Positions 1 to 47,527 of a stretch of 47,527 bases of DNA are shown here, in pieces. The stretch's first letter is position 1, and every line of letters begins with the position of its first letter. Both the position numbers and the translations under genes were made by a program. This stretch comes from Halococcus salifodinae DSM 8989 (GTDB lineage Archaea; Halobacteriota; Halobacteria; Halobacteriales; Halococcaceae), in contig NZ_AOME01000015.1 in NCBI RefSeq assembly GCF_000336935.1, positions 153,559 through 201,085 of the forward strand. Direction: 5' to 3'. Below the pieces are notes generated by a model. It was not told the origin of the DNA. It ran no database searches and saw nothing but the letters and a program-made list of their open reading frames with translations.

Positions 1-18
1 GATGTGTATAAGAGACAG
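1..18. other. Tn5/Nextera mosaic-end adaptor remnant
   Basis: The first 18 bases match the transposase mosaic-end sequence used in Nextera libraries, and its reverse complement closes the window at the other end. This is not genomic DNA. Reading through it gives the artefactual N-termini MCIRDR and MYKRQ. Confidence 0.97.
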
Positions 19-19
19 G

Positions 20-385
20 TGTATGCGCGCGCTGCTCGATTCGGTCCGGAAGGGCGAACATTTAGAACACCACTCGCGGTTCGCGATCACGGCCTTCCTG
101 ACCTCGATCGGGATGACGACCGACGAGATCGTGGACTTTTACTCGGTGAACCCGGGCTTCGGCGAGGACATCACCAGATACCAGACCGACCACATCCGTG
201 GCGAGACGAGTCCAACAGAATATTCGCCGCCGTCGTGTGCCACGATGCAGTCCTACGGCGACTGTGTCAACATGGACGACCGCTGCGAGACGATCTCGCA
301 TCCGATGGCGTACTACGAGGGCGCGCTCGACGACGCCGACGACGAGGAGATCGCCGACTGGCGCGAGACCGAAGCCGACGCCTGA
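20..385 (+). CDS. priL: DNA primase large subunit PriL, C-terminal fragment
   Basis: This is the C-terminal Fe-S domain of the archaeal/eukaryotic-type primase regulatory subunit, which works with PriS to make RNA primers at replication forks. The four expected cluster cysteines are visible, with codons at 20, 236, 263 and 284, in the contexts CMRALL, CATMQ, GDCVN and RCETIS. Between them lies the conserved stretch HHSRFAITAFLTSIGM. The 5' part of the gene is missing because the contig starts here; the first complete genomic codon is the first cluster cysteine. An Asp/Glu-rich tail follows the domain, as usual for haloarchaeal proteins. The family call rests on motif recognition and I am fairly sure of it. 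Confidence 0.9.
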   Translation, partial: CMRALLDSVRKGEHLEHHSRFAITAFLTSIGMTTDEIVDFYSVNPGFGEDITRYQTDHIRGETSPTEYSPPSCATMQSYGDCVNMDDRCETISHPMAYYEGALDDADDEEIADWRETEADA

Positions 386-429
386 GCGGCGATCCGTGGC
401 TGCTGTCGACCACGCCGATCGAACCGACT

Positions 430-618
430 CTACTGCCTCGAGAGCCAGTACCCAGTCGTCACCATCACCACCACGAAGAAGACGAGACTCCCGACCAGCG
501 CGAACCCGCCCGCGCCCTCGAGGTTCGGATACACCAGACCGACGGCCACGATGGCCACGAGAAACAGCGCGACCGCAGTGGTAGAGACGGCAGCCTCGAC
601 GAACGTCTCCCGTTCCAT
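430..618 (-). CDS. Small two-helix membrane protein
   Basis: This 62-residue protein has two hydrophobic segments (about 8-30 and 37-57) joined by a short Gly/Asn-rich turn. I chose the ATG at 618 because a GGAGGT sequence abuts it and the protein then starts MERETF. An in-frame extension to 687 would add a basic segment without matching character. It resembles short haloarchaeal two-helix proteins of unknown function. It is convergent with the primase gene. Confidence 0.7.
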   Translation of the reverse strand: MERETFVEAAVSTTAVALFLVAIVAVGLVYPNLEGAGGFALVGSLVFFVVVMVTTGYWLSRQ

Positions 619-746
619 ACCTCCACTTTCGGCGGACGCGAGAAAAGCGCGTCGAAGTCGACGGGCGACGGATTTAGGATGCTTCAACCCCTATTTCCTT
701 TGTAGGCGGAACAACGGATAACGGCGAACGAGCCGTCGACAGAACC

Positions 747-1385
747 ATGACACACACTCGAAACACACCCGTGTCACGAAAGCAGTCACTCGCCCCCGAT
801 CTCGACGCGATGGCCGATCGGGCAGCCCGCGCGTGGCGCGAACGCATGGCGGTCGGATCGCTCGGCGGCGGTCGGTACGTCGTCGAGAGCGAGAGCGGTG
901 CGACCTACATCGTCTCGCTCCCCGAGAGCCGGTGCTCGTGTCCCGACCATTCGATCCGTGGCGAGCGGTGCAAACACCGCCGTCGGGTCGCGATCGAGGT
1001 GACCGAGGGACGGGTCCCACCACCCGGATTCCGCGCCGCTGACTGTCTCGCCTGTGGCCATGAGACGTTCGTTCCCGACGCGGTCCGACTCCCGCTCTGT
1101 CCCACCTGCGGGTTCGAGTCCGGCGATCGGGTCCGCGACCGCGAGACCGGCGATCTGCTCACCGTGGTCGAAACCACCGATCACCGGGCCGACGAAGTGG
1201 AGATCACGGCCACCGACTCGACCGTCGCGGCCCACCCGACGAATCGTGCGTACGACCCCGCAGAGCCGGTGGTCGAAGCCGTCTATCCCGGTAGCGAGCG
1301 CCGGTACTCGTTCCCCCGCTCGCGGCTCGTCCGCCGGCCACGGGCCGCGAGCGCTGGCGACTCTTCACCTACCGCGACCGGGTGA
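747..1385 (+). CDS. SWIM zinc-finger protein with a second Cys4 knuckle
   Basis: The protein has 212 residues. A SWIM-type zinc motif is clear at residues 63-77 (CSC, then CKH, the C-x-C-x(n)-C-x-H pattern). A second site is formed by C100-x2-C103 and C118-x2-C121. SWIM domains bind nucleic acid or protein partners. The C-terminal 80 residues contain a beta-rich stretch (GDRVRDRETGDLLTVVE) and a basic tail. The partner is unknown. Start ATG at 747. A second, unrelated SWIM protein lies at 24806-25153. Confidence 0.8.
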   Translation: MTHTRNTPVSRKQSLAPDLDAMADRAARAWRERMAVGSLGGGRYVVESESGATYIVSLPESRCSCPDHSIRGERCKHRRRVAIEVTEGRVPPPGFRAADCLACGHETFVPDAVRLPLCPTCGFESGDRVRDRETGDLLTVVETTDHRADEVEITATDSTVAAHPTNRAYDPAEPVVEAVYPGSERRYSFPRSRLVRRPRAASAGDSSPTATG

Positions 1386-1443
1386 GTCGCCGGTCCGAGC
1401 CACGGGCCCGAGCCGTTTTGCCGATCGCGCCGCGAGCCATCAT

Positions 1444-1542
1444 ATGACCGACTCGTGGGAAGGGTTGTTCGATCGTGCGAACGACCACGACGTGACGCTC
1501 GACACCCTCCAAGACGCGCTCGCGGAGCGCCGGGATGGATGA
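1444..1542 (+). CDS. Mini-ORF (32 aa) overlapping a PIN-like gene
   Basis: A 32-residue acidic, helix-prone peptide (MTDSWEGLFDRANDHD...) starts at ATG 1444 and stops at 1540-1542. It overlaps the next gene, whose ATG is at 1535, in another frame. The tight overlap implies translational coupling. Its size and position, upstream of a PIN-like protein, recall antitoxin-toxin pairs, but no DNA-binding motif is visible. Function unknown. Confidence 0.6.
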   Translation: MTDSWEGLFDRANDHDVTLDTLQDALAERRDG

Positions 1543-2005
1543 GCCGAATCCGGCACGGGTGGTCGCCGACGCCGACGTGCTCGCGGCAGACCTCCTCGTC
1601 GGTGGCCCCGCACGCGACGCGCTCGATCTCGTCCGGAGCCACTCGTGGGTCGATCTCGTCGCCAGCGACCCGCTGCTCGACGACTGTGAGGCGATCGTTG
1701 CGACACTCGCCGACGCCGACCTCGCCGCCGCCCACCGCGACAAGCTCGCCGCCCTCCGGCTGCGCGTCACCCATCCCGAGGACGATCATCCTGCGATTGC
1801 GTCGGCGGCCGCAGGCGACGCCGCTCACGTCCTCTCGTTCGACGATCGCCTCCAGGGGGCCACGGTCGGCGTCGAGATCCGCTCGCACGTCGCCACCAGC
1901 GTCAAAGCGCCCGCCGCCTTCGCCCGCCTGTTCGATCCCGAGCGGCTGTGGCCGGTGGTCGGCGACGGCGAGTATCCAGGCCCGGACCGCGATCCGCGGG
2001 CATAG
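1535..2005 (+). CDS. PIN-like domain protein
   Basis: The protein has 156 residues. It shows the acidic spacing of a PIN nuclease fold: ADADVLAAD near the N-terminus, DDCEAIV in the middle and LSFDDRL near residue 105. PIN domains are Mg2+-dependent ribonucleases found in VapC toxins and RNA-processing factors. The match is by pattern only and the sequence is divergent. It overlaps the mini-ORF at 1444-1542 by 8 bases, so the two are probably made together. Whether it is a toxin, a processing nuclease or inactive cannot be told here. Confidence 0.7.
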   Translation: MDEPNPARVVADADVLAADLLVGGPARDALDLVRSHSWVDLVASDPLLDDCEAIVATLADADLAAAHRDKLAALRLRVTHPEDDHPAIASAAAGDAAHVLSFDDRLQGATVGVEIRSHVATSVKAPAAFARLFDPERLWPVVGDGEYPGPDRDPRA

Positions 2006-2007
2006 CG

Positions 2008-2202
2008 TCAGCTCGGATCGGGTTGTTGTGTGCGCACGGTGTGGCGGGTGACGAAAAAACACGGTGGCGCGAGGACGGCGGTAATGAAGACGATCGCACC
2101 GAGAAGGAGGAGATCGCCCCAGAAGATCCAGAACCCGACGACGAGCATGACGAGCACGTACACGATGGCCGTTGTCGCGGCAACCCCAGTTGCGCGATCC
2201 AT
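2008..2202 (-). CDS. Small two-helix membrane protein
   Basis: This 64-residue protein has hydrophobic segments at about 8-28 and 30-50 and a short polar tail. I prefer the ATG at 2202 over an in-frame GTG at 2217, because a TATA-like box at 2227-2233 lies about 27 bases upstream, the spacing expected for a leaderless transcript. It converges with the PIN-like gene, with stops only a few bases apart. Function unknown. Confidence 0.7.
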   Translation of the reverse strand: MDRATGVAATTAIVYVLVMLVVGFWIFWGDLLLLGAIVFITAVLAPPCFFVTRHTVRTQQPDPS

Positions 2203-2226
2203 ACCTACATACGACACGGATGTTCA

Positions 2227-2233
2227 ATAAAAT
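2227..2233 (-). promoter_or_regulatory. TATA-like box of the 2008-2202 gene
   Basis: The sequence TTTTATT on the minus strand lies about 25-31 bases before the ATG at 2202, which fits a haloarchaeal promoter for a leaderless mRNA. Confidence 0.5.
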
Positions 2234-2283
2234 TCTCGCTAACACGACCGTCGAGATGGACGCAGCGGAGTCGACTTCGTTCC

Positions 2284-2742
2284 TCACAGCTCCTTGCGCA
2301 TCTCCACGACCGCCAACCCGCCTGGACTCTCGCCTTCGCAAACTCGCTCGTAGCCCGCCTGCTCGTAGAACCCGACCGCGTTCAGCGACGACTGGAGGAC
2401 GAGCGTCGAACAGCCCCGTCCGCGGGCGTACCCCTCTAACTCGGCAAGTAGTGCGCTCCCGACGCCGTGGCCCGCGTGGTCGGGATGAACGTAGACCGCG
2501 TGAATCTCGCCCAAATCGAGGACGAGGTGGCCGAACCCCGCGACCTCGCCGTCACGAACCGCGACGGTGAAGTGTTCGTTCGGGGCAGCGACATTGTAAT
2601 CGTCGGGCGAGCGATCGTCGGCCTTCGCCCACGCCCGGACCTCGTCGGCGTCGTAGCTATCGGGACCGAACGCCTCGACGGCGGCGGTGTGGAGGGCGGG
2701 TAGCGCGACGCGGTCCTCGCTGGTCGCGGGACGGACGTACAT
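2284..2742 (-). CDS. GNAT family N-acetyltransferase
   Basis: The protein has 152 residues and a typical GNAT fold. The acetyl-CoA-binding signature is HAGHGVGSALL (the Q/R-x-x-G-x-G/A type), preceded by the strand EIHAVYVHP and followed by STLVLQSSLNAVGFYEQAGY. The substrate cannot be read from the sequence. I start at the ATG at 2742 (MYVRPATSED), where homology-like content begins; an upstream in-frame start at 2775 is possible. Confidence 0.85.
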   Translation of the reverse strand: MYVRPATSEDRVALPALHTAAVEAFGPDSYDADEVRAWAKADDRSPDDYNVAAPNEHFTVAVRDGEVAGFGHLVLDLGEIHAVYVHPDHAGHGVGSALLAELEGYARGRGCSTLVLQSSLNAVGFYEQAGYERVCEGESPGGLAVVEMRKEL

Positions 2743-3200
2743 ACCGTGGTTTCCGGTTGAGCGTACTCGTATCACGCGATCGTGCAGCGATAGCTGTCGA
2801 GTACCTCTCCGTCGGAGATCCGTCTATTTGTGGCGGCGGTGGCACGCGGGAGCGCACGGAGTGCGCGACTCGCGCGAGGAATGACTGAGTGATGCGAACG
2901 GAGTGAGCGAACGAAGGAATCGGTTGGGGAGGCGTGTGGCTGCGGTCTCTCAGTTGTGTCGTGATTCGTCACAGATATGTTGACTGCTGTCGTCGAGTCT
3001 CGTGTGGTATCCGCGAATATCCGGTTATCTCTCTGGCATGGCATATGGCGAACGTTGCGACGTGTCTGATTCGCCTCACTGACGTTCGGCGAACCACCGC
3101 CAAGACGGTCGCTCGCTTCGCTCGCGCTGCGACCCGTCTGGTTTGCTTCGCTACCGCTCAGCAAACACCGTCGGACTCGCTTCACTCGTCCGACGAGGTA
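2743..3200. other. 458-base intergenic region rich in short inverted repeats
   Basis: I see no convincing gene. The stretch 2850-2920 contains short palindromes such as GCGCAC-GGA-GTGCGC and runs of the type GAACGGAGTGAGCGAAC. The right end holds a triple-hairpin array annotated separately. The central part, 2940-3110, has lower GC and may hold the promoter of the acetyltransferase. Confidence 0.6.
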
Positions 3201-3223
3201 TCATTCACTTCGTTCATGATACC
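3141..3223. repeat. Three tandem hairpins overlapping the rdgB 3' end
   Basis: Three consecutive inverted repeats occur: GTTTGC/GCAAAC (3141-3146 with 3161-3166), GTCGGA/TCCGAC (3170-3175 with 3189-3194) and GGTATCAT/ATGATACC (3197-3204 with 3216-3223). Their loops resemble each other (TTCGCT, TTCACT, TTCGTT). The third hairpin includes the stop codon and last codons of the RdgB gene. Confidence 0.75.
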
Positions 3224-3851
3224 ACTCCCCGAACTTCGCCAGCGCACGCCCACGATGCGAGATCGCGTTTTTCTCCACGGTACTCATCTCCGCCATCGTC
3301 GTGCCGTCGTGCTCGAAGATCGGATCGTAGCCGAACCCGCCGTCGCCACGCGGTTCGACGATCCGCCCGCGGACCACGCCCTCGAACAGTTTGACCGGCG
3401 GGCCGCTCGAACTGCTGCCGTCGTCTGCGCCCTCGTCGGGGCCCGTCGCGGCCGCAGTCACGCGGTCGCCCCGATCGACGGGGTCGGGGCTGGCGGTGAA
3501 CTCTTCGCCATCGCAGTACGCGATCACACACCGGAAGGCCGCCCGATCGTCCTCTCCTTCGTCACGCTCGCGTTCGGCGAGTCGCCCGACGGCCTCGATC
3601 CCGACCGTGTCCTCGACGTACGAGGAGTACGGGCCCGGAAACCCACCGAGCGCATCCACGAACAGGCCGGCGTCGTCGACGATCACCGGTTCGCCGGCGT
3701 GGGCGTGGGCCTCGCGCGCGCCCCGCGCAGCGATGTCGGCGAGGCTGTCGCTCTGGATCTCGGTGTAGTCGAATTCGAGCGCCGACACGTCGTCGAGATA
3801 CTCGCGGGCCTCGGCGACCTTCCCCTCGTTGGTGGTGACGTAGCGGAGCAC
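3201..3851 (-). CDS. XTP/dITP pyrophosphatase, RdgB/HAM1 family
   Basis: The protein has 216 residues and removes non-canonical purine nucleotides (ITP, dITP, XTP) from the pool by hydrolysis to the monophosphate and pyrophosphate. The family N-terminus LRYVTTNEGKVAEAREYL is present, as are VIVDDAGLFVDALGGFPGPY in the middle and GDGGFGYDPIFE near the C-terminus. I start at GTG 3851, because LRYVTTNEGK is where the family begins. A low-complexity insert (about residues 125-150, rich in Asp, Gly and Ser) is longer than usual. The last codons lie inside a hairpin of the 3141-3223 array. Confidence 0.92.
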   Translation of the reverse strand: MLRYVTTNEGKVAEAREYLDDVSALEFDYTEIQSDSLADIAARGAREAHAHAGEPVIVDDAGLFVDALGGFPGPYSSYVEDTVGIEAVGRLAERERDEGEDDRAAFRCVIAYCDGEEFTASPDPVDRGDRVTAAATGPDEGADDGSSSSGPPVKLFEGVVRGRIVEPRGDGGFGYDPIFEHDGTTMAEMSTVEKNAISHRGRALAKFGEWYHERSE

Positions 3852-3889
3852 GTGCGATGGGGGGCGCTCGGGGAGAAGTAGCCGTCGGT

Positions 3890-4168
3890 TCAGTCGACCA
3901 CGACCTCGACCGGCTCCTCGTCGGCCTCGTCTGCTTCGTCCGCTTCGTCCTCGCTCCGGCTCTCCTGGGCGAGCAGCGCGGCGACGACGGCGAGCGCGAT
4001 CCACGACCGCCAGTTGGCGAGGTTCAGGGTGTAACCGACCCCGAACGGCTTCTCGACCAGCATCTCCTCGCCGGGCTGCCAGTACGCCGAAAGCATCCGC
4101 CCGAGGCTGGGTCGCTCGAAGTTGTACGGGATTCCGAAGATCTCGCCCGACGATGGTCTGTCGGCCAT
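3890..4168 (-). CDS. DUF5808-type small membrane-associated protein
   Basis: The protein has 92 residues. The block FGIPYNFERPSLGRMLSAYW followed by FGVGYTLNLANWRSW is characteristic of the haloarchaeal DUF5808 family, recognised from memory. One hydrophobic segment (about residues 53-68) is followed by a very acidic tail of Glu-Ala-Asp repeats. Function unknown. It lies between kae1-bud32 and rdgB on the same strand with short spacers, so it may be co-transcribed with them. Confidence 0.8.
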   Translation of the reverse strand: MADRPSSGEIFGIPYNFERPSLGRMLSAYWQPGEEMLVEKPFGVGYTLNLANWRSWIALAVVAALLAQESRSEDEADEADEADEEPVEVVVD

Positions 4169-4200
4169 ACTCCGGCATACGCGCGCCCCCGTTAAGTGAT

Positions 4201-5907
4201 TTACTGGTATCTGCCCCGACCCTCGATCTCGCGGAGCCGATCGAGCACGTCGGGGCTCCCCACCTCCCCGTAGCCCTCCTCGAAGGCCGCCCGGAGCGGA
4301 TCGGGCGCGGCCGCCGTCCCGTCGAGGCTCCGCTCGAACACGTGACAGTCCATCGCGTAGTCCTCCACGCTGTCGGTGTGATAGCCGAGTCCGAAGTCGA
4401 TCAGGTAGGTCAGCCCCTCATCCGTATTGCGGTCCCCTTCGTCCCCGCCGCCAGACGCCAACGGATCGCTCACCCGGACGTTCCGCGTCGTGGGATCGCC
4501 GTGGACGAACCCGGCGGCGTGAAGCGTTGCGAGATGGCCGGCCACCGTCCGTACTGCCCGCTCGCCGCGTGCGGTCGCGGCGGTTGCGGCAGTTGCATCG
4601 GAGTCGTCCTCGCTGGCTTCGACGATCTCACGCAGATCACACTCGCCAACGTGTTCCAGCGTCAACGCCGCTTCGTGAGTGTCGACATCGTGAACGACCG
4701 GCGTCGGCACGCCTTCGCGCCGCGCTGCGCTCGTGAGACGCGCTTCCTGAACGATCCGGTCGCGACGCAGCCGTTCGTCGAGCTCCGGATGACGGTAGGC
4801 TTTCGGATGGCGACGTTTCACCACGCGGTCGCCCGCGATCTCGACTGTGGCCTCGGCACCCTGGTACGCGTCCGCGCTCCCTATCTCGCGCGCCGCGTCG
4901 TTCCGGCGCTCCTCGATGGCCCCGCGTCCGCCGCGATCCTCGCGCCACGTCACGGGAACCTCGTCGGGTCTGAATCCCGAATCCACTCGCGAGTCGGCGA
5001 TCGCGATGGTGTCGCCCGCGGCAGCCATCTTCGCGCCGAGCACCGCGATCATCCCGGCGTTGTCCTGGAGAAAGCGTGCTTCGGGCGCGAAGAACTCCGC
5101 ACCGCGCGCCTCGCACATCGCCGTCAGCATCTCTCGGAGTCGCGCGTTCTGGCCGACCCCTCCACCGAGGACGAGTTCGGACGAGCGCGTCAGCGAGAGC
5201 GCGCGTTCGGCGACCTCGGTCAGCATCCCGAACACGGTCTCTTGGAGCGAGAAACAGACGTCTTCGACGGGGGTTCCCTCATCGACGGCCGCCTTGGCTG
5301 CGCTCATGATCCCCGAGAAGGAGAAATCCATCCCGGTGACGACGTAGGGGAGATCGACGTACTCGCCCTCGGCCGCCGCGCGCTCGATCTTCGGTCCGCC
5401 GGGATGGGACCAGCCGACGTGGCGGGTGAATTTATCGAGCGCGTTGCCAACCCCCGTATCGGTGGTCTCGCCGAGGATCCGGTAGCGCCCGTTGGTGTAG
5501 CCGAGGACGTGGGCGTTCGCGCCGCTCGCGTTCAGACACACGGGAGAATCGAACCCCGATCGGTGTCGCCCGATCTCGGCGTGAGCGAGCATGTGGTTCA
5601 CGCCAACGAGCGGTACGTCGAGCGAGCCGGCGAGCGCGCGAGCGGCCGTCCCGGCGATCCGGAGACACGGACCGAGCCCGGGCCCCCGCGAGAACGCGAC
5701 CGCGTCGATCGGTTTTCCCTGTTCGTCGAGCGCCGTCTCGACCACGTCGGGAATCGCCTCGCGCATGTGCTCGGCGGCCTCGCGCGGGTGAATACCGCCG
5801 CTCTCCGGGAGGTAGGCGTCAGTCTCGATCGACACCTCGTCGGTCGCGGTGTCGTAGCACGCCGCGCTCGCGGCCCACGCGGTGCCCTCGATGCCGAGCA
5901 CGCGCAT
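4201..5907 (-). CDS. Kae1-Bud32 fusion, tRNA t6A threonylcarbamoyltransferase and kinase/ATPase
   Basis: The protein has 568 residues. Kae1 (about 1-325) transfers threonylcarbamoyl to A37 of ANN-decoding tRNAs within the KEOPS complex. It starts MRVLGIEGTAWAASA, and has the metal-ligand motif HMLAHAEIGRH, GGGVGQN and DNAGMIA. Bud32 (about 345-568) is a small atypical kinase; it shows GAEATVEI near its start, VVKRRHPKAYRHPELD, a catalytic loop HGDPTTRN and the metal-binding DFGLGYH. The fusion is standard for many euryarchaea. S27ae and S24e lie just upstream on the same strand, matching the known archaeal cluster. Confidence 0.96.
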   Translation of the reverse strand: MRVLGIEGTAWAASAACYDTATDEVSIETDAYLPESGGIHPREAAEHMREAIPDVVETALDEQGKPIDAVAFSRGPGLGPCLRIAGTAARALAGSLDVPLVGVNHMLAHAEIGRHRSGFDSPVCLNASGANAHVLGYTNGRYRILGETTDTGVGNALDKFTRHVGWSHPGGPKIERAAAEGEYVDLPYVVTGMDFSFSGIMSAAKAAVDEGTPVEDVCFSLQETVFGMLTEVAERALSLTRSSELVLGGGVGQNARLREMLTAMCEARGAEFFAPEARFLQDNAGMIAVLGAKMAAAGDTIAIADSRVDSGFRPDEVPVTWREDRGGRGAIEERRNDAAREIGSADAYQGAEATVEIAGDRVVKRRHPKAYRHPELDERLRRDRIVQEARLTSAARREGVPTPVVHDVDTHEAALTLEHVGECDLREIVEASEDDSDATAATAATARGERAVRTVAGHLATLHAAGFVHGDPTTRNVRVSDPLASGGGDEGDRNTDEGLTYLIDFGLGYHTDSVEDYAMDCHVFERSLDGTAAAPDPLRAAFEEGYGEVGSPDVLDRLREIEGRGRYQ

Positions 5908-5933
5908 CGTGTCCCTCGTTCACTCAGCCGGCG

Positions 5934-6068
5934 TCAGTCCCACTCGGTGTAGTCACACCGACCGCAGTGGAGCCGGTCGCCGTGCGAGCCGAGGAACGCG
6001 TCGCCACACCGGGGACACTGCTCGCGCTCGGTCGTGCCGTCGTCGTTGTAGATCTCGTAGCGCGTCAT
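5934..6068 (-). CDS. rps27ae: 30S ribosomal protein S27ae
   Basis: This 44-residue protein starts [16 protein letters not shown] and carries a zinc ribbon with two knuckles, CPRCGDAF and CGRCDYTEW. That is the size and pattern of archaeal S27ae, a small-subunit ribosomal protein. The ATG at 6068 directly abuts the stop codon of the S24e gene (6069-6071), so the two are co-translated. Confidence 0.95.
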
Positions 6069-6392
6069 TCAGGCCTCACCCGCTTCCACGTCGGCCTCGT
6101 CGTCGCCGTCCTCGCCCGAGATCTTGTTGCGTTCGAGCATGTACTCCTGCTCGACGTCGTGGGCAGCCTCGGTCGACTCGTACACCTTCGCGTAGCCGAG
6201 CGTCTTCCGGAGCCCGAACTTGGTGTCGAGTTCGTGGATCACGACCTCGCCGGCGTCCTTGTTGAGCATCGCGGCGAGACTGTCCCGGACCGAGAGCCGC
6301 GACGGCGTGGCTTCGTCGTGGCTGACCTCGAAGCGGACGTCCGTCCGGTGGAGCATGGGGTTCTCCTCCTCGGCGGCGATTTCGATGTCCAT
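6069..6392 (-). CDS. rps24e: 30S ribosomal protein S24e
   Basis: The protein has 107 residues from the ATG at 6392 (MDIEIAAEEENPMLHRTDV). The family blocks FEVSHDEATPSRLSVRDSLA, VIHELDTKFGLRKTLGYAKV and YESTEAAHDVEQEYMLERN are intact. The tail is acidic. An upstream in-frame start at 6419 exists, but family members begin at MDIE/MDVE. S27ae follows without a gap. The normal upstream neighbour in haloarchaea, the dephospho-CoA kinase gene, is here separated by two genes. Confidence 0.95.
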   Translation of the reverse strand: MDIEIAAEEENPMLHRTDVRFEVSHDEATPSRLSVRDSLAAMLNKDAGEVVIHELDTKFGLRKTLGYAKVYESTEAAHDVEQEYMLERNKISGEDGDDEADVEAGEA

Positions 6393-6479
6393 TACGGCTA
6401 CCTCACCCGGAAGCAGCAAAAAGGATTTCGAAGCCGCTCGCAGCCGTTCGCGCTTTCAGAAGTCCCCTCAATCGCCCCT

Positions 6480-7463
6480 TCACCACCGCTGGTGGACGTG
6501 TGGCGCGATTCGTTCCTCGTAGACATCCCGGACTGCGCCGTGGCATTCGTGGCTCAGCGGGTCGGCCGCGGCGGCCGCGACGTTCTCCGCGATGTGGTCC
6601 GGTGCGGTCGAGCCGGGGATCACCGTCGAGACTGCATCGAAATCGAGGATCCACCGGAGCGCGAACTGCGCCAGCGTCCGCTCTTCTGGTACTATCCGCC
6701 GGAGTTCCTCGACGGCCGCGACGCCCGGTTCGAGCGGGACGCCCGCGAACGTCTCGCCGACGTCGAACGCCTCGCCGTCACGGTTGAAGTTCCGGTGGTC
6801 GTTTGCGGGGAACTCGTCGTCGGCGTCGATGGTTCCGGTCAAGAGTCCCGAGGCCAGCGGCACGCGCACGATGATCCCCACGTCCGCCCGGTCGGCCGCG
6901 TCGAACAGCCGCTCGACCGGGCGCTGGCGGAACGGGTTGCAGATGACCTGGATCGTCTCGACGCCGGGGTACTCGATCGCCTTCAGCCCCTCCTCGACTC
7001 GTTCGACGCTGACGCCGTAGCCCGCGATCCGGTCCTCGTCGGCGAGCGTGTCGAGCGCCTCGAACGTCGCCGGCCGATAGTACGCGTCGGTCGGCGGGCA
7101 GTGGAGCTGGAGGAGATCGAGCGTGTCGACCCCGAGGTTCTCACGGCTGCGATCCACGAATTCTCGAAGGTTGTCCTCGGTGTAGCTCGCGGCCTCGTGG
7201 GGATCGAGCCGGCGGCCCGCCTTCGTCGCCACGATCGGGTCCTCGGGTCGGTCATCGAGCACTTCACGAATGAGGCGCTCGCTCCGGCCGTCGCCGTAGA
7301 CGTCGGCGGTGTCGACGAACGTCACGCCCTCGTCGATCGCCGCGTCGATCGCGGCGCGGCCCTCGTCCTCGGAGACGTCGCCCCAGTCGCCGCCGACGTT
7401 CCACGTGCCGAGCCCCACTTCGGAAACGCCGTACCCCATCGAACCGAGCTCTCGTTCGTCCAT
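6480..7463 (-). CDS. Aldo/keto reductase
   Basis: The protein has 327 residues. It is a TIM-barrel NAD(P)H-dependent oxidoreductase of the AKR superfamily. The catalytic tetrad is recognisable: FVDTADVYG (Asp and Tyr), VATKAG (Lys) and LLQLHCPP (His). The cofactor-binding end is STVIPGSTAPDHIAENV. The substrate is not predictable. It sits with the next membrane-protein gene inside the ribosomal/KEOPS cluster, where I would not expect it. Confidence 0.92.
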   Translation of the reverse strand: MDERELGSMGYGVSEVGLGTWNVGGDWGDVSEDEGRAAIDAAIDEGVTFVDTADVYGDGRSERLIREVLDDRPEDPIVATKAGRRLDPHEAASYTEDNLREFVDRSRENLGVDTLDLLQLHCPPTDAYYRPATFEALDTLADEDRIAGYGVSVERVEEGLKAIEYPGVETIQVICNPFRQRPVERLFDAADRADVGIIVRVPLASGLLTGTIDADDEFPANDHRNFNRDGEAFDVGETFAGVPLEPGVAAVEELRRIVPEERTLAQFALRWILDFDAVSTVIPGSTAPDHIAENVAAAAADPLSHECHGAVRDVYEERIAPHVHQRW

Positions 7464-7537
7464 CGATCCCCGATCCGGCCGTGGCGGGTGTAGATGTGTC
7501 GGTCGTTTCCGTCACCACGAAACCCAGTGTGCCGTCC

Positions 7538-8008
7538 TCACTTCGGGGCTGAGGCCGTAATCTCGCCGAACACTCCGACGAGCCAGGCCGCGAGCGCGAG
7601 GAAGACCAGCCCCACTGCGCCGGTGATGAGAACGGGGTCCAACTGGGTGGAGCCGAAGAGGACGAACAGCGCGAACACGAGCGACAGGACGCCGACCACG
7701 GCGAGCGCACCGGCCACGCCCGACTGCCACGCGGGACGCCCGCGGTCGCCCGTCGTCTCCCGAACACCGGTGACGACGGCTGCTCCCACCAGCCCGAGCC
7801 CGACGAGATACAGCCCGAACACCAGATCGAAGTTCGACTGTACGGGTCCGAGAACCCCTTCGAGCATGTCGAACCCCACGATGATGAGATAGCCCGGAAT
7901 CTGAACCGGCGGGAACTGAACACCGAAGGCCAACCCGTACAGACCGACGATGACCGCGGTCCCGATCACGGCGTCGCGGGCGAACGGCCCCACACGAGTG
8001 TTGGCCAT
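7538..8008 (-). CDS. Multi-pass membrane protein of unknown function
   Basis: The protein has 156 residues and about four to five hydrophobic segments (about 14-30, 38-55, 61-82, 97-118 and 127-149). No domain is recognised. I choose the ATG at 8008, because the box at 8033-8038 is 25-30 bases upstream, as expected for a leaderless mRNA. It precedes the aldo/keto reductase gene on the same strand with a 74-base spacer. Confidence 0.75.
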   Translation of the reverse strand: MANTRVGPFARDAVIGTAVIVGLYGLAFGVQFPPVQIPGYLIIVGFDMLEGVLGPVQSNFDLVFGLYLVGLGLVGAAVVTGVRETTGDRGRPAWQSGVAGALAVVGVLSLVFALFVLFGSTQLDPVLITGAVGLVFLALAAWLVGVFGEITASAPK

Positions 8009-8032
8009 AGCTAAACACACTCGAACGGATGG

Positions 8033-8038
8033 TATAAT
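8033..8038 (-). promoter_or_regulatory. TATA box of the 7538-8008 membrane protein gene
   Basis: The minus-strand sequence ATTATA lies 25-30 bases before the ATG at 8008. This marks an independent promoter inside the cluster, consistent with the two interposed genes being a separate unit. Confidence 0.6.
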
Positions 8039-8088
8039 TGTTCTACCGACGACAGATCACGATCCACTACCGAACGACCGCTCGCCGC

Positions 8089-8715
8089 TCAGTCGCCCGA
8101 CTCGACGCCGAGCGCGTTCCACACCTGGTCGTGATCGCCGTCCATCTGTGCGAGCAGGTCACGTGCCCGCTCGCTCGACGCGTCGTCGACCGGGACGTGG
8201 ACCATCCCTTCACCAGGCTGGCCGTAGACCACGCTCGCGCCCGTCGGAGCCGCCACGAGCGCCGGAAGCGTGACCAGATCCTCCTCGCCGTCGACCACGA
8301 TCACGGTGGTTCCGTCACGTTCGACGCCTTCTCGGAGCGCAGTCAGGAGGTCGCCGGTGAGCACCGCTGCAGGGTTCGTCACGTCGACCCGGATGTCGTA
8401 GCCCTCGATCTCGGGCCGCTCGGCCGCCGGGAGCGTTTCGCGCTCGGTCACCCAGTCGACGACCGCGAGATCGGGGCGTGCGCCCGCGTCGGTGAGGTGG
8501 CGGGTGACGACGTCGCCGACCGCCACGACCGGCGTGCCGAGCTCTCCGCGCAGCCGGTCCGAATCGGTGTAGACGGGGCCCATCGGGTCCTTGAACGCCG
8601 CGCGTAGCTCGTCGGGCAGCGTGAGAACGATGTCGTCCGCTGCGGGCTCCGGGTCGTCACGCTTGTCGCTCGAATCCAGTGGGTCGTCGGTTCCGTCGTC
8701 GCCGTCCGCCGGCAC
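8089..8715 (-). CDS. GTP-dependent dephospho-CoA kinase (DUF359)
   Basis: The protein has 208 residues and catalyses the last step of archaeal CoA synthesis, phosphorylating dephospho-CoA with GTP. The family blocks are GPVYTD, VVAVGDVVT, LAVVDWVTERETL and VVDGEEDLVTLPAL. The N-terminal 28 residues are acidic and low in complexity. The gene follows spt4 with a 1-base gap. That location, after rpoE1-spt4, is conserved in haloarchaea. Confidence 0.9.
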   Translation of the reverse strand: MPADGDDGTDDPLDSSDKRDDPEPAADDIVLTLPDELRAAFKDPMGPVYTDSDRLRGELGTPVVAVGDVVTRHLTDAGARPDLAVVDWVTERETLPAAERPEIEGYDIRVDVTNPAAVLTGDLLTALREGVERDGTTVIVVDGEEDLVTLPALVAAPTGASVVYGQPGEGMVHVPVDDASSERARDLLAQMDGDHDQVWNALGVESGD

Positions 8716-8716
8716 G

Positions 8717-8914
8717 TTACCGGACCTTCAGTGCGTAGCGGCCCGGTTCGGTGACCTGCATCTCTTCTGCGATCTGGCTGGTCTCGGGGTGGGTGATCAC
8801 CACGTAGCCCGCCCAGTCCTCGGTGAGACTCGACGAGCCACACGCGGGACAGGTCTGCTGGTCGGGCGAGTCGAGCACCCGGTGGCACTCGCGGCATACG
8901 CGTCTGTCGGACAT
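8717..8914 (-). CDS. spt4: RNA polymerase subunit E'' / Spt4
   Basis: This 65-residue zinc-ribbon protein pairs with Spt5 in transcription elongation. The first knuckle is CRECHRVL and the second CPACGSSS, followed by DWAGYVVITHPETSQIAEEM, typical of Spt4. The ATG at 8914 starts two bases after the rpoE1 stop; an in-frame GTG at 8920 would overlap it. It is co-transcribed with rpoE1. Confidence 0.95.
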   Translation of the reverse strand: MSDRRVCRECHRVLDSPDQQTCPACGSSSLTEDWAGYVVITHPETSQIAEEMQVTEPGRYALKVR

Positions 8915-8916
8915 AC

Positions 8917-9489
8917 TCACTCACCCGCCGCGGGTGCGCGCTTCTCGCGGAGCCAGCCGTGTTTGCCCAGTCCGACCTGCTTCGCGGTCAGCCCGATCTT
9001 CGAGTCGCGCGGGTTGCGCTCGTCGATGCTCTTGGTCACGATCCGGGCGCGGACCGCGTCGCCCACCCCCAAGGTTTGGTCCGACTCTCGGGAAGCGAGC
9101 TGCTGGTTCTCCTCGTCGAAGGCGAGGTACTCGTCGCTGATCTGGGAGACGTGGAGCAGGCCGTCGATGGGGCCGATCCCGACGAACGCCCCGAAGTTCA
9201 CGATCTCGACGACCTCGCCGTCGACGACCTCCTGCATCTGGGGGTCGAACGTGACCGCGTCGAACGTCGCCTCGTAGTAGACCGAGCCCTCGTGGCCGCG
9301 CCGGCCCGGCAGCACGCGGCCGTCGCCGATGTCCTGGACGTCGATCACGCTGACGACGCTGCCCACGTCCTCGTCGAGCCGGCCTTCGAGCTTGTCCTGA
9401 AGCAGTTGTTTCACCAGCGCCGGCGAAACGTCGCCGAGCAGGGGTGGCGGTACCTCGATCGTGTCCGTGAGTTCGACTCGTTTGTACAT
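8917..9489 (-). CDS. rpoE1: RNA polymerase subunit E' (Rpb7 homologue)
   Basis: The protein has 190 residues. An N-terminal RNP-like domain (MYKRVELTDTIEVPPPLLG) is followed by an S1 OB-fold (GEVVEIVNFGAFVGIGPIDG, LLHVSQISDEY). This subunit forms the RNAP stalk with subunit F. In haloarchaea this gene normally follows the aIF2-gamma and PIN genes directly. Here about 1.58 kb, containing a TnpB element, separates them, so its expression may depend on a promoter within that insert. Confidence 0.96.
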   Translation of the reverse strand: MYKRVELTDTIEVPPPLLGDVSPALVKQLLQDKLEGRLDEDVGSVVSVIDVQDIGDGRVLPGRRGHEGSVYYEATFDAVTFDPQMQEVVDGEVVEIVNFGAFVGIGPIDGLLHVSQISDEYLAFDEENQQLASRESDQTLGVGDAVRARIVTKSIDERNPRDSKIGLTAKQVGLGKHGWLREKRAPAAGE

Positions 9490-9502
9490 GGAGTTCGGTT
9501 TC

Positions 9503-9513
9503 TACTAATAGAC
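9503..9513. repeat. 11-bp direct repeat, copy 1
   Basis: TACTAATAGAC occurs here and again at 9712-9722, in the same orientation and 209 bases apart. This copy is just upstream of rpoE1; the other is just upstream of tnpB. Confidence 0.7.
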
Positions 9514-9711
9514 TCTTCCTGCTTCTCGGGCAGATTTCACATCAACTATCGGACTTTGCTGCATTAGGATACCGGAGTATGGTCCCGACCTCTGAAATGG
9601 CTATCGTTTCAAGCCCGGCTGGACTCCCCCGCTGCTCCCATTCCGGGAACCATAGCGGCTCCGTGAGAGGCTGATCGGGTATTATTCGTTAGCGACAGTA
9701 CGATATATTTA

Positions 9712-9722
9712 TACTAATAGAC
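9712..9722. repeat. 11-bp direct repeat, copy 2
   Basis: This is the second TACTAATAGAC. It follows the AT-rich box TTTATA (9708-9713), which could be the tnpB promoter, 40 bases before the tnpB start. Confidence 0.7.
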
Positions 9723-9751
9723 CTTCTAACCAGGTTTGGAGACATATTTCG

Positions 9752-11026
9752 ATGCGAACCGTCCGAACATTCGAGGCGTCCGTTCCGAACCACCAACAGG
9801 TTCGTGACGACCTCGACAAACTCGGGCACGCCGCGTCGAAGCTCTGGAACGTCGGTCGCTACTACGCACAGGGTGTGTGGGACGAAACGGGCGAGATTCC
9901 CGATGACGGGGAACTCAAACGCGAACTCAAGAGCCACGAACGCTACACGGATCTTCATTCTCAGTCCAGTCAGCGCGTTCTCGAAGAACTCGCTGAAGCG
10001 TTCAACGGCTGGTTCACAAAGCGTCGGAACGGCGATAGTCATGCCCGACCGCCCGGCTACCGCAAACGCGGCGATTCGCACCCACGCTCCACGGTGTCGT
10101 TCAAAGCGGCTGGCTTCAAACACGACGCACAGTACCAGCGCGTTCGCCTCTCGAAAGGCCGCAACCTCAAAGAACACCGCTCGGACTTCGTGCTTTGCGA
10201 GTACGAAACGCGCCCGGACGTGGATCTAACCGAGTGGGACATCCAGCAGGTTCGGGTCGTCCACAAGCGCGGCGAGTGGCGGCTTCAGTTCGTCTGCCGA
10301 ACGACGATTGATCCCGACGCGCCGGGCGACCGCACGGCAGGCGTGGACCTCGGAATCAGCAACATCGCTGCCGTGTCGTTCGGTGATGAAACGTTGCTGT
10401 TCCCCGGCGGATGGCTCAAAGAGTCCAAGCACTACTACAAGCGCGTCGAGTACGGATGCGAAGGCGAGAACGGTCTTTCACACCGTGCTCGAAACGCGAA
10501 GCGCACGCTCAAGGACCGACGCCGTCACTTCCATCACGTCCTCTCAAAACGCATCGTCGCCGAATGCGTTGAGCGTAACGTCGGTCGACTCATGATCGGC
10601 GACCTCGGCGGTATCCGTTCCGAAGACGACGGCTCCGGCCGGGACTGGGGCCGTCACGGGAACAAGCGCCTCCACGGGTGGGGCTTCGACCTGCTCACGA
10701 CGATGCTCGCATACAAGGGCGAAGCCGCCGGTATCGATGTGGTCGTGGACTCCGAACGAGACACATCGAAAACCTGCTCGGTATGCAGTTACAAGAACGG
10801 CAACCAGCGTGTCGAACGCGGGCTGTACCACTGCCAGCAGTGTGGTCGGACAGCGAACGCTGACGCGAACGGTGCGGAGAACATCAGACAAACGCTACTC
10901 CCGAATCCGGACGCATTTGACCGTCTAGATAGGGATAACGGCTGTTTGGCACAGCCAGCAGTATGTTCGTTCGATGCGACGGATGGTCAGTTCCTTCCAC
11001 AAGAGCGGGCGCGCTGCGAATCTTAA
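9752..11026 (+). CDS. tnpB: TnpB RNA-guided nuclease of an IS605-type element
   Basis: The protein has 424 residues. It has the N-terminal helix-turn-helix/WED-like part, a RuvC-I motif GVDLGISN, a bridge-like basic segment (RNAKRTLKDRRRHFHHVLSK), RuvC-II RLMIGDLGGI, a Cys4 zinc finger (CSVC and CQQC) and RuvC-III ANADANGAENI. In canonical TnpB the RuvC-II motif carries Glu before Asp-Leu; here that position is Gly. A candidate replacement is the Glu in DSERDTSKTC. After the zinc finger comes a tail of about 40 residues that overlaps the expected guide RNA. No frameshift is visible, so the gene looks intact. Confidence 0.93.
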   Translation: MRTVRTFEASVPNHQQVRDDLDKLGHAASKLWNVGRYYAQGVWDETGEIPDDGELKRELKSHERYTDLHSQSSQRVLEELAEAFNGWFTKRRNGDSHARPPGYRKRGDSHPRSTVSFKAAGFKHDAQYQRVRLSKGRNLKEHRSDFVLCEYETRPDVDLTEWDIQQVRVVHKRGEWRLQFVCRTTIDPDAPGDRTAGVDLGISNIAAVSFGDETLLFPGGWLKESKHYYKRVEYGCEGENGLSHRARNAKRTLKDRRRHFHHVLSKRIVAECVERNVGRLMIGDLGGIRSEDDGSGRDWGRHGNKRLHGWGFDLLTTMLAYKGEAAGIDVVVDSERDTSKTCSVCSYKNGNQRVERGLYHCQQCGRTANADANGAENIRQTLLPNPDAFDRLDRDNGCLAQPAVCSFDATDGQFLPQERARCES

Positions 11027-11076
11027 TATCCCAACGGCGGTCGGGATTCCCATGCCTTCAGGCGTGGGAGGATGTC
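10985..11076 (+). ncRNA. Probable omega RNA (reRNA) and right-end hairpin of the TnpB element
   Basis: TnpB uses a guide RNA made from the tnpB 3' end and right end. Here a 9-bp stem, TCCCATGCC/GGCGTGGGA with loop TTCA (11048-11069, one G-T wobble), is followed by GGATGTCAA. The guide would be the flanking DNA starting about 11077-11079, which is the 3' end of the PIN gene. The 5' boundary is my estimate. Confidence 0.6.
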
Positions 11077-11461
11077 AAGGCTCCGTGATCGCAAGCGTAT
11101 CCGTCCCCCGCAGCCCGACGACCGGCACGCCGATGTCGAGTATTCGGTCGCGCAGCGGGCGGTCGTTCGTCAACACCAGATCGCAGGCTCGTCCTTCCGC
11201 GAGTTCCACACACGCATCGTCCGCATCCGCGGCCTCGTGATCGATCGTCCGGCAGCGATCGCGCGCGAGATCGGCCCCGACGCTCGCCGCGACCCCCGCC
11301 GCACCGCGCCCGCCCGCGAGCCCGTCGAGTTCGTCGAGGACCGCGCGCGGCACGAGCCGGTCGTGGGGGCCGAGCACGCGATCGAGCTCCTCGAACACTC
11401 GCACGTTGGATTCGACCGGCATCATCAGCCCGTTCGCGTCCATGAGTACCTTCGGGTTCAT
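11075..11461 (-). CDS. PIN-domain protein, Fcf1/Utp24-like
   Basis: The protein has 128 residues with PIN acidic residues in [31 protein letters not shown] and [11 protein letters not shown]. Proteins of this type are thought to act in rRNA processing. The gene overlaps the end of the aIF2-gamma gene by 4 bases (ATGA), a coupled arrangement that is conserved. Its stop codon (11075-11077) lies right at the boundary with the TnpB element, whose right end reads into TCAA. The C-terminus LAITEP looks complete, so the insertion probably did not alter the protein. Confidence 0.88.
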
Positions 11462-12687
11462 CCCCTAAGCGTGCCGATGCCGATCAGCCGCCACCGCGTG
11501 CCGACCCGGCGGTTGATCGCGATCTGAGTCCCGTTGGCCGCACACACCGGCCGCTTCAGCTGGACCTCACACTCGTCGTCGCGCGCGCTCGTCACCGACC
11601 CCACAGTCGTCGCCGTCCCCACCGTGAGCATCAACGGTTCGCCCGTCGAGATCGGCTCGATTGCGTCGCCCTCGCCGACGATCCGGTCGAGGAGTTCGAC
11701 GTCCATCGTGAACCTCTCGCGAGTCGGCGGGAGCGACCCCGGCGGCCCGGCGATCTGGCCCGCGAGCCCGTCGCTCTTGGTGAGGCTCGGATCGAGCCCC
11801 GTCCCGACGCCGAGCAGCCCGCCAGGCGTCACGGTGTCGGCGGACTCGCCGCCGGCCTGGAGCGAGCGGACGTCGGTGGTGATCGGCTGCCACTCGGCCT
11901 CGCCGCCGTGTTCGACCTCGCGGCCCGGCCGGAGCTCGATCTCGTCGTCCACGTCGAGTTCGCCCGCAACGAGGCTGCCGCCGAGCACGCCCCCGAGCAG
12001 CTCGTTGGCGCGCGTGCCTGGCTTGTTGATGTCGAAGCTCCGGGCGACGTGCAGCCGGGGGTCGGCCCCAGGATCGCGTTCCGGTGTGGGAATTTCCTCT
12101 TCGATCGCCTCGATCAGGAGATCGAGGTTGGCTTCCTGGCCCGCGCTGATCGGAACGACCGGCGCGTCCTCCGCGACCGTTCCCTCGACGAACGATGCGA
12201 TCTCCTCGTAGTTCTGGCGCGCGCGGTCACTATCGACGAGATCGATCTTGTTCTGGGCGATCACGACGTTCTCGATCCCGATCGAGTCGAGCGCCATCAG
12301 GTGCTCCTCGGTCTGTGCTTGGGGCACGGTCTCGGTCGCGCTCACCACGAGCACCGCACCGTCCATCAGCGACGCGCCCGAGAGCATGGTCGCCATCAGC
12401 GTCTCGTGGCCTGGCGCGTCGACGAACGAAACAGTACGAAGAGGTTCGCTTTCGGAGCCGTCGGGACAGGTCTCGTCGACGGTGTAACACTCGGGGGCGT
12501 CCACGTCCGGACACCGCCGGAAGGTGGCGTCGGCGTAGCCGAGCCGAATCGAGATCCCGCGCTTCATCTCCTCGGAGTGCTGGTCGGTCCACGAGCCACT
12601 CAGCGCCTCGACCAGCGTCGTCTTGCCGTGGTCGACGTGGCCCACCAGGCCGATGTTCACCTCCGGGTGTCGGTCGTTCCGTGTCAT
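11458..12687 (-). CDS. Translation initiation factor aIF2 subunit gamma
   Basis: The protein has 409 residues. This GTPase brings initiator Met-tRNA to the small ribosomal subunit. The G1 motif GHVDHGKTT is at 16-24, with DAPGHE (G3) and QNKIDLVD (G4). A cysteine knuckle (CPDVDAPEC, then TCPDG) matches the zinc-binding insertion of the family. Domains II-III end [18 protein letters not shown]. Start ATG at 12687; an open frame continues upstream but is not homologous in character. The PIN gene overlaps its 3' end. Confidence 0.97.
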
Positions 12688-12845
12688 GTAGTAATACGGT
12701 CCATTAGCCCCGAACCGTTCATAAGCCTGCTGTTCCGCGGACGATCCCCAGTCGAATCCGGCTCGATCGCCATCTCGACCACCGGAACCCCACACTCGGT
12801 GCACGCTCGGGGAGGGTTGAAGACCGATCGGCCGCATCCCCGAGT

Positions 12846-13529
12846 ATGGCCTTCGATCCAGACCGAGTCTCGACCATCACCTTCGACTCGTACAGCACCA
12901 TCGTCGACGTCGACGCGGTGGAGGCCGCCCTCGCCGCCCACGTCGACGATCCCGAACCTGTCTCGCGACTCTGGCGCGCGCGCTCGCTCGAATACACGTT
13001 CGTCGCCAACCAGACCGACGCCTACCAGCCGTTTTACGCCATGAACCGCGACGCCCTCGAACATTCCCTCGCCGCCCACGGCGTCGATCTCACTGAGGAG
13101 GAACGCGAGGCGATCCTCGAAACCTACCACGACCTCGATGTGTTCGATGACGTGCGCGACGGGATCGAACGCCTCAGAGAGGGTGGCTACGACTGCTACG
13201 TGGTTTCGAACGGCAACCCCGCAATGCTCGACTCGATGGTCGAGGGGGCCGAGATCGGCGACCTCCTTGAAGACACCATCAGCGCCGACGAGATCCGGAC
13301 GTTCAAACCCGATTCCGAAATCTACCGCCACGCCGCCGGGAGAACCGGGACGCCGATCGACGAGATCGCCCACGTCTCGGCCGGCTGGTTCGACGTTCAG
13401 GGCGCGATGCACGCCGGGATGCAGGGTGTCTGGGTCGATCGGAAGGGATCGCCATGGGACTCCTTCGACGGCGACCCGGACTGCACGATCGAGACGTTCC
13501 ACGATCTCGCCGACGAACTCGGAGTTTGA
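12846..13529 (+). CDS. Haloacid dehalogenase type II-like HAD hydrolase
   Basis: The protein has 227 residues. The catalytic Asp is in [13 protein letters not shown], the second HAD motif is [12 protein letters not shown] and the third contains FKPDSEIY with the conserved Lys. The final motif is [11 protein letters not shown]. This is the arrangement of L-2-haloacid dehalogenase-like enzymes, although the substrate is uncertain. The gene is divergent from aIF2-gamma. Confidence 0.88.
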
Positions 13530-13568
13530 GGTCGAAGCTCGTTCCGAGGGGCTCACCGAGCGGCTCGG

Positions 13569-14345
13569 TCACAGCGCGAGATACGGCGCGACGACGAGGA
13601 GTACGCCGCCGAGCGCCACCTTCAGCCGGGCGGGATCGACCCGGTGTGCGACGCGCCACCCGACGGCGACGCCGGCGAGCAGCGGGACGCCGATGAGCGC
13701 GACGAGTCCGAACGACACCGCGCCCTGGACGAGATAGCCGAGCGCGGCGAAGGTGGCGATGACCACGGCCTGGGCCTGCGCGACCGCGACCGCGAACAGC
13801 ATCGGGACGCCGAGCACGACGAGCGCCGGCACCGCGATGACCGGTCCGCCGACGCCGAGCAGGCCGCTGAACGTGCCGAGGGCGAACCCGAGCACGGCGT
13901 AGCCGATCGACCCCCGCGCTGTCTCGGGATCGATCGATCGCATCGTGCCGAGATCCCGGTGCTCGCGGTAGATGATGAGCAGCCCTGCCGTGCCGGCGAG
14001 CGCGCCGAGCAGCAGGCCGAACAGGTCGCGCGAGACGAACCCGTTCAGCCACGCACCGAACAGCGCACCGCCGACGCTCCCGCCGCAGAGCAACCCGGTC
14101 AGCCGCAGGTTCTCGCCGGACAGCTCGCCCGAGCGGACGTACGCGACCGTACCGAGCAGCCCGGTGGCGATGAACGCCACTTGTACGGTGCCGGCGATGA
14201 CGTCCGAACCCACCGGCGTGAGCGCGTACAGCGCGATGGTGACGAAGATGCCGCCGGGACCGATCGTGGTGATTCCGATGCCGGAGACGAAGGCGATCCC
14301 GACCAGCGCGGCCGCCACCCCGAACGGCAGCGCGGGGTCGATCAT
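13569..14345 (-). CDS. TauE/SafE family permease
   Basis: The protein has 258 residues and about seven to eight hydrophobic segments. The repeated TauE motif is seen as GIGITTIGPGGIF near residue 25 and FSGLLGVGGPVIAVPALVVL near residue 150. Such proteins export small anions such as sulfite or organosulfonates. The ATG at 14345 precedes the first transmembrane segment; an upstream in-frame extension would add a charged stretch. It converges with the dehalogenase-like gene. Confidence 0.88.
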   Translation of the reverse strand: MIDPALPFGVAAALVGIAFVSGIGITTIGPGGIFVTIALYALTPVGSDVIAGTVQVAFIATGLLGTVAYVRSGELSGENLRLTGLLCGGSVGGALFGAWLNGFVSRDLFGLLLGALAGTAGLLIIYREHRDLGTMRSIDPETARGSIGYAVLGFALGTFSGLLGVGGPVIAVPALVVLGVPMLFAVAVAQAQAVVIATFAALGYLVQGAVSFGLVALIGVPLLAGVAVGWRVAHRVDPARLKVALGGVLLVVAPYLAL

Positions 14346-14421
14346 CCTATCCCCATCTGGGTTCGACCGCCGGCACGGACGTTCGTACTCGTCACGGAGT
14401 GGTAGTCGAGAACCCCGAAGC

Positions 14422-15447
14422 ATGAATGTCGTGATCGACGGCGCGACGCTTTTCCTGCTCGCAGCCCGAACACCGAACGTGCGCGAGTTCGCGTTCGAGC
14501 TGGCGCTGTGTGCCCACCTCGAAGCCGGGTTCGACGGGATCGTGAGCCGTCAGCTCGGCGCGAGCACGGGTGGAAACCGGGTGATCGACGTCGCCTGCAT
14601 CGAGCCGGGCCCCGGCTTCGACGATCGCGCTCGGATCACGCCCGAAACCATCCCCGACGCCGCGATCGAGAGTCGCGTCGGCGCTGGCGAGGCACGCTAC
14701 TGGAAGGACTGCTTCGACTGCCATCCCGACCACGCGCGGAGCGTGACCGATCGTGCGATCGAGATCGGCTTCTTCGAGTCCGAGCGCCGTGGCGGCCGGG
14801 AGTACGTCCGCCAGGTCGCGCGCTACCCCGAGGACTGGTTCGGGCGGATCGTCGGGATCGAGAACAAGCCCGATCTGGGTACGCCGGGCGACCTCGAAAA
14901 CCAGCTCCGGACCGACGCGAGCCTCGGGCTGTTCGATACGGCGATCCTCGCGACCGCCTCTCACGTCACCGGCGCGCACCTGAATCGCATCCCCGAGGAG
15001 ATCGGCGTCTGGCGGTTCGATCCCGAAACCGAAACCCGAGAGGTCGTCCGCGAGCCGACGCCGCTCGCGCCCGCGGAACCGGGAATCGAACCCCTCGACC
15101 GCGGCGCGACGAAGACCGACGTTCGCGTGGTGTCCGTGGCTGAAAAGGCTTGTACCCGCCGTCGGCTCGCCGAGCGCGCCTACGGGAAGGGCTGGCGAAC
15201 CTACGAGTTCCCGTCGTGCGAAAAGATCGAACCTCGCGCGTACGCGGGCACGAACGAACTGCCGTTCTGCCGCTGGAAGGGTCGATTCGTCCACCCGGCG
15301 GCCGAGTGTGGGATCTCCTGTCCGGGCCACGATCCCGACGACCCGCCGGACGTGGACCTCGAAAGCGAACGCGACCGCCGATCGCCGTGGGTCCGCGAGC
15401 CCGACGGGCAGCGCCGTCGCCAGGCGGGACTCGATCGGTTCGGCTGA
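14422..15447 (+). CDS. DUF5787 protein with nuclease-like core and Cys-rich tail
   Basis: The protein has 341 residues and I recognise it as the haloarchaeal DUF5787 family. The N-terminal half has the order expected of a PD-(D/E)XK nuclease: a helix with FAFELALCAHLE, then WFGRIVGIENKPDLG (E-x-K-like) and DLENQLRTDASLGL. CFDCHPDH lies between them. The C-terminal third carries more cysteines: ACTRRR, PSCEKI, PFCRWK, AECGISCPGH. These could hold a Zn or Fe-S site, as in Cas4-like nucleases. That link is inference. Confidence 0.8.
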   Translation: MNVVIDGATLFLLAARTPNVREFAFELALCAHLEAGFDGIVSRQLGASTGGNRVIDVACIEPGPGFDDRARITPETIPDAAIESRVGAGEARYWKDCFDCHPDHARSVTDRAIEIGFFESERRGGREYVRQVARYPEDWFGRIVGIENKPDLGTPGDLENQLRTDASLGLFDTAILATASHVTGAHLNRIPEEIGVWRFDPETETREVVREPTPLAPAEPGIEPLDRGATKTDVRVVSVAEKACTRRRLAERAYGKGWRTYEFPSCEKIEPRAYAGTNELPFCRWKGRFVHPAAECGISCPGHDPDDPPDVDLESERDRRSPWVREPDGQRRRQAGLDRFG

Positions 15448-15460
15448 CGACAGTGTTCGG

Positions 15461-15470
15461 TATATAAATA
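15461..15470 (+). promoter_or_regulatory. Strong TATA box upstream of a mini-ORF
   Basis: TATATAAATA lies 21-30 bases before the ATG at 15491, good spacing for a leaderless transcript. It is a second promoter-like site ahead of the thermosome gene. Confidence 0.55.
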
Positions 15471-15490
15471 CACGATTGTCACCAGCTATC

Positions 15491-15574
15491 ATGCGGCTAC
15501 AAACACCCGCGTGTGCCGATCCATCAGAACCGTTCCAACAGACTTATATAGAACTCCATTCAATCGGTAGGTGA
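15491..15574 (+). CDS. Possible 27-aa upstream ORF ahead of thermosome
   Basis: A 27-codon frame begins [14 protein letters not shown] and ends with TGA at 15572-15574, two bases before the thermosome ATG. It also spans the thermosome TATA box. It may be translated from a longer transcript starting near 15491, or be chance. No homologue is recognised. Confidence 0.3.
15543..15551 (+). promoter_or_regulatory. Thermosome promoter TATA box
   Basis: CTTATATAG lies about 26-34 bases before the ATG at 15577, preceded by CCGTTCCAACAGA, where the BRE and a heat-shock regulator would bind. This suits a near-leaderless, strongly expressed chaperonin gene. Confidence 0.65.
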
Positions 15575-15576
15575 CT

Positions 15577-17274
15577 ATGGCTCAGCAGATGGGCAACCAG
15601 CCCCTTATCGTGCTCTCGGACGACTCACAGCGAACGTCCGGGAAGGACGCACAGTCGATGAACATCACGGCGGGCCAGGCGGTCGCCGAGGCCGTCCGCA
15701 CCACACTCGGCCCGAAAGGAATGGACAAGATGCTCGTCTCCGATGCGGGCGACGTCGTGGTCACGAACGACGGCGTGACCATCCTGAAGGAGATGGACAT
15801 CGAGCACCCGGCGGCGAACATGATCGTCGAGGTCGCAGAAACTCAGGAGGACGAGGTCGGCGACGGCACCACGACCGCAGTCGTCGAGGCCGGTGAACTC
15901 CTCGAAGAGGCCGAGGAGCTCCTCGATCAGGATATCCACGCCACCACGCTCGCGCAGGGCTACCGAGAGGCCGCCGAGGAAGCCAAATCGATCCTCGAAG
16001 ACGTCGCGATCGACGTCGACGCCGAGGACACCGAGACGCTCCAGCAGATCGCCGCGACCGCGATGACGGGCAAGGGCGCGGAGAGTGCCCGCGACCTGCT
16101 CGCGGAGATCGTCGTCGACGCCGTGACCGCGGTCAGCGACGACGAGGGTGTCGACACCGACAACGTGAAAGTCGAGAAGGCGGTCGGCGGAAGCGTCGAC
16201 GAGTCCGAGCTGGTCGAGGGCGTCATCATCGACAAGGAGCGCGTCCACGACAACATGCCGTACTTCAAGGAGGACGCCGACGTCGCGCTTCTCGATAGCG
16301 CGATCGAGGTCAAGGAGACCGAGATCGACGCCGAGGTCAACGTCACCGACCCCGACCAGCTCCAGCAGTTCCTCGATCAGGAAGAGGAACAGCTCCAGGA
16401 GATGGTCGACCAGCTCACCGAGGTCGGCGCTGACGTCGTGTTCTGTCAGAACGGCATCGACGACATGGCCCAGCACTACCTCGCCGAGAACGGTATCTTG
16501 GCTGTGCGACGGGCCAAATCCAGCGACATGAGCCGGCTCGCCCGCGCGACGGGCGGTCGCATCGTCTCGAACCTCGACGACATCACCGCGGACGATCTCG
16601 GCTACGCCGGAAGCGTCGCCGAACGCGACATCGCGGGCGACCAGCGCATCTTCGTCGAGGAAGTCGAGGACGCCAAAGCGGTCACGCTCATCCTCCGCGG
16701 CGGCACCGAGCACGTCGTCGACGAGGTCGAGCGCGCCATCGACGACTCGCTGGGCGTCGTCCGGACGACCCTCGAAGACGGCAAGGTGCTGCCCGGCGGC
16801 GGCGCACCCGAGACCGAGCTCTCGCTCGGCCTGCGCGACCACGCCGACAGCGTGGGCGGCCGCGAGCAGCTCGCCGTCGAGGCCTTTGCGGACGCGATCG
16901 ACGTCATCCCGCGCACGCTCGCGGAGAACGCCGGCCTCGACCCGATCGACTCGCTGGTGGATCTCCGTTCGAAACACGACGGCGGCGAGACCACTACCGG
17001 CCTCGACGCCTACACCGGTGAGGTCGTCGACATGGAGGAAGAAGGCGTCGTCGAGCCCCTCCGCGTCAAGACCCAGGCGATCGAGTCCGCCACCGAGGCG
17101 GCCGTGATGATCCTCCGAATCGACGACGTGATCGCCGCGGGCGATCTCAAGGGCGGCCAGACCGGCGGCGACGACGACGGCGGCCCGCCCGCTGGCGGCC
17201 CCGGCGGCGGCATGGGCGGTATGGGTGGCATGGGCGGCATGGGCGGTATGGGTGGCATGGGCGGCATGATGTAA
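15577..17274 (+). CDS. Thermosome (group II chaperonin) subunit
   Basis: The protein has 565 residues and forms the ATP-driven, double-ring folding chamber of the archaeal cytosol. The ATP-binding motifs are [10 protein letters not shown] (42-51), NDGVTIL (64-70) and GDGTTT (95-100), with [10 protein letters not shown] near residue 408. The C-terminal tail is a run of Gly-Gly-Met repeats that project into the cavity. I start at ATG 15577 ([10 protein letters not shown]); a GTG lies six bases upstream in frame. The body is rich in acidic residues, as expected for a salt-in protein. Confidence 0.97.
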
Positions 17275-17409
17275 GCCCGGTCAGGTCACACATCCACTCA
17301 CACCACTCGCCAGCACCGCCTCGTCCGAACGACACCGAATTTTTGCGCGTCGCTCCGCGTTGTCGTCACTAGCCAGTGACCACTTCCGTGTGTGGCCCCC
17401 TGTCTTTTC

Positions 17410-17754
17410 GTGCAGTTCCGTTCCTCTGACACCGAACGCGACGCCGACTACGCCGCACTGGTCGTCGGTATGGTGTTCGTCTGGGGGGTCTGTGACGGCG
17501 TCTCGACGCTGCTGGCCGCGTCGCTCGTCGGGGTGGAGTTCGAGACGAACCCGACCGTTCGGGCGTTGCTCTCGACGCCGGCGCTCGCGCTCGGCGTCAA
17601 ACTCGCCGCGGCAGTGCTCGCGGGACTCGTCGCGCTCGCCGGCGAGCGGTTCGTCCGCACCGTTCCGGGCTGGCGATGGTTCTTCTTCGTCTTGATCGGC
17701 CTCGGAACGGTCGTCACCGGGCTGAACCTCGGCGTCGCGATCGGAGCGCTCTAA
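17410..17754 (+). CDS. DUF5658-like small membrane protein
   Basis: The protein has about 114 residues from GTG 17410 (GTG 17392 is an alternative). Three hydrophobic segments are visible. The pattern [13 protein letters not shown], then [13 protein letters not shown] and a Lys in the next helix, resembles the DUF5658 family, which has D-x-x-T, E-x-NP-x-x-R and K in membrane helices. The match is from memory. Its stop overlaps the stop of lrp by 4 bases on the other strand. Confidence 0.65.
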
Positions 17755-18209
17755 CCCTCGACGTCGAGTTCGAACTGCTCGTGCTCGCTCACCGAATTGA
17801 GCACGACGTTGGTGTTCGACTCACGGATGTCGGCGTCGGCGAGCAGCGTCTTGATCGCGTCGTTCATGTCGTCGGTGTCCTCGAACTTCCCGATCGCGAC
17901 GACGTCGTGATCGCCGGTGACCTCGTACACCGAGATCATCTGGTCGTGCTCGCGGAGGCGGTCGGTGATGTCGGGCAGCGCGCTGCCGTCGACCTTGAGC
18001 TGGATCACGGCAGTGACGTCGTAGCCGAGCGCGTTGTAATCAACCGTCGGCGAGTATCCTCGGATGACGCCCTCGTCTTCGAGATCAGCGAGGTGGTTCG
18101 ACACCGTCGTCACCGAGACGTCGAGATCGTCGGCGAGACTCCGAAGGCTGGCACGACCGTCGCCCAACAGCGCGTTCACGAGTTCCGTATCGAGGTTTTC
18201 GTACGTCAT
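17751..18209 (-). CDS. lrp: Lrp/AsnC family regulator
   Basis: The protein has 152 residues. An N-terminal winged helix ([20 protein letters not shown], then [20 protein letters not shown]) is followed by a RAM-type ligand-binding domain ([27 protein letters not shown]). Such regulators respond to amino acids such as glutamine. It is divergent from glnA, and this pairing is conserved in haloarchaea, so regulation of glnA is likely. I use ATG 18209; a GTG at 18212 is in frame. Confidence 0.92.
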
Positions 18210-18234
18210 CACACTCCGGTACCGATTCGGGGGA

Positions 18235-18240
18235 GTAAAA
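18235..18240 (-). promoter_or_regulatory. lrp TATA-like box
   Basis: The minus-strand sequence TTTTAC sits 26-31 bases before the lrp ATG. The spacer between lrp and glnA is only 126 bases, so any operator bound there would influence both genes. Confidence 0.5.
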
Positions 18241-18335
18241 CTTTACGAATATCCATTTCCAGTCCGTAACTCAATATTTGCGACGAAGGGTAGTGTTTTT
18301 GTATTCGCGGGTCTCCCACCGAGTAGGCACGAAGC

Positions 18336-19706
18336 ATGACAAACGAAACTCCGGTTGACGGCGATCTCTCGACCGACGCCCGCCGCGTTCTCGAACGCAT
18401 CGACGAGCACAACGTCGACTTCCTCCGGCTCCAGTTTACCGACATCCTCGGCACGGTGAAAAACGTCTCCGTCCCCGCCTCTCAGGCCGAGAAGGCGTTC
18501 ACCGAGGGCATCTACTTCGACGGCTCCTCGATCGAGGGGTTCGTCCGGATCCAGGAGTCCGACATGCGGCTCACGCCAGATCCCTCGACGTTCGCAATCC
18601 TGCCGTGGCGTGACCGCGACGACGGCACCGCGAGCGCACGCCTGATCTGCGACGTGATGAACACCTCGACGGGCGAACCGTTCGCCGGCGATCCACGTGG
18701 GGTGCTCCAGCGTGTGCTCGATCGCGCCGAAGGGATGGGCTACGAAGTCAACGCCGCGCCCGAACCCGAGTTCTTCCTGTTCGAACACGACGAGGAGGGC
18801 GGCGCGACCACGAAGACCAACGACGCCGGTGGCTACTTCGATCTCGCGCCGAAGGACCTCGCGAGCGACGTCCGCCGCGACATCATCTACGGGCTGGAGG
18901 AGATGGGCTTCGAGATCGAGGCCTCCCACCACGAGGTCGCCCAGGGCCAACACGAGATCAACTTCACCTACGACGACGCGCTCACGACCGCGGACAACGT
19001 CGCCACCTTTCGGTCGGTGGTCCGGGCGATCGCGGCCCAGCACGACCTCCACGCCACGTTCATGCCCAAACCCATCGCGCGCGTCAACGGGTCTGGGATG
19101 CACACTCACCTTTCGCTGTTCGACGACGGTGAGAACGTCTTCCACGACGGGGCCGACGAGTTCGATTTGAGCGAGATCGCCAAACAGTTCGTCGCGGGCA
19201 TCCTCGATCACGCGCCCGCCGTCACCGCGATCTGCAACCCCACGATCAACAGCTATAAACGCCTGGTTCCGGGGTACGAGGCTCCCGTCTACGTTGCGTG
19301 GTCGGACCGCAATCGCTCGGCGCTGGTTCGCAAACCCGCCGCGCGCACGCCGGCGGCCTCCCGGATCGAGCTTCGCTCGCCCGATCCCTCCTGTAACCCG
19401 TATCTCGCACTCGCAGTGATGATCGCCGCCGGGATCGACGGGATCGAACGCGAACTCGACGCCCCCGATCCCGTTCGTGAGAACATCTACGAGTTCGACG
19501 AGCAGCGCCGCGCGGAGTACGGGATCGACACCCTGCCGACGACGCTGGCCGAGTCGATCGACGCGCTCGAAGCCGACGAGGTCGTGCTGGACGCGCTCGG
19601 CGACCACGCCGCCGAGACGTTCGTCGCGGCGAAGCGCGAGGAAGTCACCGACTACCGGGTGTCGGTCAGCGAGTGGGAGAAAGACCGCTACCTCGAAACG
19701 TTCTGA
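18336..19706 (+). CDS. glnA: Glutamine synthetase type I
   Basis: The protein has 456 residues and makes glutamine from glutamate, ammonia and ATP. The N-terminal beta-grasp ([20 protein letters not shown]) is followed by the signature FDGSSIEGF and the active-site blocks [18 protein letters not shown] and [10 protein letters not shown], then [17 protein letters not shown]. The short length and lack of a Tyr-adenylylation loop fit the GSI-alpha type, regulated by feedback and PII-like proteins. A PII domain is fused to the ammonium transporter at 44436. Confidence 0.97.
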
Positions 19707-19755
19707 GCTGCGATCCTCTCGACCAGCGCTCGACGACTCCTGTTTTCTTTCCGAT

Positions 19756-20202
19756 TTACGATCGCAGTCCGCTGACCCAGTCCCGAAGCCGCCCGGGCAG
19801 GCCGAGCGCGCCGCCGATCAGGCCGACGACCACCATCACCACGTAGAGGCCGAGCGTCGAGAGCCAGACCACGATCATCGCGAGGATCGCCCATCCACCG
19901 TTGAGAAGCGCGAACGCGCCGATCGTCATCGCAGTACCGTAGAGCAGGACGAGATACGGGCCCCATCCCCGGGCGTGGCCGCGGCGTTGGCGCTTGCGGA
20001 CGTAGCCTTTGAGATCGCTTTCGAGCGTGTCGCGTTTGATGATCCGGTCTTCGACCTCGTCGGCGAACGCCACCACGTCGGCCCGCAGCGTCTCGACGTC
20101 CTCGACGGTCGCGGTTTCGGTCCGGTCGTCATCGACCCGTTCGTCGAAGTCCTCCTCCTCTCGGACCGGATCGCCGACGTCGTCGGTTGCCTCGTCGCTC
20201 AT
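19756..20202 (-). CDS. Conserved haloarchaeal membrane protein with acidic, helical N-terminus
   Basis: The protein has 148 residues. The first 45 are acidic, then a helical, coiled-coil-like stretch (VETLRADVVAFADEVEDRII) leads into a basic patch (RKRQRRGHARGWG) and two transmembrane segments (about 83-101 and 104-128). The layout suggests a cytoplasmic domain tethered to the membrane. No enzyme motif is present. It overlaps the stop of the YihY gene at 20199 by 4 bases, indicating coupled translation. Confidence 0.75.
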   Translation of the reverse strand: MSDEATDDVGDPVREEEDFDERVDDDRTETATVEDVETLRADVVAFADEVEDRIIKRDTLESDLKGYVRKRQRRGHARGWGPYLVLLYGTAMTIGAFALLNGGWAILAMIVVWLSTLGLYVVMVVVGLIGGALGLPGRLRDWVSGLRS

Positions 20203-21059
20203 GCCTGGCCTCCCGACCGCAGCCGCGCTGCAAGCCCACCGCCGCTCGACCCTTCGTGGCCCGCGATCCGCCCGGCGAGGAGGGCGTTCAACACGACCCC
20301 CAGCAGGAGCACCATCCCGGCGAAATACAGCACCGTCACCAGCAACAACACTCCGCCGAGAACGCCGTAGGCTTCGAACGCACTGGCCCGCGCAGCGTAG
20401 ACTCGGAACACGATCTGGAGGACGGTGAAACCGATGGCGGCAAGCGCCGCTCCAGGCACCGCCTCGCGGAGCGTCACGTCGCCACCGGGAAGGAAATAGT
20501 AGAGCGGCAACAAGACGGCCACGAGCGCGAGCAGCGTCGCGAGCGTCCCGACGACCGCGACCGCGGAGACGCCGGCAACGGTGGCCTCGACCGGCCAGAA
20601 CGACACCGCGACGCCGATCCCGACCGCGACGATCGCCCCGAGGATCACCGCGGCCAGCGTGATGACGCCGTTTTTGACCTGCGCGGCGATTCCGCCGGAT
20701 TCGCGGCCGTACACCCGCGAGAACGCGGTGTCGAGTCCGCGGAACAGTTTGAGCGCGCTCCAGAGCAGCGCAACCAGGCTAACGGCCGTCGCCCCGCCCG
20801 CGCCGTCCTGGTTGCTGACGGCTCCCTCCACGAGCTCCTGCGCGCTCGCCGGCAGCGAGCTCGTCGCCCCGCTCACGATCTCGTTCGCCGTCGACTGATC
20901 GACGGCGACCGACACCGTGACGAGCAGGAGCAACAGCAGGGGAATCAACGAGACGAACGCGTAGTACGCGATGCTCGCCGCGATGAACGTGATCTCTTTT
21001 TCCTGTACCTCCCCGACGAACGCTCGGCCGAAGGAGGTCGCGCGCGCGCTGGTACTCAC
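20199..21059 (-). CDS. YihY/BrkB family membrane protein, copy 1
   Basis: The protein has 286 residues and six hydrophobic segments. The family's N-terminal block EITFIAASIAYYAFVSLIPL and the middle ALLWSALKLFRGLDTAFSRV are clear. YihY proteins were once called ribonuclease BN, but that assignment is no longer accepted; their role is unknown. I start at GTG 21059, because a TATA box is centred about 26 bases upstream. It is a paralogue of the gene at 21157. Confidence 0.88.
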   Translation of the reverse strand: MSTSARATSFGRAFVGEVQEKEITFIAASIAYYAFVSLIPLLLLLLVTVSVAVDQSTANEIVSGATSSLPASAQELVEGAVSNQDGAGGATAVSLVALLWSALKLFRGLDTAFSRVYGRESGGIAAQVKNGVITLAAVILGAIVAVGIGVAVSFWPVEATVAGVSAVAVVGTLATLLALVAVLLPLYYFLPGGDVTLREAVPGAALAAIGFTVLQIVFRVYAARASAFEAYGVLGGVLLLVTVLYFAGMVLLLGVVLNALLAGRIAGHEGSSGGGLAARLRSGGQA

Positions 21060-21080
21060 GACCGCGCTTTCGACCGAGGC

Positions 21081-21090
21081 GTATATATAA
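21081..21090 (-). promoter_or_regulatory. TATA box of YihY copy 1
   Basis: The minus-strand sequence TTATATATAC is 22-31 bases before the GTG at 21059. This fixes the start of a leaderless mRNA. Confidence 0.65.
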
Positions 21091-21156
21091 TCGGCGGGAA
21101 CCCACGTCCCGCGAGCCCCGCGTCGCGGCCGCGACGCCGCTCGCGGCCCGGCGCTA

Positions 21157-21990
21157 TCACGCCGGCAGCCACTCGGTATCGGGATCGATCCGTCCGGCGA
21201 GGCTCGCGTTGAGCGCCGCCCCCACCAGCAGCGCGAGACCGCCGATGTACAGCCAGGTAAGTACGAGCAACAGACCGCCGACGGCACCGTAGAGAGCGAC
21301 GCTGCTCGACGCGGTGGCGTACAGCCGAACCACCACGCCCGATACCGTCCACGCGAGCGCGGCGAACAGGGTTCCGGGAAGGATCTCGCGGATCGAGACG
21401 CCGTCGACCTCGGGGAGGACGTAGAACATCGGGAGGAAGGCGACGGTCAGGGTGGCGAACAGGAGAAGCGGACTCAGCAGTCGGAGCACGGAGCCGTTCT
21501 CGACGACGACTGCGAACGCGAGGCTGATCCCGGCAAGCGCTGCGGCCGCGGCCGTCACCGTCACGAGCACGAGCGTCGCGTCTCTCACCTTCCCCGTGAG
21601 CGAAACCGTCCCGCGCTCGTCGTAGACTGCCGCGAACGCCCCGTCGAGCGCACCGAACATCCGAAGCCCGCTCCACGCGAGGATGACGGCTCCGAGCGCC
21701 GCAGCCCGGACCCGGCCGCTGGTCTGGGTCAGGAGCTGTCGCGGTACCGACGTCCCGCTCGGAAGTACCGTCCCCGATGCCGCCGTACTCGCTTGGGAGA
21801 GGAGACCGTTGCCGAACAGCGAGAGCGCGATCACGGCGAAGAGCACGAGCGGGACCAGGGCGAGGAACAGGTAGTACGCGAGGCTCGCCGCCAGCAGCGT
21901 GATCTGCTCCTCGCGGGCCACCGCGACGACCGTCCGCGCCACCGGCTCCATCCCCTCGAACCGCCGGACCGCGCGTTTGCGAACTCCCAC
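21157..21990 (-). CDS. YihY/BrkB family membrane protein, copy 2
   Basis: The protein has 277 residues. It matches copy 1 in layout: QITLLAASLAYYLFLALVPL, ILAWSGLRMFGALDGAFAAV and a C-terminal LYGAVGGLLLVLTWLYIGGL. The start is uncertain: GTG 21990 gives an N-terminus close in length to copy 1, while ATG 21951 is also possible. The pair looks like an old tandem duplication, since identity is limited to the core helices. Confidence 0.85.
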   Translation of the reverse strand: MGVRKRAVRRFEGMEPVARTVVAVAREEQITLLAASLAYYLFLALVPLVLFAVIALSLFGNGLLSQASTAASGTVLPSGTSVPRQLLTQTSGRVRAAALGAVILAWSGLRMFGALDGAFAAVYDERGTVSLTGKVRDATLVLVTVTAAAAALAGISLAFAVVVENGSVLRLLSPLLLFATLTVAFLPMFYVLPEVDGVSIREILPGTLFAALAWTVSGVVVRLYATASSSVALYGAVGGLLLVLTWLYIGGLALLVGAALNASLAGRIDPDTEWLPA

Positions 21991-22085
21991 GCGGCCGGAT
22001 TCCGTCCCCGACGACAAGTAGTTCACCCTTGCACCGCCCCCGAGCGACAGCGAGACCTGACCCGGCCGAGTCGGATCCGATCCGA

Positions 22086-23201
22086 TCAGTCCGAGTCGCC
22101 GTCCGGATCGGTCGCGGTCTCGATCTCCGCCACGCTCGCGTCGGTCTTGAACGTCGTCCCGCCGTAGTGGGTGCGCGAGGCCGCAAAGCCCGCACCGCGG
22201 AGTCGATCGAGGAACTCGTCCATCGCACGCGCCGAGCGGCCCCACTCCCGGCAGAGCCGGTGCTGGTCGTAGTGAGTCGGACTATCGAGTTCGCCATCGA
22301 GCGTGTCGAGGAGGTCGCGGGCGCGGTCGGCGGTGCCCAGCTCGTCGGTGATCCGTTCGTGGACGTCCCCGATGAACTCGCGGTCGTGGGGCTGACCGAG
22401 CCAGAGCGGGCCTGCGGTCCGGACGGTTCCGCCACAGGCTGGGCATTCGTCCGGCGGGCGAGCGATGAGACCCGTCTCGGATTCGCGGTGGAGACACGAA
22501 AAGCAGTGGTGGACGTGCCCCAGCGATTCGAGCGCGACGTTCGCGTCGCTCGCGCGCCGGGAGAAGTCGAGATACGTCCGGACGTAGTGACTCGTGGCGT
22601 GACTCAGGACGGGAATGGCGGCGACGTCGTACCGCGCGGCAGTTCTGACGAGCGCTCCCAGCAGCACGCGGAGCCCCATTTCGGCGTGGTACTCGGTGTT
22701 CTGCGGGACGGCGCTGTACGACCGGATGCCGCTTTCCTTGTGTGCGCCACACAGCGGCGCGGTGTCGGTCGCGGTGACACACAGGAGGTGGCGCGTACTC
22801 TGGACGGCGGCGTCGACGAAGGGGATCGGCGTGCCGAACGGGTCGAGATCGACCACGTCGAAGCGCTCCTCGTGCATGAGGGCGTTCGCGTTCCGGGTTT
22901 CGACCGTACCGTCGAGATCGTTCCGATCGAGGTTCGTCCGGCAGAGTTCGGTCGCGTCGGGATCCCGATCACACAGCGTCGCGTCGTAGTCCTCGTTCGC
23001 CGCGCGCACGCCCCGCACGCCGGTCGCGGCATGCGCGTCGAGATACGATTCGCGGTCCTCGCGGTCGCGGGCGGTCCGGAGCACGGCGACGGTGAGGTCC
23101 CGATTCAACTCCTGGTCGGGATTGAAGAAGACGTCGTCGCCGATCCCCGCGTCGGGCTGTTCGGGGACGCGAACGGAGAGGCCCCCCTCCGAAACCTGCA
23201 T
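22086..23201 (-). CDS. trm1: tRNA (guanine26-N2)-dimethyltransferase Trm1
   Basis: The protein has 371 residues and uses SAM to dimethylate G26 of tRNA. The N-terminal block [15 protein letters not shown], the SAM-site region [13 protein letters not shown] and the catalytic motif [17 protein letters not shown] are all present. A zinc ribbon ([11 protein letters not shown], then CPACGGTV) follows, with the C-terminal region ending near [19 protein letters not shown]. Start ATG 23201 ([10 protein letters not shown]). Confidence 0.95.
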
Positions 23202-23363
23202 GGCGGGGCTGGGTCGCCGAACGCGAAAAGCGACCCGTTCTTCGCCGACTCGGTGTGACCCGATCGTGGTCGCGTTCGTCGGCCCGTCTTTTCGGTCGGT
23301 GTGCCTCGCGACCGGCACACGCCACCAGAGAGACTAAGAACCGAACCGCCGTCGGTGGGGGCA

Positions 23364-23756
23364 GTGGCCGAGCGATACCGGCTCCGACTGCTCGCCGCGC
23401 TCGTCGTCGTGGTCTCGGCGAGCAGTGGCTGTCTCGCACTCGACCCGCGAGTGAGCCTCGATACGGCCGACTCGGCCGTCTTCGAGAGCGCCTCGACGTC
23501 GGGATCGTGGGCGGCTGGCCAGGTCGCGACGAACGTCACCTTCACGTCGAACGCCACGACGAGTGCGGGCGTGACTCGGCTGAACGTGATCGCCGACGGG
23601 CAGACGTTCGATACGGCGGTCCTCGACAGCGGCCAGTCGAGCGCGACGATTCTCCTCCCGACCAACGGGACCGCAACGATCGTCGCGGCCAACACGGTCA
23701 ACGGAACGACGGTCGAGACGAGAAACGCCACGATAACCGGCGAGTCGGTGGTTTGA
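23364..23756 (+). CDS. Secreted lipoprotein of unknown function
   Basis: The protein has 130 residues. After the start (GTG 23364) come VAERYRLRLLAALVVVVSAS and a lipobox-like SSGC, so the mature protein would be anchored by lipid. The mature part is Thr/Ala/Asn-rich with many N-x-T sequons (for example NVTF, NATTS, NGT), which suggests glycosylation and a beta-rich fold. A TATA-like ACTAAGAAC lies about 28 bases upstream. Confidence 0.75.
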   Translation: MAERYRLRLLAALVVVVSASSGCLALDPRVSLDTADSAVFESASTSGSWAAGQVATNVTFTSNATTSAGVTRLNVIADGQTFDTAVLDSGQSSATILLPTNGTATIVAANTVNGTTVETRNATITGESVV

Positions 23757-23791
23757 ACGGTGCAAACTCCTCCCTCGAACCGAGCCAATCC

Positions 23792-24733
23792 ATGAACACG
23801 GCAAAGAAGTGGTTTCTGATCGACGGCAATCGGCTGCTCGTTTCCGGTCTGTTCGTTCTCGGAGCCTTTCTCGTGACGTTCTGGCTCGTCAGCGCCGATC
23901 TCATCACGTTCGAACCAGCGAGCGCGGTCAAATCGCTGTTCGCGAGCGGGATCGTCTCCGGCGTGTTCTCGCTCATCACGATCACGCTCACGGTGAATCA
24001 GATGATCCTCTCGCGGGTGTTCGGCACGATCGACGGGCTGGCCGACCGGATCGACGGCTCGCTCGACTTCCGGCACACGGTCGAGGACATCGCGGGGGTT
24101 CCGTCGAGCCCGAACCAGCCCGACGAGTTCCTCGTGCTCATCGGCGAGACGATCTCCGAACGAGCCAGCGCGTTCGAGGACGAATGTGAGGAGTTCGATG
24201 GCGAGTCACGCGAGGAGATCGACGAGTATCTCGCCGACATCCGCGCGTACGCCGACCGTGTCGAGGACGTCGAAGGAACAGAGGACACCCTCGAAATCGT
24301 TTCGACGCTGTTGGGTCCCGCTTACGCCCAGAACCTGACCGCGACCGATCGCCTGCTCCGGAAATACGACGGAGAGCTCCCCGACCCTGCACGGGACGAG
24401 CTCGAAGCGATCCTCGAACTCGTCAAGTCGGTCGCGGTGGCACGCCAGTTCTTCAAGACGATCGCGATCCAGCAGGACCTCGCCCAGCTCTCGCGACTGT
24501 TGGCGTACTTCGGCGTTCCCGTCCTGCTGGGGACCTTCTTCGTGACCACGATCTACACGACGACTCCGACGACGACGGTCGCACAGCCGCTGTTGCCCGT
24601 CGTCGTCAGCCTCGGCGTCGCGGTCGTGTTCATCCCGCTCGCGATCCTCCTCAGCTACATCCTCCGGGCCGCCTCGGTGGCTCGCTACACGGTTTCGGTC
24701 GGGCCGTTCGTCCCACCCGAAGAGCGTCTCTGA
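23792..24733 (+). CDS. Membrane protein with a large central cytoplasmic domain
   Basis: The protein has 313 residues. Two hydrophobic segments lie near the N-terminus (about 14-37 and 46-68) and two near the C-terminus (about 243-265 and 275-297). They enclose an acidic helical domain of about 165 residues. I do not recognise the family. The start at ATG 23792 (MNTAKKWFLIDGNRLL) is where the membrane segments begin. It follows the lipoprotein gene by 35 bases and may be co-transcribed with it. Confidence 0.75.
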   Translation: MNTAKKWFLIDGNRLLVSGLFVLGAFLVTFWLVSADLITFEPASAVKSLFASGIVSGVFSLITITLTVNQMILSRVFGTIDGLADRIDGSLDFRHTVEDIAGVPSSPNQPDEFLVLIGETISERASAFEDECEEFDGESREEIDEYLADIRAYADRVEDVEGTEDTLEIVSTLLGPAYAQNLTATDRLLRKYDGELPDPARDELEAILELVKSVAVARQFFKTIAIQQDLAQLSRLLAYFGVPVLLGTFFVTTIYTTTPTTTVAQPLLPVVVSLGVAVVFIPLAILLSYILRAASVARYTVSVGPFVPPEERL

Positions 24734-24805
24734 ATCGCTCGACTGGGACACCACTGCCGCCCGACCATCGAACGTGTTTTGACCGATCCACCCGAACGGA
24801 CGGCC

Positions 24806-25153
24806 GTGACGGCGACCGAGGAGTGGCGAGCGGCGCTCGCCGAGACGGGCGAACTCGACTCGGACGTGACCGAGCGCATCATCCGCGCCCACGGCGACCG
24901 AGGCGTGCGCGCGATCGAGGCGGTCGCCGAGCGCCGCGTGAAGCAGTACCGTGATTTTACCGTTGTCGTGGGTCACACCGAGGAGTACGTCGTCGAGGAC
25001 GGCGGCTGCACCTGCAAGGATTCGGCGTACAATCTCGATCCGGACGACCCCGATCAGGCGTGCTGGCACGCCCTCGCGGTCGCGATCGCCCGCCGAATCG
25101 ACGCGCTCGACCACCACGACATGTGGTACGCCGAGGTTCGCGAATTCCTCTGA
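24806..25153 (+). CDS. SWIM zinc-finger protein (short type)
   Basis: The protein has 115 residues. The SWIM zinc ligands are in GGCTCKDSAYN and QACWHAL (C-x-C ... C-x-H). The N-terminal 60 residues are helical. I choose GTG 24806, because a TGTTTTG box lies about 27 bases upstream. It may be an RNA- or DNA-binding adaptor; the target is unknown. It has only the SWIM core in common with the protein at 747-1385. Confidence 0.8.
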   Translation: MTATEEWRAALAETGELDSDVTERIIRAHGDRGVRAIEAVAERRVKQYRDFTVVVGHTEEYVVEDGGCTCKDSAYNLDPDDPDQACWHALAVAIARRIDALDHHDMWYAEVREFL

Positions 25154-25192
25154 TTGCGGACGATTTTTGCTCTCCGACGCGTAGCTTCGGTC

Positions 25193-25705
25193 GTGATCGT
25201 CGCCCTCGCCGACACCCACGGAACGGACACCCACCGCCTCGCCGACCACCTTCTCGAAGCCGTCCGTGCGGCCGATCTCGTGGTTCACGCCGGTGATCTC
25301 ACCACCGAAGCCGTTCTCGACGCGTTCGAGACCGAATGTCGGGAGTTCGTCGCCGTCCACGGCAACAACGCCACGCCGGCGGTCCGTGACCGCCTGCCCA
25401 CAGAGTGCGTCGTCGAACACGAGGGCGTTCGGATCGCGCTCACCCACGGTGACGACCGCGACGAAACGGGGCTGAGCCTGTTCGGCCGCGAGGAACGGGC
25501 CGACCTCGTGATCTCGGGCCACTCACATCGACCCAGGATCGTCGACACGGGCGAATGCACGCTCCTCAATCCGGGGAGCCACGCCGATCCGCGATGGAAC
25601 CGTCCCGGCTACGCCGAACTCGCGCACGACGCCGAATCCCGCTTCGACGGTCGACTCCGCGATCCCGACGGGACCGTCTTCGAGGAGTTCCGGGTCTCGA
25701 CGTAG
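25193..25705 (+). CDS. Metallophosphoesterase, YfcE/MJ0936 family
   Basis: The protein has 170 residues. All dimetal-site motifs are present: LADTHG (D-x-H), HAGDL (GD), VHGNNA (GNH-like with Asn), LTHGDD and ISGHSHRP (GH-x-H). Members are phosphodiesterases with Mn2+ or Ni2+. I start at GTG 25193; a GATTTTTGC box lies about 25 bases upstream. The gene follows the SWIM protein by 39 bases on the same strand. Confidence 0.9.
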   Translation: MIVALADTHGTDTHRLADHLLEAVRAADLVVHAGDLTTEAVLDAFETECREFVAVHGNNATPAVRDRLPTECVVEHEGVRIALTHGDDRDETGLSLFGREERADLVISGHSHRPRIVDTGECTLLNPGSHADPRWNRPGYAELAHDAESRFDGRLRDPDGTVFEEFRVST

Positions 25706-25761
25706 CCCGATCCGCCCCAACCGCCCGAAACGGCTTTAGGCCGGCGTCGGTATCGTCTCAC

Positions 25762-25893
25762 ATGGTCTTTGGCATCGACCCGGTGCTCCTCGGGCTTCTC
25801 GCGGCCATCCTGCTCGTCGTCTTCGCCGCCTATCTGTTGCTCCGACGCACTGCGACCGCGTTCCGTGAAGGTAGCAGACGCGGCCGGCGGTAG
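25762..25893 (+). CDS. Small single-helix membrane protein (43 aa)
   Basis: A 43-residue protein (MVFGIDPVLLGLLAAILLVV...) has one transmembrane helix and a basic tail rich in Arg. A TTTAGG box lies about 25 bases upstream of ATG 25762, which supports expression. Function unknown. Confidence 0.6.
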   Translation: MVFGIDPVLLGLLAAILLVVFAAYLLLRRTATAFREGSRRGRR

Positions 25894-25926
25894 CCGACGC
25901 GACGAACGCTGCCACCGAACGCCTTC

Positions 25927-26937
25927 TCAGGTCATCGCCCGACGAACGTCCTCGACGGCGCGCTCGACGTCCGATCGGTCGATGTCGAGGTGAGTACAAA
26001 ACCGGACGACGTGCTCGCCGAACGCCGTTCCCTGCACTCCTTCGTCGGCGACCCGTTCGAGGAACTCCTCGGCGGTCGGCTCGGTCTCGACGAGGACGAT
26101 GTTGGTTTCGGGCGACTGGACAGCGAGCCCATCGATATCGTCGAGCCCCTCGGCGAGCACTGCGGCGTTTTCGTGATCCTCGGCCAGACGGTCGACGTTC
26201 GAGAGGGCTTCGAGGCCGGGCGCAGCGATGATCCCCGCCTGACGCATCCCGCCGCCGAACAGCTTCCGGTGACGGCGGGCGCGCTCGATGAACGCTTCGC
26301 TCCCCGCGAGCATCGAGCCGACGGGTGCGCCGAGCCCCTTCGAGAGACAGAACATCACCGAATCCACTTCCCGAACGACCCGGCTCGCGTCCACGTCGTG
26401 GGCGACTGCGGCGTTGAACACCCGCGCGCCGTCGACGTGAACGGGGATGTCGAGCTCGTGGGCCGCGTCGGCCGCGGCGTCGATCTCCTCGGGGGCGATC
26501 GCGACGCCGCCCTTGCTGTTGTGGGTGTTTTCGAGACAGAGCAGCCCTGTCCCGGGCCGGTGGGTGTCCTCCTCGACGTACCCCTCGTGGATGTCGCTTG
26601 GCGTGATCGTCCCGCGTGACCCGCCGTCGACGGTACGGGGCTGGAGCCCCGAGAGCTGGGCGAGCCCGCCGACCTCCCACTTGTAGACGTGGCTCTCACG
26701 CTCGCAGAGCAGTTCCTCGCCCCGGTCGGTGTGGGTGCGCGCCGCGACCTGATTGCCCATCGTCCCGGTCGGCACGTAGAGGGCAGCCTCCATCCCGACC
26801 GCCGCCGCGGCCTCGGCTTCGAGTTCGTTTACGGTCGGGTCCTCGCGGTAGACGTCGTCGCCGACGTCGGCTTCGCTTGCGGCCACGCGCATTTCGTCGC
26901 TGGGACGGGTGACGGTGTCGCTCCGGAGATCGATCAT
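25927..26937 (-). CDS. Threonine aldolase family PLP enzyme
   Basis: The protein has 336 residues and would cleave L-threonine or allo-threonine into glycine and acetaldehyde. The family start MIDLRSDTVTRPSDEM, the residues GDDVYREDPTVNELE and the PLP lysine in MFCLSKGLGAPVGSML are present, as is VHVDGARVFNAAVA for the cofactor-binding Asp. Several aldolase relatives have the same motifs, so substrate choice is uncertain. Confidence 0.93.
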   Translation of the reverse strand: MIDLRSDTVTRPSDEMRVAASEADVGDDVYREDPTVNELEAEAAAAVGMEAALYVPTGTMGNQVAARTHTDRGEELLCERESHVYKWEVGGLAQLSGLQPRTVDGGSRGTITPSDIHEGYVEEDTHRPGTGLLCLENTHNSKGGVAIAPEEIDAAADAAHELDIPVHVDGARVFNAAVAHDVDASRVVREVDSVMFCLSKGLGAPVGSMLAGSEAFIERARRHRKLFGGGMRQAGIIAAPGLEALSNVDRLAEDHENAAVLAEGLDDIDGLAVQSPETNIVLVETEPTAEEFLERVADEGVQGTAFGEHVVRFCTHLDIDRSDVERAVEDVRRAMT

Positions 26938-27200
26938 GCCGCCCGTAGCGTCTCGACGGTGAAATACGCTGTCGGTGGGCGAATCGTTTGCCTCGACTCC
27001 GATCCCTGCTCTGCCCGCGCTGGATCGTCTCGACGATCCTCATCCGGCAAGCATCACACTCCAGCAACGAACTCGCATCAGGTATTCGAACGACTGCGCC
27101 CGTGTAGCGCATCCGACGAGCAAACTCGTCGCGAGAACACCGGTTGAGCGCCACACCGTTGTGCTGTCACAGGAGACTGCGGTTCGGTATCGCTGGCGGA

Positions 27201-27208
27201 GATTTATA
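27201..27208 (+). promoter_or_regulatory. TATA box of the HAD hydrolase gene
   Basis: GATTTATA lies 24-31 bases before the ATG at 27232, the spacing of a leaderless transcript. The rest of the 26938-27231 spacer holds no gene I can support. Confidence 0.65.
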
Positions 27209-27231
27209 CTGCCGTGTCGCCGTCCTTTCGT

Positions 27232-28488
27232 ATGAACCGCACCCACGACCGCTACGATCTCCTCTACGAGCTCTACGATCGGTTCGACACCCGGACGCTC
27301 CGGGCGTACCAGACGTTCGTCGACGTGTTTCCGCCGGTGGACTCGCGGGTCGCGCTCGATCACTGGCAGGACGCCGAAAGCGCGCTCTCGGAGTCGAAAG
27401 CCGAGATTCGGGAGTCGTTCGATCGGGGCGAACCGCTCGCGACGATCGCGGCCCACGCCTCGCGCGACGAGGCGTTCACCGCGCTCGATCTCTGTGAGCG
27501 CCACGGTCGACCGGTGTCGGCGTTCGTCCTCGACGTCGACGAGACGCTGCGCTCGGCGGGCAGCACCGACAACGAGATCCCCCGCGAGACGCTCGGCTTC
27601 TTGACCGAATTCCACGAAGCGGGGGTGCCGATCGTGATCTGTACCGGCCAGACCTTGGAAAACGTGAAGGGGTTTCTGATCCAGGGTCTCGGCAGCGAGA
27701 TCTTCCACTCCGGCGACCTCAGCGTGGTGTACGAGGCGGGCACTGGTGCGTTCACGCCCGGCCACGGCCCCGAGACCAAACAGCTTCTCTACGAGGAGTT
27801 GGACGAAACCATTCAGAACATTTTCTACCGGCTCCGTTCCGACGTGCTCTCCGAAGCGCCCGAGGAGATCCGGCGGGGCTGTCACCTCCAGGGCAACGAG
27901 TTCAACGTCACGCTCAAACCCAACTTCGAGATCGGCTCGGCCGACGCAACCCACGTGATCGACCGGGCGCTGGTCCACCAGCTCCGACTGCTCGGAAGGG
28001 CGGCGAGCGAAGCGTGCGATGCGAGCGAAGACGACGCTACGGCGTGGGCGCGTGCATTCTACGCCGATGCCGATCCCGAAATCCGGACCGTGCTCGAAGC
28101 CGAGGGCGAACTTCCCGACCGGTCGGCAGACGAGGTGCCCGACGACCTCCGGGATCTCTTCGAGCGCATCGACGTCGCCTACTACGAGGGCGACGCCGCC
28201 GAGATCGGGAGCCGCGAACTCAACAAGGTGGTCGGCGTCGAGGCCGCCTTCGACGTGCTCGGGCTCGACGATCCCTTTGCCCTCGTGATGGGTGACTCGA
28301 AGAGCGATCTCCGGGTGATGGAGTGGGTCGCCGAGAACGATATGGGGATCGCGGCCGCGCCCGAACACGCTTCGATCGACGTCCTCGATCACGTCATCCG
28401 CACCGACGAACTCGTCTACGATCAGGGCGATGCCGCCGAGATCCTCCGGATCGTCTACGCGCTCAACCAGATCGCGCGTCTCGACTGA
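27232..28488 (+). CDS. HAD-superfamily hydrolase with N-terminal helical extension
   Basis: The protein has 418 residues. The first 95 residues form a helical, Asp/Glu-rich region with no recognised domain. HAD motif I is FVLDVDETLRSAG, motif II is IVICTGQTLENVK and the metal-binding motif IV is LVMGDSKSDLRVM. A long insert between motifs II and IV (about 200 residues, including KQLLYEELDETIQN) is probably the substrate-binding cap. This arrangement resembles sugar-phosphatase-type HAD proteins, but the substrate cannot be named. Confidence 0.85.
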   Translation: MNRTHDRYDLLYELYDRFDTRTLRAYQTFVDVFPPVDSRVALDHWQDAESALSESKAEIRESFDRGEPLATIAAHASRDEAFTALDLCERHGRPVSAFVLDVDETLRSAGSTDNEIPRETLGFLTEFHEAGVPIVICTGQTLENVKGFLIQGLGSEIFHSGDLSVVYEAGTGAFTPGHGPETKQLLYEELDETIQNIFYRLRSDVLSEAPEEIRRGCHLQGNEFNVTLKPNFEIGSADATHVIDRALVHQLRLLGRAASEACDASEDDATAWARAFYADADPEIRTVLEAEGELPDRSADEVPDDLRDLFERIDVAYYEGDAAEIGSRELNKVVGVEAAFDVLGLDDPFALVMGDSKSDLRVMEWVAENDMGIAAAPEHASIDVLDHVIRTDELVYDQGDAAEILRIVYALNQIARLD

Positions 28489-28795
28489 CGAACCGTCGTT
28501 TTGGATCACTTTCCGACGTGTCGCGTCCGCGATCCGATGCGTCGCGTCCGCGTTCTGGTCCGAAGGCGGCCCGATCACGGCTCCGAGGGCCACGCCCCTG
28601 TCGAATCCAGTACGTATATCCGTCGTCCACACCGAGACGAACGGTAACCGACGCTCTCCGTCCAATCGTCCCCTGACCAACTGTCCCCGACCAACCGTTC
28701 CAGAACTCACCGATGTCCGCCATCCAGATACCGCTCCCGACGATCGCCCACTGGCCGCCCGGCGATCGAAACGCCACTCTCCTCCCCCACAGCCG
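28489..28795. other. 307-base intergenic region
   Basis: No gene is supported here. The motif GTCGCGTCCGCG occurs twice (about 28519 and 28541). A TATA-like GTATAT lies near 28612, too far upstream of the GH26-like gene at 28796 to fix its start. Confidence 0.5.
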
Positions 28796-30058
28796 ATGAA
28801 TCGCCGGACGTTTCTCCGATCGGTGGGGGTGATCGGCGCTGTCGGGACGAGCGGCTGTGCGGCACAGCTCAACCCGGTCGCCGAAACACCGACGCCGGAG
28901 CTCACGCCGACGCCCGAACCACCAGCAACCCGTGCGGGGACGGCACTCACCGGGATGTATCCCGGCGGGCCGAACCGCGAGGACGCGATCGCGAACCTCG
29001 GGCTGTACACGGAGTGGCTCGACCAGCCGCCCGCGGTCGCGGTCGTGTTCGTCGACGGGCTGATCCCCGACGGCGCGAAGCAGGGGTTCGTCGAGGGACC
29101 GCTGACCGACATCTGGAACGCGGGCCACGTTCCCATGATCACGTGGCAGCCGTTCGCACAGGCGAAACAGCAAACGAGCGAGACCGTCGAGCGCGCGATC
29201 GCCGCGGGCGAACACGACGACCACCTGTCGTCGTGGGCGACGCTGCTCGAAGCGTGGGCCCGGCCGTACGGCGACCGCACGCGCGGACGGCGGTTTTACT
29301 TCCGACCGGCCCACGAGATGAACGGCAGCTGGTTCCCGTGGAGCGCGGTCGATTCCTCCCGGATCGACACGACCGTCACGCCCGCCCTGAACGGCTCCGG
29401 CAGCGCGAACGGGAGCGGTGGCGAGAGCCCGGCAGCCGGAACTCCGGAGGACTACGTCGAGATGTGGCGGCGGCTCTACGACGCGTTCGGGCGGACCGAC
29501 CTCGACGCGACGAACGTCCAGTGGGTCTGGGCGGTCAACGCCGACGAGGTCGGTGGCATCCGGATGGAACGGTACTACCCGGGCGACGAGTACGCCGACT
29601 GGGTCGGCCTCGATGGGTTCAACTTCGGTGGGAGTCAGTCGTATTCGCGCTGGCGCACGCCCGAAGAACTGTTCGACCCGATGCTCGGCCGACTGCGCGA
29701 ACTGACCGACAAGCCGGTGACGCTGACCGAGTTCGCGACGAGCTCGTTCACGGGATCGAAAGGCGACGGCGAGTATCGACCCGCGCGAAAAGCCGAATGG
29801 ATCGAGGCAGCCTACGAGTACGTCGCCGCAAACGATATCAAGATGACCTGCTGGTTCAATGTCGACAAAAGCGGGACCGACGAGGCCGACTGGGCGGTGT
29901 TCGGCGGCGAACGCGGCACCGAACAGGCGTCGGTCTCGGGCACGGAGTACGCCGCGTACGCCGCCTACAACCGGACGGTTTCCGGCGACGACTTCCTGGG
30001 TGCGCTGCCCGACTACCCGCCGCTGCTGACCGACGCGGAGTTCGCCGGCACGTTCTGA
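28796..30058 (+). CDS. GH26-like endo-beta-mannanase, Tat lipoprotein
   Basis: The protein has 420 residues. It begins MNRRTFLRSVGVIGAVG with a twin-arginine motif and then SGC, a lipobox, so it is likely folded in the cytoplasm, exported by Tat and lipid-anchored. A Thr/Pro-rich linker (ETPTPELTPTPEPP) precedes the catalytic domain. The GH26 candidate catalytic residues are Glu in HEMNGSWFPW (acid/base) and Glu in TLTEFATSS (nucleophile). The enzyme would cut beta-1,4-mannan or related glucans. The GH family call is by motif only. Confidence 0.82.
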   Translation: MNRRTFLRSVGVIGAVGTSGCAAQLNPVAETPTPELTPTPEPPATRAGTALTGMYPGGPNREDAIANLGLYTEWLDQPPAVAVVFVDGLIPDGAKQGFVEGPLTDIWNAGHVPMITWQPFAQAKQQTSETVERAIAAGEHDDHLSSWATLLEAWARPYGDRTRGRRFYFRPAHEMNGSWFPWSAVDSSRIDTTVTPALNGSGSANGSGGESPAAGTPEDYVEMWRRLYDAFGRTDLDATNVQWVWAVNADEVGGIRMERYYPGDEYADWVGLDGFNFGGSQSYSRWRTPEELFDPMLGRLRELTDKPVTLTEFATSSFTGSKGDGEYRPARKAEWIEAAYEYVAANDIKMTCWFNVDKSGTDEADWAVFGGERGTEQASVSGTEYAAYAAYNRTVSGDDFLGALPDYPPLLTDAEFAGTF

Positions 30059-30149
30059 GTGAGTCACTGCTTCCCGTCTCTATCGGTTTCCGTCCCGCTG
30101 AGAGCCACTCGTCCGACGACACATGTCCGATCCTGCCGACGCCTGCTCC

Positions 30150-31208
30150 TCAGCCGGCGTCGATCCCGTCACACTCGCCGACGATGTGGATCGCGTCCCG
30201 CGGCAGCGATAGCCGAACCCGTTCGCGGTCGTCGAGGCCCAGCCGGTCGTAGTCGGGCGGCGACAGCGTGGCCTGAACTACGTCGTCCGTGCCCGCCGGC
30301 GTGACGTCGATGCGGTAGCCGTCGCCCTCGAACACCCGACGTTGAACGTCTCCACGCAGCCCGTTCTGCCCGTCGGCAGCGAGATCGTCGACCACCGTGA
30401 CGTACTCGGGACGGATACAGAACCAGACCGCCTCGCCGACCGGGTACTCGTGGTCGACAACGTCGAATCGGTGATCAGCCCATTCGAGAGCGGGAGTCCC
30501 CTTCTCCGCCGCGATCCGTGCCCGGAACAGGTTGGTGCTGCCGGTGAACGACGCGACGAACGGCGTCGTGGGCCGGGCGAACACCTCGCTTGGCGTGTCG
30601 CATTGCTGTATCGCGCCGTCCTTCACGACGGCGAGCTGGTCGCCGATCGCCGTCGCCTCGTGCTGGTCGTGGGTGACGTACACGACTGGAATCGAAAGCG
30701 ACGACAGGAGTGGCCGGAGTTCGTCGCGGAGCCGGCGCTTGATCGGCGCGTCGAGGTTGGCGAGCGGCTCGTCGAGCAACAGCGCCGCGGGGTCGGCGGC
30801 GAGCGAGCGCGCGAGCGCGACCCGCTGGCGCTCCCCTCCCGAAAGCGTCGCCGCTCGCTGGTCGAGCACGTCGCCGATTTCGAGCGTATCGGCGAGATCG
30901 TCGATGTTCTCCGTGGACGCCGCGGCGTACGCGACGTTCTCTCGGGCGGTCATATGCGGGAAGAGCGCTCCATCCTGAAACACGAGCACCGTCCCGCGAT
31001 CCTCCGGCACACGGCCGGTGAGCTCTCTGCCGTTCAGCGTGATCGTTCCGGCGTCGGGGTCGGTGATCCCCGCAACCGCCGAGAGCAGCGTCGTTTTTCC
31101 ACACCCCGACGGCCCGAGCACCGAGAGCACCTCCTCGTCGACCGCGAGATCGATCGGTCCGAGGTCGAACGCACCGTACGACTTCGTCAATCCGTCGATT
31201 GCGAGCAT
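30150..31208 (-). CDS. ABC transporter ATPase, molybdate/tungstate-type (ModC/WtpC)
   Basis: The protein has 352 residues. Walker A GPSGCGKTT (33-41), Q-loop FQDGALF, signature LSGGERQRVALARSL, Walker B LLLDEPLANLD and the switch His in VTHDQHEA are intact. The C-terminal 120 residues form an OB/TOBE-type regulatory domain (FCIRPEYVTVV, then DYDRLGLDDRERVRLSL). The permease and binding protein genes lie directly upstream, so this is the last gene of the transporter operon. Confidence 0.92.
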   Translation of the reverse strand: MLAIDGLTKSYGAFDLGPIDLAVDEEVLSVLGPSGCGKTTLLSAVAGITDPDAGTITLNGRELTGRVPEDRGTVLVFQDGALFPHMTARENVAYAAASTENIDDLADTLEIGDVLDQRAATLSGGERQRVALARSLAADPAALLLDEPLANLDAPIKRRLRDELRPLLSSLSIPVVYVTHDQHEATAIGDQLAVVKDGAIQQCDTPSEVFARPTTPFVASFTGSTNLFRARIAAEKGTPALEWADHRFDVVDHEYPVGEAVWFCIRPEYVTVVDDLAADGQNGLRGDVQRRVFEGDGYRIDVTPAGTDDVVQATLSPPDYDRLGLDDRERVRLSLPRDAIHIVGECDGIDAG

Positions 31209-31209
31209 C

Positions 31210-32019
31210 TCAGTCCCAGGGGTTCGACGCGATGGTGTTGAGAATCACGAGCGCCGCGACCGCGATGACCACGAGAATGATCGCCACCGGATAGGCTCCA
31301 TCGAGGCCGACCGAGACGAACGACACCCAGATCTGGACCGGCATCGTCCGGGGGTAGTACGCCAGCATCATGGTCGCGCCGAACTCGCCCATCGCGCGCG
31401 CAAAGGCGAGCGTCACGCCGGCGAGGATGCCTGGCGCGGCGAGCGGCAGCGTCACCCGGCGGGCGGTCGTCCAGCGGTTCTTCCCGAGCGAGCGCGAGGC
31501 GTGTTCGAGGGTTCGATCGACGCTCTCGAAGGCCGCCTTCGCCGTCACCACCACGAACGGCGAGGCGACGAACGTCTGGGCGAGCACGATTCCGGCGAGC
31601 GATCGCGTGAGTGGGAACCCGGCGTCGACCGCGGCCGCGCCGATCGGCGCGCTCGGCCCGAACACGGTCAGCAGGACGATCCCGCTCACCGTCGGTGGGA
31701 GCACCAGCGGCAGGATCACGGCCGCGAGCACCGCGTTCGTCCACCGCGCCTCGCTCCGGGCGAGCCAGTACGCGAGCGGCAGCCCGAACACCGTCGCGAT
31801 GACCGCGCTGATCGAGGCCGACAGCAGCGAGGTGGTCGCCGCGTTCACCACCGTCGGGTCGCCCATCCGACCGATGACCTCTCCGATGGGAACCGAGAGA
31901 AACAGCGACACCAGCGGCGCGAGGTAGTAGAGACAGAGGACGCCGCCGAGCACCAGCGCGACGGTGAGCCAATCGATCGTCGGCGTTGCCGTCTCTGACT
32001 CCGTCGAGCGCGTCGCCAT
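31210..32019 (-). CDS. ABC transporter permease, molybdate/tungstate-type
   Basis: The protein has 269 residues and six transmembrane segments. The EAA-loop-like sequence FESVDRTLEHASRSLGKN precedes the last helices, and ARAMGEFGATMMLAYY is typical of ModB/WtpB. The ATPase gene starts one base after its stop, and the binding-protein gene ends one base before its start. It is the channel of the transporter. Confidence 0.92.
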   Translation of the reverse strand: MATRSTESETATPTIDWLTVALVLGGVLCLYYLAPLVSLFLSVPIGEVIGRMGDPTVVNAATTSLLSASISAVIATVFGLPLAYWLARSEARWTNAVLAAVILPLVLPPTVSGIVLLTVFGPSAPIGAAAVDAGFPLTRSLAGIVLAQTFVASPFVVVTAKAAFESVDRTLEHASRSLGKNRWTTARRVTLPLAAPGILAGVTLAFARAMGEFGATMMLAYYPRTMPVQIWVSFVSVGLDGAYPVAIILVVIAVAALVILNTIASNPWD

Positions 32020-32020
32020 C

Positions 32021-33103
32021 TCAGAGCAAGACCGTGATATCCGACACCGCCGAGGACTGTTCTATCGGTGCTGTGCGCTGCCGTGACTGATTCGCCGACC
32101 GAGCCGCATTCGATCGGCTGTCGGGCTGCTTCGCGCTTGTGTTGGCTCCGCTCGCCCGACCGACCGCCTCCATGACGCGCTCGGGGACCGCTCCCTCGAA
32201 GGTCGGGAACTGCTCGCGCTGGACGAATCCGTGCTCGTCGAGATAGCTGCCGGTCGTGTGAACGTCGAACACCTCTAGGGCAGCGTCGCTCATCCTGCGG
32301 ATGGTCGATCCGTAGCTGATGGGGCCACCCTGGATCTCCCGTCCGTTCGGAAGGCTGTACGAAACCGTCGCGTACCACTCCTCGTCGTACTGCGGGTTGC
32401 TGAGGTCGATCTCGTCGGGGAGGTCGATGTACTCGTACCCGCGCTCGACGGCCATGCTGCGGTAGGCGATCGCGGCGTCGATCGAGCCGGTCTCGAACTG
32501 GCTGATCAGCGCGGTCTCGGGATAGATCTGGTCGTTCTCCAGCACTCTTTCCTCGAGGTTCGACGCGTCGTCGTAGTACCGTGAGGCGAGTTCGAGCATA
32601 AATAGTGCCCGGTAGCCGAGCGGGTCCTGTTTCGGATCGGTACGACCGATGTCGACCGCACCGTTCGCCAGCGGTTCGTACCACCGCTTCTTCCCGGCGT
32701 CGGCGAGGCGTTGGCCGCCCTCTGTGTCCGGATTGTACGCGAGCACGACGGCGTTGCTCGTGAACACCGAGTGCCACGCCGGAGAGAGCGGCTGCTCGAA
32801 CAGCGCCACGTCGGCGACGCTCACGATGTCGGGGTCGCGTTTGCCTTCGGCGATCATGCGGGCGACGGTCGCCGACCCGTGTGCCTCGATCGTCACTGGC
32901 ACGTCGACTGCGGGTTCGAGCCCGTTCGTCAGTGCGTTCTGCAGGCTCCCCGCCGAGAGGATCGCGATCGATGCGGACGTGCCACCACCGCTCTCGCGGC
33001 CGCTCCCGACACAGCCGGCCGCTCCCGCGACTCCCATCGCTCCGACGCTCCCGAGGAACGCTCGCCGCGAACATCCCTGCAAGCGTTGTTCCGGCGCGGA
33101 CAC
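32021..33103 (-). CDS. Substrate-binding protein, molybdate/tungstate-type
   Basis: The protein has 360 residues. A Tat-like signal (CSRRAFLGSVGAMGVAGAAGC) leads to a lipidated cysteine, so it is anchored outside. The mature domain begins ASIAILSAGSLQNAL; its oxyanion-binding serines and the ARMIAEG/DIVSVAD blocks resemble WtpA/ModA. The last 45 residues (after ERVMEAVGRA) are a Ser/Gln/Asn-rich tail that is not typical. I start at GTG 33103, as a GCTTTATG box is 23-30 bases upstream. Ligand specificity is not certain. Confidence 0.88.
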   Translation of the reverse strand: MSAPEQRLQGCSRRAFLGSVGAMGVAGAAGCVGSGRESGGGTSASIAILSAGSLQNALTNGLEPAVDVPVTIEAHGSATVARMIAEGKRDPDIVSVADVALFEQPLSPAWHSVFTSNAVVLAYNPDTEGGQRLADAGKKRWYEPLANGAVDIGRTDPKQDPLGYRALFMLELASRYYDDASNLEERVLENDQIYPETALISQFETGSIDAAIAYRSMAVERGYEYIDLPDEIDLSNPQYDEEWYATVSYSLPNGREIQGGPISYGSTIRRMSDAALEVFDVHTTGSYLDEHGFVQREQFPTFEGAVPERVMEAVGRASGANTSAKQPDSRSNAARSANQSRQRTAPIEQSSAVSDITVLL

Positions 33104-33125
33104 AACTCCGTTATCGCAATCCGGA

Positions 33126-33133
33126 CATAAAGC
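33126..33133. promoter_or_regulatory. Shared TATA region between transporter and ModE-like regulator
   Basis: CATAAAGC reads GCTTTATG on the minus strand, and its centre is about 26 bases from the transporter start at 33103. On the plus strand the regulator start at 33162 is about 33 bases away. Only 58 bases separate the two genes, so one bound regulator could control both. Confidence 0.5.
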
Positions 33134-33161
33134 TCTTGCTCGCGGATCACGAGAGCGGGGT

Positions 33162-33845
33162 ATGGACGCGGGGTTCGAGGCACGCTTACAGACCGACGGC
33201 GCGTCGTTCGAGGCGGCGGATGCGGCGCTGTTGCGCGCCGTCGACGAACACCGGTCGCTCAACGCGGCCGCCGACGCTCTCGGACGGTCGTTCTCACGCG
33301 CTCACAAGCGAATCACGGTCCTCGAAGACGAGTTCGGCGCGCTCGTCGAGCGCCAGCGCGGTGGGGTCGGCGGGGGCGGCAGCGAACTCACCGACGCTGC
33401 ACACGACCTGCTCGCACGCTTCGACCGCCTCCAAACGGCGTACACCGGCACTGCTACCGTCGAGGAGACTGTTCTCCGAGGTCAGGTCATCGACCGTGAC
33501 GGCGAGCTGGCGACCGTCGAGACGGCTGCCGGGACGGTGCGCGCGCTGGCTCCCGAGGCCACAGAGCGAGTTCAGGTGACGCTGCGGGCCGACGCCGTCA
33601 CGCTCCACGCGCCGGACGACATCCCGGAGACGGGTGAGATGAGCGCCCGCAATCGATTCCGTGGTACCGTGGTCGATCTCGATCGTGGCGAGACGATCGT
33701 CCGCACCGGTGTCGATATCGGGGCTACGGAGCCGCTGGCCGTGCTCGTGACCCACGACGCGCTCGCGGCGCTCGACCTCGTGGCCGGCGATTCGGTCGTC
33801 GCGTCGTTCAAGGCGACGGCGACCCGCGCGACGGCCGTCGAGTGA
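33162..33845 (+). CDS. ModE-like regulator with HTH and TOBE domains
   Basis: The protein has 227 residues. The first 80 form a LysR/ModE-type winged helix (ALLRAVDEHRSLNAAADALG, then SRAHKRITVLEDEFGALVER). The rest holds two TOBE-like beta repeats (EETVLRGQVIDRDGELATV and ARNRFRGTVVDLDRGETIV), which bind molybdate or tungstate in ModE. It is divergent from the transporter, so it probably senses the oxyanion and represses transport. The repression direction is inference. Confidence 0.85.
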   Translation: MDAGFEARLQTDGASFEAADAALLRAVDEHRSLNAAADALGRSFSRAHKRITVLEDEFGALVERQRGGVGGGGSELTDAAHDLLARFDRLQTAYTGTATVEETVLRGQVIDRDGELATVETAAGTVRALAPEATERVQVTLRADAVTLHAPDDIPETGEMSARNRFRGTVVDLDRGETIVRTGVDIGATEPLAVLVTHDALAALDLVAGDSVVASFKATATRATAVE

Positions 33846-34449
33846 CCTGCGGGATAACTGCTCTTCTCGAACCAGACCGGAGCCGCCTTTTCCGACCGTC
33901 TTCGCCGGTATCAACCTCTCTGATCAACTGCCGATCCGTGGATCACCGATGGTATTGATATCGTGGTATGAAATTTATTACTGTGTGGATAGCGTGATCT
34001 CGCGGCTTGATACCATCAGGACTGATTTCGGTGAGTCGGCCCGTGAACGCCACTACTCATCGAAGATCGCCCACTAGTTTTACGACGAGGGTCCTGCCAG
34101 CGAACGTACGGCTGGCACTGATCCGGTTTGGGTGGTGTCCGTCTGACTGTGCGATAAGACAGTCACCTCGATCCGATGTCCAGCGACCGCTGGGTATGCA
34201 CATTGTTCAGAGCAACTGCTGGCCACGGTAACCACTGAACTCTGACAGAGCTACTCGCTTCCTTCGCTGCGTGAAAAGTGTCTGTCTGATCTCACCAAAC
34301 TCTTGGATCGAGCGATGGAAACACCCAATAAATCATAGAGCACTATATTGAAATTCCAGCGAGAGTCGAGCGTTTCCCTGACTGGAGAACGACGACACGA
34401 TCGGCCGCGACGCACGAACCCTTTTGTCGGCCTGGACGAACCTCACGAC
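33846..34449. other. 604-base region of lower GC, no convincing gene
   Basis: The stretch 33950-34350 is more AT-rich than its neighbours (for example ATGAAATTTATTACTGTG and CACTATATTGAAATTCCAGC). An open frame of 74 codons exists at 34007-34231 but has no recognisable features. The region may hold an old mobile-element remnant. The box CCTTTTGTC near 34417 is 25-33 bases before the next start. Confidence 0.5.
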
Positions 34450-35694
34450 ATGACACGGGCGGTCGGGTACGAGCCGCGGAGCGTCAAACAGCTCCTCGCG
34501 GAGATGAAAGACATCGCAGAGCTGATGATCGACCTCTCGTACTCCGCCGTCCTGCTGCGGAGCGATGCGGTCGCGGAGGCCGTCCTCGACCTCGAAGCCG
34601 AGATGGACGTGCTCCAGCTCCGGACCCGGATGAGCCTGCTGATGGCCGCCCGGAGCACCGACGATGCGGAGGCGCTCGCACCGGTGCTCGGGATCGTGGG
34701 GGCGACCGAGAAGATCAGCGACGCGACCGGCGACATCGCGAAGGTCGTCGTCGAGGACATCGGACTGCCGCCCGCGATACGCGCCGCGCTCCCCGCAGCG
34801 GTCGAGACGCTGGTTCGCGCCCGCGTCGCCCCCGACGCGCGCTTCGCCGACGCAGCCCTCGGCGAGATCGATCTCGAAAGCGAGACCGGCGTGCGCGCGA
34901 TCGCGATCCGGCGTGCGGGCGAGTGGCTGATGAACCCCGACCGCGAGACGCACCTCCGCCCGGACGACGCCGTGTTCTTCCGCGGTCCCGAAGAGGGGAT
35001 CGCGGGCGTCTATCGGAGCACCACCGGCGAGCATTACGCGCCGCCGGACGCCCCCGAGCCCAGTATCGCCGACCTCGATCGCGCGATGGATTCGGTGGTG
35101 TTGATGAAAAACATGAGCGAGCTCGGTGTCGATCTCGCCTACGGCGCGGTGCTGTTCGACAGCGAGGACCTCGCGCGCGAGGTGGTGAGTTTGGAGGCCG
35201 AGGTCGACCAACTCCAATCGCGCTTCGAGGCGTGGACGCTGCAAGCGGCCGCGAAGGTCGACGATCCGGTGTCGCTCCGTGGGCTCGTCCACCTCGCCAG
35301 GAGCACTGAGGTCATCTCGGACGCAGCGGTCGAGATCAGCGAGGGCGTGCTTCGGGGGCTCGGCTCGCATCCGGTGATCGCGGAGGCCGTCAAGGAGTCC
35401 GACGAGGTCATCGTCCGGCTGACCGTCGCGCCCGACAGCGATCTCGACGGCGCGACACTCGGCGGCCGGATGGTTCGGACCGAGACCGGCATGGGCGTGA
35501 TCGCGGTCCGGCGGACGACCCATGAGGCCGTTACTGTCGAATCAGTGACCGACGAGTCGGTGACCGAAGTGCGGGACGACTGGATCGTTTCGCCCGGGCC
35601 GGACACCGAACTCGCCGCCGGCGACGTGCTGCTCGCGAAGGGGCCGCAGACGGCGGCCGAACGACTCCGGACGCTCGCCGGCGCGATGTCGTAA
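34450..35694 (+). CDS. PhoU/TrkA-C (RCK_C) tandem-domain protein
   Basis: The protein has 414 residues made of two similar halves, each a PhoU-like helical block followed by an RCK_C-like beta domain. Block 1 has VKQLLAEMKDIAELMIDLSY and ARVAPDARFADAALGEIDLE; block 2 has VVLMKNMSELGVDLAYGAVL and LTVAPDSDLDGATLGGRMVR. TrkA-C domains bind ligands in potassium channels and transporters. No membrane segment is seen, so it may be the cytoplasmic partner of a separate cation transporter. I start at ATG 34450 (MTRAVGYEPRSV). Confidence 0.88.
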   Translation: MTRAVGYEPRSVKQLLAEMKDIAELMIDLSYSAVLLRSDAVAEAVLDLEAEMDVLQLRTRMSLLMAARSTDDAEALAPVLGIVGATEKISDATGDIAKVVVEDIGLPPAIRAALPAAVETLVRARVAPDARFADAALGEIDLESETGVRAIAIRRAGEWLMNPDRETHLRPDDAVFFRGPEEGIAGVYRSTTGEHYAPPDAPEPSIADLDRAMDSVVLMKNMSELGVDLAYGAVLFDSEDLAREVVSLEAEVDQLQSRFEAWTLQAAAKVDDPVSLRGLVHLARSTEVISDAAVEISEGVLRGLGSHPVIAEAVKESDEVIVRLTVAPDSDLDGATLGGRMVRTETGMGVIAVRRTTHEAVTVESVTDESVTEVRDDWIVSPGPDTELAAGDVLLAKGPQTAAERLRTLAGAMS

Positions 35695-35892
35695 TCAGTC
35701 CCGATCCTCGTCGTCTTCATCCGGATCGTCTCGGTCGTCTGCATCGTGATCGTCGTCGTCCGCATCGTCTCCGTCGTTTCTACCTGAGTCACCGACGAAC
35801 GGAAGCGACGATCGCCAGTCGACGAGAGCGTGAACGAGACTGCCGCCGAGCAGACCGACGGCTAGTAGCCCGAACAGTATCGGTTCCGGCAT
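35695..35892 (-). CDS. Small membrane protein with an acidic tail
   Basis: The protein has 65 residues from ATG 35892 (MPEPILFGLLAVGLLGGSLV). One transmembrane helix is followed by a tail dominated by Asp residues (GDDADDDDHDADDRDD). It abuts the stop of the PhoU/TrkA-C gene on the opposite strand. Function unknown. Confidence 0.65.
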   Translation of the reverse strand: MPEPILFGLLAVGLLGGSLVHALVDWRSSLPFVGDSGRNDGDDADDDDHDADDRDDPDEDDEDRD

Positions 35893-36011
35893 GCTCCGGC
35901 GTTCGCTCCACGGATTGAAAAGAAACCGACACATGACGATTTCGCTGACTACTGCGAGGACGACGCACCGAGCGCACGCAGGCGTCGGCCGTTTCGCTCC
36001 GTCATGGTCGG

Positions 36012-36287
36012 CTATTGCTCGCGGGCGAGTCGGTAGGCGGATATCAGCGTCAGGGTCACCGTCACGAGCGCCGCGCTGCCGAACGCGAGCGTCACGGCGA
36101 GGACGACAAAGAGCAGCGGCGAGCCGCGCGTGTCGGCCGCTGGCCCCGCGAGTTCGAGCACGCGATAGGCGTAGGCGAGGACCGCGACCGCGACGCCGGC
36201 CGCGAGCCCGATCTTCGCGTTGCGCGGGACCGACAGCGCCGCGGCGAACTCCGCGGTCGGCGGGCGTTCCGGAGCGTCGTTCGACAC
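36012..36287 (-). CDS. Small two-helix membrane protein
   Basis: The protein has about 91 residues from GTG 36287, which follows GGAGGAAG by a few bases. Hydrophobic segments lie at about 25-43 and 55-82. No known domain is seen. It is divergent from the aspartoacylase-like gene. Confidence 0.6.
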   Translation of the reverse strand: MSNDAPERPPTAEFAAALSVPRNAKIGLAAGVAVAVLAYAYRVLELAGPAADTRGSPLLFVVLAVTLAFGSAALVTVTLTLISAYRLAREQ

Positions 36288-36376
36288 GTTCTTCCTCCCA
36301 GCGGCGGGCCCAAATCCCCGTTGATTCGGCGCGGATATCGAACGCCTCAAGAACGTTCGGCGGCCGTCATCGAACG

Positions 36377-37333
36377 ATGACGAGCCTCGGAACCGCGAGC
36401 GCGGCTCCCGGTGAGATCGACACCGGGCGGCTGTCGGTCGGCGAGACCCGCGATGGGAGCCCGCTGGGACTGCCGGTCTGTGTCGTCAACGGCGCAGCCG
36501 ACGGCGACACCCTCTACATCCAGGCCGCGAGCGACGGCGACGAACTCAACGGCGTCGGCGTCGTGCGCTCGCTGGTTCCACAGCTCGATCCTGACGACCT
36601 CGCTGGAACGGTTCTGGTCGTCGGGATCGTCAACCTCCACGCCTTCCAGGTGGCCGAACACCGCAACCCGATCGACGATACCAAGCTCAATCGGGCCTTT
36701 CCGGGCGACGAGCACGGCTCCTCCTCCGAACGCATCGCCGCCGCCGCCTTCGAGGCCGCCACCGGCGCGGATCTCGTGCTCGATCTCCACCAGGGCTCGA
36801 CGAGTCGGATGATCCACGAGACCCGCGTGCGGTGTGGCCCGCGCCACCACCTCCACAGCGAGTGTCTCGAACTCGCCAAAACATTCGATTGCGGCCACAT
36901 CTTGGACCAGAAGGGCCCCGACGGCCAGCTCGCCCGCGCCGCCCCCGATGAGGGCGTTCCGACGATCGATCCCGAGCTCGGCGGTGCGGTCGGGCTCGAC
37001 GAAGAGAGCGTCGCGATCGGCGTTGAAGGGATCTTCAACGTGCTCACCGCGTACGGGTTCCTCGATGGCGACGTCGATCCCGGCGATCAGGTCCGTGCGA
37101 CCGGGTTCGAGCAGTACGGCGCGCCCGCCGGCGGCCTCGTCGATTTCGCACCCGATCTCGGCGAGCACGTCGAACAGGGCGACCGGCTCTTCCACGTCAC
37201 CGATGCGTTCGGCACGGTGCAAGCCGAGACCACCGCCGACGTCGACGGCGTGTTCTGGCGGACCCGCCGACTCCCACAGGTCGCCACCGGCGAGTACGTC
37301 TGCTCGGTCGGGACCGATATCGATCGCTTCTAG
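36377..37333 (+). CDS. Succinylglutamate desuccinylase/aspartoacylase-like metal hydrolase
   Basis: The protein has 318 residues and belongs to the zinc carboxypeptidase-like AstE/AspA superfamily. The usual first metal motif H-G-x-E is changed to SDGDELNG, with Asp in the His position. The second motif LDLHQGS carries a usual His. A C-terminal beta-barrel-like part (APAGGLVDFAPDLGEHVEQG) is lipoyl-like, as in many AstE-like proteins. Substrate is not predictable. The next gene starts only after a non-coding hairpin-rich repeat. Confidence 0.82.
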   Translation: MTSLGTASAAPGEIDTGRLSVGETRDGSPLGLPVCVVNGAADGDTLYIQAASDGDELNGVGVVRSLVPQLDPDDLAGTVLVVGIVNLHAFQVAEHRNPIDDTKLNRAFPGDEHGSSSERIAAAAFEAATGADLVLDLHQGSTSRMIHETRVRCGPRHHLHSECLELAKTFDCGHILDQKGPDGQLARAAPDEGVPTIDPELGGAVGLDEESVAIGVEGIFNVLTAYGFLDGDVDPGDQVRATGFEQYGAPAGGLVDFAPDLGEHVEQGDRLFHVTDAFGTVQAETTADVDGVFWRTRRLPQVATGEYVCSVGTDIDRF

Positions 37334-37805
37334 CCACTTTTTTACTGCGGGGGTCGCGCTCGCTACGCTCGCTTGACCCCCGCTTGTAAAAACCTGTTCT
37401 GCCGAGCGAAGTGAGGCAGAGCTCGGAAGACGAGCGGTGAGAGGCGCGACCGACGGGAGCGCCTCAATGCGAACGGCGAGGAACGAGCCGTGAGCGAAGC
37501 GAGTCTTCCGGTGGACTAAAAACACCCGCTCGCTCACTCCGTTCGCTCGCGGTGGGGTCGCTGGCACTTTCCGCAAACCGCACAGCACCGCCCAAGCCCT
37601 CAGTCGCTTCGCTCCTTCGCCCTCGATCCACCAGGAGAGCAAAGCTCTCCTGAGCCTCGTGGTTCGAAAATCAGAGATTTTCGTCACTAAGCGGGAGCGA
37701 AGCTGCCACGAGGTCCAAAAGAGCCAACGGCTCTTTTGAAGATCACGAAAGACGCGAAGCGTCTTTCGAACGAACTCGCTTTGCTCGTCGAGACGCCAGG
37801 TCCGC
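37334..37805. repeat. Dispersed hairpin-array repeat, copy 1
   Basis: About 470 bases without a supported gene. It starts right after the TAG stop with CCACTTTTTTACTGC. Perfect stems with short loops follow: CAGGAGAGC-AAA-GCTCTCCTG (37632-37652), CGAAAATC-AGA-GATTTTCG (37665-37683), CAAAAGAGCC-AAC-GGCTCTTTTG (37716-37738) and CGAAAGACGC-GAA-GCGTCTTTCG (37746-37768). CCTCGTGG/CCACGAGG (37655-37662 with 37706-37713) encloses the second one. GGGGGTC/GACCCCC (37349-37355 with 37375-37381) opens the element. Conserved blocks shared with copy 2 are TCTTCCGGTGGAC, AAAAACACCCGCTC, GCACAGCACCGCCC and CCTCGATCCACCAGGA. Confidence 0.85.
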
Positions 37806-37860
37806 GCCGCACCGCCTCGCAACCGCCACCTACTGGTTCACCGCGCCCAGTTCATCAACC

Positions 37861-38988
37861 ATGCCCACCGACCTCCGCTGTCCTGTCTGCGGAAACAGCT
37901 ACGCCGACCACTGGCGCTGCGAGTGCGATCACCCGCTCGATTTCGCCACCCAGCCACTGCCGGACGGCCCCGCGCCCGCGTTCGCCGATCTCGACACCCG
38001 CGACGGACTCTGGGCGTTCGCGGACTTCCTCCCGATCGAACGGGCGGCCGATCTCGGCGCGGGCTGGACGCCGATCGTCGATAGCGAGGGACGCCTTCCC
38101 GCGGAAAGCCGGCCATCGGCCGGCGATGCGCCCGAGTGGAACGCGACCTTCAAACTCGAATACGTCTCGCCGACGGGGAGCTTCAAGGATCGCGGCGCGG
38201 CGACGACGATCGCGCGCGCGATCGAGTGCGGGGCCGACCGCGTGATCGAGGACTCTTCGGGCAACGCCGGAACCGCGATCGCGACCTACGCTGCCCGCGC
38301 GGGCCTCGACAGCGAGATCTACGTACCGGCCGACGCGAAGGCCGCGAAGCTCCGAGCGATCGAGCGCACGGGGGCCGACGTCGTGCGAGTGGAGGGCACC
38401 AGAGCGGCCGTCACAACGGCCGCGATCGAGAACGTCGAGAACGATGCGGGCTGGTACGCGAGCCATGCGTGGAACCCTGCCTTCTTCGCCGGCACCGCGA
38501 CGTTCGCGCTCGAACTCGCCGCCCAGTGCGACTGGCAGGTGCCGGACGCGATCGTCTCCCCGCTCGGCCACGGTACCCTCTTTCTGGGGGCGTACCGGGG
38601 CTTTCGCGCGCTTCACGAGGCCGGCTGGACGGACGAGATGCCGCGACTGCTCGGCGCCCAGGCCGCCGGCTACGCACCCATCGTCGACAGACTCGACGGC
38701 CACACCGACCCCGACGACCCGAACGATCTCGCCGACGGCATCCAGATCCGCGACCCTGTCCGGATCGAGGCGATCTGCGAGTCGATCCAGGCCACCGATG
38801 GCGACGCCATCGCGATCGACGCCGAGACCACCCGTGAGGAACACGAGCGGCTCGGCCGAGCGGGCTTCGATGTCGAGCCGACGTGTGCGGTCGCGCCGGC
38901 CGCGCTCCACGAGTACCGCGAGCGCGGAGTCGTGGACGACACCGATCACGTGGTCGTTCCGCTGACGGGGGCGGGATCGAACGCGTGA
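37861..38988 (+). CDS. Threonine synthase-like PLP enzyme
   Basis: The protein has 375 residues. It makes threonine from O-phosphohomoserine, or acts on a related substrate. A Cys-rich start (CPVCGNSYADHWRCEC) could bind zinc. The PLP lysine is in SPTGSFKDRGAATT, followed by the phosphate/PLP loop EDSSGNAGTA and the C-terminal PLTGAGSN. Start ATG 37861. Confidence 0.92.
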   Translation: MPTDLRCPVCGNSYADHWRCECDHPLDFATQPLPDGPAPAFADLDTRDGLWAFADFLPIERAADLGAGWTPIVDSEGRLPAESRPSAGDAPEWNATFKLEYVSPTGSFKDRGAATTIARAIECGADRVIEDSSGNAGTAIATYAARAGLDSEIYVPADAKAAKLRAIERTGADVVRVEGTRAAVTTAAIENVENDAGWYASHAWNPAFFAGTATFALELAAQCDWQVPDAIVSPLGHGTLFLGAYRGFRALHEAGWTDEMPRLLGAQAAGYAPIVDRLDGHTDPDDPNDLADGIQIRDPVRIEAICESIQATDGDAIAIDAETTREEHERLGRAGFDVEPTCAVAPAALHEYRERGVVDDTDHVVVPLTGAGSNA

Positions 38989-39040
38989 CTGGGGCTCGTG
39001 ATTCGGAGTGGAATACGATACATCCCCGGTCCGAACGGCG

Positions 39041-39280
39041 CTATCTGCTCTGATCGCCGGTTTCGTTCCTTGGGACGCGAGCTTCGTCTTTCCCGGAGTG
39101 GTATGCTTGTGGAGCCCGAATTAACCCCGACACCAGCCAGAAGAGCAGATAACCGATGCCTGCGAGATACACCAACAAGAGTAGATTTCGAACCAATGCC
39201 GGCAGCCAGTTGGTGGGGACGAGTAGAGACAGCAAAAGCAGTAGTCCCAGTGTTCGTCTCAGCGACAGCGCGCGTCCCAT
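39041..39280 (-). CDS. Small membrane protein of unknown function
   Basis: The protein has 79 residues. Two hydrophobic helices (about 9-27 and 31-51) are followed by a polar tail (SGKDEARVPRNETGDQ). GC is a little lower than that of its neighbours. It converges with threonine synthase. No domain is recognised. Confidence 0.6.
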   Translation of the reverse strand: MGRALSLRRTLGLLLLLSLLVPTNWLPALVRNLLLLVYLAGIGYLLFWLVSGLIRAPQAYHSGKDEARVPRNETGDQSR

Positions 39281-39355
39281 GTGGAGTAGTGACGACCGTT
39301 CTCAAAAAGGGTGATCCTGTGCGGACCCAGAGAGCGGCTGTTGTTTGGAGACGGC

Positions 39356-40135
39356 TCACAGCAGCTCGTCGAGCCGATCGACGCTGGTTTCGATATAGCC
39401 CCAGTCGTTGGTGAACACTTCGAGCGAGAGCGTGCCGGTCCAGCCGTTCCGGAGTGGCTCGAACACCCGGTCGAAATCGATGGTGCCCGCGCCGAACGGG
39501 AGATGTTCGTCCTTCGGCATGCGAGTGTCGTTCAGATGGAGGTGGCCAACCCGATCGCCGTGTTCGTCGAGAAAGTCGGCCATTGCCGTTGCGTCCATTC
39601 CGTTCATCCGCGCGTGGCCGGTGTCGAGGGTCATGCTCGCGTCGGTTGCCTCGAACAGTCGCGGGAACCGCTCGGCGGGAAAGAACTCGCCGGCGACGTT
39701 CTCGACGCAGAGTTCGAAGTCGCGGTCGCGACCGAACGTGTCGAGGTCGTGGATCGACGAAAGGAGGTTTTCGTGGAGGAGGTCGTGCTCCCACGCCGGC
39801 GGCCACGCGTCGGTGCTCGCGTGAACGACACCTTTCTCCGCCCCGCATTCGATGGCGGTCTCGATCGCCGCGAGGAGTTCGCGGAGCGCGCCCTCGCGGA
39901 CGTGCTGAAACGGCGAGGCGATGTCGAGCCGGAAGGGGAGATGTACCGCGAGATCGAGCCCCCGTTCGTCCGCGAGCGCGCGCACTCGATCGGCCTCGTC
40001 GGCGAGCGCACTGCGCTCGTGCGCACCGTCCATCATCAGTTCCACATAGTCGAGCCCGAGCGCGTCGGCATGCTCGAACGCTTTTTCATACTCCATCCCG
40101 AGCTGAGTGACGAACCCCCGGCGGATCGCGTTCAT
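39356..40135 (-). CDS. Sugar phosphate isomerase/epimerase-type TIM barrel
   Basis: The protein has 259 residues. AP-endonuclease-2-like features include LAVHLPFRLDI, FELCVENVAGEFFP, MTLDTGHARMNGM and GHLHLNDTR. The carboxylate/His ligands in these motifs would hold a divalent metal. The substrate is unknown. Start ATG 40135. Confidence 0.85.
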   Translation of the reverse strand: MNAIRRGFVTQLGMEYEKAFEHADALGLDYVELMMDGAHERSALADEADRVRALADERGLDLAVHLPFRLDIASPFQHVREGALRELLAAIETAIECGAEKGVVHASTDAWPPAWEHDLLHENLLSSIHDLDTFGRDRDFELCVENVAGEFFPAERFPRLFEATDASMTLDTGHARMNGMDATAMADFLDEHGDRVGHLHLNDTRMPKDEHLPFGAGTIDFDRVFEPLRNGWTGTLSLEVFTNDWGYIETSVDRLDELL

Positions 40136-40191
40136 ACCGCGCCTACGTGACGCTCCTTCTTAACCACTCCCGGGGACGAGGGTTCCCTCTG

Positions 40192-41454
40192 TCACCGCTC
40201 GGGATGGATCGGTGCGTCGAACCCACCCCTGACGAGGGGTTTGGCGATGTGGCGGCGCGCACACGGCGGCACCTCGTACCAGCCGAGTTCGAGATCGCGC
40301 TCGATCGTGCGCTCGATCTTTCCATCCTGACTGGTCCCGCAGTCCCGACACCGATACCCCTGGTCGCGGCCAGCACTCTTCATCGACCGCTCGCAGTCCG
40401 GACACGACGGTACCGCGGGTTCGGTCGTCACGAGATCACGGACGGCGAACTTCTCGAGTTTCAGGGTTCCGTCCGAGACCTCGCCACAGACGGTGAGGCG
40501 ATCCCCGACCCGGAGCGCGCGCACGCGATCCCGGAACCGTTTCGTCGGTTCGAACGCGGCACACGCGAGCGACGCGTCACCGTCTTCGAGACCGACGAAG
40601 ACGTGTCCGCCCCGCCGAGTCTCGGGCGGCGTCGCGACCGTTACCGAAACACGGTAGGCCCGCCCGTCGCGGAGTTCGCCCACGCTTCCCTCGCGGAGGT
40701 GGGCGTCGGTCCCCTGATTCGTGACGAATACACCTGTTCGCTCGATCGGTTCGCTCTCGATCCGGTCGGCGACGCCGCGCACGACCTCGGGATCGTCGCC
40801 TCGGATACCGTAGAGAATCGGTCCGGGAGCGTGGGGCACGCACACCGAACTCCCCTCGTCGCGGTCGACGGTGTCCCACGCCGCCGGATACCCCCAGTCG
40901 GCGGCCGCGAACACCGACTCGTGATCGACCTCGCGCGGCGTGCCTCGCCGGTGGGCCTCGCGGTACGCGATGTGCTCGTGGGTCCACTCGTCGAACGCCG
41001 CCCACGACCCAACCGCGGCGAGCGCGCCGATCAGCCCTCTCGCTTCCTTCCAGTCGGCGTGGCGATACCCGGCAGTCTCGATCAGCCGACGCGCCTCGTC
41101 GATCGTGAGGCGCTCGCGGACGGCCCGACGGGCGAACTCGACGACCTTCTCCGACACCGCTTCGTCGGGCGCGACCACGACACCCGGATTCGTTCGGGGG
41201 CCGTCGGTTGCCGCCAGCGTCTCGACCGCCTCGCGGGCGATGGTGAGCCCACGCTCGGCGTCGAGGTCGGTATGAATCGCGAGCGCTGCGTTCCCTCGCG
41301 TCTTGTGCTCGATCGCGGGGTTCAGTCGGACGAGTACCTGGCGCTCGACGGCACCATCCTCCCCGCGGACGCGTGCCGCCACTCGCGCGGCGAGATACGT
41401 CGTACACATCCCCCGCTCGCGCGAGTCGGTGTCGTCGATACCGATGACGGTCAC
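40192..41454 (-). CDS. tiaS: tRNA(Ile2) agmatidine synthase TiaS
   Basis: The protein has 420 residues and makes agmatidine at C34 of the AUA-decoding tRNA, using ATP and agmatine. The N-terminus MTVIGIDDTDSRERGMCTTY is the family's nucleotide-binding start. An OB-fold lies near 270-330, and a zinc ribbon (CPDCERSM and CRDCGTSQ) near the end. The start codon is GTG at 41454. Transcription likely begins about 25 bases upstream, since the TATA box is at 41503-41510. Confidence 0.94.
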   Translation of the reverse strand: MTVIGIDDTDSRERGMCTTYLAARVAARVRGEDGAVERQVLVRLNPAIEHKTRGNAALAIHTDLDAERGLTIAREAVETLAATDGPRTNPGVVVAPDEAVSEKVVEFARRAVRERLTIDEARRLIETAGYRHADWKEARGLIGALAAVGSWAAFDEWTHEHIAYREAHRRGTPREVDHESVFAAADWGYPAAWDTVDRDEGSSVCVPHAPGPILYGIRGDDPEVVRGVADRIESEPIERTGVFVTNQGTDAHLREGSVGELRDGRAYRVSVTVATPPETRRGGHVFVGLEDGDASLACAAFEPTKRFRDRVRALRVGDRLTVCGEVSDGTLKLEKFAVRDLVTTEPAVPSCPDCERSMKSAGRDQGYRCRDCGTSQDGKIERTIERDLELGWYEVPPCARRHIAKPLVRGGFDAPIHPER

Positions 41455-41502
41455 ACCCTTCCCACGACCCCGGCGGACAACCGCGTTCCGGCTCGGATCT
41501 CG

Positions 41503-41510
41503 TATATAAA
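41503..41510 (-). promoter_or_regulatory. tiaS TATA box
   Basis: The minus-strand TTTATATA lies about 50 bases before the tiaS start, so this mRNA should have a leader of about 20-25 bases. GGGAAGG just upstream of GTG may be a ribosome-binding site. Confidence 0.55.
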
Positions 41511-41570
41511 TCTACCGACGAGCGTGGCAGTAATCGCCGGAAGAGAGGGATATAGCGACGGCACAACCAC

Positions 41571-41576
41571 TATATA
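41571..41576 (+). promoter_or_regulatory. TATA box of the HTH regulator gene
   Basis: TATATA is 24-29 bases before ATG 41600, typical of a leaderless gene. It lies only 61 bases from the divergent tiaS box, so the two promoters face away from each other within 145 bases. Confidence 0.65.
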
Positions 41577-41599
41577 CGTGGCGATACTTACGTACGCCC

Positions 41600-42556
41600 A
41601 TGTCACGGTCCGCACTGGTCGGCAACGTGACCGCGATGCTGGAGGACGCGGGGTTCCTCGTCAGCGACCGGTGTGCGGTCCGCCCGAAGAGCTTCGATGT
41701 CGCCGCGCGTCGCGGCGACGAGCTCCTCCTCGTGAAGATCCTCGGCAACATCGACGCGTTCGACGGCACCACCGGGGTCGAGATGCGCCGACTCGGCGGA
41801 TTCCTCGACGCGACGCCCATGGTCATCGGGCTGCGGACGCGCGACGAGGAGCTGAAACCGGGCGTGATGTATCTCCGCCACGGCGTGCCCGTTCTCAGCC
41901 CCGACACCGCGCTCGATCTGTTCGTCGAGGAGGTGCCGCCGATGATCTACGCCGCGCCCGGCGGGCTCTACGTGAACATCGACGGTGAGGTGCTCGCCGA
42001 CGAACGCGAGGATCGCGACTGGAGTCTCGGCCGGCTCGCCGACGAGCTCGGCGTCTCGCGGCGCACGGTCTCGAAGTACGAGGACGGGATGAACGCCTCG
42101 GTCGAGGTCGCCGCGCGGATGGAAGACCTCCTCGATGCGCCGCTCGCGAACCCGGTCGACGTGCTCGACGGCGCGGACGAGATCACAGAGGAGGACTCGA
42201 CCGATGCGACCGACGCTCCCGACACCGACGACGAGGGCCTCGTCGCGGTGCTGACGCGAGTCGGCTTCGACGTCCATCCGACGACCCGCGCGCCGTTCAA
42301 GGCCGTCAGCGAGGACGACGGCGGGGCCGAGAACGTGCTCACCGGCCACTCCGCCTTCACGCGGACCGCCGAGAAGCGCGCCCGGATCATGAGTTCGCTC
42401 GGCACCGTGACCCGCACGCGATCGGTGTACGTGGTCGACGACGCCTCGCGCGACGCCGTCGACGACACCGCGCTGATCGAGCGCGAGGAGATCGCGGCGA
42501 TCGACGATCCCGACGCGCTCCGCGACCTGATCCGCGAGCGTGCGAAGTCCGCCTAG
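41600..42556 (+). CDS. HTH regulator with nuclease-like N-terminal domain
   Basis: The protein has 318 residues. The N-terminal ~110 residues ([18 protein letters not shown]) look like a PD-(D/E)XK fold, but the usual E-x-K reads L-V-K, so it is probably not catalytic. An XRE-type HTH follows ([20 protein letters not shown]). After an acidic linker comes a C-terminal domain of unknown function ([20 protein letters not shown]). This arrangement is found in a conserved archaeal family annotated as putative HTH regulator. Its targets are unknown; tiaS is divergent. Confidence 0.85.
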
Positions 42557-42977
42557 AACCCACCTTTTTACTTCAGGGTGGTTCGAAAATCGCTACGCGA
42601 TTTTCGTCAGTGCAAGAAATCGAAGATTTCTTGCTTGCAATCAGAACGCTTCGCGTTCTGATGACATCACGAGACGGCGAAGCCGTCTCGAACGAGTTCG
42701 CGCCCTCCGGGCGCTCAACCCCTCGTAAAAACCTGTCCTGCCGAGCACAGCGAGGCAGGGCTCGGAAGACGCGAAGCGTCTTCCGGTGGACCAAAAACAC
42801 CCGCTCACTCGCCTCCGGCTCGTTCGCGGTAGGATTGCTGGCGCTCTCCGCACTGTCCCGCACCCGCACAGCACCGCCCGAGCCCTCGCTCCCTCCAGTC
42901 GCTCGCCCTCGATCCACCAGGAAAGCTCCGCTCTCCTGAGCCTCGACTCACTCCGTTCGTCGAGACGCCAGGACCGC
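42557..42977. repeat. Dispersed hairpin-array repeat, copy 2
   Basis: About 420 bases without a supported gene. It starts a few bases after a TAG stop with CACCTTTTTACTTC. Stems with 3-nt loops: CGAAAATCGC-TAC-GCGATTTTCG (42584-42606), GCAAGAAATC-GAA-GATTTCTTGC (42612-42634), ATCAGAACGC-TTC-GCGTTCTGAT (42640-42662), CGAGACGGC-GAA-GCCGTCTCG (42670-42690), GCGCCC-TCC-GGGCGC (42700-42714) and CGGAAGACGC-GAA-GCGTCTTCCG (42763-42785). A last one, CAGGAAAGC-TCC-GCTCTCCTG (42918-42938), has one mismatch. It shares conserved blocks with copy 1, but the hairpin run lies before the block TCTTCCGGTGGAC rather than after it. Confidence 0.85.
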
Positions 42978-43053
42978 AGCCGCCCCGCGGCCGCCGGCCG
43001 CACCGCCACCGCGGCTCAGTAACGCCTTTGCGCCCGGCCGGCCAATCCGGCGC

Positions 43054-44394
43054 ATGAACCGCTCGACCTCGCGCGATCTTTACGACCGCGCGCTCGACGT
43101 GCTGCCCGGCGGCGTGAACTCCTCGGTCCGCGCAACCCGACCCTACCCGGCGTTCGTCGAGCGCGGCGACGGGGGCCACGTCATCGACGCCGACGGCAAT
43201 CGCTACATCGACTACGTGATGGGCTACGGGCCGCTCCTGCTCGGTCACGATCTCCCCGAGTCGGTCCAGGCGGCGGTGCAGTCAACGCTGAGCGAGGGCC
43301 CGATGTACGGCGCACCGACCGAGATCGAGGTCGAACTCGCGGAGTTCGTCGCCCGCCACGTCCCGAGCGTCGAGATGTGCCGGTTCGTCAACAGTGGGAC
43401 GGAAGCCACCGTCTCCGCCGTGCGACTCGCCCGCGGGTACACCGGCCGCAAGAAGATCGTGGTGATGCAAGGCGGCTATCACGGCGCACAGGAGTCCACG
43501 CTGGTCGAGGGCTCGCCCGACGATCCACGGCCGTCCTCGCCCGGCGTCCCACAATCATTCGCCCAGCACACGATTCCGGTTCCGTTCAACGATCAAGAGG
43601 CGATCGAAGCGGTCTTCGAGGCCCACGGCGACGAGATCGCCGCGGTCCTGACTGAACCGCTGCTCGGCAACACCGCGAGCGTGCTGCCCGTCGAAGGCTA
43701 CCACGAGCGCCTGCGCGAACTCTGTGACGAGTCCGGCGCGCTCCTGATCTTCGACGAAGTGATGACGGGCTTCCGTGTCGGCGGGCTCCAGTGCGCTCAG
43801 GGGAAACTCGGTGTGAAACCCGACCTCACCACGTTCGCGAAGATCGTCGGCGGCGGGTTCCCAGCGGGCGCGATCGGCGGCCCCGCCGAGATCATCGAAT
43901 CGTTCACGCCCGCCGGCGACGTGTTCCAGTCGGGCACGTTCTCGGGCCACCCGGTCGCGATGGCTGCCGGGCTCGAAACTCTCAGATATGCTGCCGAAAA
44001 CGACGTCTACGACCACGTGAATCGGCTGGGCGAGAAGCTCCGGACCGGACTCACGGAGATCACCGAGGACCGCGCGCCCGGCTACACCGTCCTCGGCACC
44101 GACAGCATGTTCAAACTCGTGTTCACCCGCGGCGACGCCGCCGCCCCTGGCCCGGCGTGCGAGGCGGGCTGCCGTCAGGACCCCGATTGTGACCGATTCG
44201 ACCGCTGTCCCAAGACCGGTGCTGACGTGGAGCAAAGCGAGACCGAGCGCTGGGAGCGGCTGTTCCGGCCCGCGATGCTCGACGAGGGGATCTTCCTGAC
44301 CGCGAACCAGATGGAATCCCAGTTCGTGAGCGACGCGCACACCGACGCGGACATCGAGGAAACCCTCGAAGCGTACAAAGCCTACTTCGAGTAG
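43054..44394 (+). CDS. hemL: Glutamate-1-semialdehyde 2,1-aminomutase
   Basis: The protein has 446 residues and converts glutamate-1-semialdehyde into 5-aminolevulinate for heme synthesis. The start [39 protein letters not shown] and the PLP lysine in [18 protein letters not shown] are classical. Near residue 370 there is an insert with four cysteines in the pattern C-x3-C-x5-C-x5-C ([19 protein letters not shown]), which could bind a metal or be redox active. Its position near the C-terminus seems typical for haloarchaea, from memory. Confidence 0.95.
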
Positions 44395-44435
44395 CCGACC
44401 CATCGACCGATCGAACGTGCGAGTGGTCGCGTCCG

Positions 44436-46154
44436 CTAAACGGCCTCCCGCCCCCGAGTCCCAGTGCGGATCTGAGCGGCGTCCTCGACCGACGTGACGA
44501 ACACTTTGCCATCGCCCGGCTGGCCGGTCGCGGCGCGTTCGATGATCGCTTCGACTACCTCGTCGGCGGCGATGTCGGCCACCACGCACTCGACTTTGAC
44601 CTTCTGGTGGAGGTCGACGGTGTACTCCTCGCCGCGCCACTGCCCCTTCTTGACGGGCTGGCTCCCCCGCCCGGAGACGTTCGTCACCGTGAGCGATGGC
44701 GCGCCGACCTCCGCGAGCGCGCTCTTGACTGCACCGAGCTTGTCGGGCCGGACGACCGCCGTGACCATCTTGATTCCGCCGTCGTTCGCCAACCCGCCGT
44801 CGGTCCGAACCTCCTCGTCGGCGGCCGCGTGGACCGCACCGCCGTCGGCGACCGGGCCGCCCGACTCGCCGAGACCGAACTCGGGGTAGGTGTCGACGCC
44901 GTGCTCGGAACTGTCGAGCCCATCGCGCTCGTGTTCGGGCGTGACGCGTGCCTGCCCGACCGCCTTTAGCGCGCCGAACACCGCGGCGGTCGCGACGATC
45001 GTCCAGCCGGCGATCACGGCGACGCCGATGATTTGGGCTGCGAGCACGTCGAGCGCGAACCCGTCGACCGCGACGAACGGGAACGCGAGTGCGCCGAGCA
45101 CGCCGGCCGAGCCGTGGACCGGGAACACCGCACAGACGTCGTCGATCCGAAGGCGTTTCTCGACGAACTCGAAGACCAGCGGGAGCTGGATACCAGCGAG
45201 TAGGCCGACGGCCACGGCTCCGGGCCAGACGATCGCGTCGGTGATCGAGGTGATCGAGACGAGGCCGGCGAGCATCCCGTTGGCGACGTACAGCGTGTCG
45301 ACCTTCCGGGTCTTCGCGAACGAGGCCGCGCCAGCACCGATCGCGCCCGCGGCCATCCCGAGGGTGGTCGTGAGCGCGACTCGGCCGACGTAGCTGAACG
45401 AGCCGAGCTCTGCGGCCCCGCCGGCCATCGCGAGCGGTGCAGCCGCGGTGCCGACGTTGAAGCCGTACCAGCCGAAGCAGAGGATCAGCGTGCCGAGCAC
45501 GGCGAAGGACATCGAGTGGCCGGGGATCACGTTCACCGAGCCGTCGTCGCCGTAGCGACCGATCCGCGGGCCGAGCACCCACGCCGCCGTCAGGCCCGCG
45601 ATCCCGCCCATCCCGTGGACGATCATCCCGCCGGCGAAGTCGTGAAAGCCCACGCCGAGGACGCTTGCGAGAAAGCCGCCGGCCCACGTGAAGCCCGTGA
45701 CCACGGGGTAGATGATCGCCGCGAGCAGGATCGTGTACGCGACGTACGCCCGGAGCTTACACCGACCCGCGACTGCGCCGCTCACGATCGTGGCGGCGGT
45801 CATCGCGAACACCGCGCCGAACAGCCAGCTCACCCACGCGGCCGAGTCGCCGCTCCAGACCGCCGTCAGGTCCGCGAGCGTGGCCCCACTGCCGCCAGTG
45901 AGCCCGCCGATGACCGACGAGACGCCCGCACCGACGAGGAAGAAGGCCACGACCCCGATCGACCACGTCAGCATGTTCTTCGTGAGCTGGTTGGCGACGT
46001 TCTTCGCGCGGACCTGGCCCGCCTCCAGCATCGCGAACCCCGCGTGCATGAAGAAGATCAGGAACGTGACCGTGAGCACCCACACGAGGTTGACGCTCTC
46101 GACCACCGCCTCCATCCCGCTCGCCTGGAGCGGGATCGATCCAGCCTCGATCAT
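44436..46154 (-). CDS. Ammonium transporter fused to a PII signal protein
   Basis: The protein has 572 residues. The Amt part (about 1-415) has eleven hydrophobic segments and the family blocks [33 protein letters not shown] and the pore-region [17 protein letters not shown] flexible acidic linker (about 416-460) follows. The PII domain (about 461-572) starts [13 protein letters not shown], carries a T-loop ([19 protein letters not shown]) and ends [14 protein letters not shown] binds ATP/ADP and 2-oxoglutarate and blocks the Amt pore when nitrogen is ample. No stop lies between the parts. A loss of the stop by sequencing error is the main alternative. Confidence 0.93.
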
Positions 46155-46460
46155 TCGCCCACCGCCGAAGTAATCGCTACTATTTTACTACAATTGATGC
46201 CGTTTTCGCTGTTTTCGCCCGTGTTCGTCATCCGTCTCACGCTGGGGACGCAGGAAGTGCGATCGTATAACTGTTGGGTTGAAATATGGATATTTGCGCT
46301 GGTGTTGGAATGGATATGTCCGTTTTGCGGTACAGTATTATCGATATAAGGTCGTATTCCGGTCGGGAATCGCTCGATATTGGACCGAAAACCGTACGTT
46401 CGTCGATTCGATTTCCGGCAGGTGTTGCGCGAGAGCGGCGTCCGCGCCCGAGATCGGGAG
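46155..46460. other. 306-base AT-rich intergenic region
   Basis: Lower in GC than the rest. A TATA-like GTAAAATAGTAG on the minus strand (46171-46182) is about 23 bases before the Amt start. The rest (46260-46400) shows no gene I can support; a short frame from 46286 is chance-like. Confidence 0.55.
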
Positions 46461-47508
46461 TCAGTCGTCGGCCGGTGCGGACTCGACGAGCGTCGCTGGC
46501 TCGACGGAGGCGTACCGAACGACCGCATCGAACTGCCCGATCGAGAAGCGTTCGTCCGATGTGATACCGCGTGCGTCGGGCTCGCACAGACGTGTATCGA
46601 CGAACCGCTTCGCGACGAGGGCTTTCCGGGCGTCGTCCACGCTGTCGATCCGCTCTTGTGCCTCTTTGACGAGAAGTGCGGCGGTGTAGACGTCGAAGAC
46701 GTAGTTCGCGAGTTTCTTGGCGTGGAGCTGGGCGTACTCCCCGTCGGCCCCGGCGAGGTGGACCAACGACTCCTGAAGCTCGGCGAAGGCGTCCTCGATC
46801 GCCGCAGTCGGTTCGTCGAGGCAGGGATGCTCGGCCGCGTCGAGGTTGGCGCGGATCGCGGGCAGGAGAGCCTCGTGGGCGTCCTCGCGGTCGAGCGCCC
46901 GGAGCAGGTCGAGCGAGAGGACGTTCGAGGTTCCTTCCCAGATCGGGAGCACCTGGGCGTCACGGAGCAGGCGCGGCGTGACGAACTCACGAACGTACCC
47001 GTTGCCGCCGAGCACCTCACACGCGTACGAGGCGGTTTCGACTGCCATCCGCGCGGTCACGTGCTTCGCCACCGGCACGAGCGCGCGCACGAGCTTGAAC
47101 GCCCGCTCGCCGGCCTCGGTCTCACGCCCCTCGCGCCGGTAGCGGTCGAGGACGCGCGCGCCGTCGAAGGTGAACGCGGCGGCGGCCTCGTAGTCGACGG
47201 CCATATCGACGAGATCGCGGCGCATCAGCGGGTAGTCTTGAATGACCTCCCCGAACGCCTCGCGGTTCGCGGCCCGAACTTTGGATTCGAGCAGCGCACG
47301 ACCCATGATCCCGACCGCGGCGGTGGCGTTCGAGAGGCGCTCGAAGTTGAGCATCTCGGTCATCTGCCGGAACCCGTTCTCGGGTTCCCCTACTAAGAAC
47401 GCCTCCGCGCCGCGGAATTCGATCTCCCCTGTGGGGACCGAGATCGTTCCGAGCTTGTCCTTCAGCCGGCGGAACAGTGCGTCGTTGACCATCCCGCTCG
47501 GTTTGGTG
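46461..47508 (-). CDS. Acyl-CoA dehydrogenase, AidB-like, N-terminus missing
   Basis: A C-terminal fragment of about 349 residues of a flavin-dependent acyl-CoA dehydrogenase family enzyme. The central block GFRQMTEMLNFERLSNATAA and the sequence ANREAFGEVIQDYPLMRRDL are followed by VLGGNGYVREFVTPRLLRDA and VLPIWEGTSNVLSLDLL. The first is near the substrate pocket and the last is a cofactor-binding signature. The contig ends inside the gene. The apparent start MCIRDS is adaptor-encoded. Confidence 0.88.
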
Positions 47509-47527
47509 CTGTCTCTTATACACATCT
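47509..47527. other. Tn5/Nextera mosaic-end adaptor remnant
   Basis: The last 19 bases are the reverse complement of the adaptor found at the start, so genomic sequence ends at 47508. Confidence 0.97.

Follow-up and report, generated by a model that had tools for sequence, protein, structure and literature searches.

Two copies of a hairpin-rich repeat fill intergenic gaps in the window, the 47,527-nucleotide stretch of Halococcus salifodinae DSM 8989 (contig NZ_AOME01000015.1) analyzed here, and each copy carries a longer hairpin module at a different place. Does the module belong to the repeat, or is it an element of its own that has entered it? The first-pass annotation had read the array as a cassette that moves or is lost within a conserved frame. 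The features on which the answer depends are listed by position, with the strand in parentheses.

37334–37860 (+): frame copy 1, filling the gap from an AstE/AspA-like gene (stop codon 37331–37333) to a PALP-family gene (start 37861)
37436–37495 (-): module of a second type (M2), located in the loop of a GGAAGAC...GTCTTCC hairpin of copy 1; its 60 nt include one GAGC repeat
37660–37773 (+): M1 module of copy 1, 114 nt, with four hairpins consisting of the M1 ends and an inner 56-nt hairpin pair
37686–37741 (+): inner hairpin pair of copy 1, 56 nt, splitting the linker TCA|TCA; a related inner pair is found in locus L099
42557–43053 (+): frame copy 2, filling the gap from an HTH-domain gene (stop codon 42554–42556) to a class-III aminotransferase gene (start 43054)
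42579–42695 (+): M1 module of copy 2, 117 nt, with four hairpins consisting of the M1 ends and an inner 57-nt hairpin pair
42609–42665 (+): inner hairpin pair of copy 2, 57 nt, splitting the linker TCA|TCA; similar pairs are found in L340, L342–L344, L346, L354 and L355
42942–42963 (+): module-free counterpart in copy 2 of the copy 1 insertion site, a CCTCGAC...GTCGAG hairpin

Two modules in a repeated frame

In copy 1 the module lies where it had been described, between the flanks GAGCCTCG (ending at 37659) and ACTCGCTTTGCTCGTCGAGACGCC, and reads TGGTTCGAAAATC...ATCACGA-AAGACGC-GAA-GCGTCTT-TCGAACGA. The positions first assigned to the modules were correct to within a base, the true start (TGG) falling one base earlier. 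The matching junction of copy 2 is, as had been noted, a short hairpin; it is closed and free of a module (GAGCCTCGACTCACTCCGTTCGTCGAGACGCC, about 42939–42968). The module of copy 2 sits at the front instead, flanked by CTTCAGGG and GTTCGCG, and reads TGGTTCGAAAATC...ATCACGA-GACGGC-GAA-GCCGTC-TCGAACGA. The two modules do end alike, in ATCACGA, a stem with a GAA loop and TCGAACGA. Folded as single-stranded DNA, both form four hairpins, with z values of -5.7 and -8.9 and no equally stable fold among 200 shuffles. The site filled in copy 1 (CCTCG|ACTCGC, where the bar marks the junction) is unoccupied in paralogues L038, L041 and L057 and is filled in another species (L154). The site filled in copy 2 (GGGG|GTTCGCG) is unoccupied in paralogues L041 and L047; in L059 and L169 this frame position is filled by the same module.

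The frame itself is found in several dozen related intergenic copies in the window's genome. Its central pattern, GAAGCCCTC-hairpin-CGCCCTTCATCC, occurs 28–46 times in each of nine genomes of the same genus; across 391 Halobacteria genomes, matches outside the genus are limited to a few in one other family. A plasmid search with frame copy 1 returned only short partial matches, in other genera. The frame starts with a T-run no more than 20 nt past a same-strand stop codon in 37 of the 48 cores examined. Its left part (37334–37400 in copy 1 and 42557–42730 in copy 2) forms a long, imperfect palindrome that begins with T-runs and ends with A-runs, a layout that, judged from the sequence, would be expected of a terminator working on both strands. 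At the base of the frame, CGAAGCCCTC pairs with CGCCCTTCATCC and CGAGCCCTC with CGCCCTCGATCC, and these pairs covary (GAAG/CTTC versus CGAG/CTCG) among the cores in L031–L069, which indicates that the frame itself is maintained as a stem. Unlike the modules, the frame hairpins diverge continuously between copies.

The class-III aminotransferase gene following copy 2 is probably hemL. Seven syntenic species have the frame at the same place in the hemL gap, each with its own hairpin tips, and M1 is present there only in the window's species; the six sister species carry the frame without M1. These six gaps, together with many module-free paralogues, bear out the reading of a cassette in a conserved frame. 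In ten genomes (L108–L116 and L136) a frame lies upstream of the PALP gene even though the next gene beyond it is not constant, being AstE in four of them, and AstE genes that do not adjoin PALP have no frame. Frames may mark points of rearrangement.

Other modules are found in the frame as well. The M2 module of copy 1 has GAGC on both sides, and the unoccupied form of its site, GGAAGACGAGCGAAGCGAGTCTTCC, is found in L066; duplication or micro-homology could account for the GAGC repeat. M2-like DNA is present on plasmids of Natrinema, Halalkaliarchaeum, Halomarina and Haladaptatus. In L049, L057, L035, L036 and L061 an inverted M1 lies within a further hairpin module, M3 (TCTCGTGAGC...GGAGCACGCGAAGCGTGCTCC), which is itself nested in frame hairpins, giving at least two levels of nesting. 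Five loci (L033, L034, L036, L340 and L344) contain a single N, after which a stretch of frame or module is duplicated. These duplications are likely scaffolding artefacts at the repeats, and copy structures beside an N are consequently not to be trusted.

The M1 unit, its distribution and its target

M1 is a double hairpin of 54–66 bp with the layout TGGTT-(CGA stem loop stem TCG)-TCATCA-(CGA stem loop stem TCG)-AACGA. Its ends are 8-bp imperfect terminal inverted repeats (TGGTTCGA/TCGTTCGA), its invariant columns are TGGTTCGA, TCGTCATCACGA and TCGAACGA, and the hairpin end has no GTAG tag. The 114- and 117-bp modules of the window are one M1 whose TCA|TCA linker houses a second hairpin pair of 56–57 bp. 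A six-hairpin form is present in L346, and this form, the inner 56- and 57-nt pairs and the 60-nt M2 together indicate that double-hairpin units of ~57–60 bp recur as the unit of gain.

A search pattern for the two-hairpin form (TGGTTCGA, 9–39 nt, CGTCATCACGA, 9–39 nt, TCGAACGA) gave 70 exact matches within the genus, covering all 10 genomes, and 0 when the pattern was reversed as a control. Among Halobacteria, the M1 skeleton is found in 209 of 391 genomes and in 68 of 86 genera; the reversed pattern gave 0 here too, and looser relatives are under-counted because the genome search required the invariant ends. When bacteria and archaea were scanned with a single genome for each species, all 80 records listed were from Halobacteria. 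A plasmid search returned 31 records in which every named organism is haloarchaeal, M1 is present among Haloquadratum records, and none was found in viral and phage collections. A search for hairpin pairs without sequence constraints, made on loci fetched mostly for other reasons, recovered the same skeleton repeatedly along with a few related ones; the invariance is therefore not merely a product of the search pattern. The search for a cargo-bearing or autonomous M1 found none: right ends lacking an exact left half were sequence variants or four- and six-hairpin arrays, with no coding cargo. The two modules of the window belong to one element family, but the element is class-wide and does not form part of the window's repeat. 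Mapped across related genomes, the module can lie in either orientation, at several positions in the frame and also far outside it, and it is all-or-none at several defined positions rather than always in one.

In plasmid pAArc-Mg-01, a 60-bp M1 splits tnpB-derived sequence (GATGGGG|M1|CCTCTTTG). GATGGGG and CCTCTTTG are contiguous in four plasmid homologues (~88–92 percent identity), with no duplication or deletion of the target. The tnpB copy hosting M1 is already decayed. This comparison of an exact TGGTTCGA...TCGAACGA unit with four homologues lacking it upholds one half of the proposal that the module moves or is lost, namely movement, in the form of past insertion; loss was not borne out. 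No gain or excision at the strain level was seen in the sole same-species plasmid pair, where both strains have M1 at the same site. An insert of another type, a hairpin pair of ~56 nt, is found 28 nt downstream of M1 in the same decayed tnpB copy (L356:2588–2650).

For 16 of 172 M1 contexts, the exact unoccupied 20-mer is present in other fetched loci, compared with 0 of 172 for shifted controls. The edges of the module also have the kind of target-site feature that the first reading had suggested looking for. Of the distinct M1 sites, 46.5 percent have the core CG|CNNCG, versus 0.59 percent of nearby positions, and position +1 of the target is C in 95 percent of M1 sites. This motif test was adopted in place of a direct test of flank palindromes, in which true flanks scored weakly above mis-paired ones and were not always palindromic; "hairpin-tip insertion" consequently holds for many sites and not for all. 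Within the genus, frame hairpins carry the target motif as their tip; one such tip, CGCTCGCTCA|CTTCGTTCGC, is M1-free in 13 loci. M1 adjoins tnpB in L183, L204 and L206, and in the latter two the unoccupied target CGGGGTCAAG|CCCCGAGG is the end of an IS605-type element adjoining tnpB, one site class among several. Because the tips of intergenic hairpins in haloarchaea, like those of IS605-type ends, are rich in the CG|CNNCG core, M1 is often found inside other palindromic repeats, the genus-specific frame included. M1 is probably a non-coding, non-autonomous mobile DNA element that is inserted exactly as a double-hairpin unit.

Stem pairing, rival origins and a possible mobilizer

The stems of M1 change in letter and remain paired. 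In an alignment of 64 distinct units, 98.1 percent of cells are paired and 10 of 19 pairs have changed on both sides, with double-sided changes in 108 cells versus 30 in shuffles. Mismatches in 199 unique hairpins comprise 29 A-C, 18 G-T and 30 others, and the larger number of A-C than of G-T mismatches indicates that G-U pairs are not favored. Three-base loops are balanced by orientation (TTC/GAA 65/56, TCC/GGA 27/31, AAA/TTT 17/14). An identical stem in both hairpins of a unit was found in 0 of 144 units, versus 12.9 expected under shuffled pairing (SD 3.0). We lean toward maintenance of the arms at the DNA level, through arm-templated correction or exchange of whole hairpins; units whose two hairpins become identical would then be lost.

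Strong covariation of stems, and a frame whose T-run begins so close behind stop codons, would also suit a large structured RNA (a 3′ UTR or terminator RNA) in which the modules are peripheral helices, the arms are under compensatory selection and movement is the gain or loss of a helix. We consider this very unlikely, since M1 occurs in both orientations and inside coding DNA derived from tnpB, its loops are equally frequent on both strands, and G-U is in no excess over A-C. M1 is also found in haloarchaea that lack the frame, and an Rfam scan of the window gave 0 matches at the gathering score. Replication error is a different possibility, in which modules arise and spread by template switching between hairpins that are abundant and alike, or by recombination at short repeats such as GCTC/GAGC, with no transposase. 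Loop flips and perfect arm correction do look like intra-strand template switching, and a GAGC repeat flanks the M2 insert of copy 1. Template switching, however, predicts ragged ends and flanking micro-homology, whereas M1 has the same ends in all 68 genera, is inserted as an exact unit and strongly prefers one target core, and an origin by replication error is accordingly improbable.

M1 could also simply be something described in 2011, either the small mobile repeats termed SMR-A in Haloquadratum or PATEs, which are IS605 ends with a deleted core. SMR-A repeats are ~110 bp long, with terminal inverted repeats, no target duplication and a preference for palindromes of IS605-type elements and PATEs (PMC3119063), and M1 for its part is present in Haloquadratum records and at or in tnpB elements. 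SMRs of the same type are nevertheless commonly >95 percent identical (PMC3119063), whereas M1, in this comparison by description only, is normally 54–66 bp with freely varying stems. PATEs are by definition without terminal inverted repeats, which M1 has. An identity with either is a serious candidate, albeit on balance an unlikely one.

The data establish the M1 unit and its ends, nested occurrence and maintained palindromes, as well as precise insertion beside a preferred CG|CNNCG core with no target bases duplicated or deleted; the linker can accept a second hairpin pair of 56–57 bp to give the four-hairpin modules. Mobilization may occur in trans, with a host or IS enzyme recognizing the folded single strand and the short invariant linkers and not the letters of the stems, a proposal to which we give somewhat less than an even chance. 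Hairpins at both ends and the lack of target duplication resemble single-strand transposition by HUH enzymes. The presence of a Y1 transposase does not track M1 (16 of 20 M1-rich versus 13 of 20 M1-free genomes, Fisher p=0.48), and Y1_Tnp is absent from three genomes of the same genus that carry M1. Near tnpA loci, sequence in common with the ends of IS200/IS605 elements was confined to scattered exact pieces, with no paired TGGTTCGA...TCGAACGA. The fuller picture is offered only tentatively: a class-wide family could be recognized by its shape (two palindromes and short invariant linkers) and moved by a shared enzyme; hairpin exchange or arm-templated correction at the DNA level would keep its palindromes perfect and mutually different, and its modules would nest inside one another in double-hairpin units of ~57–60 bp.

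The results indicate that a part of the hairpin-rich intergenic DNA of haloarchaea that is usually passed over is a mobile element with defined ends, a target preference, exact insertion and a class-wide range. The "enigmatic" mobilization of small haloarchaeal repeats becomes testable, and M1 offers a means of studying how the letters of palindromes can change while the palindromes remain perfect. Covariation alone, in repeats of this kind, is not evidence of functional RNA. We claim no benefit of M1 to its host.

Comparison with known small mobile repeats

SMRs, PATEs and REPINs are described in the literature, where we found no description of M1; the elements on record that come nearest to it are the SMR-A repeats, the REPINs and the CGTC-tagged REPs. 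Like MITEs, M1 is short and non-coding with terminal inverted repeats; unlike them, it has a variable interior and no target duplication, and a non-exhaustive search of IS ends turned up no parent transposon. The IS200/IS605 family and PATEs share with M1 the hairpins near both ends, the lack of target duplication and a short target motif. Their palindromes are near-terminal and they have no terminal inverted repeats, in contrast to M1, and the presence of Y1 TnpA does not track it. The CGTC-tagged REPs are head-to-head dimers, mostly heterodimers in several families, with no dedicated transposase and with some copies in palindromes (PMC3733652), all of which recalls M1. However, they are bacterial, with different stem starts and with CCA tails (PMC3733652), and CGTC appears in M1 only as part of hairpin plus linker.

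The REPINs, or REP doublets, of bacteria are likewise mobile, intergenic inverted pairs of palindromes with compensatory arm changes (PMC3116915). M1 shares with them an inverted palindrome pair that moves as one unit, as seen in its mirrored linkers and in the exact 60-bp unit in tnpB-derived sequence. REPINs are linked to RAYT (Y1) transposases, and their REP letters are conserved (PMC3116915), whereas M1 has stems free to vary, no association with Y1 (RAYT-type) transposases and no GTAG tag. SMR-A of Haloquadratum walsbyi corresponds to HqIRS42/43/55, and its mobilization was "enigmatic" to its authors (PMC3119063). These repeats are, like M1, short, gene-less and present in many copies, with terminal inverted repeats and no target duplication, and they too are inserted in palindromes and IS605-type elements (PMC3119063); M1 has both the terminal inverted repeats without target duplication and the preference for IS605-type elements and palindromes. 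The SMR types are sequence-homogeneous and ~110 bp long, in contrast to M1, which is fixed only in its linkers and ends, measures 54–66 bp per unit and is class-wide, a separation made by description. With SMR-A compared by description, M1 works like REPINs and SMR-A and is not demonstrably a member of either.
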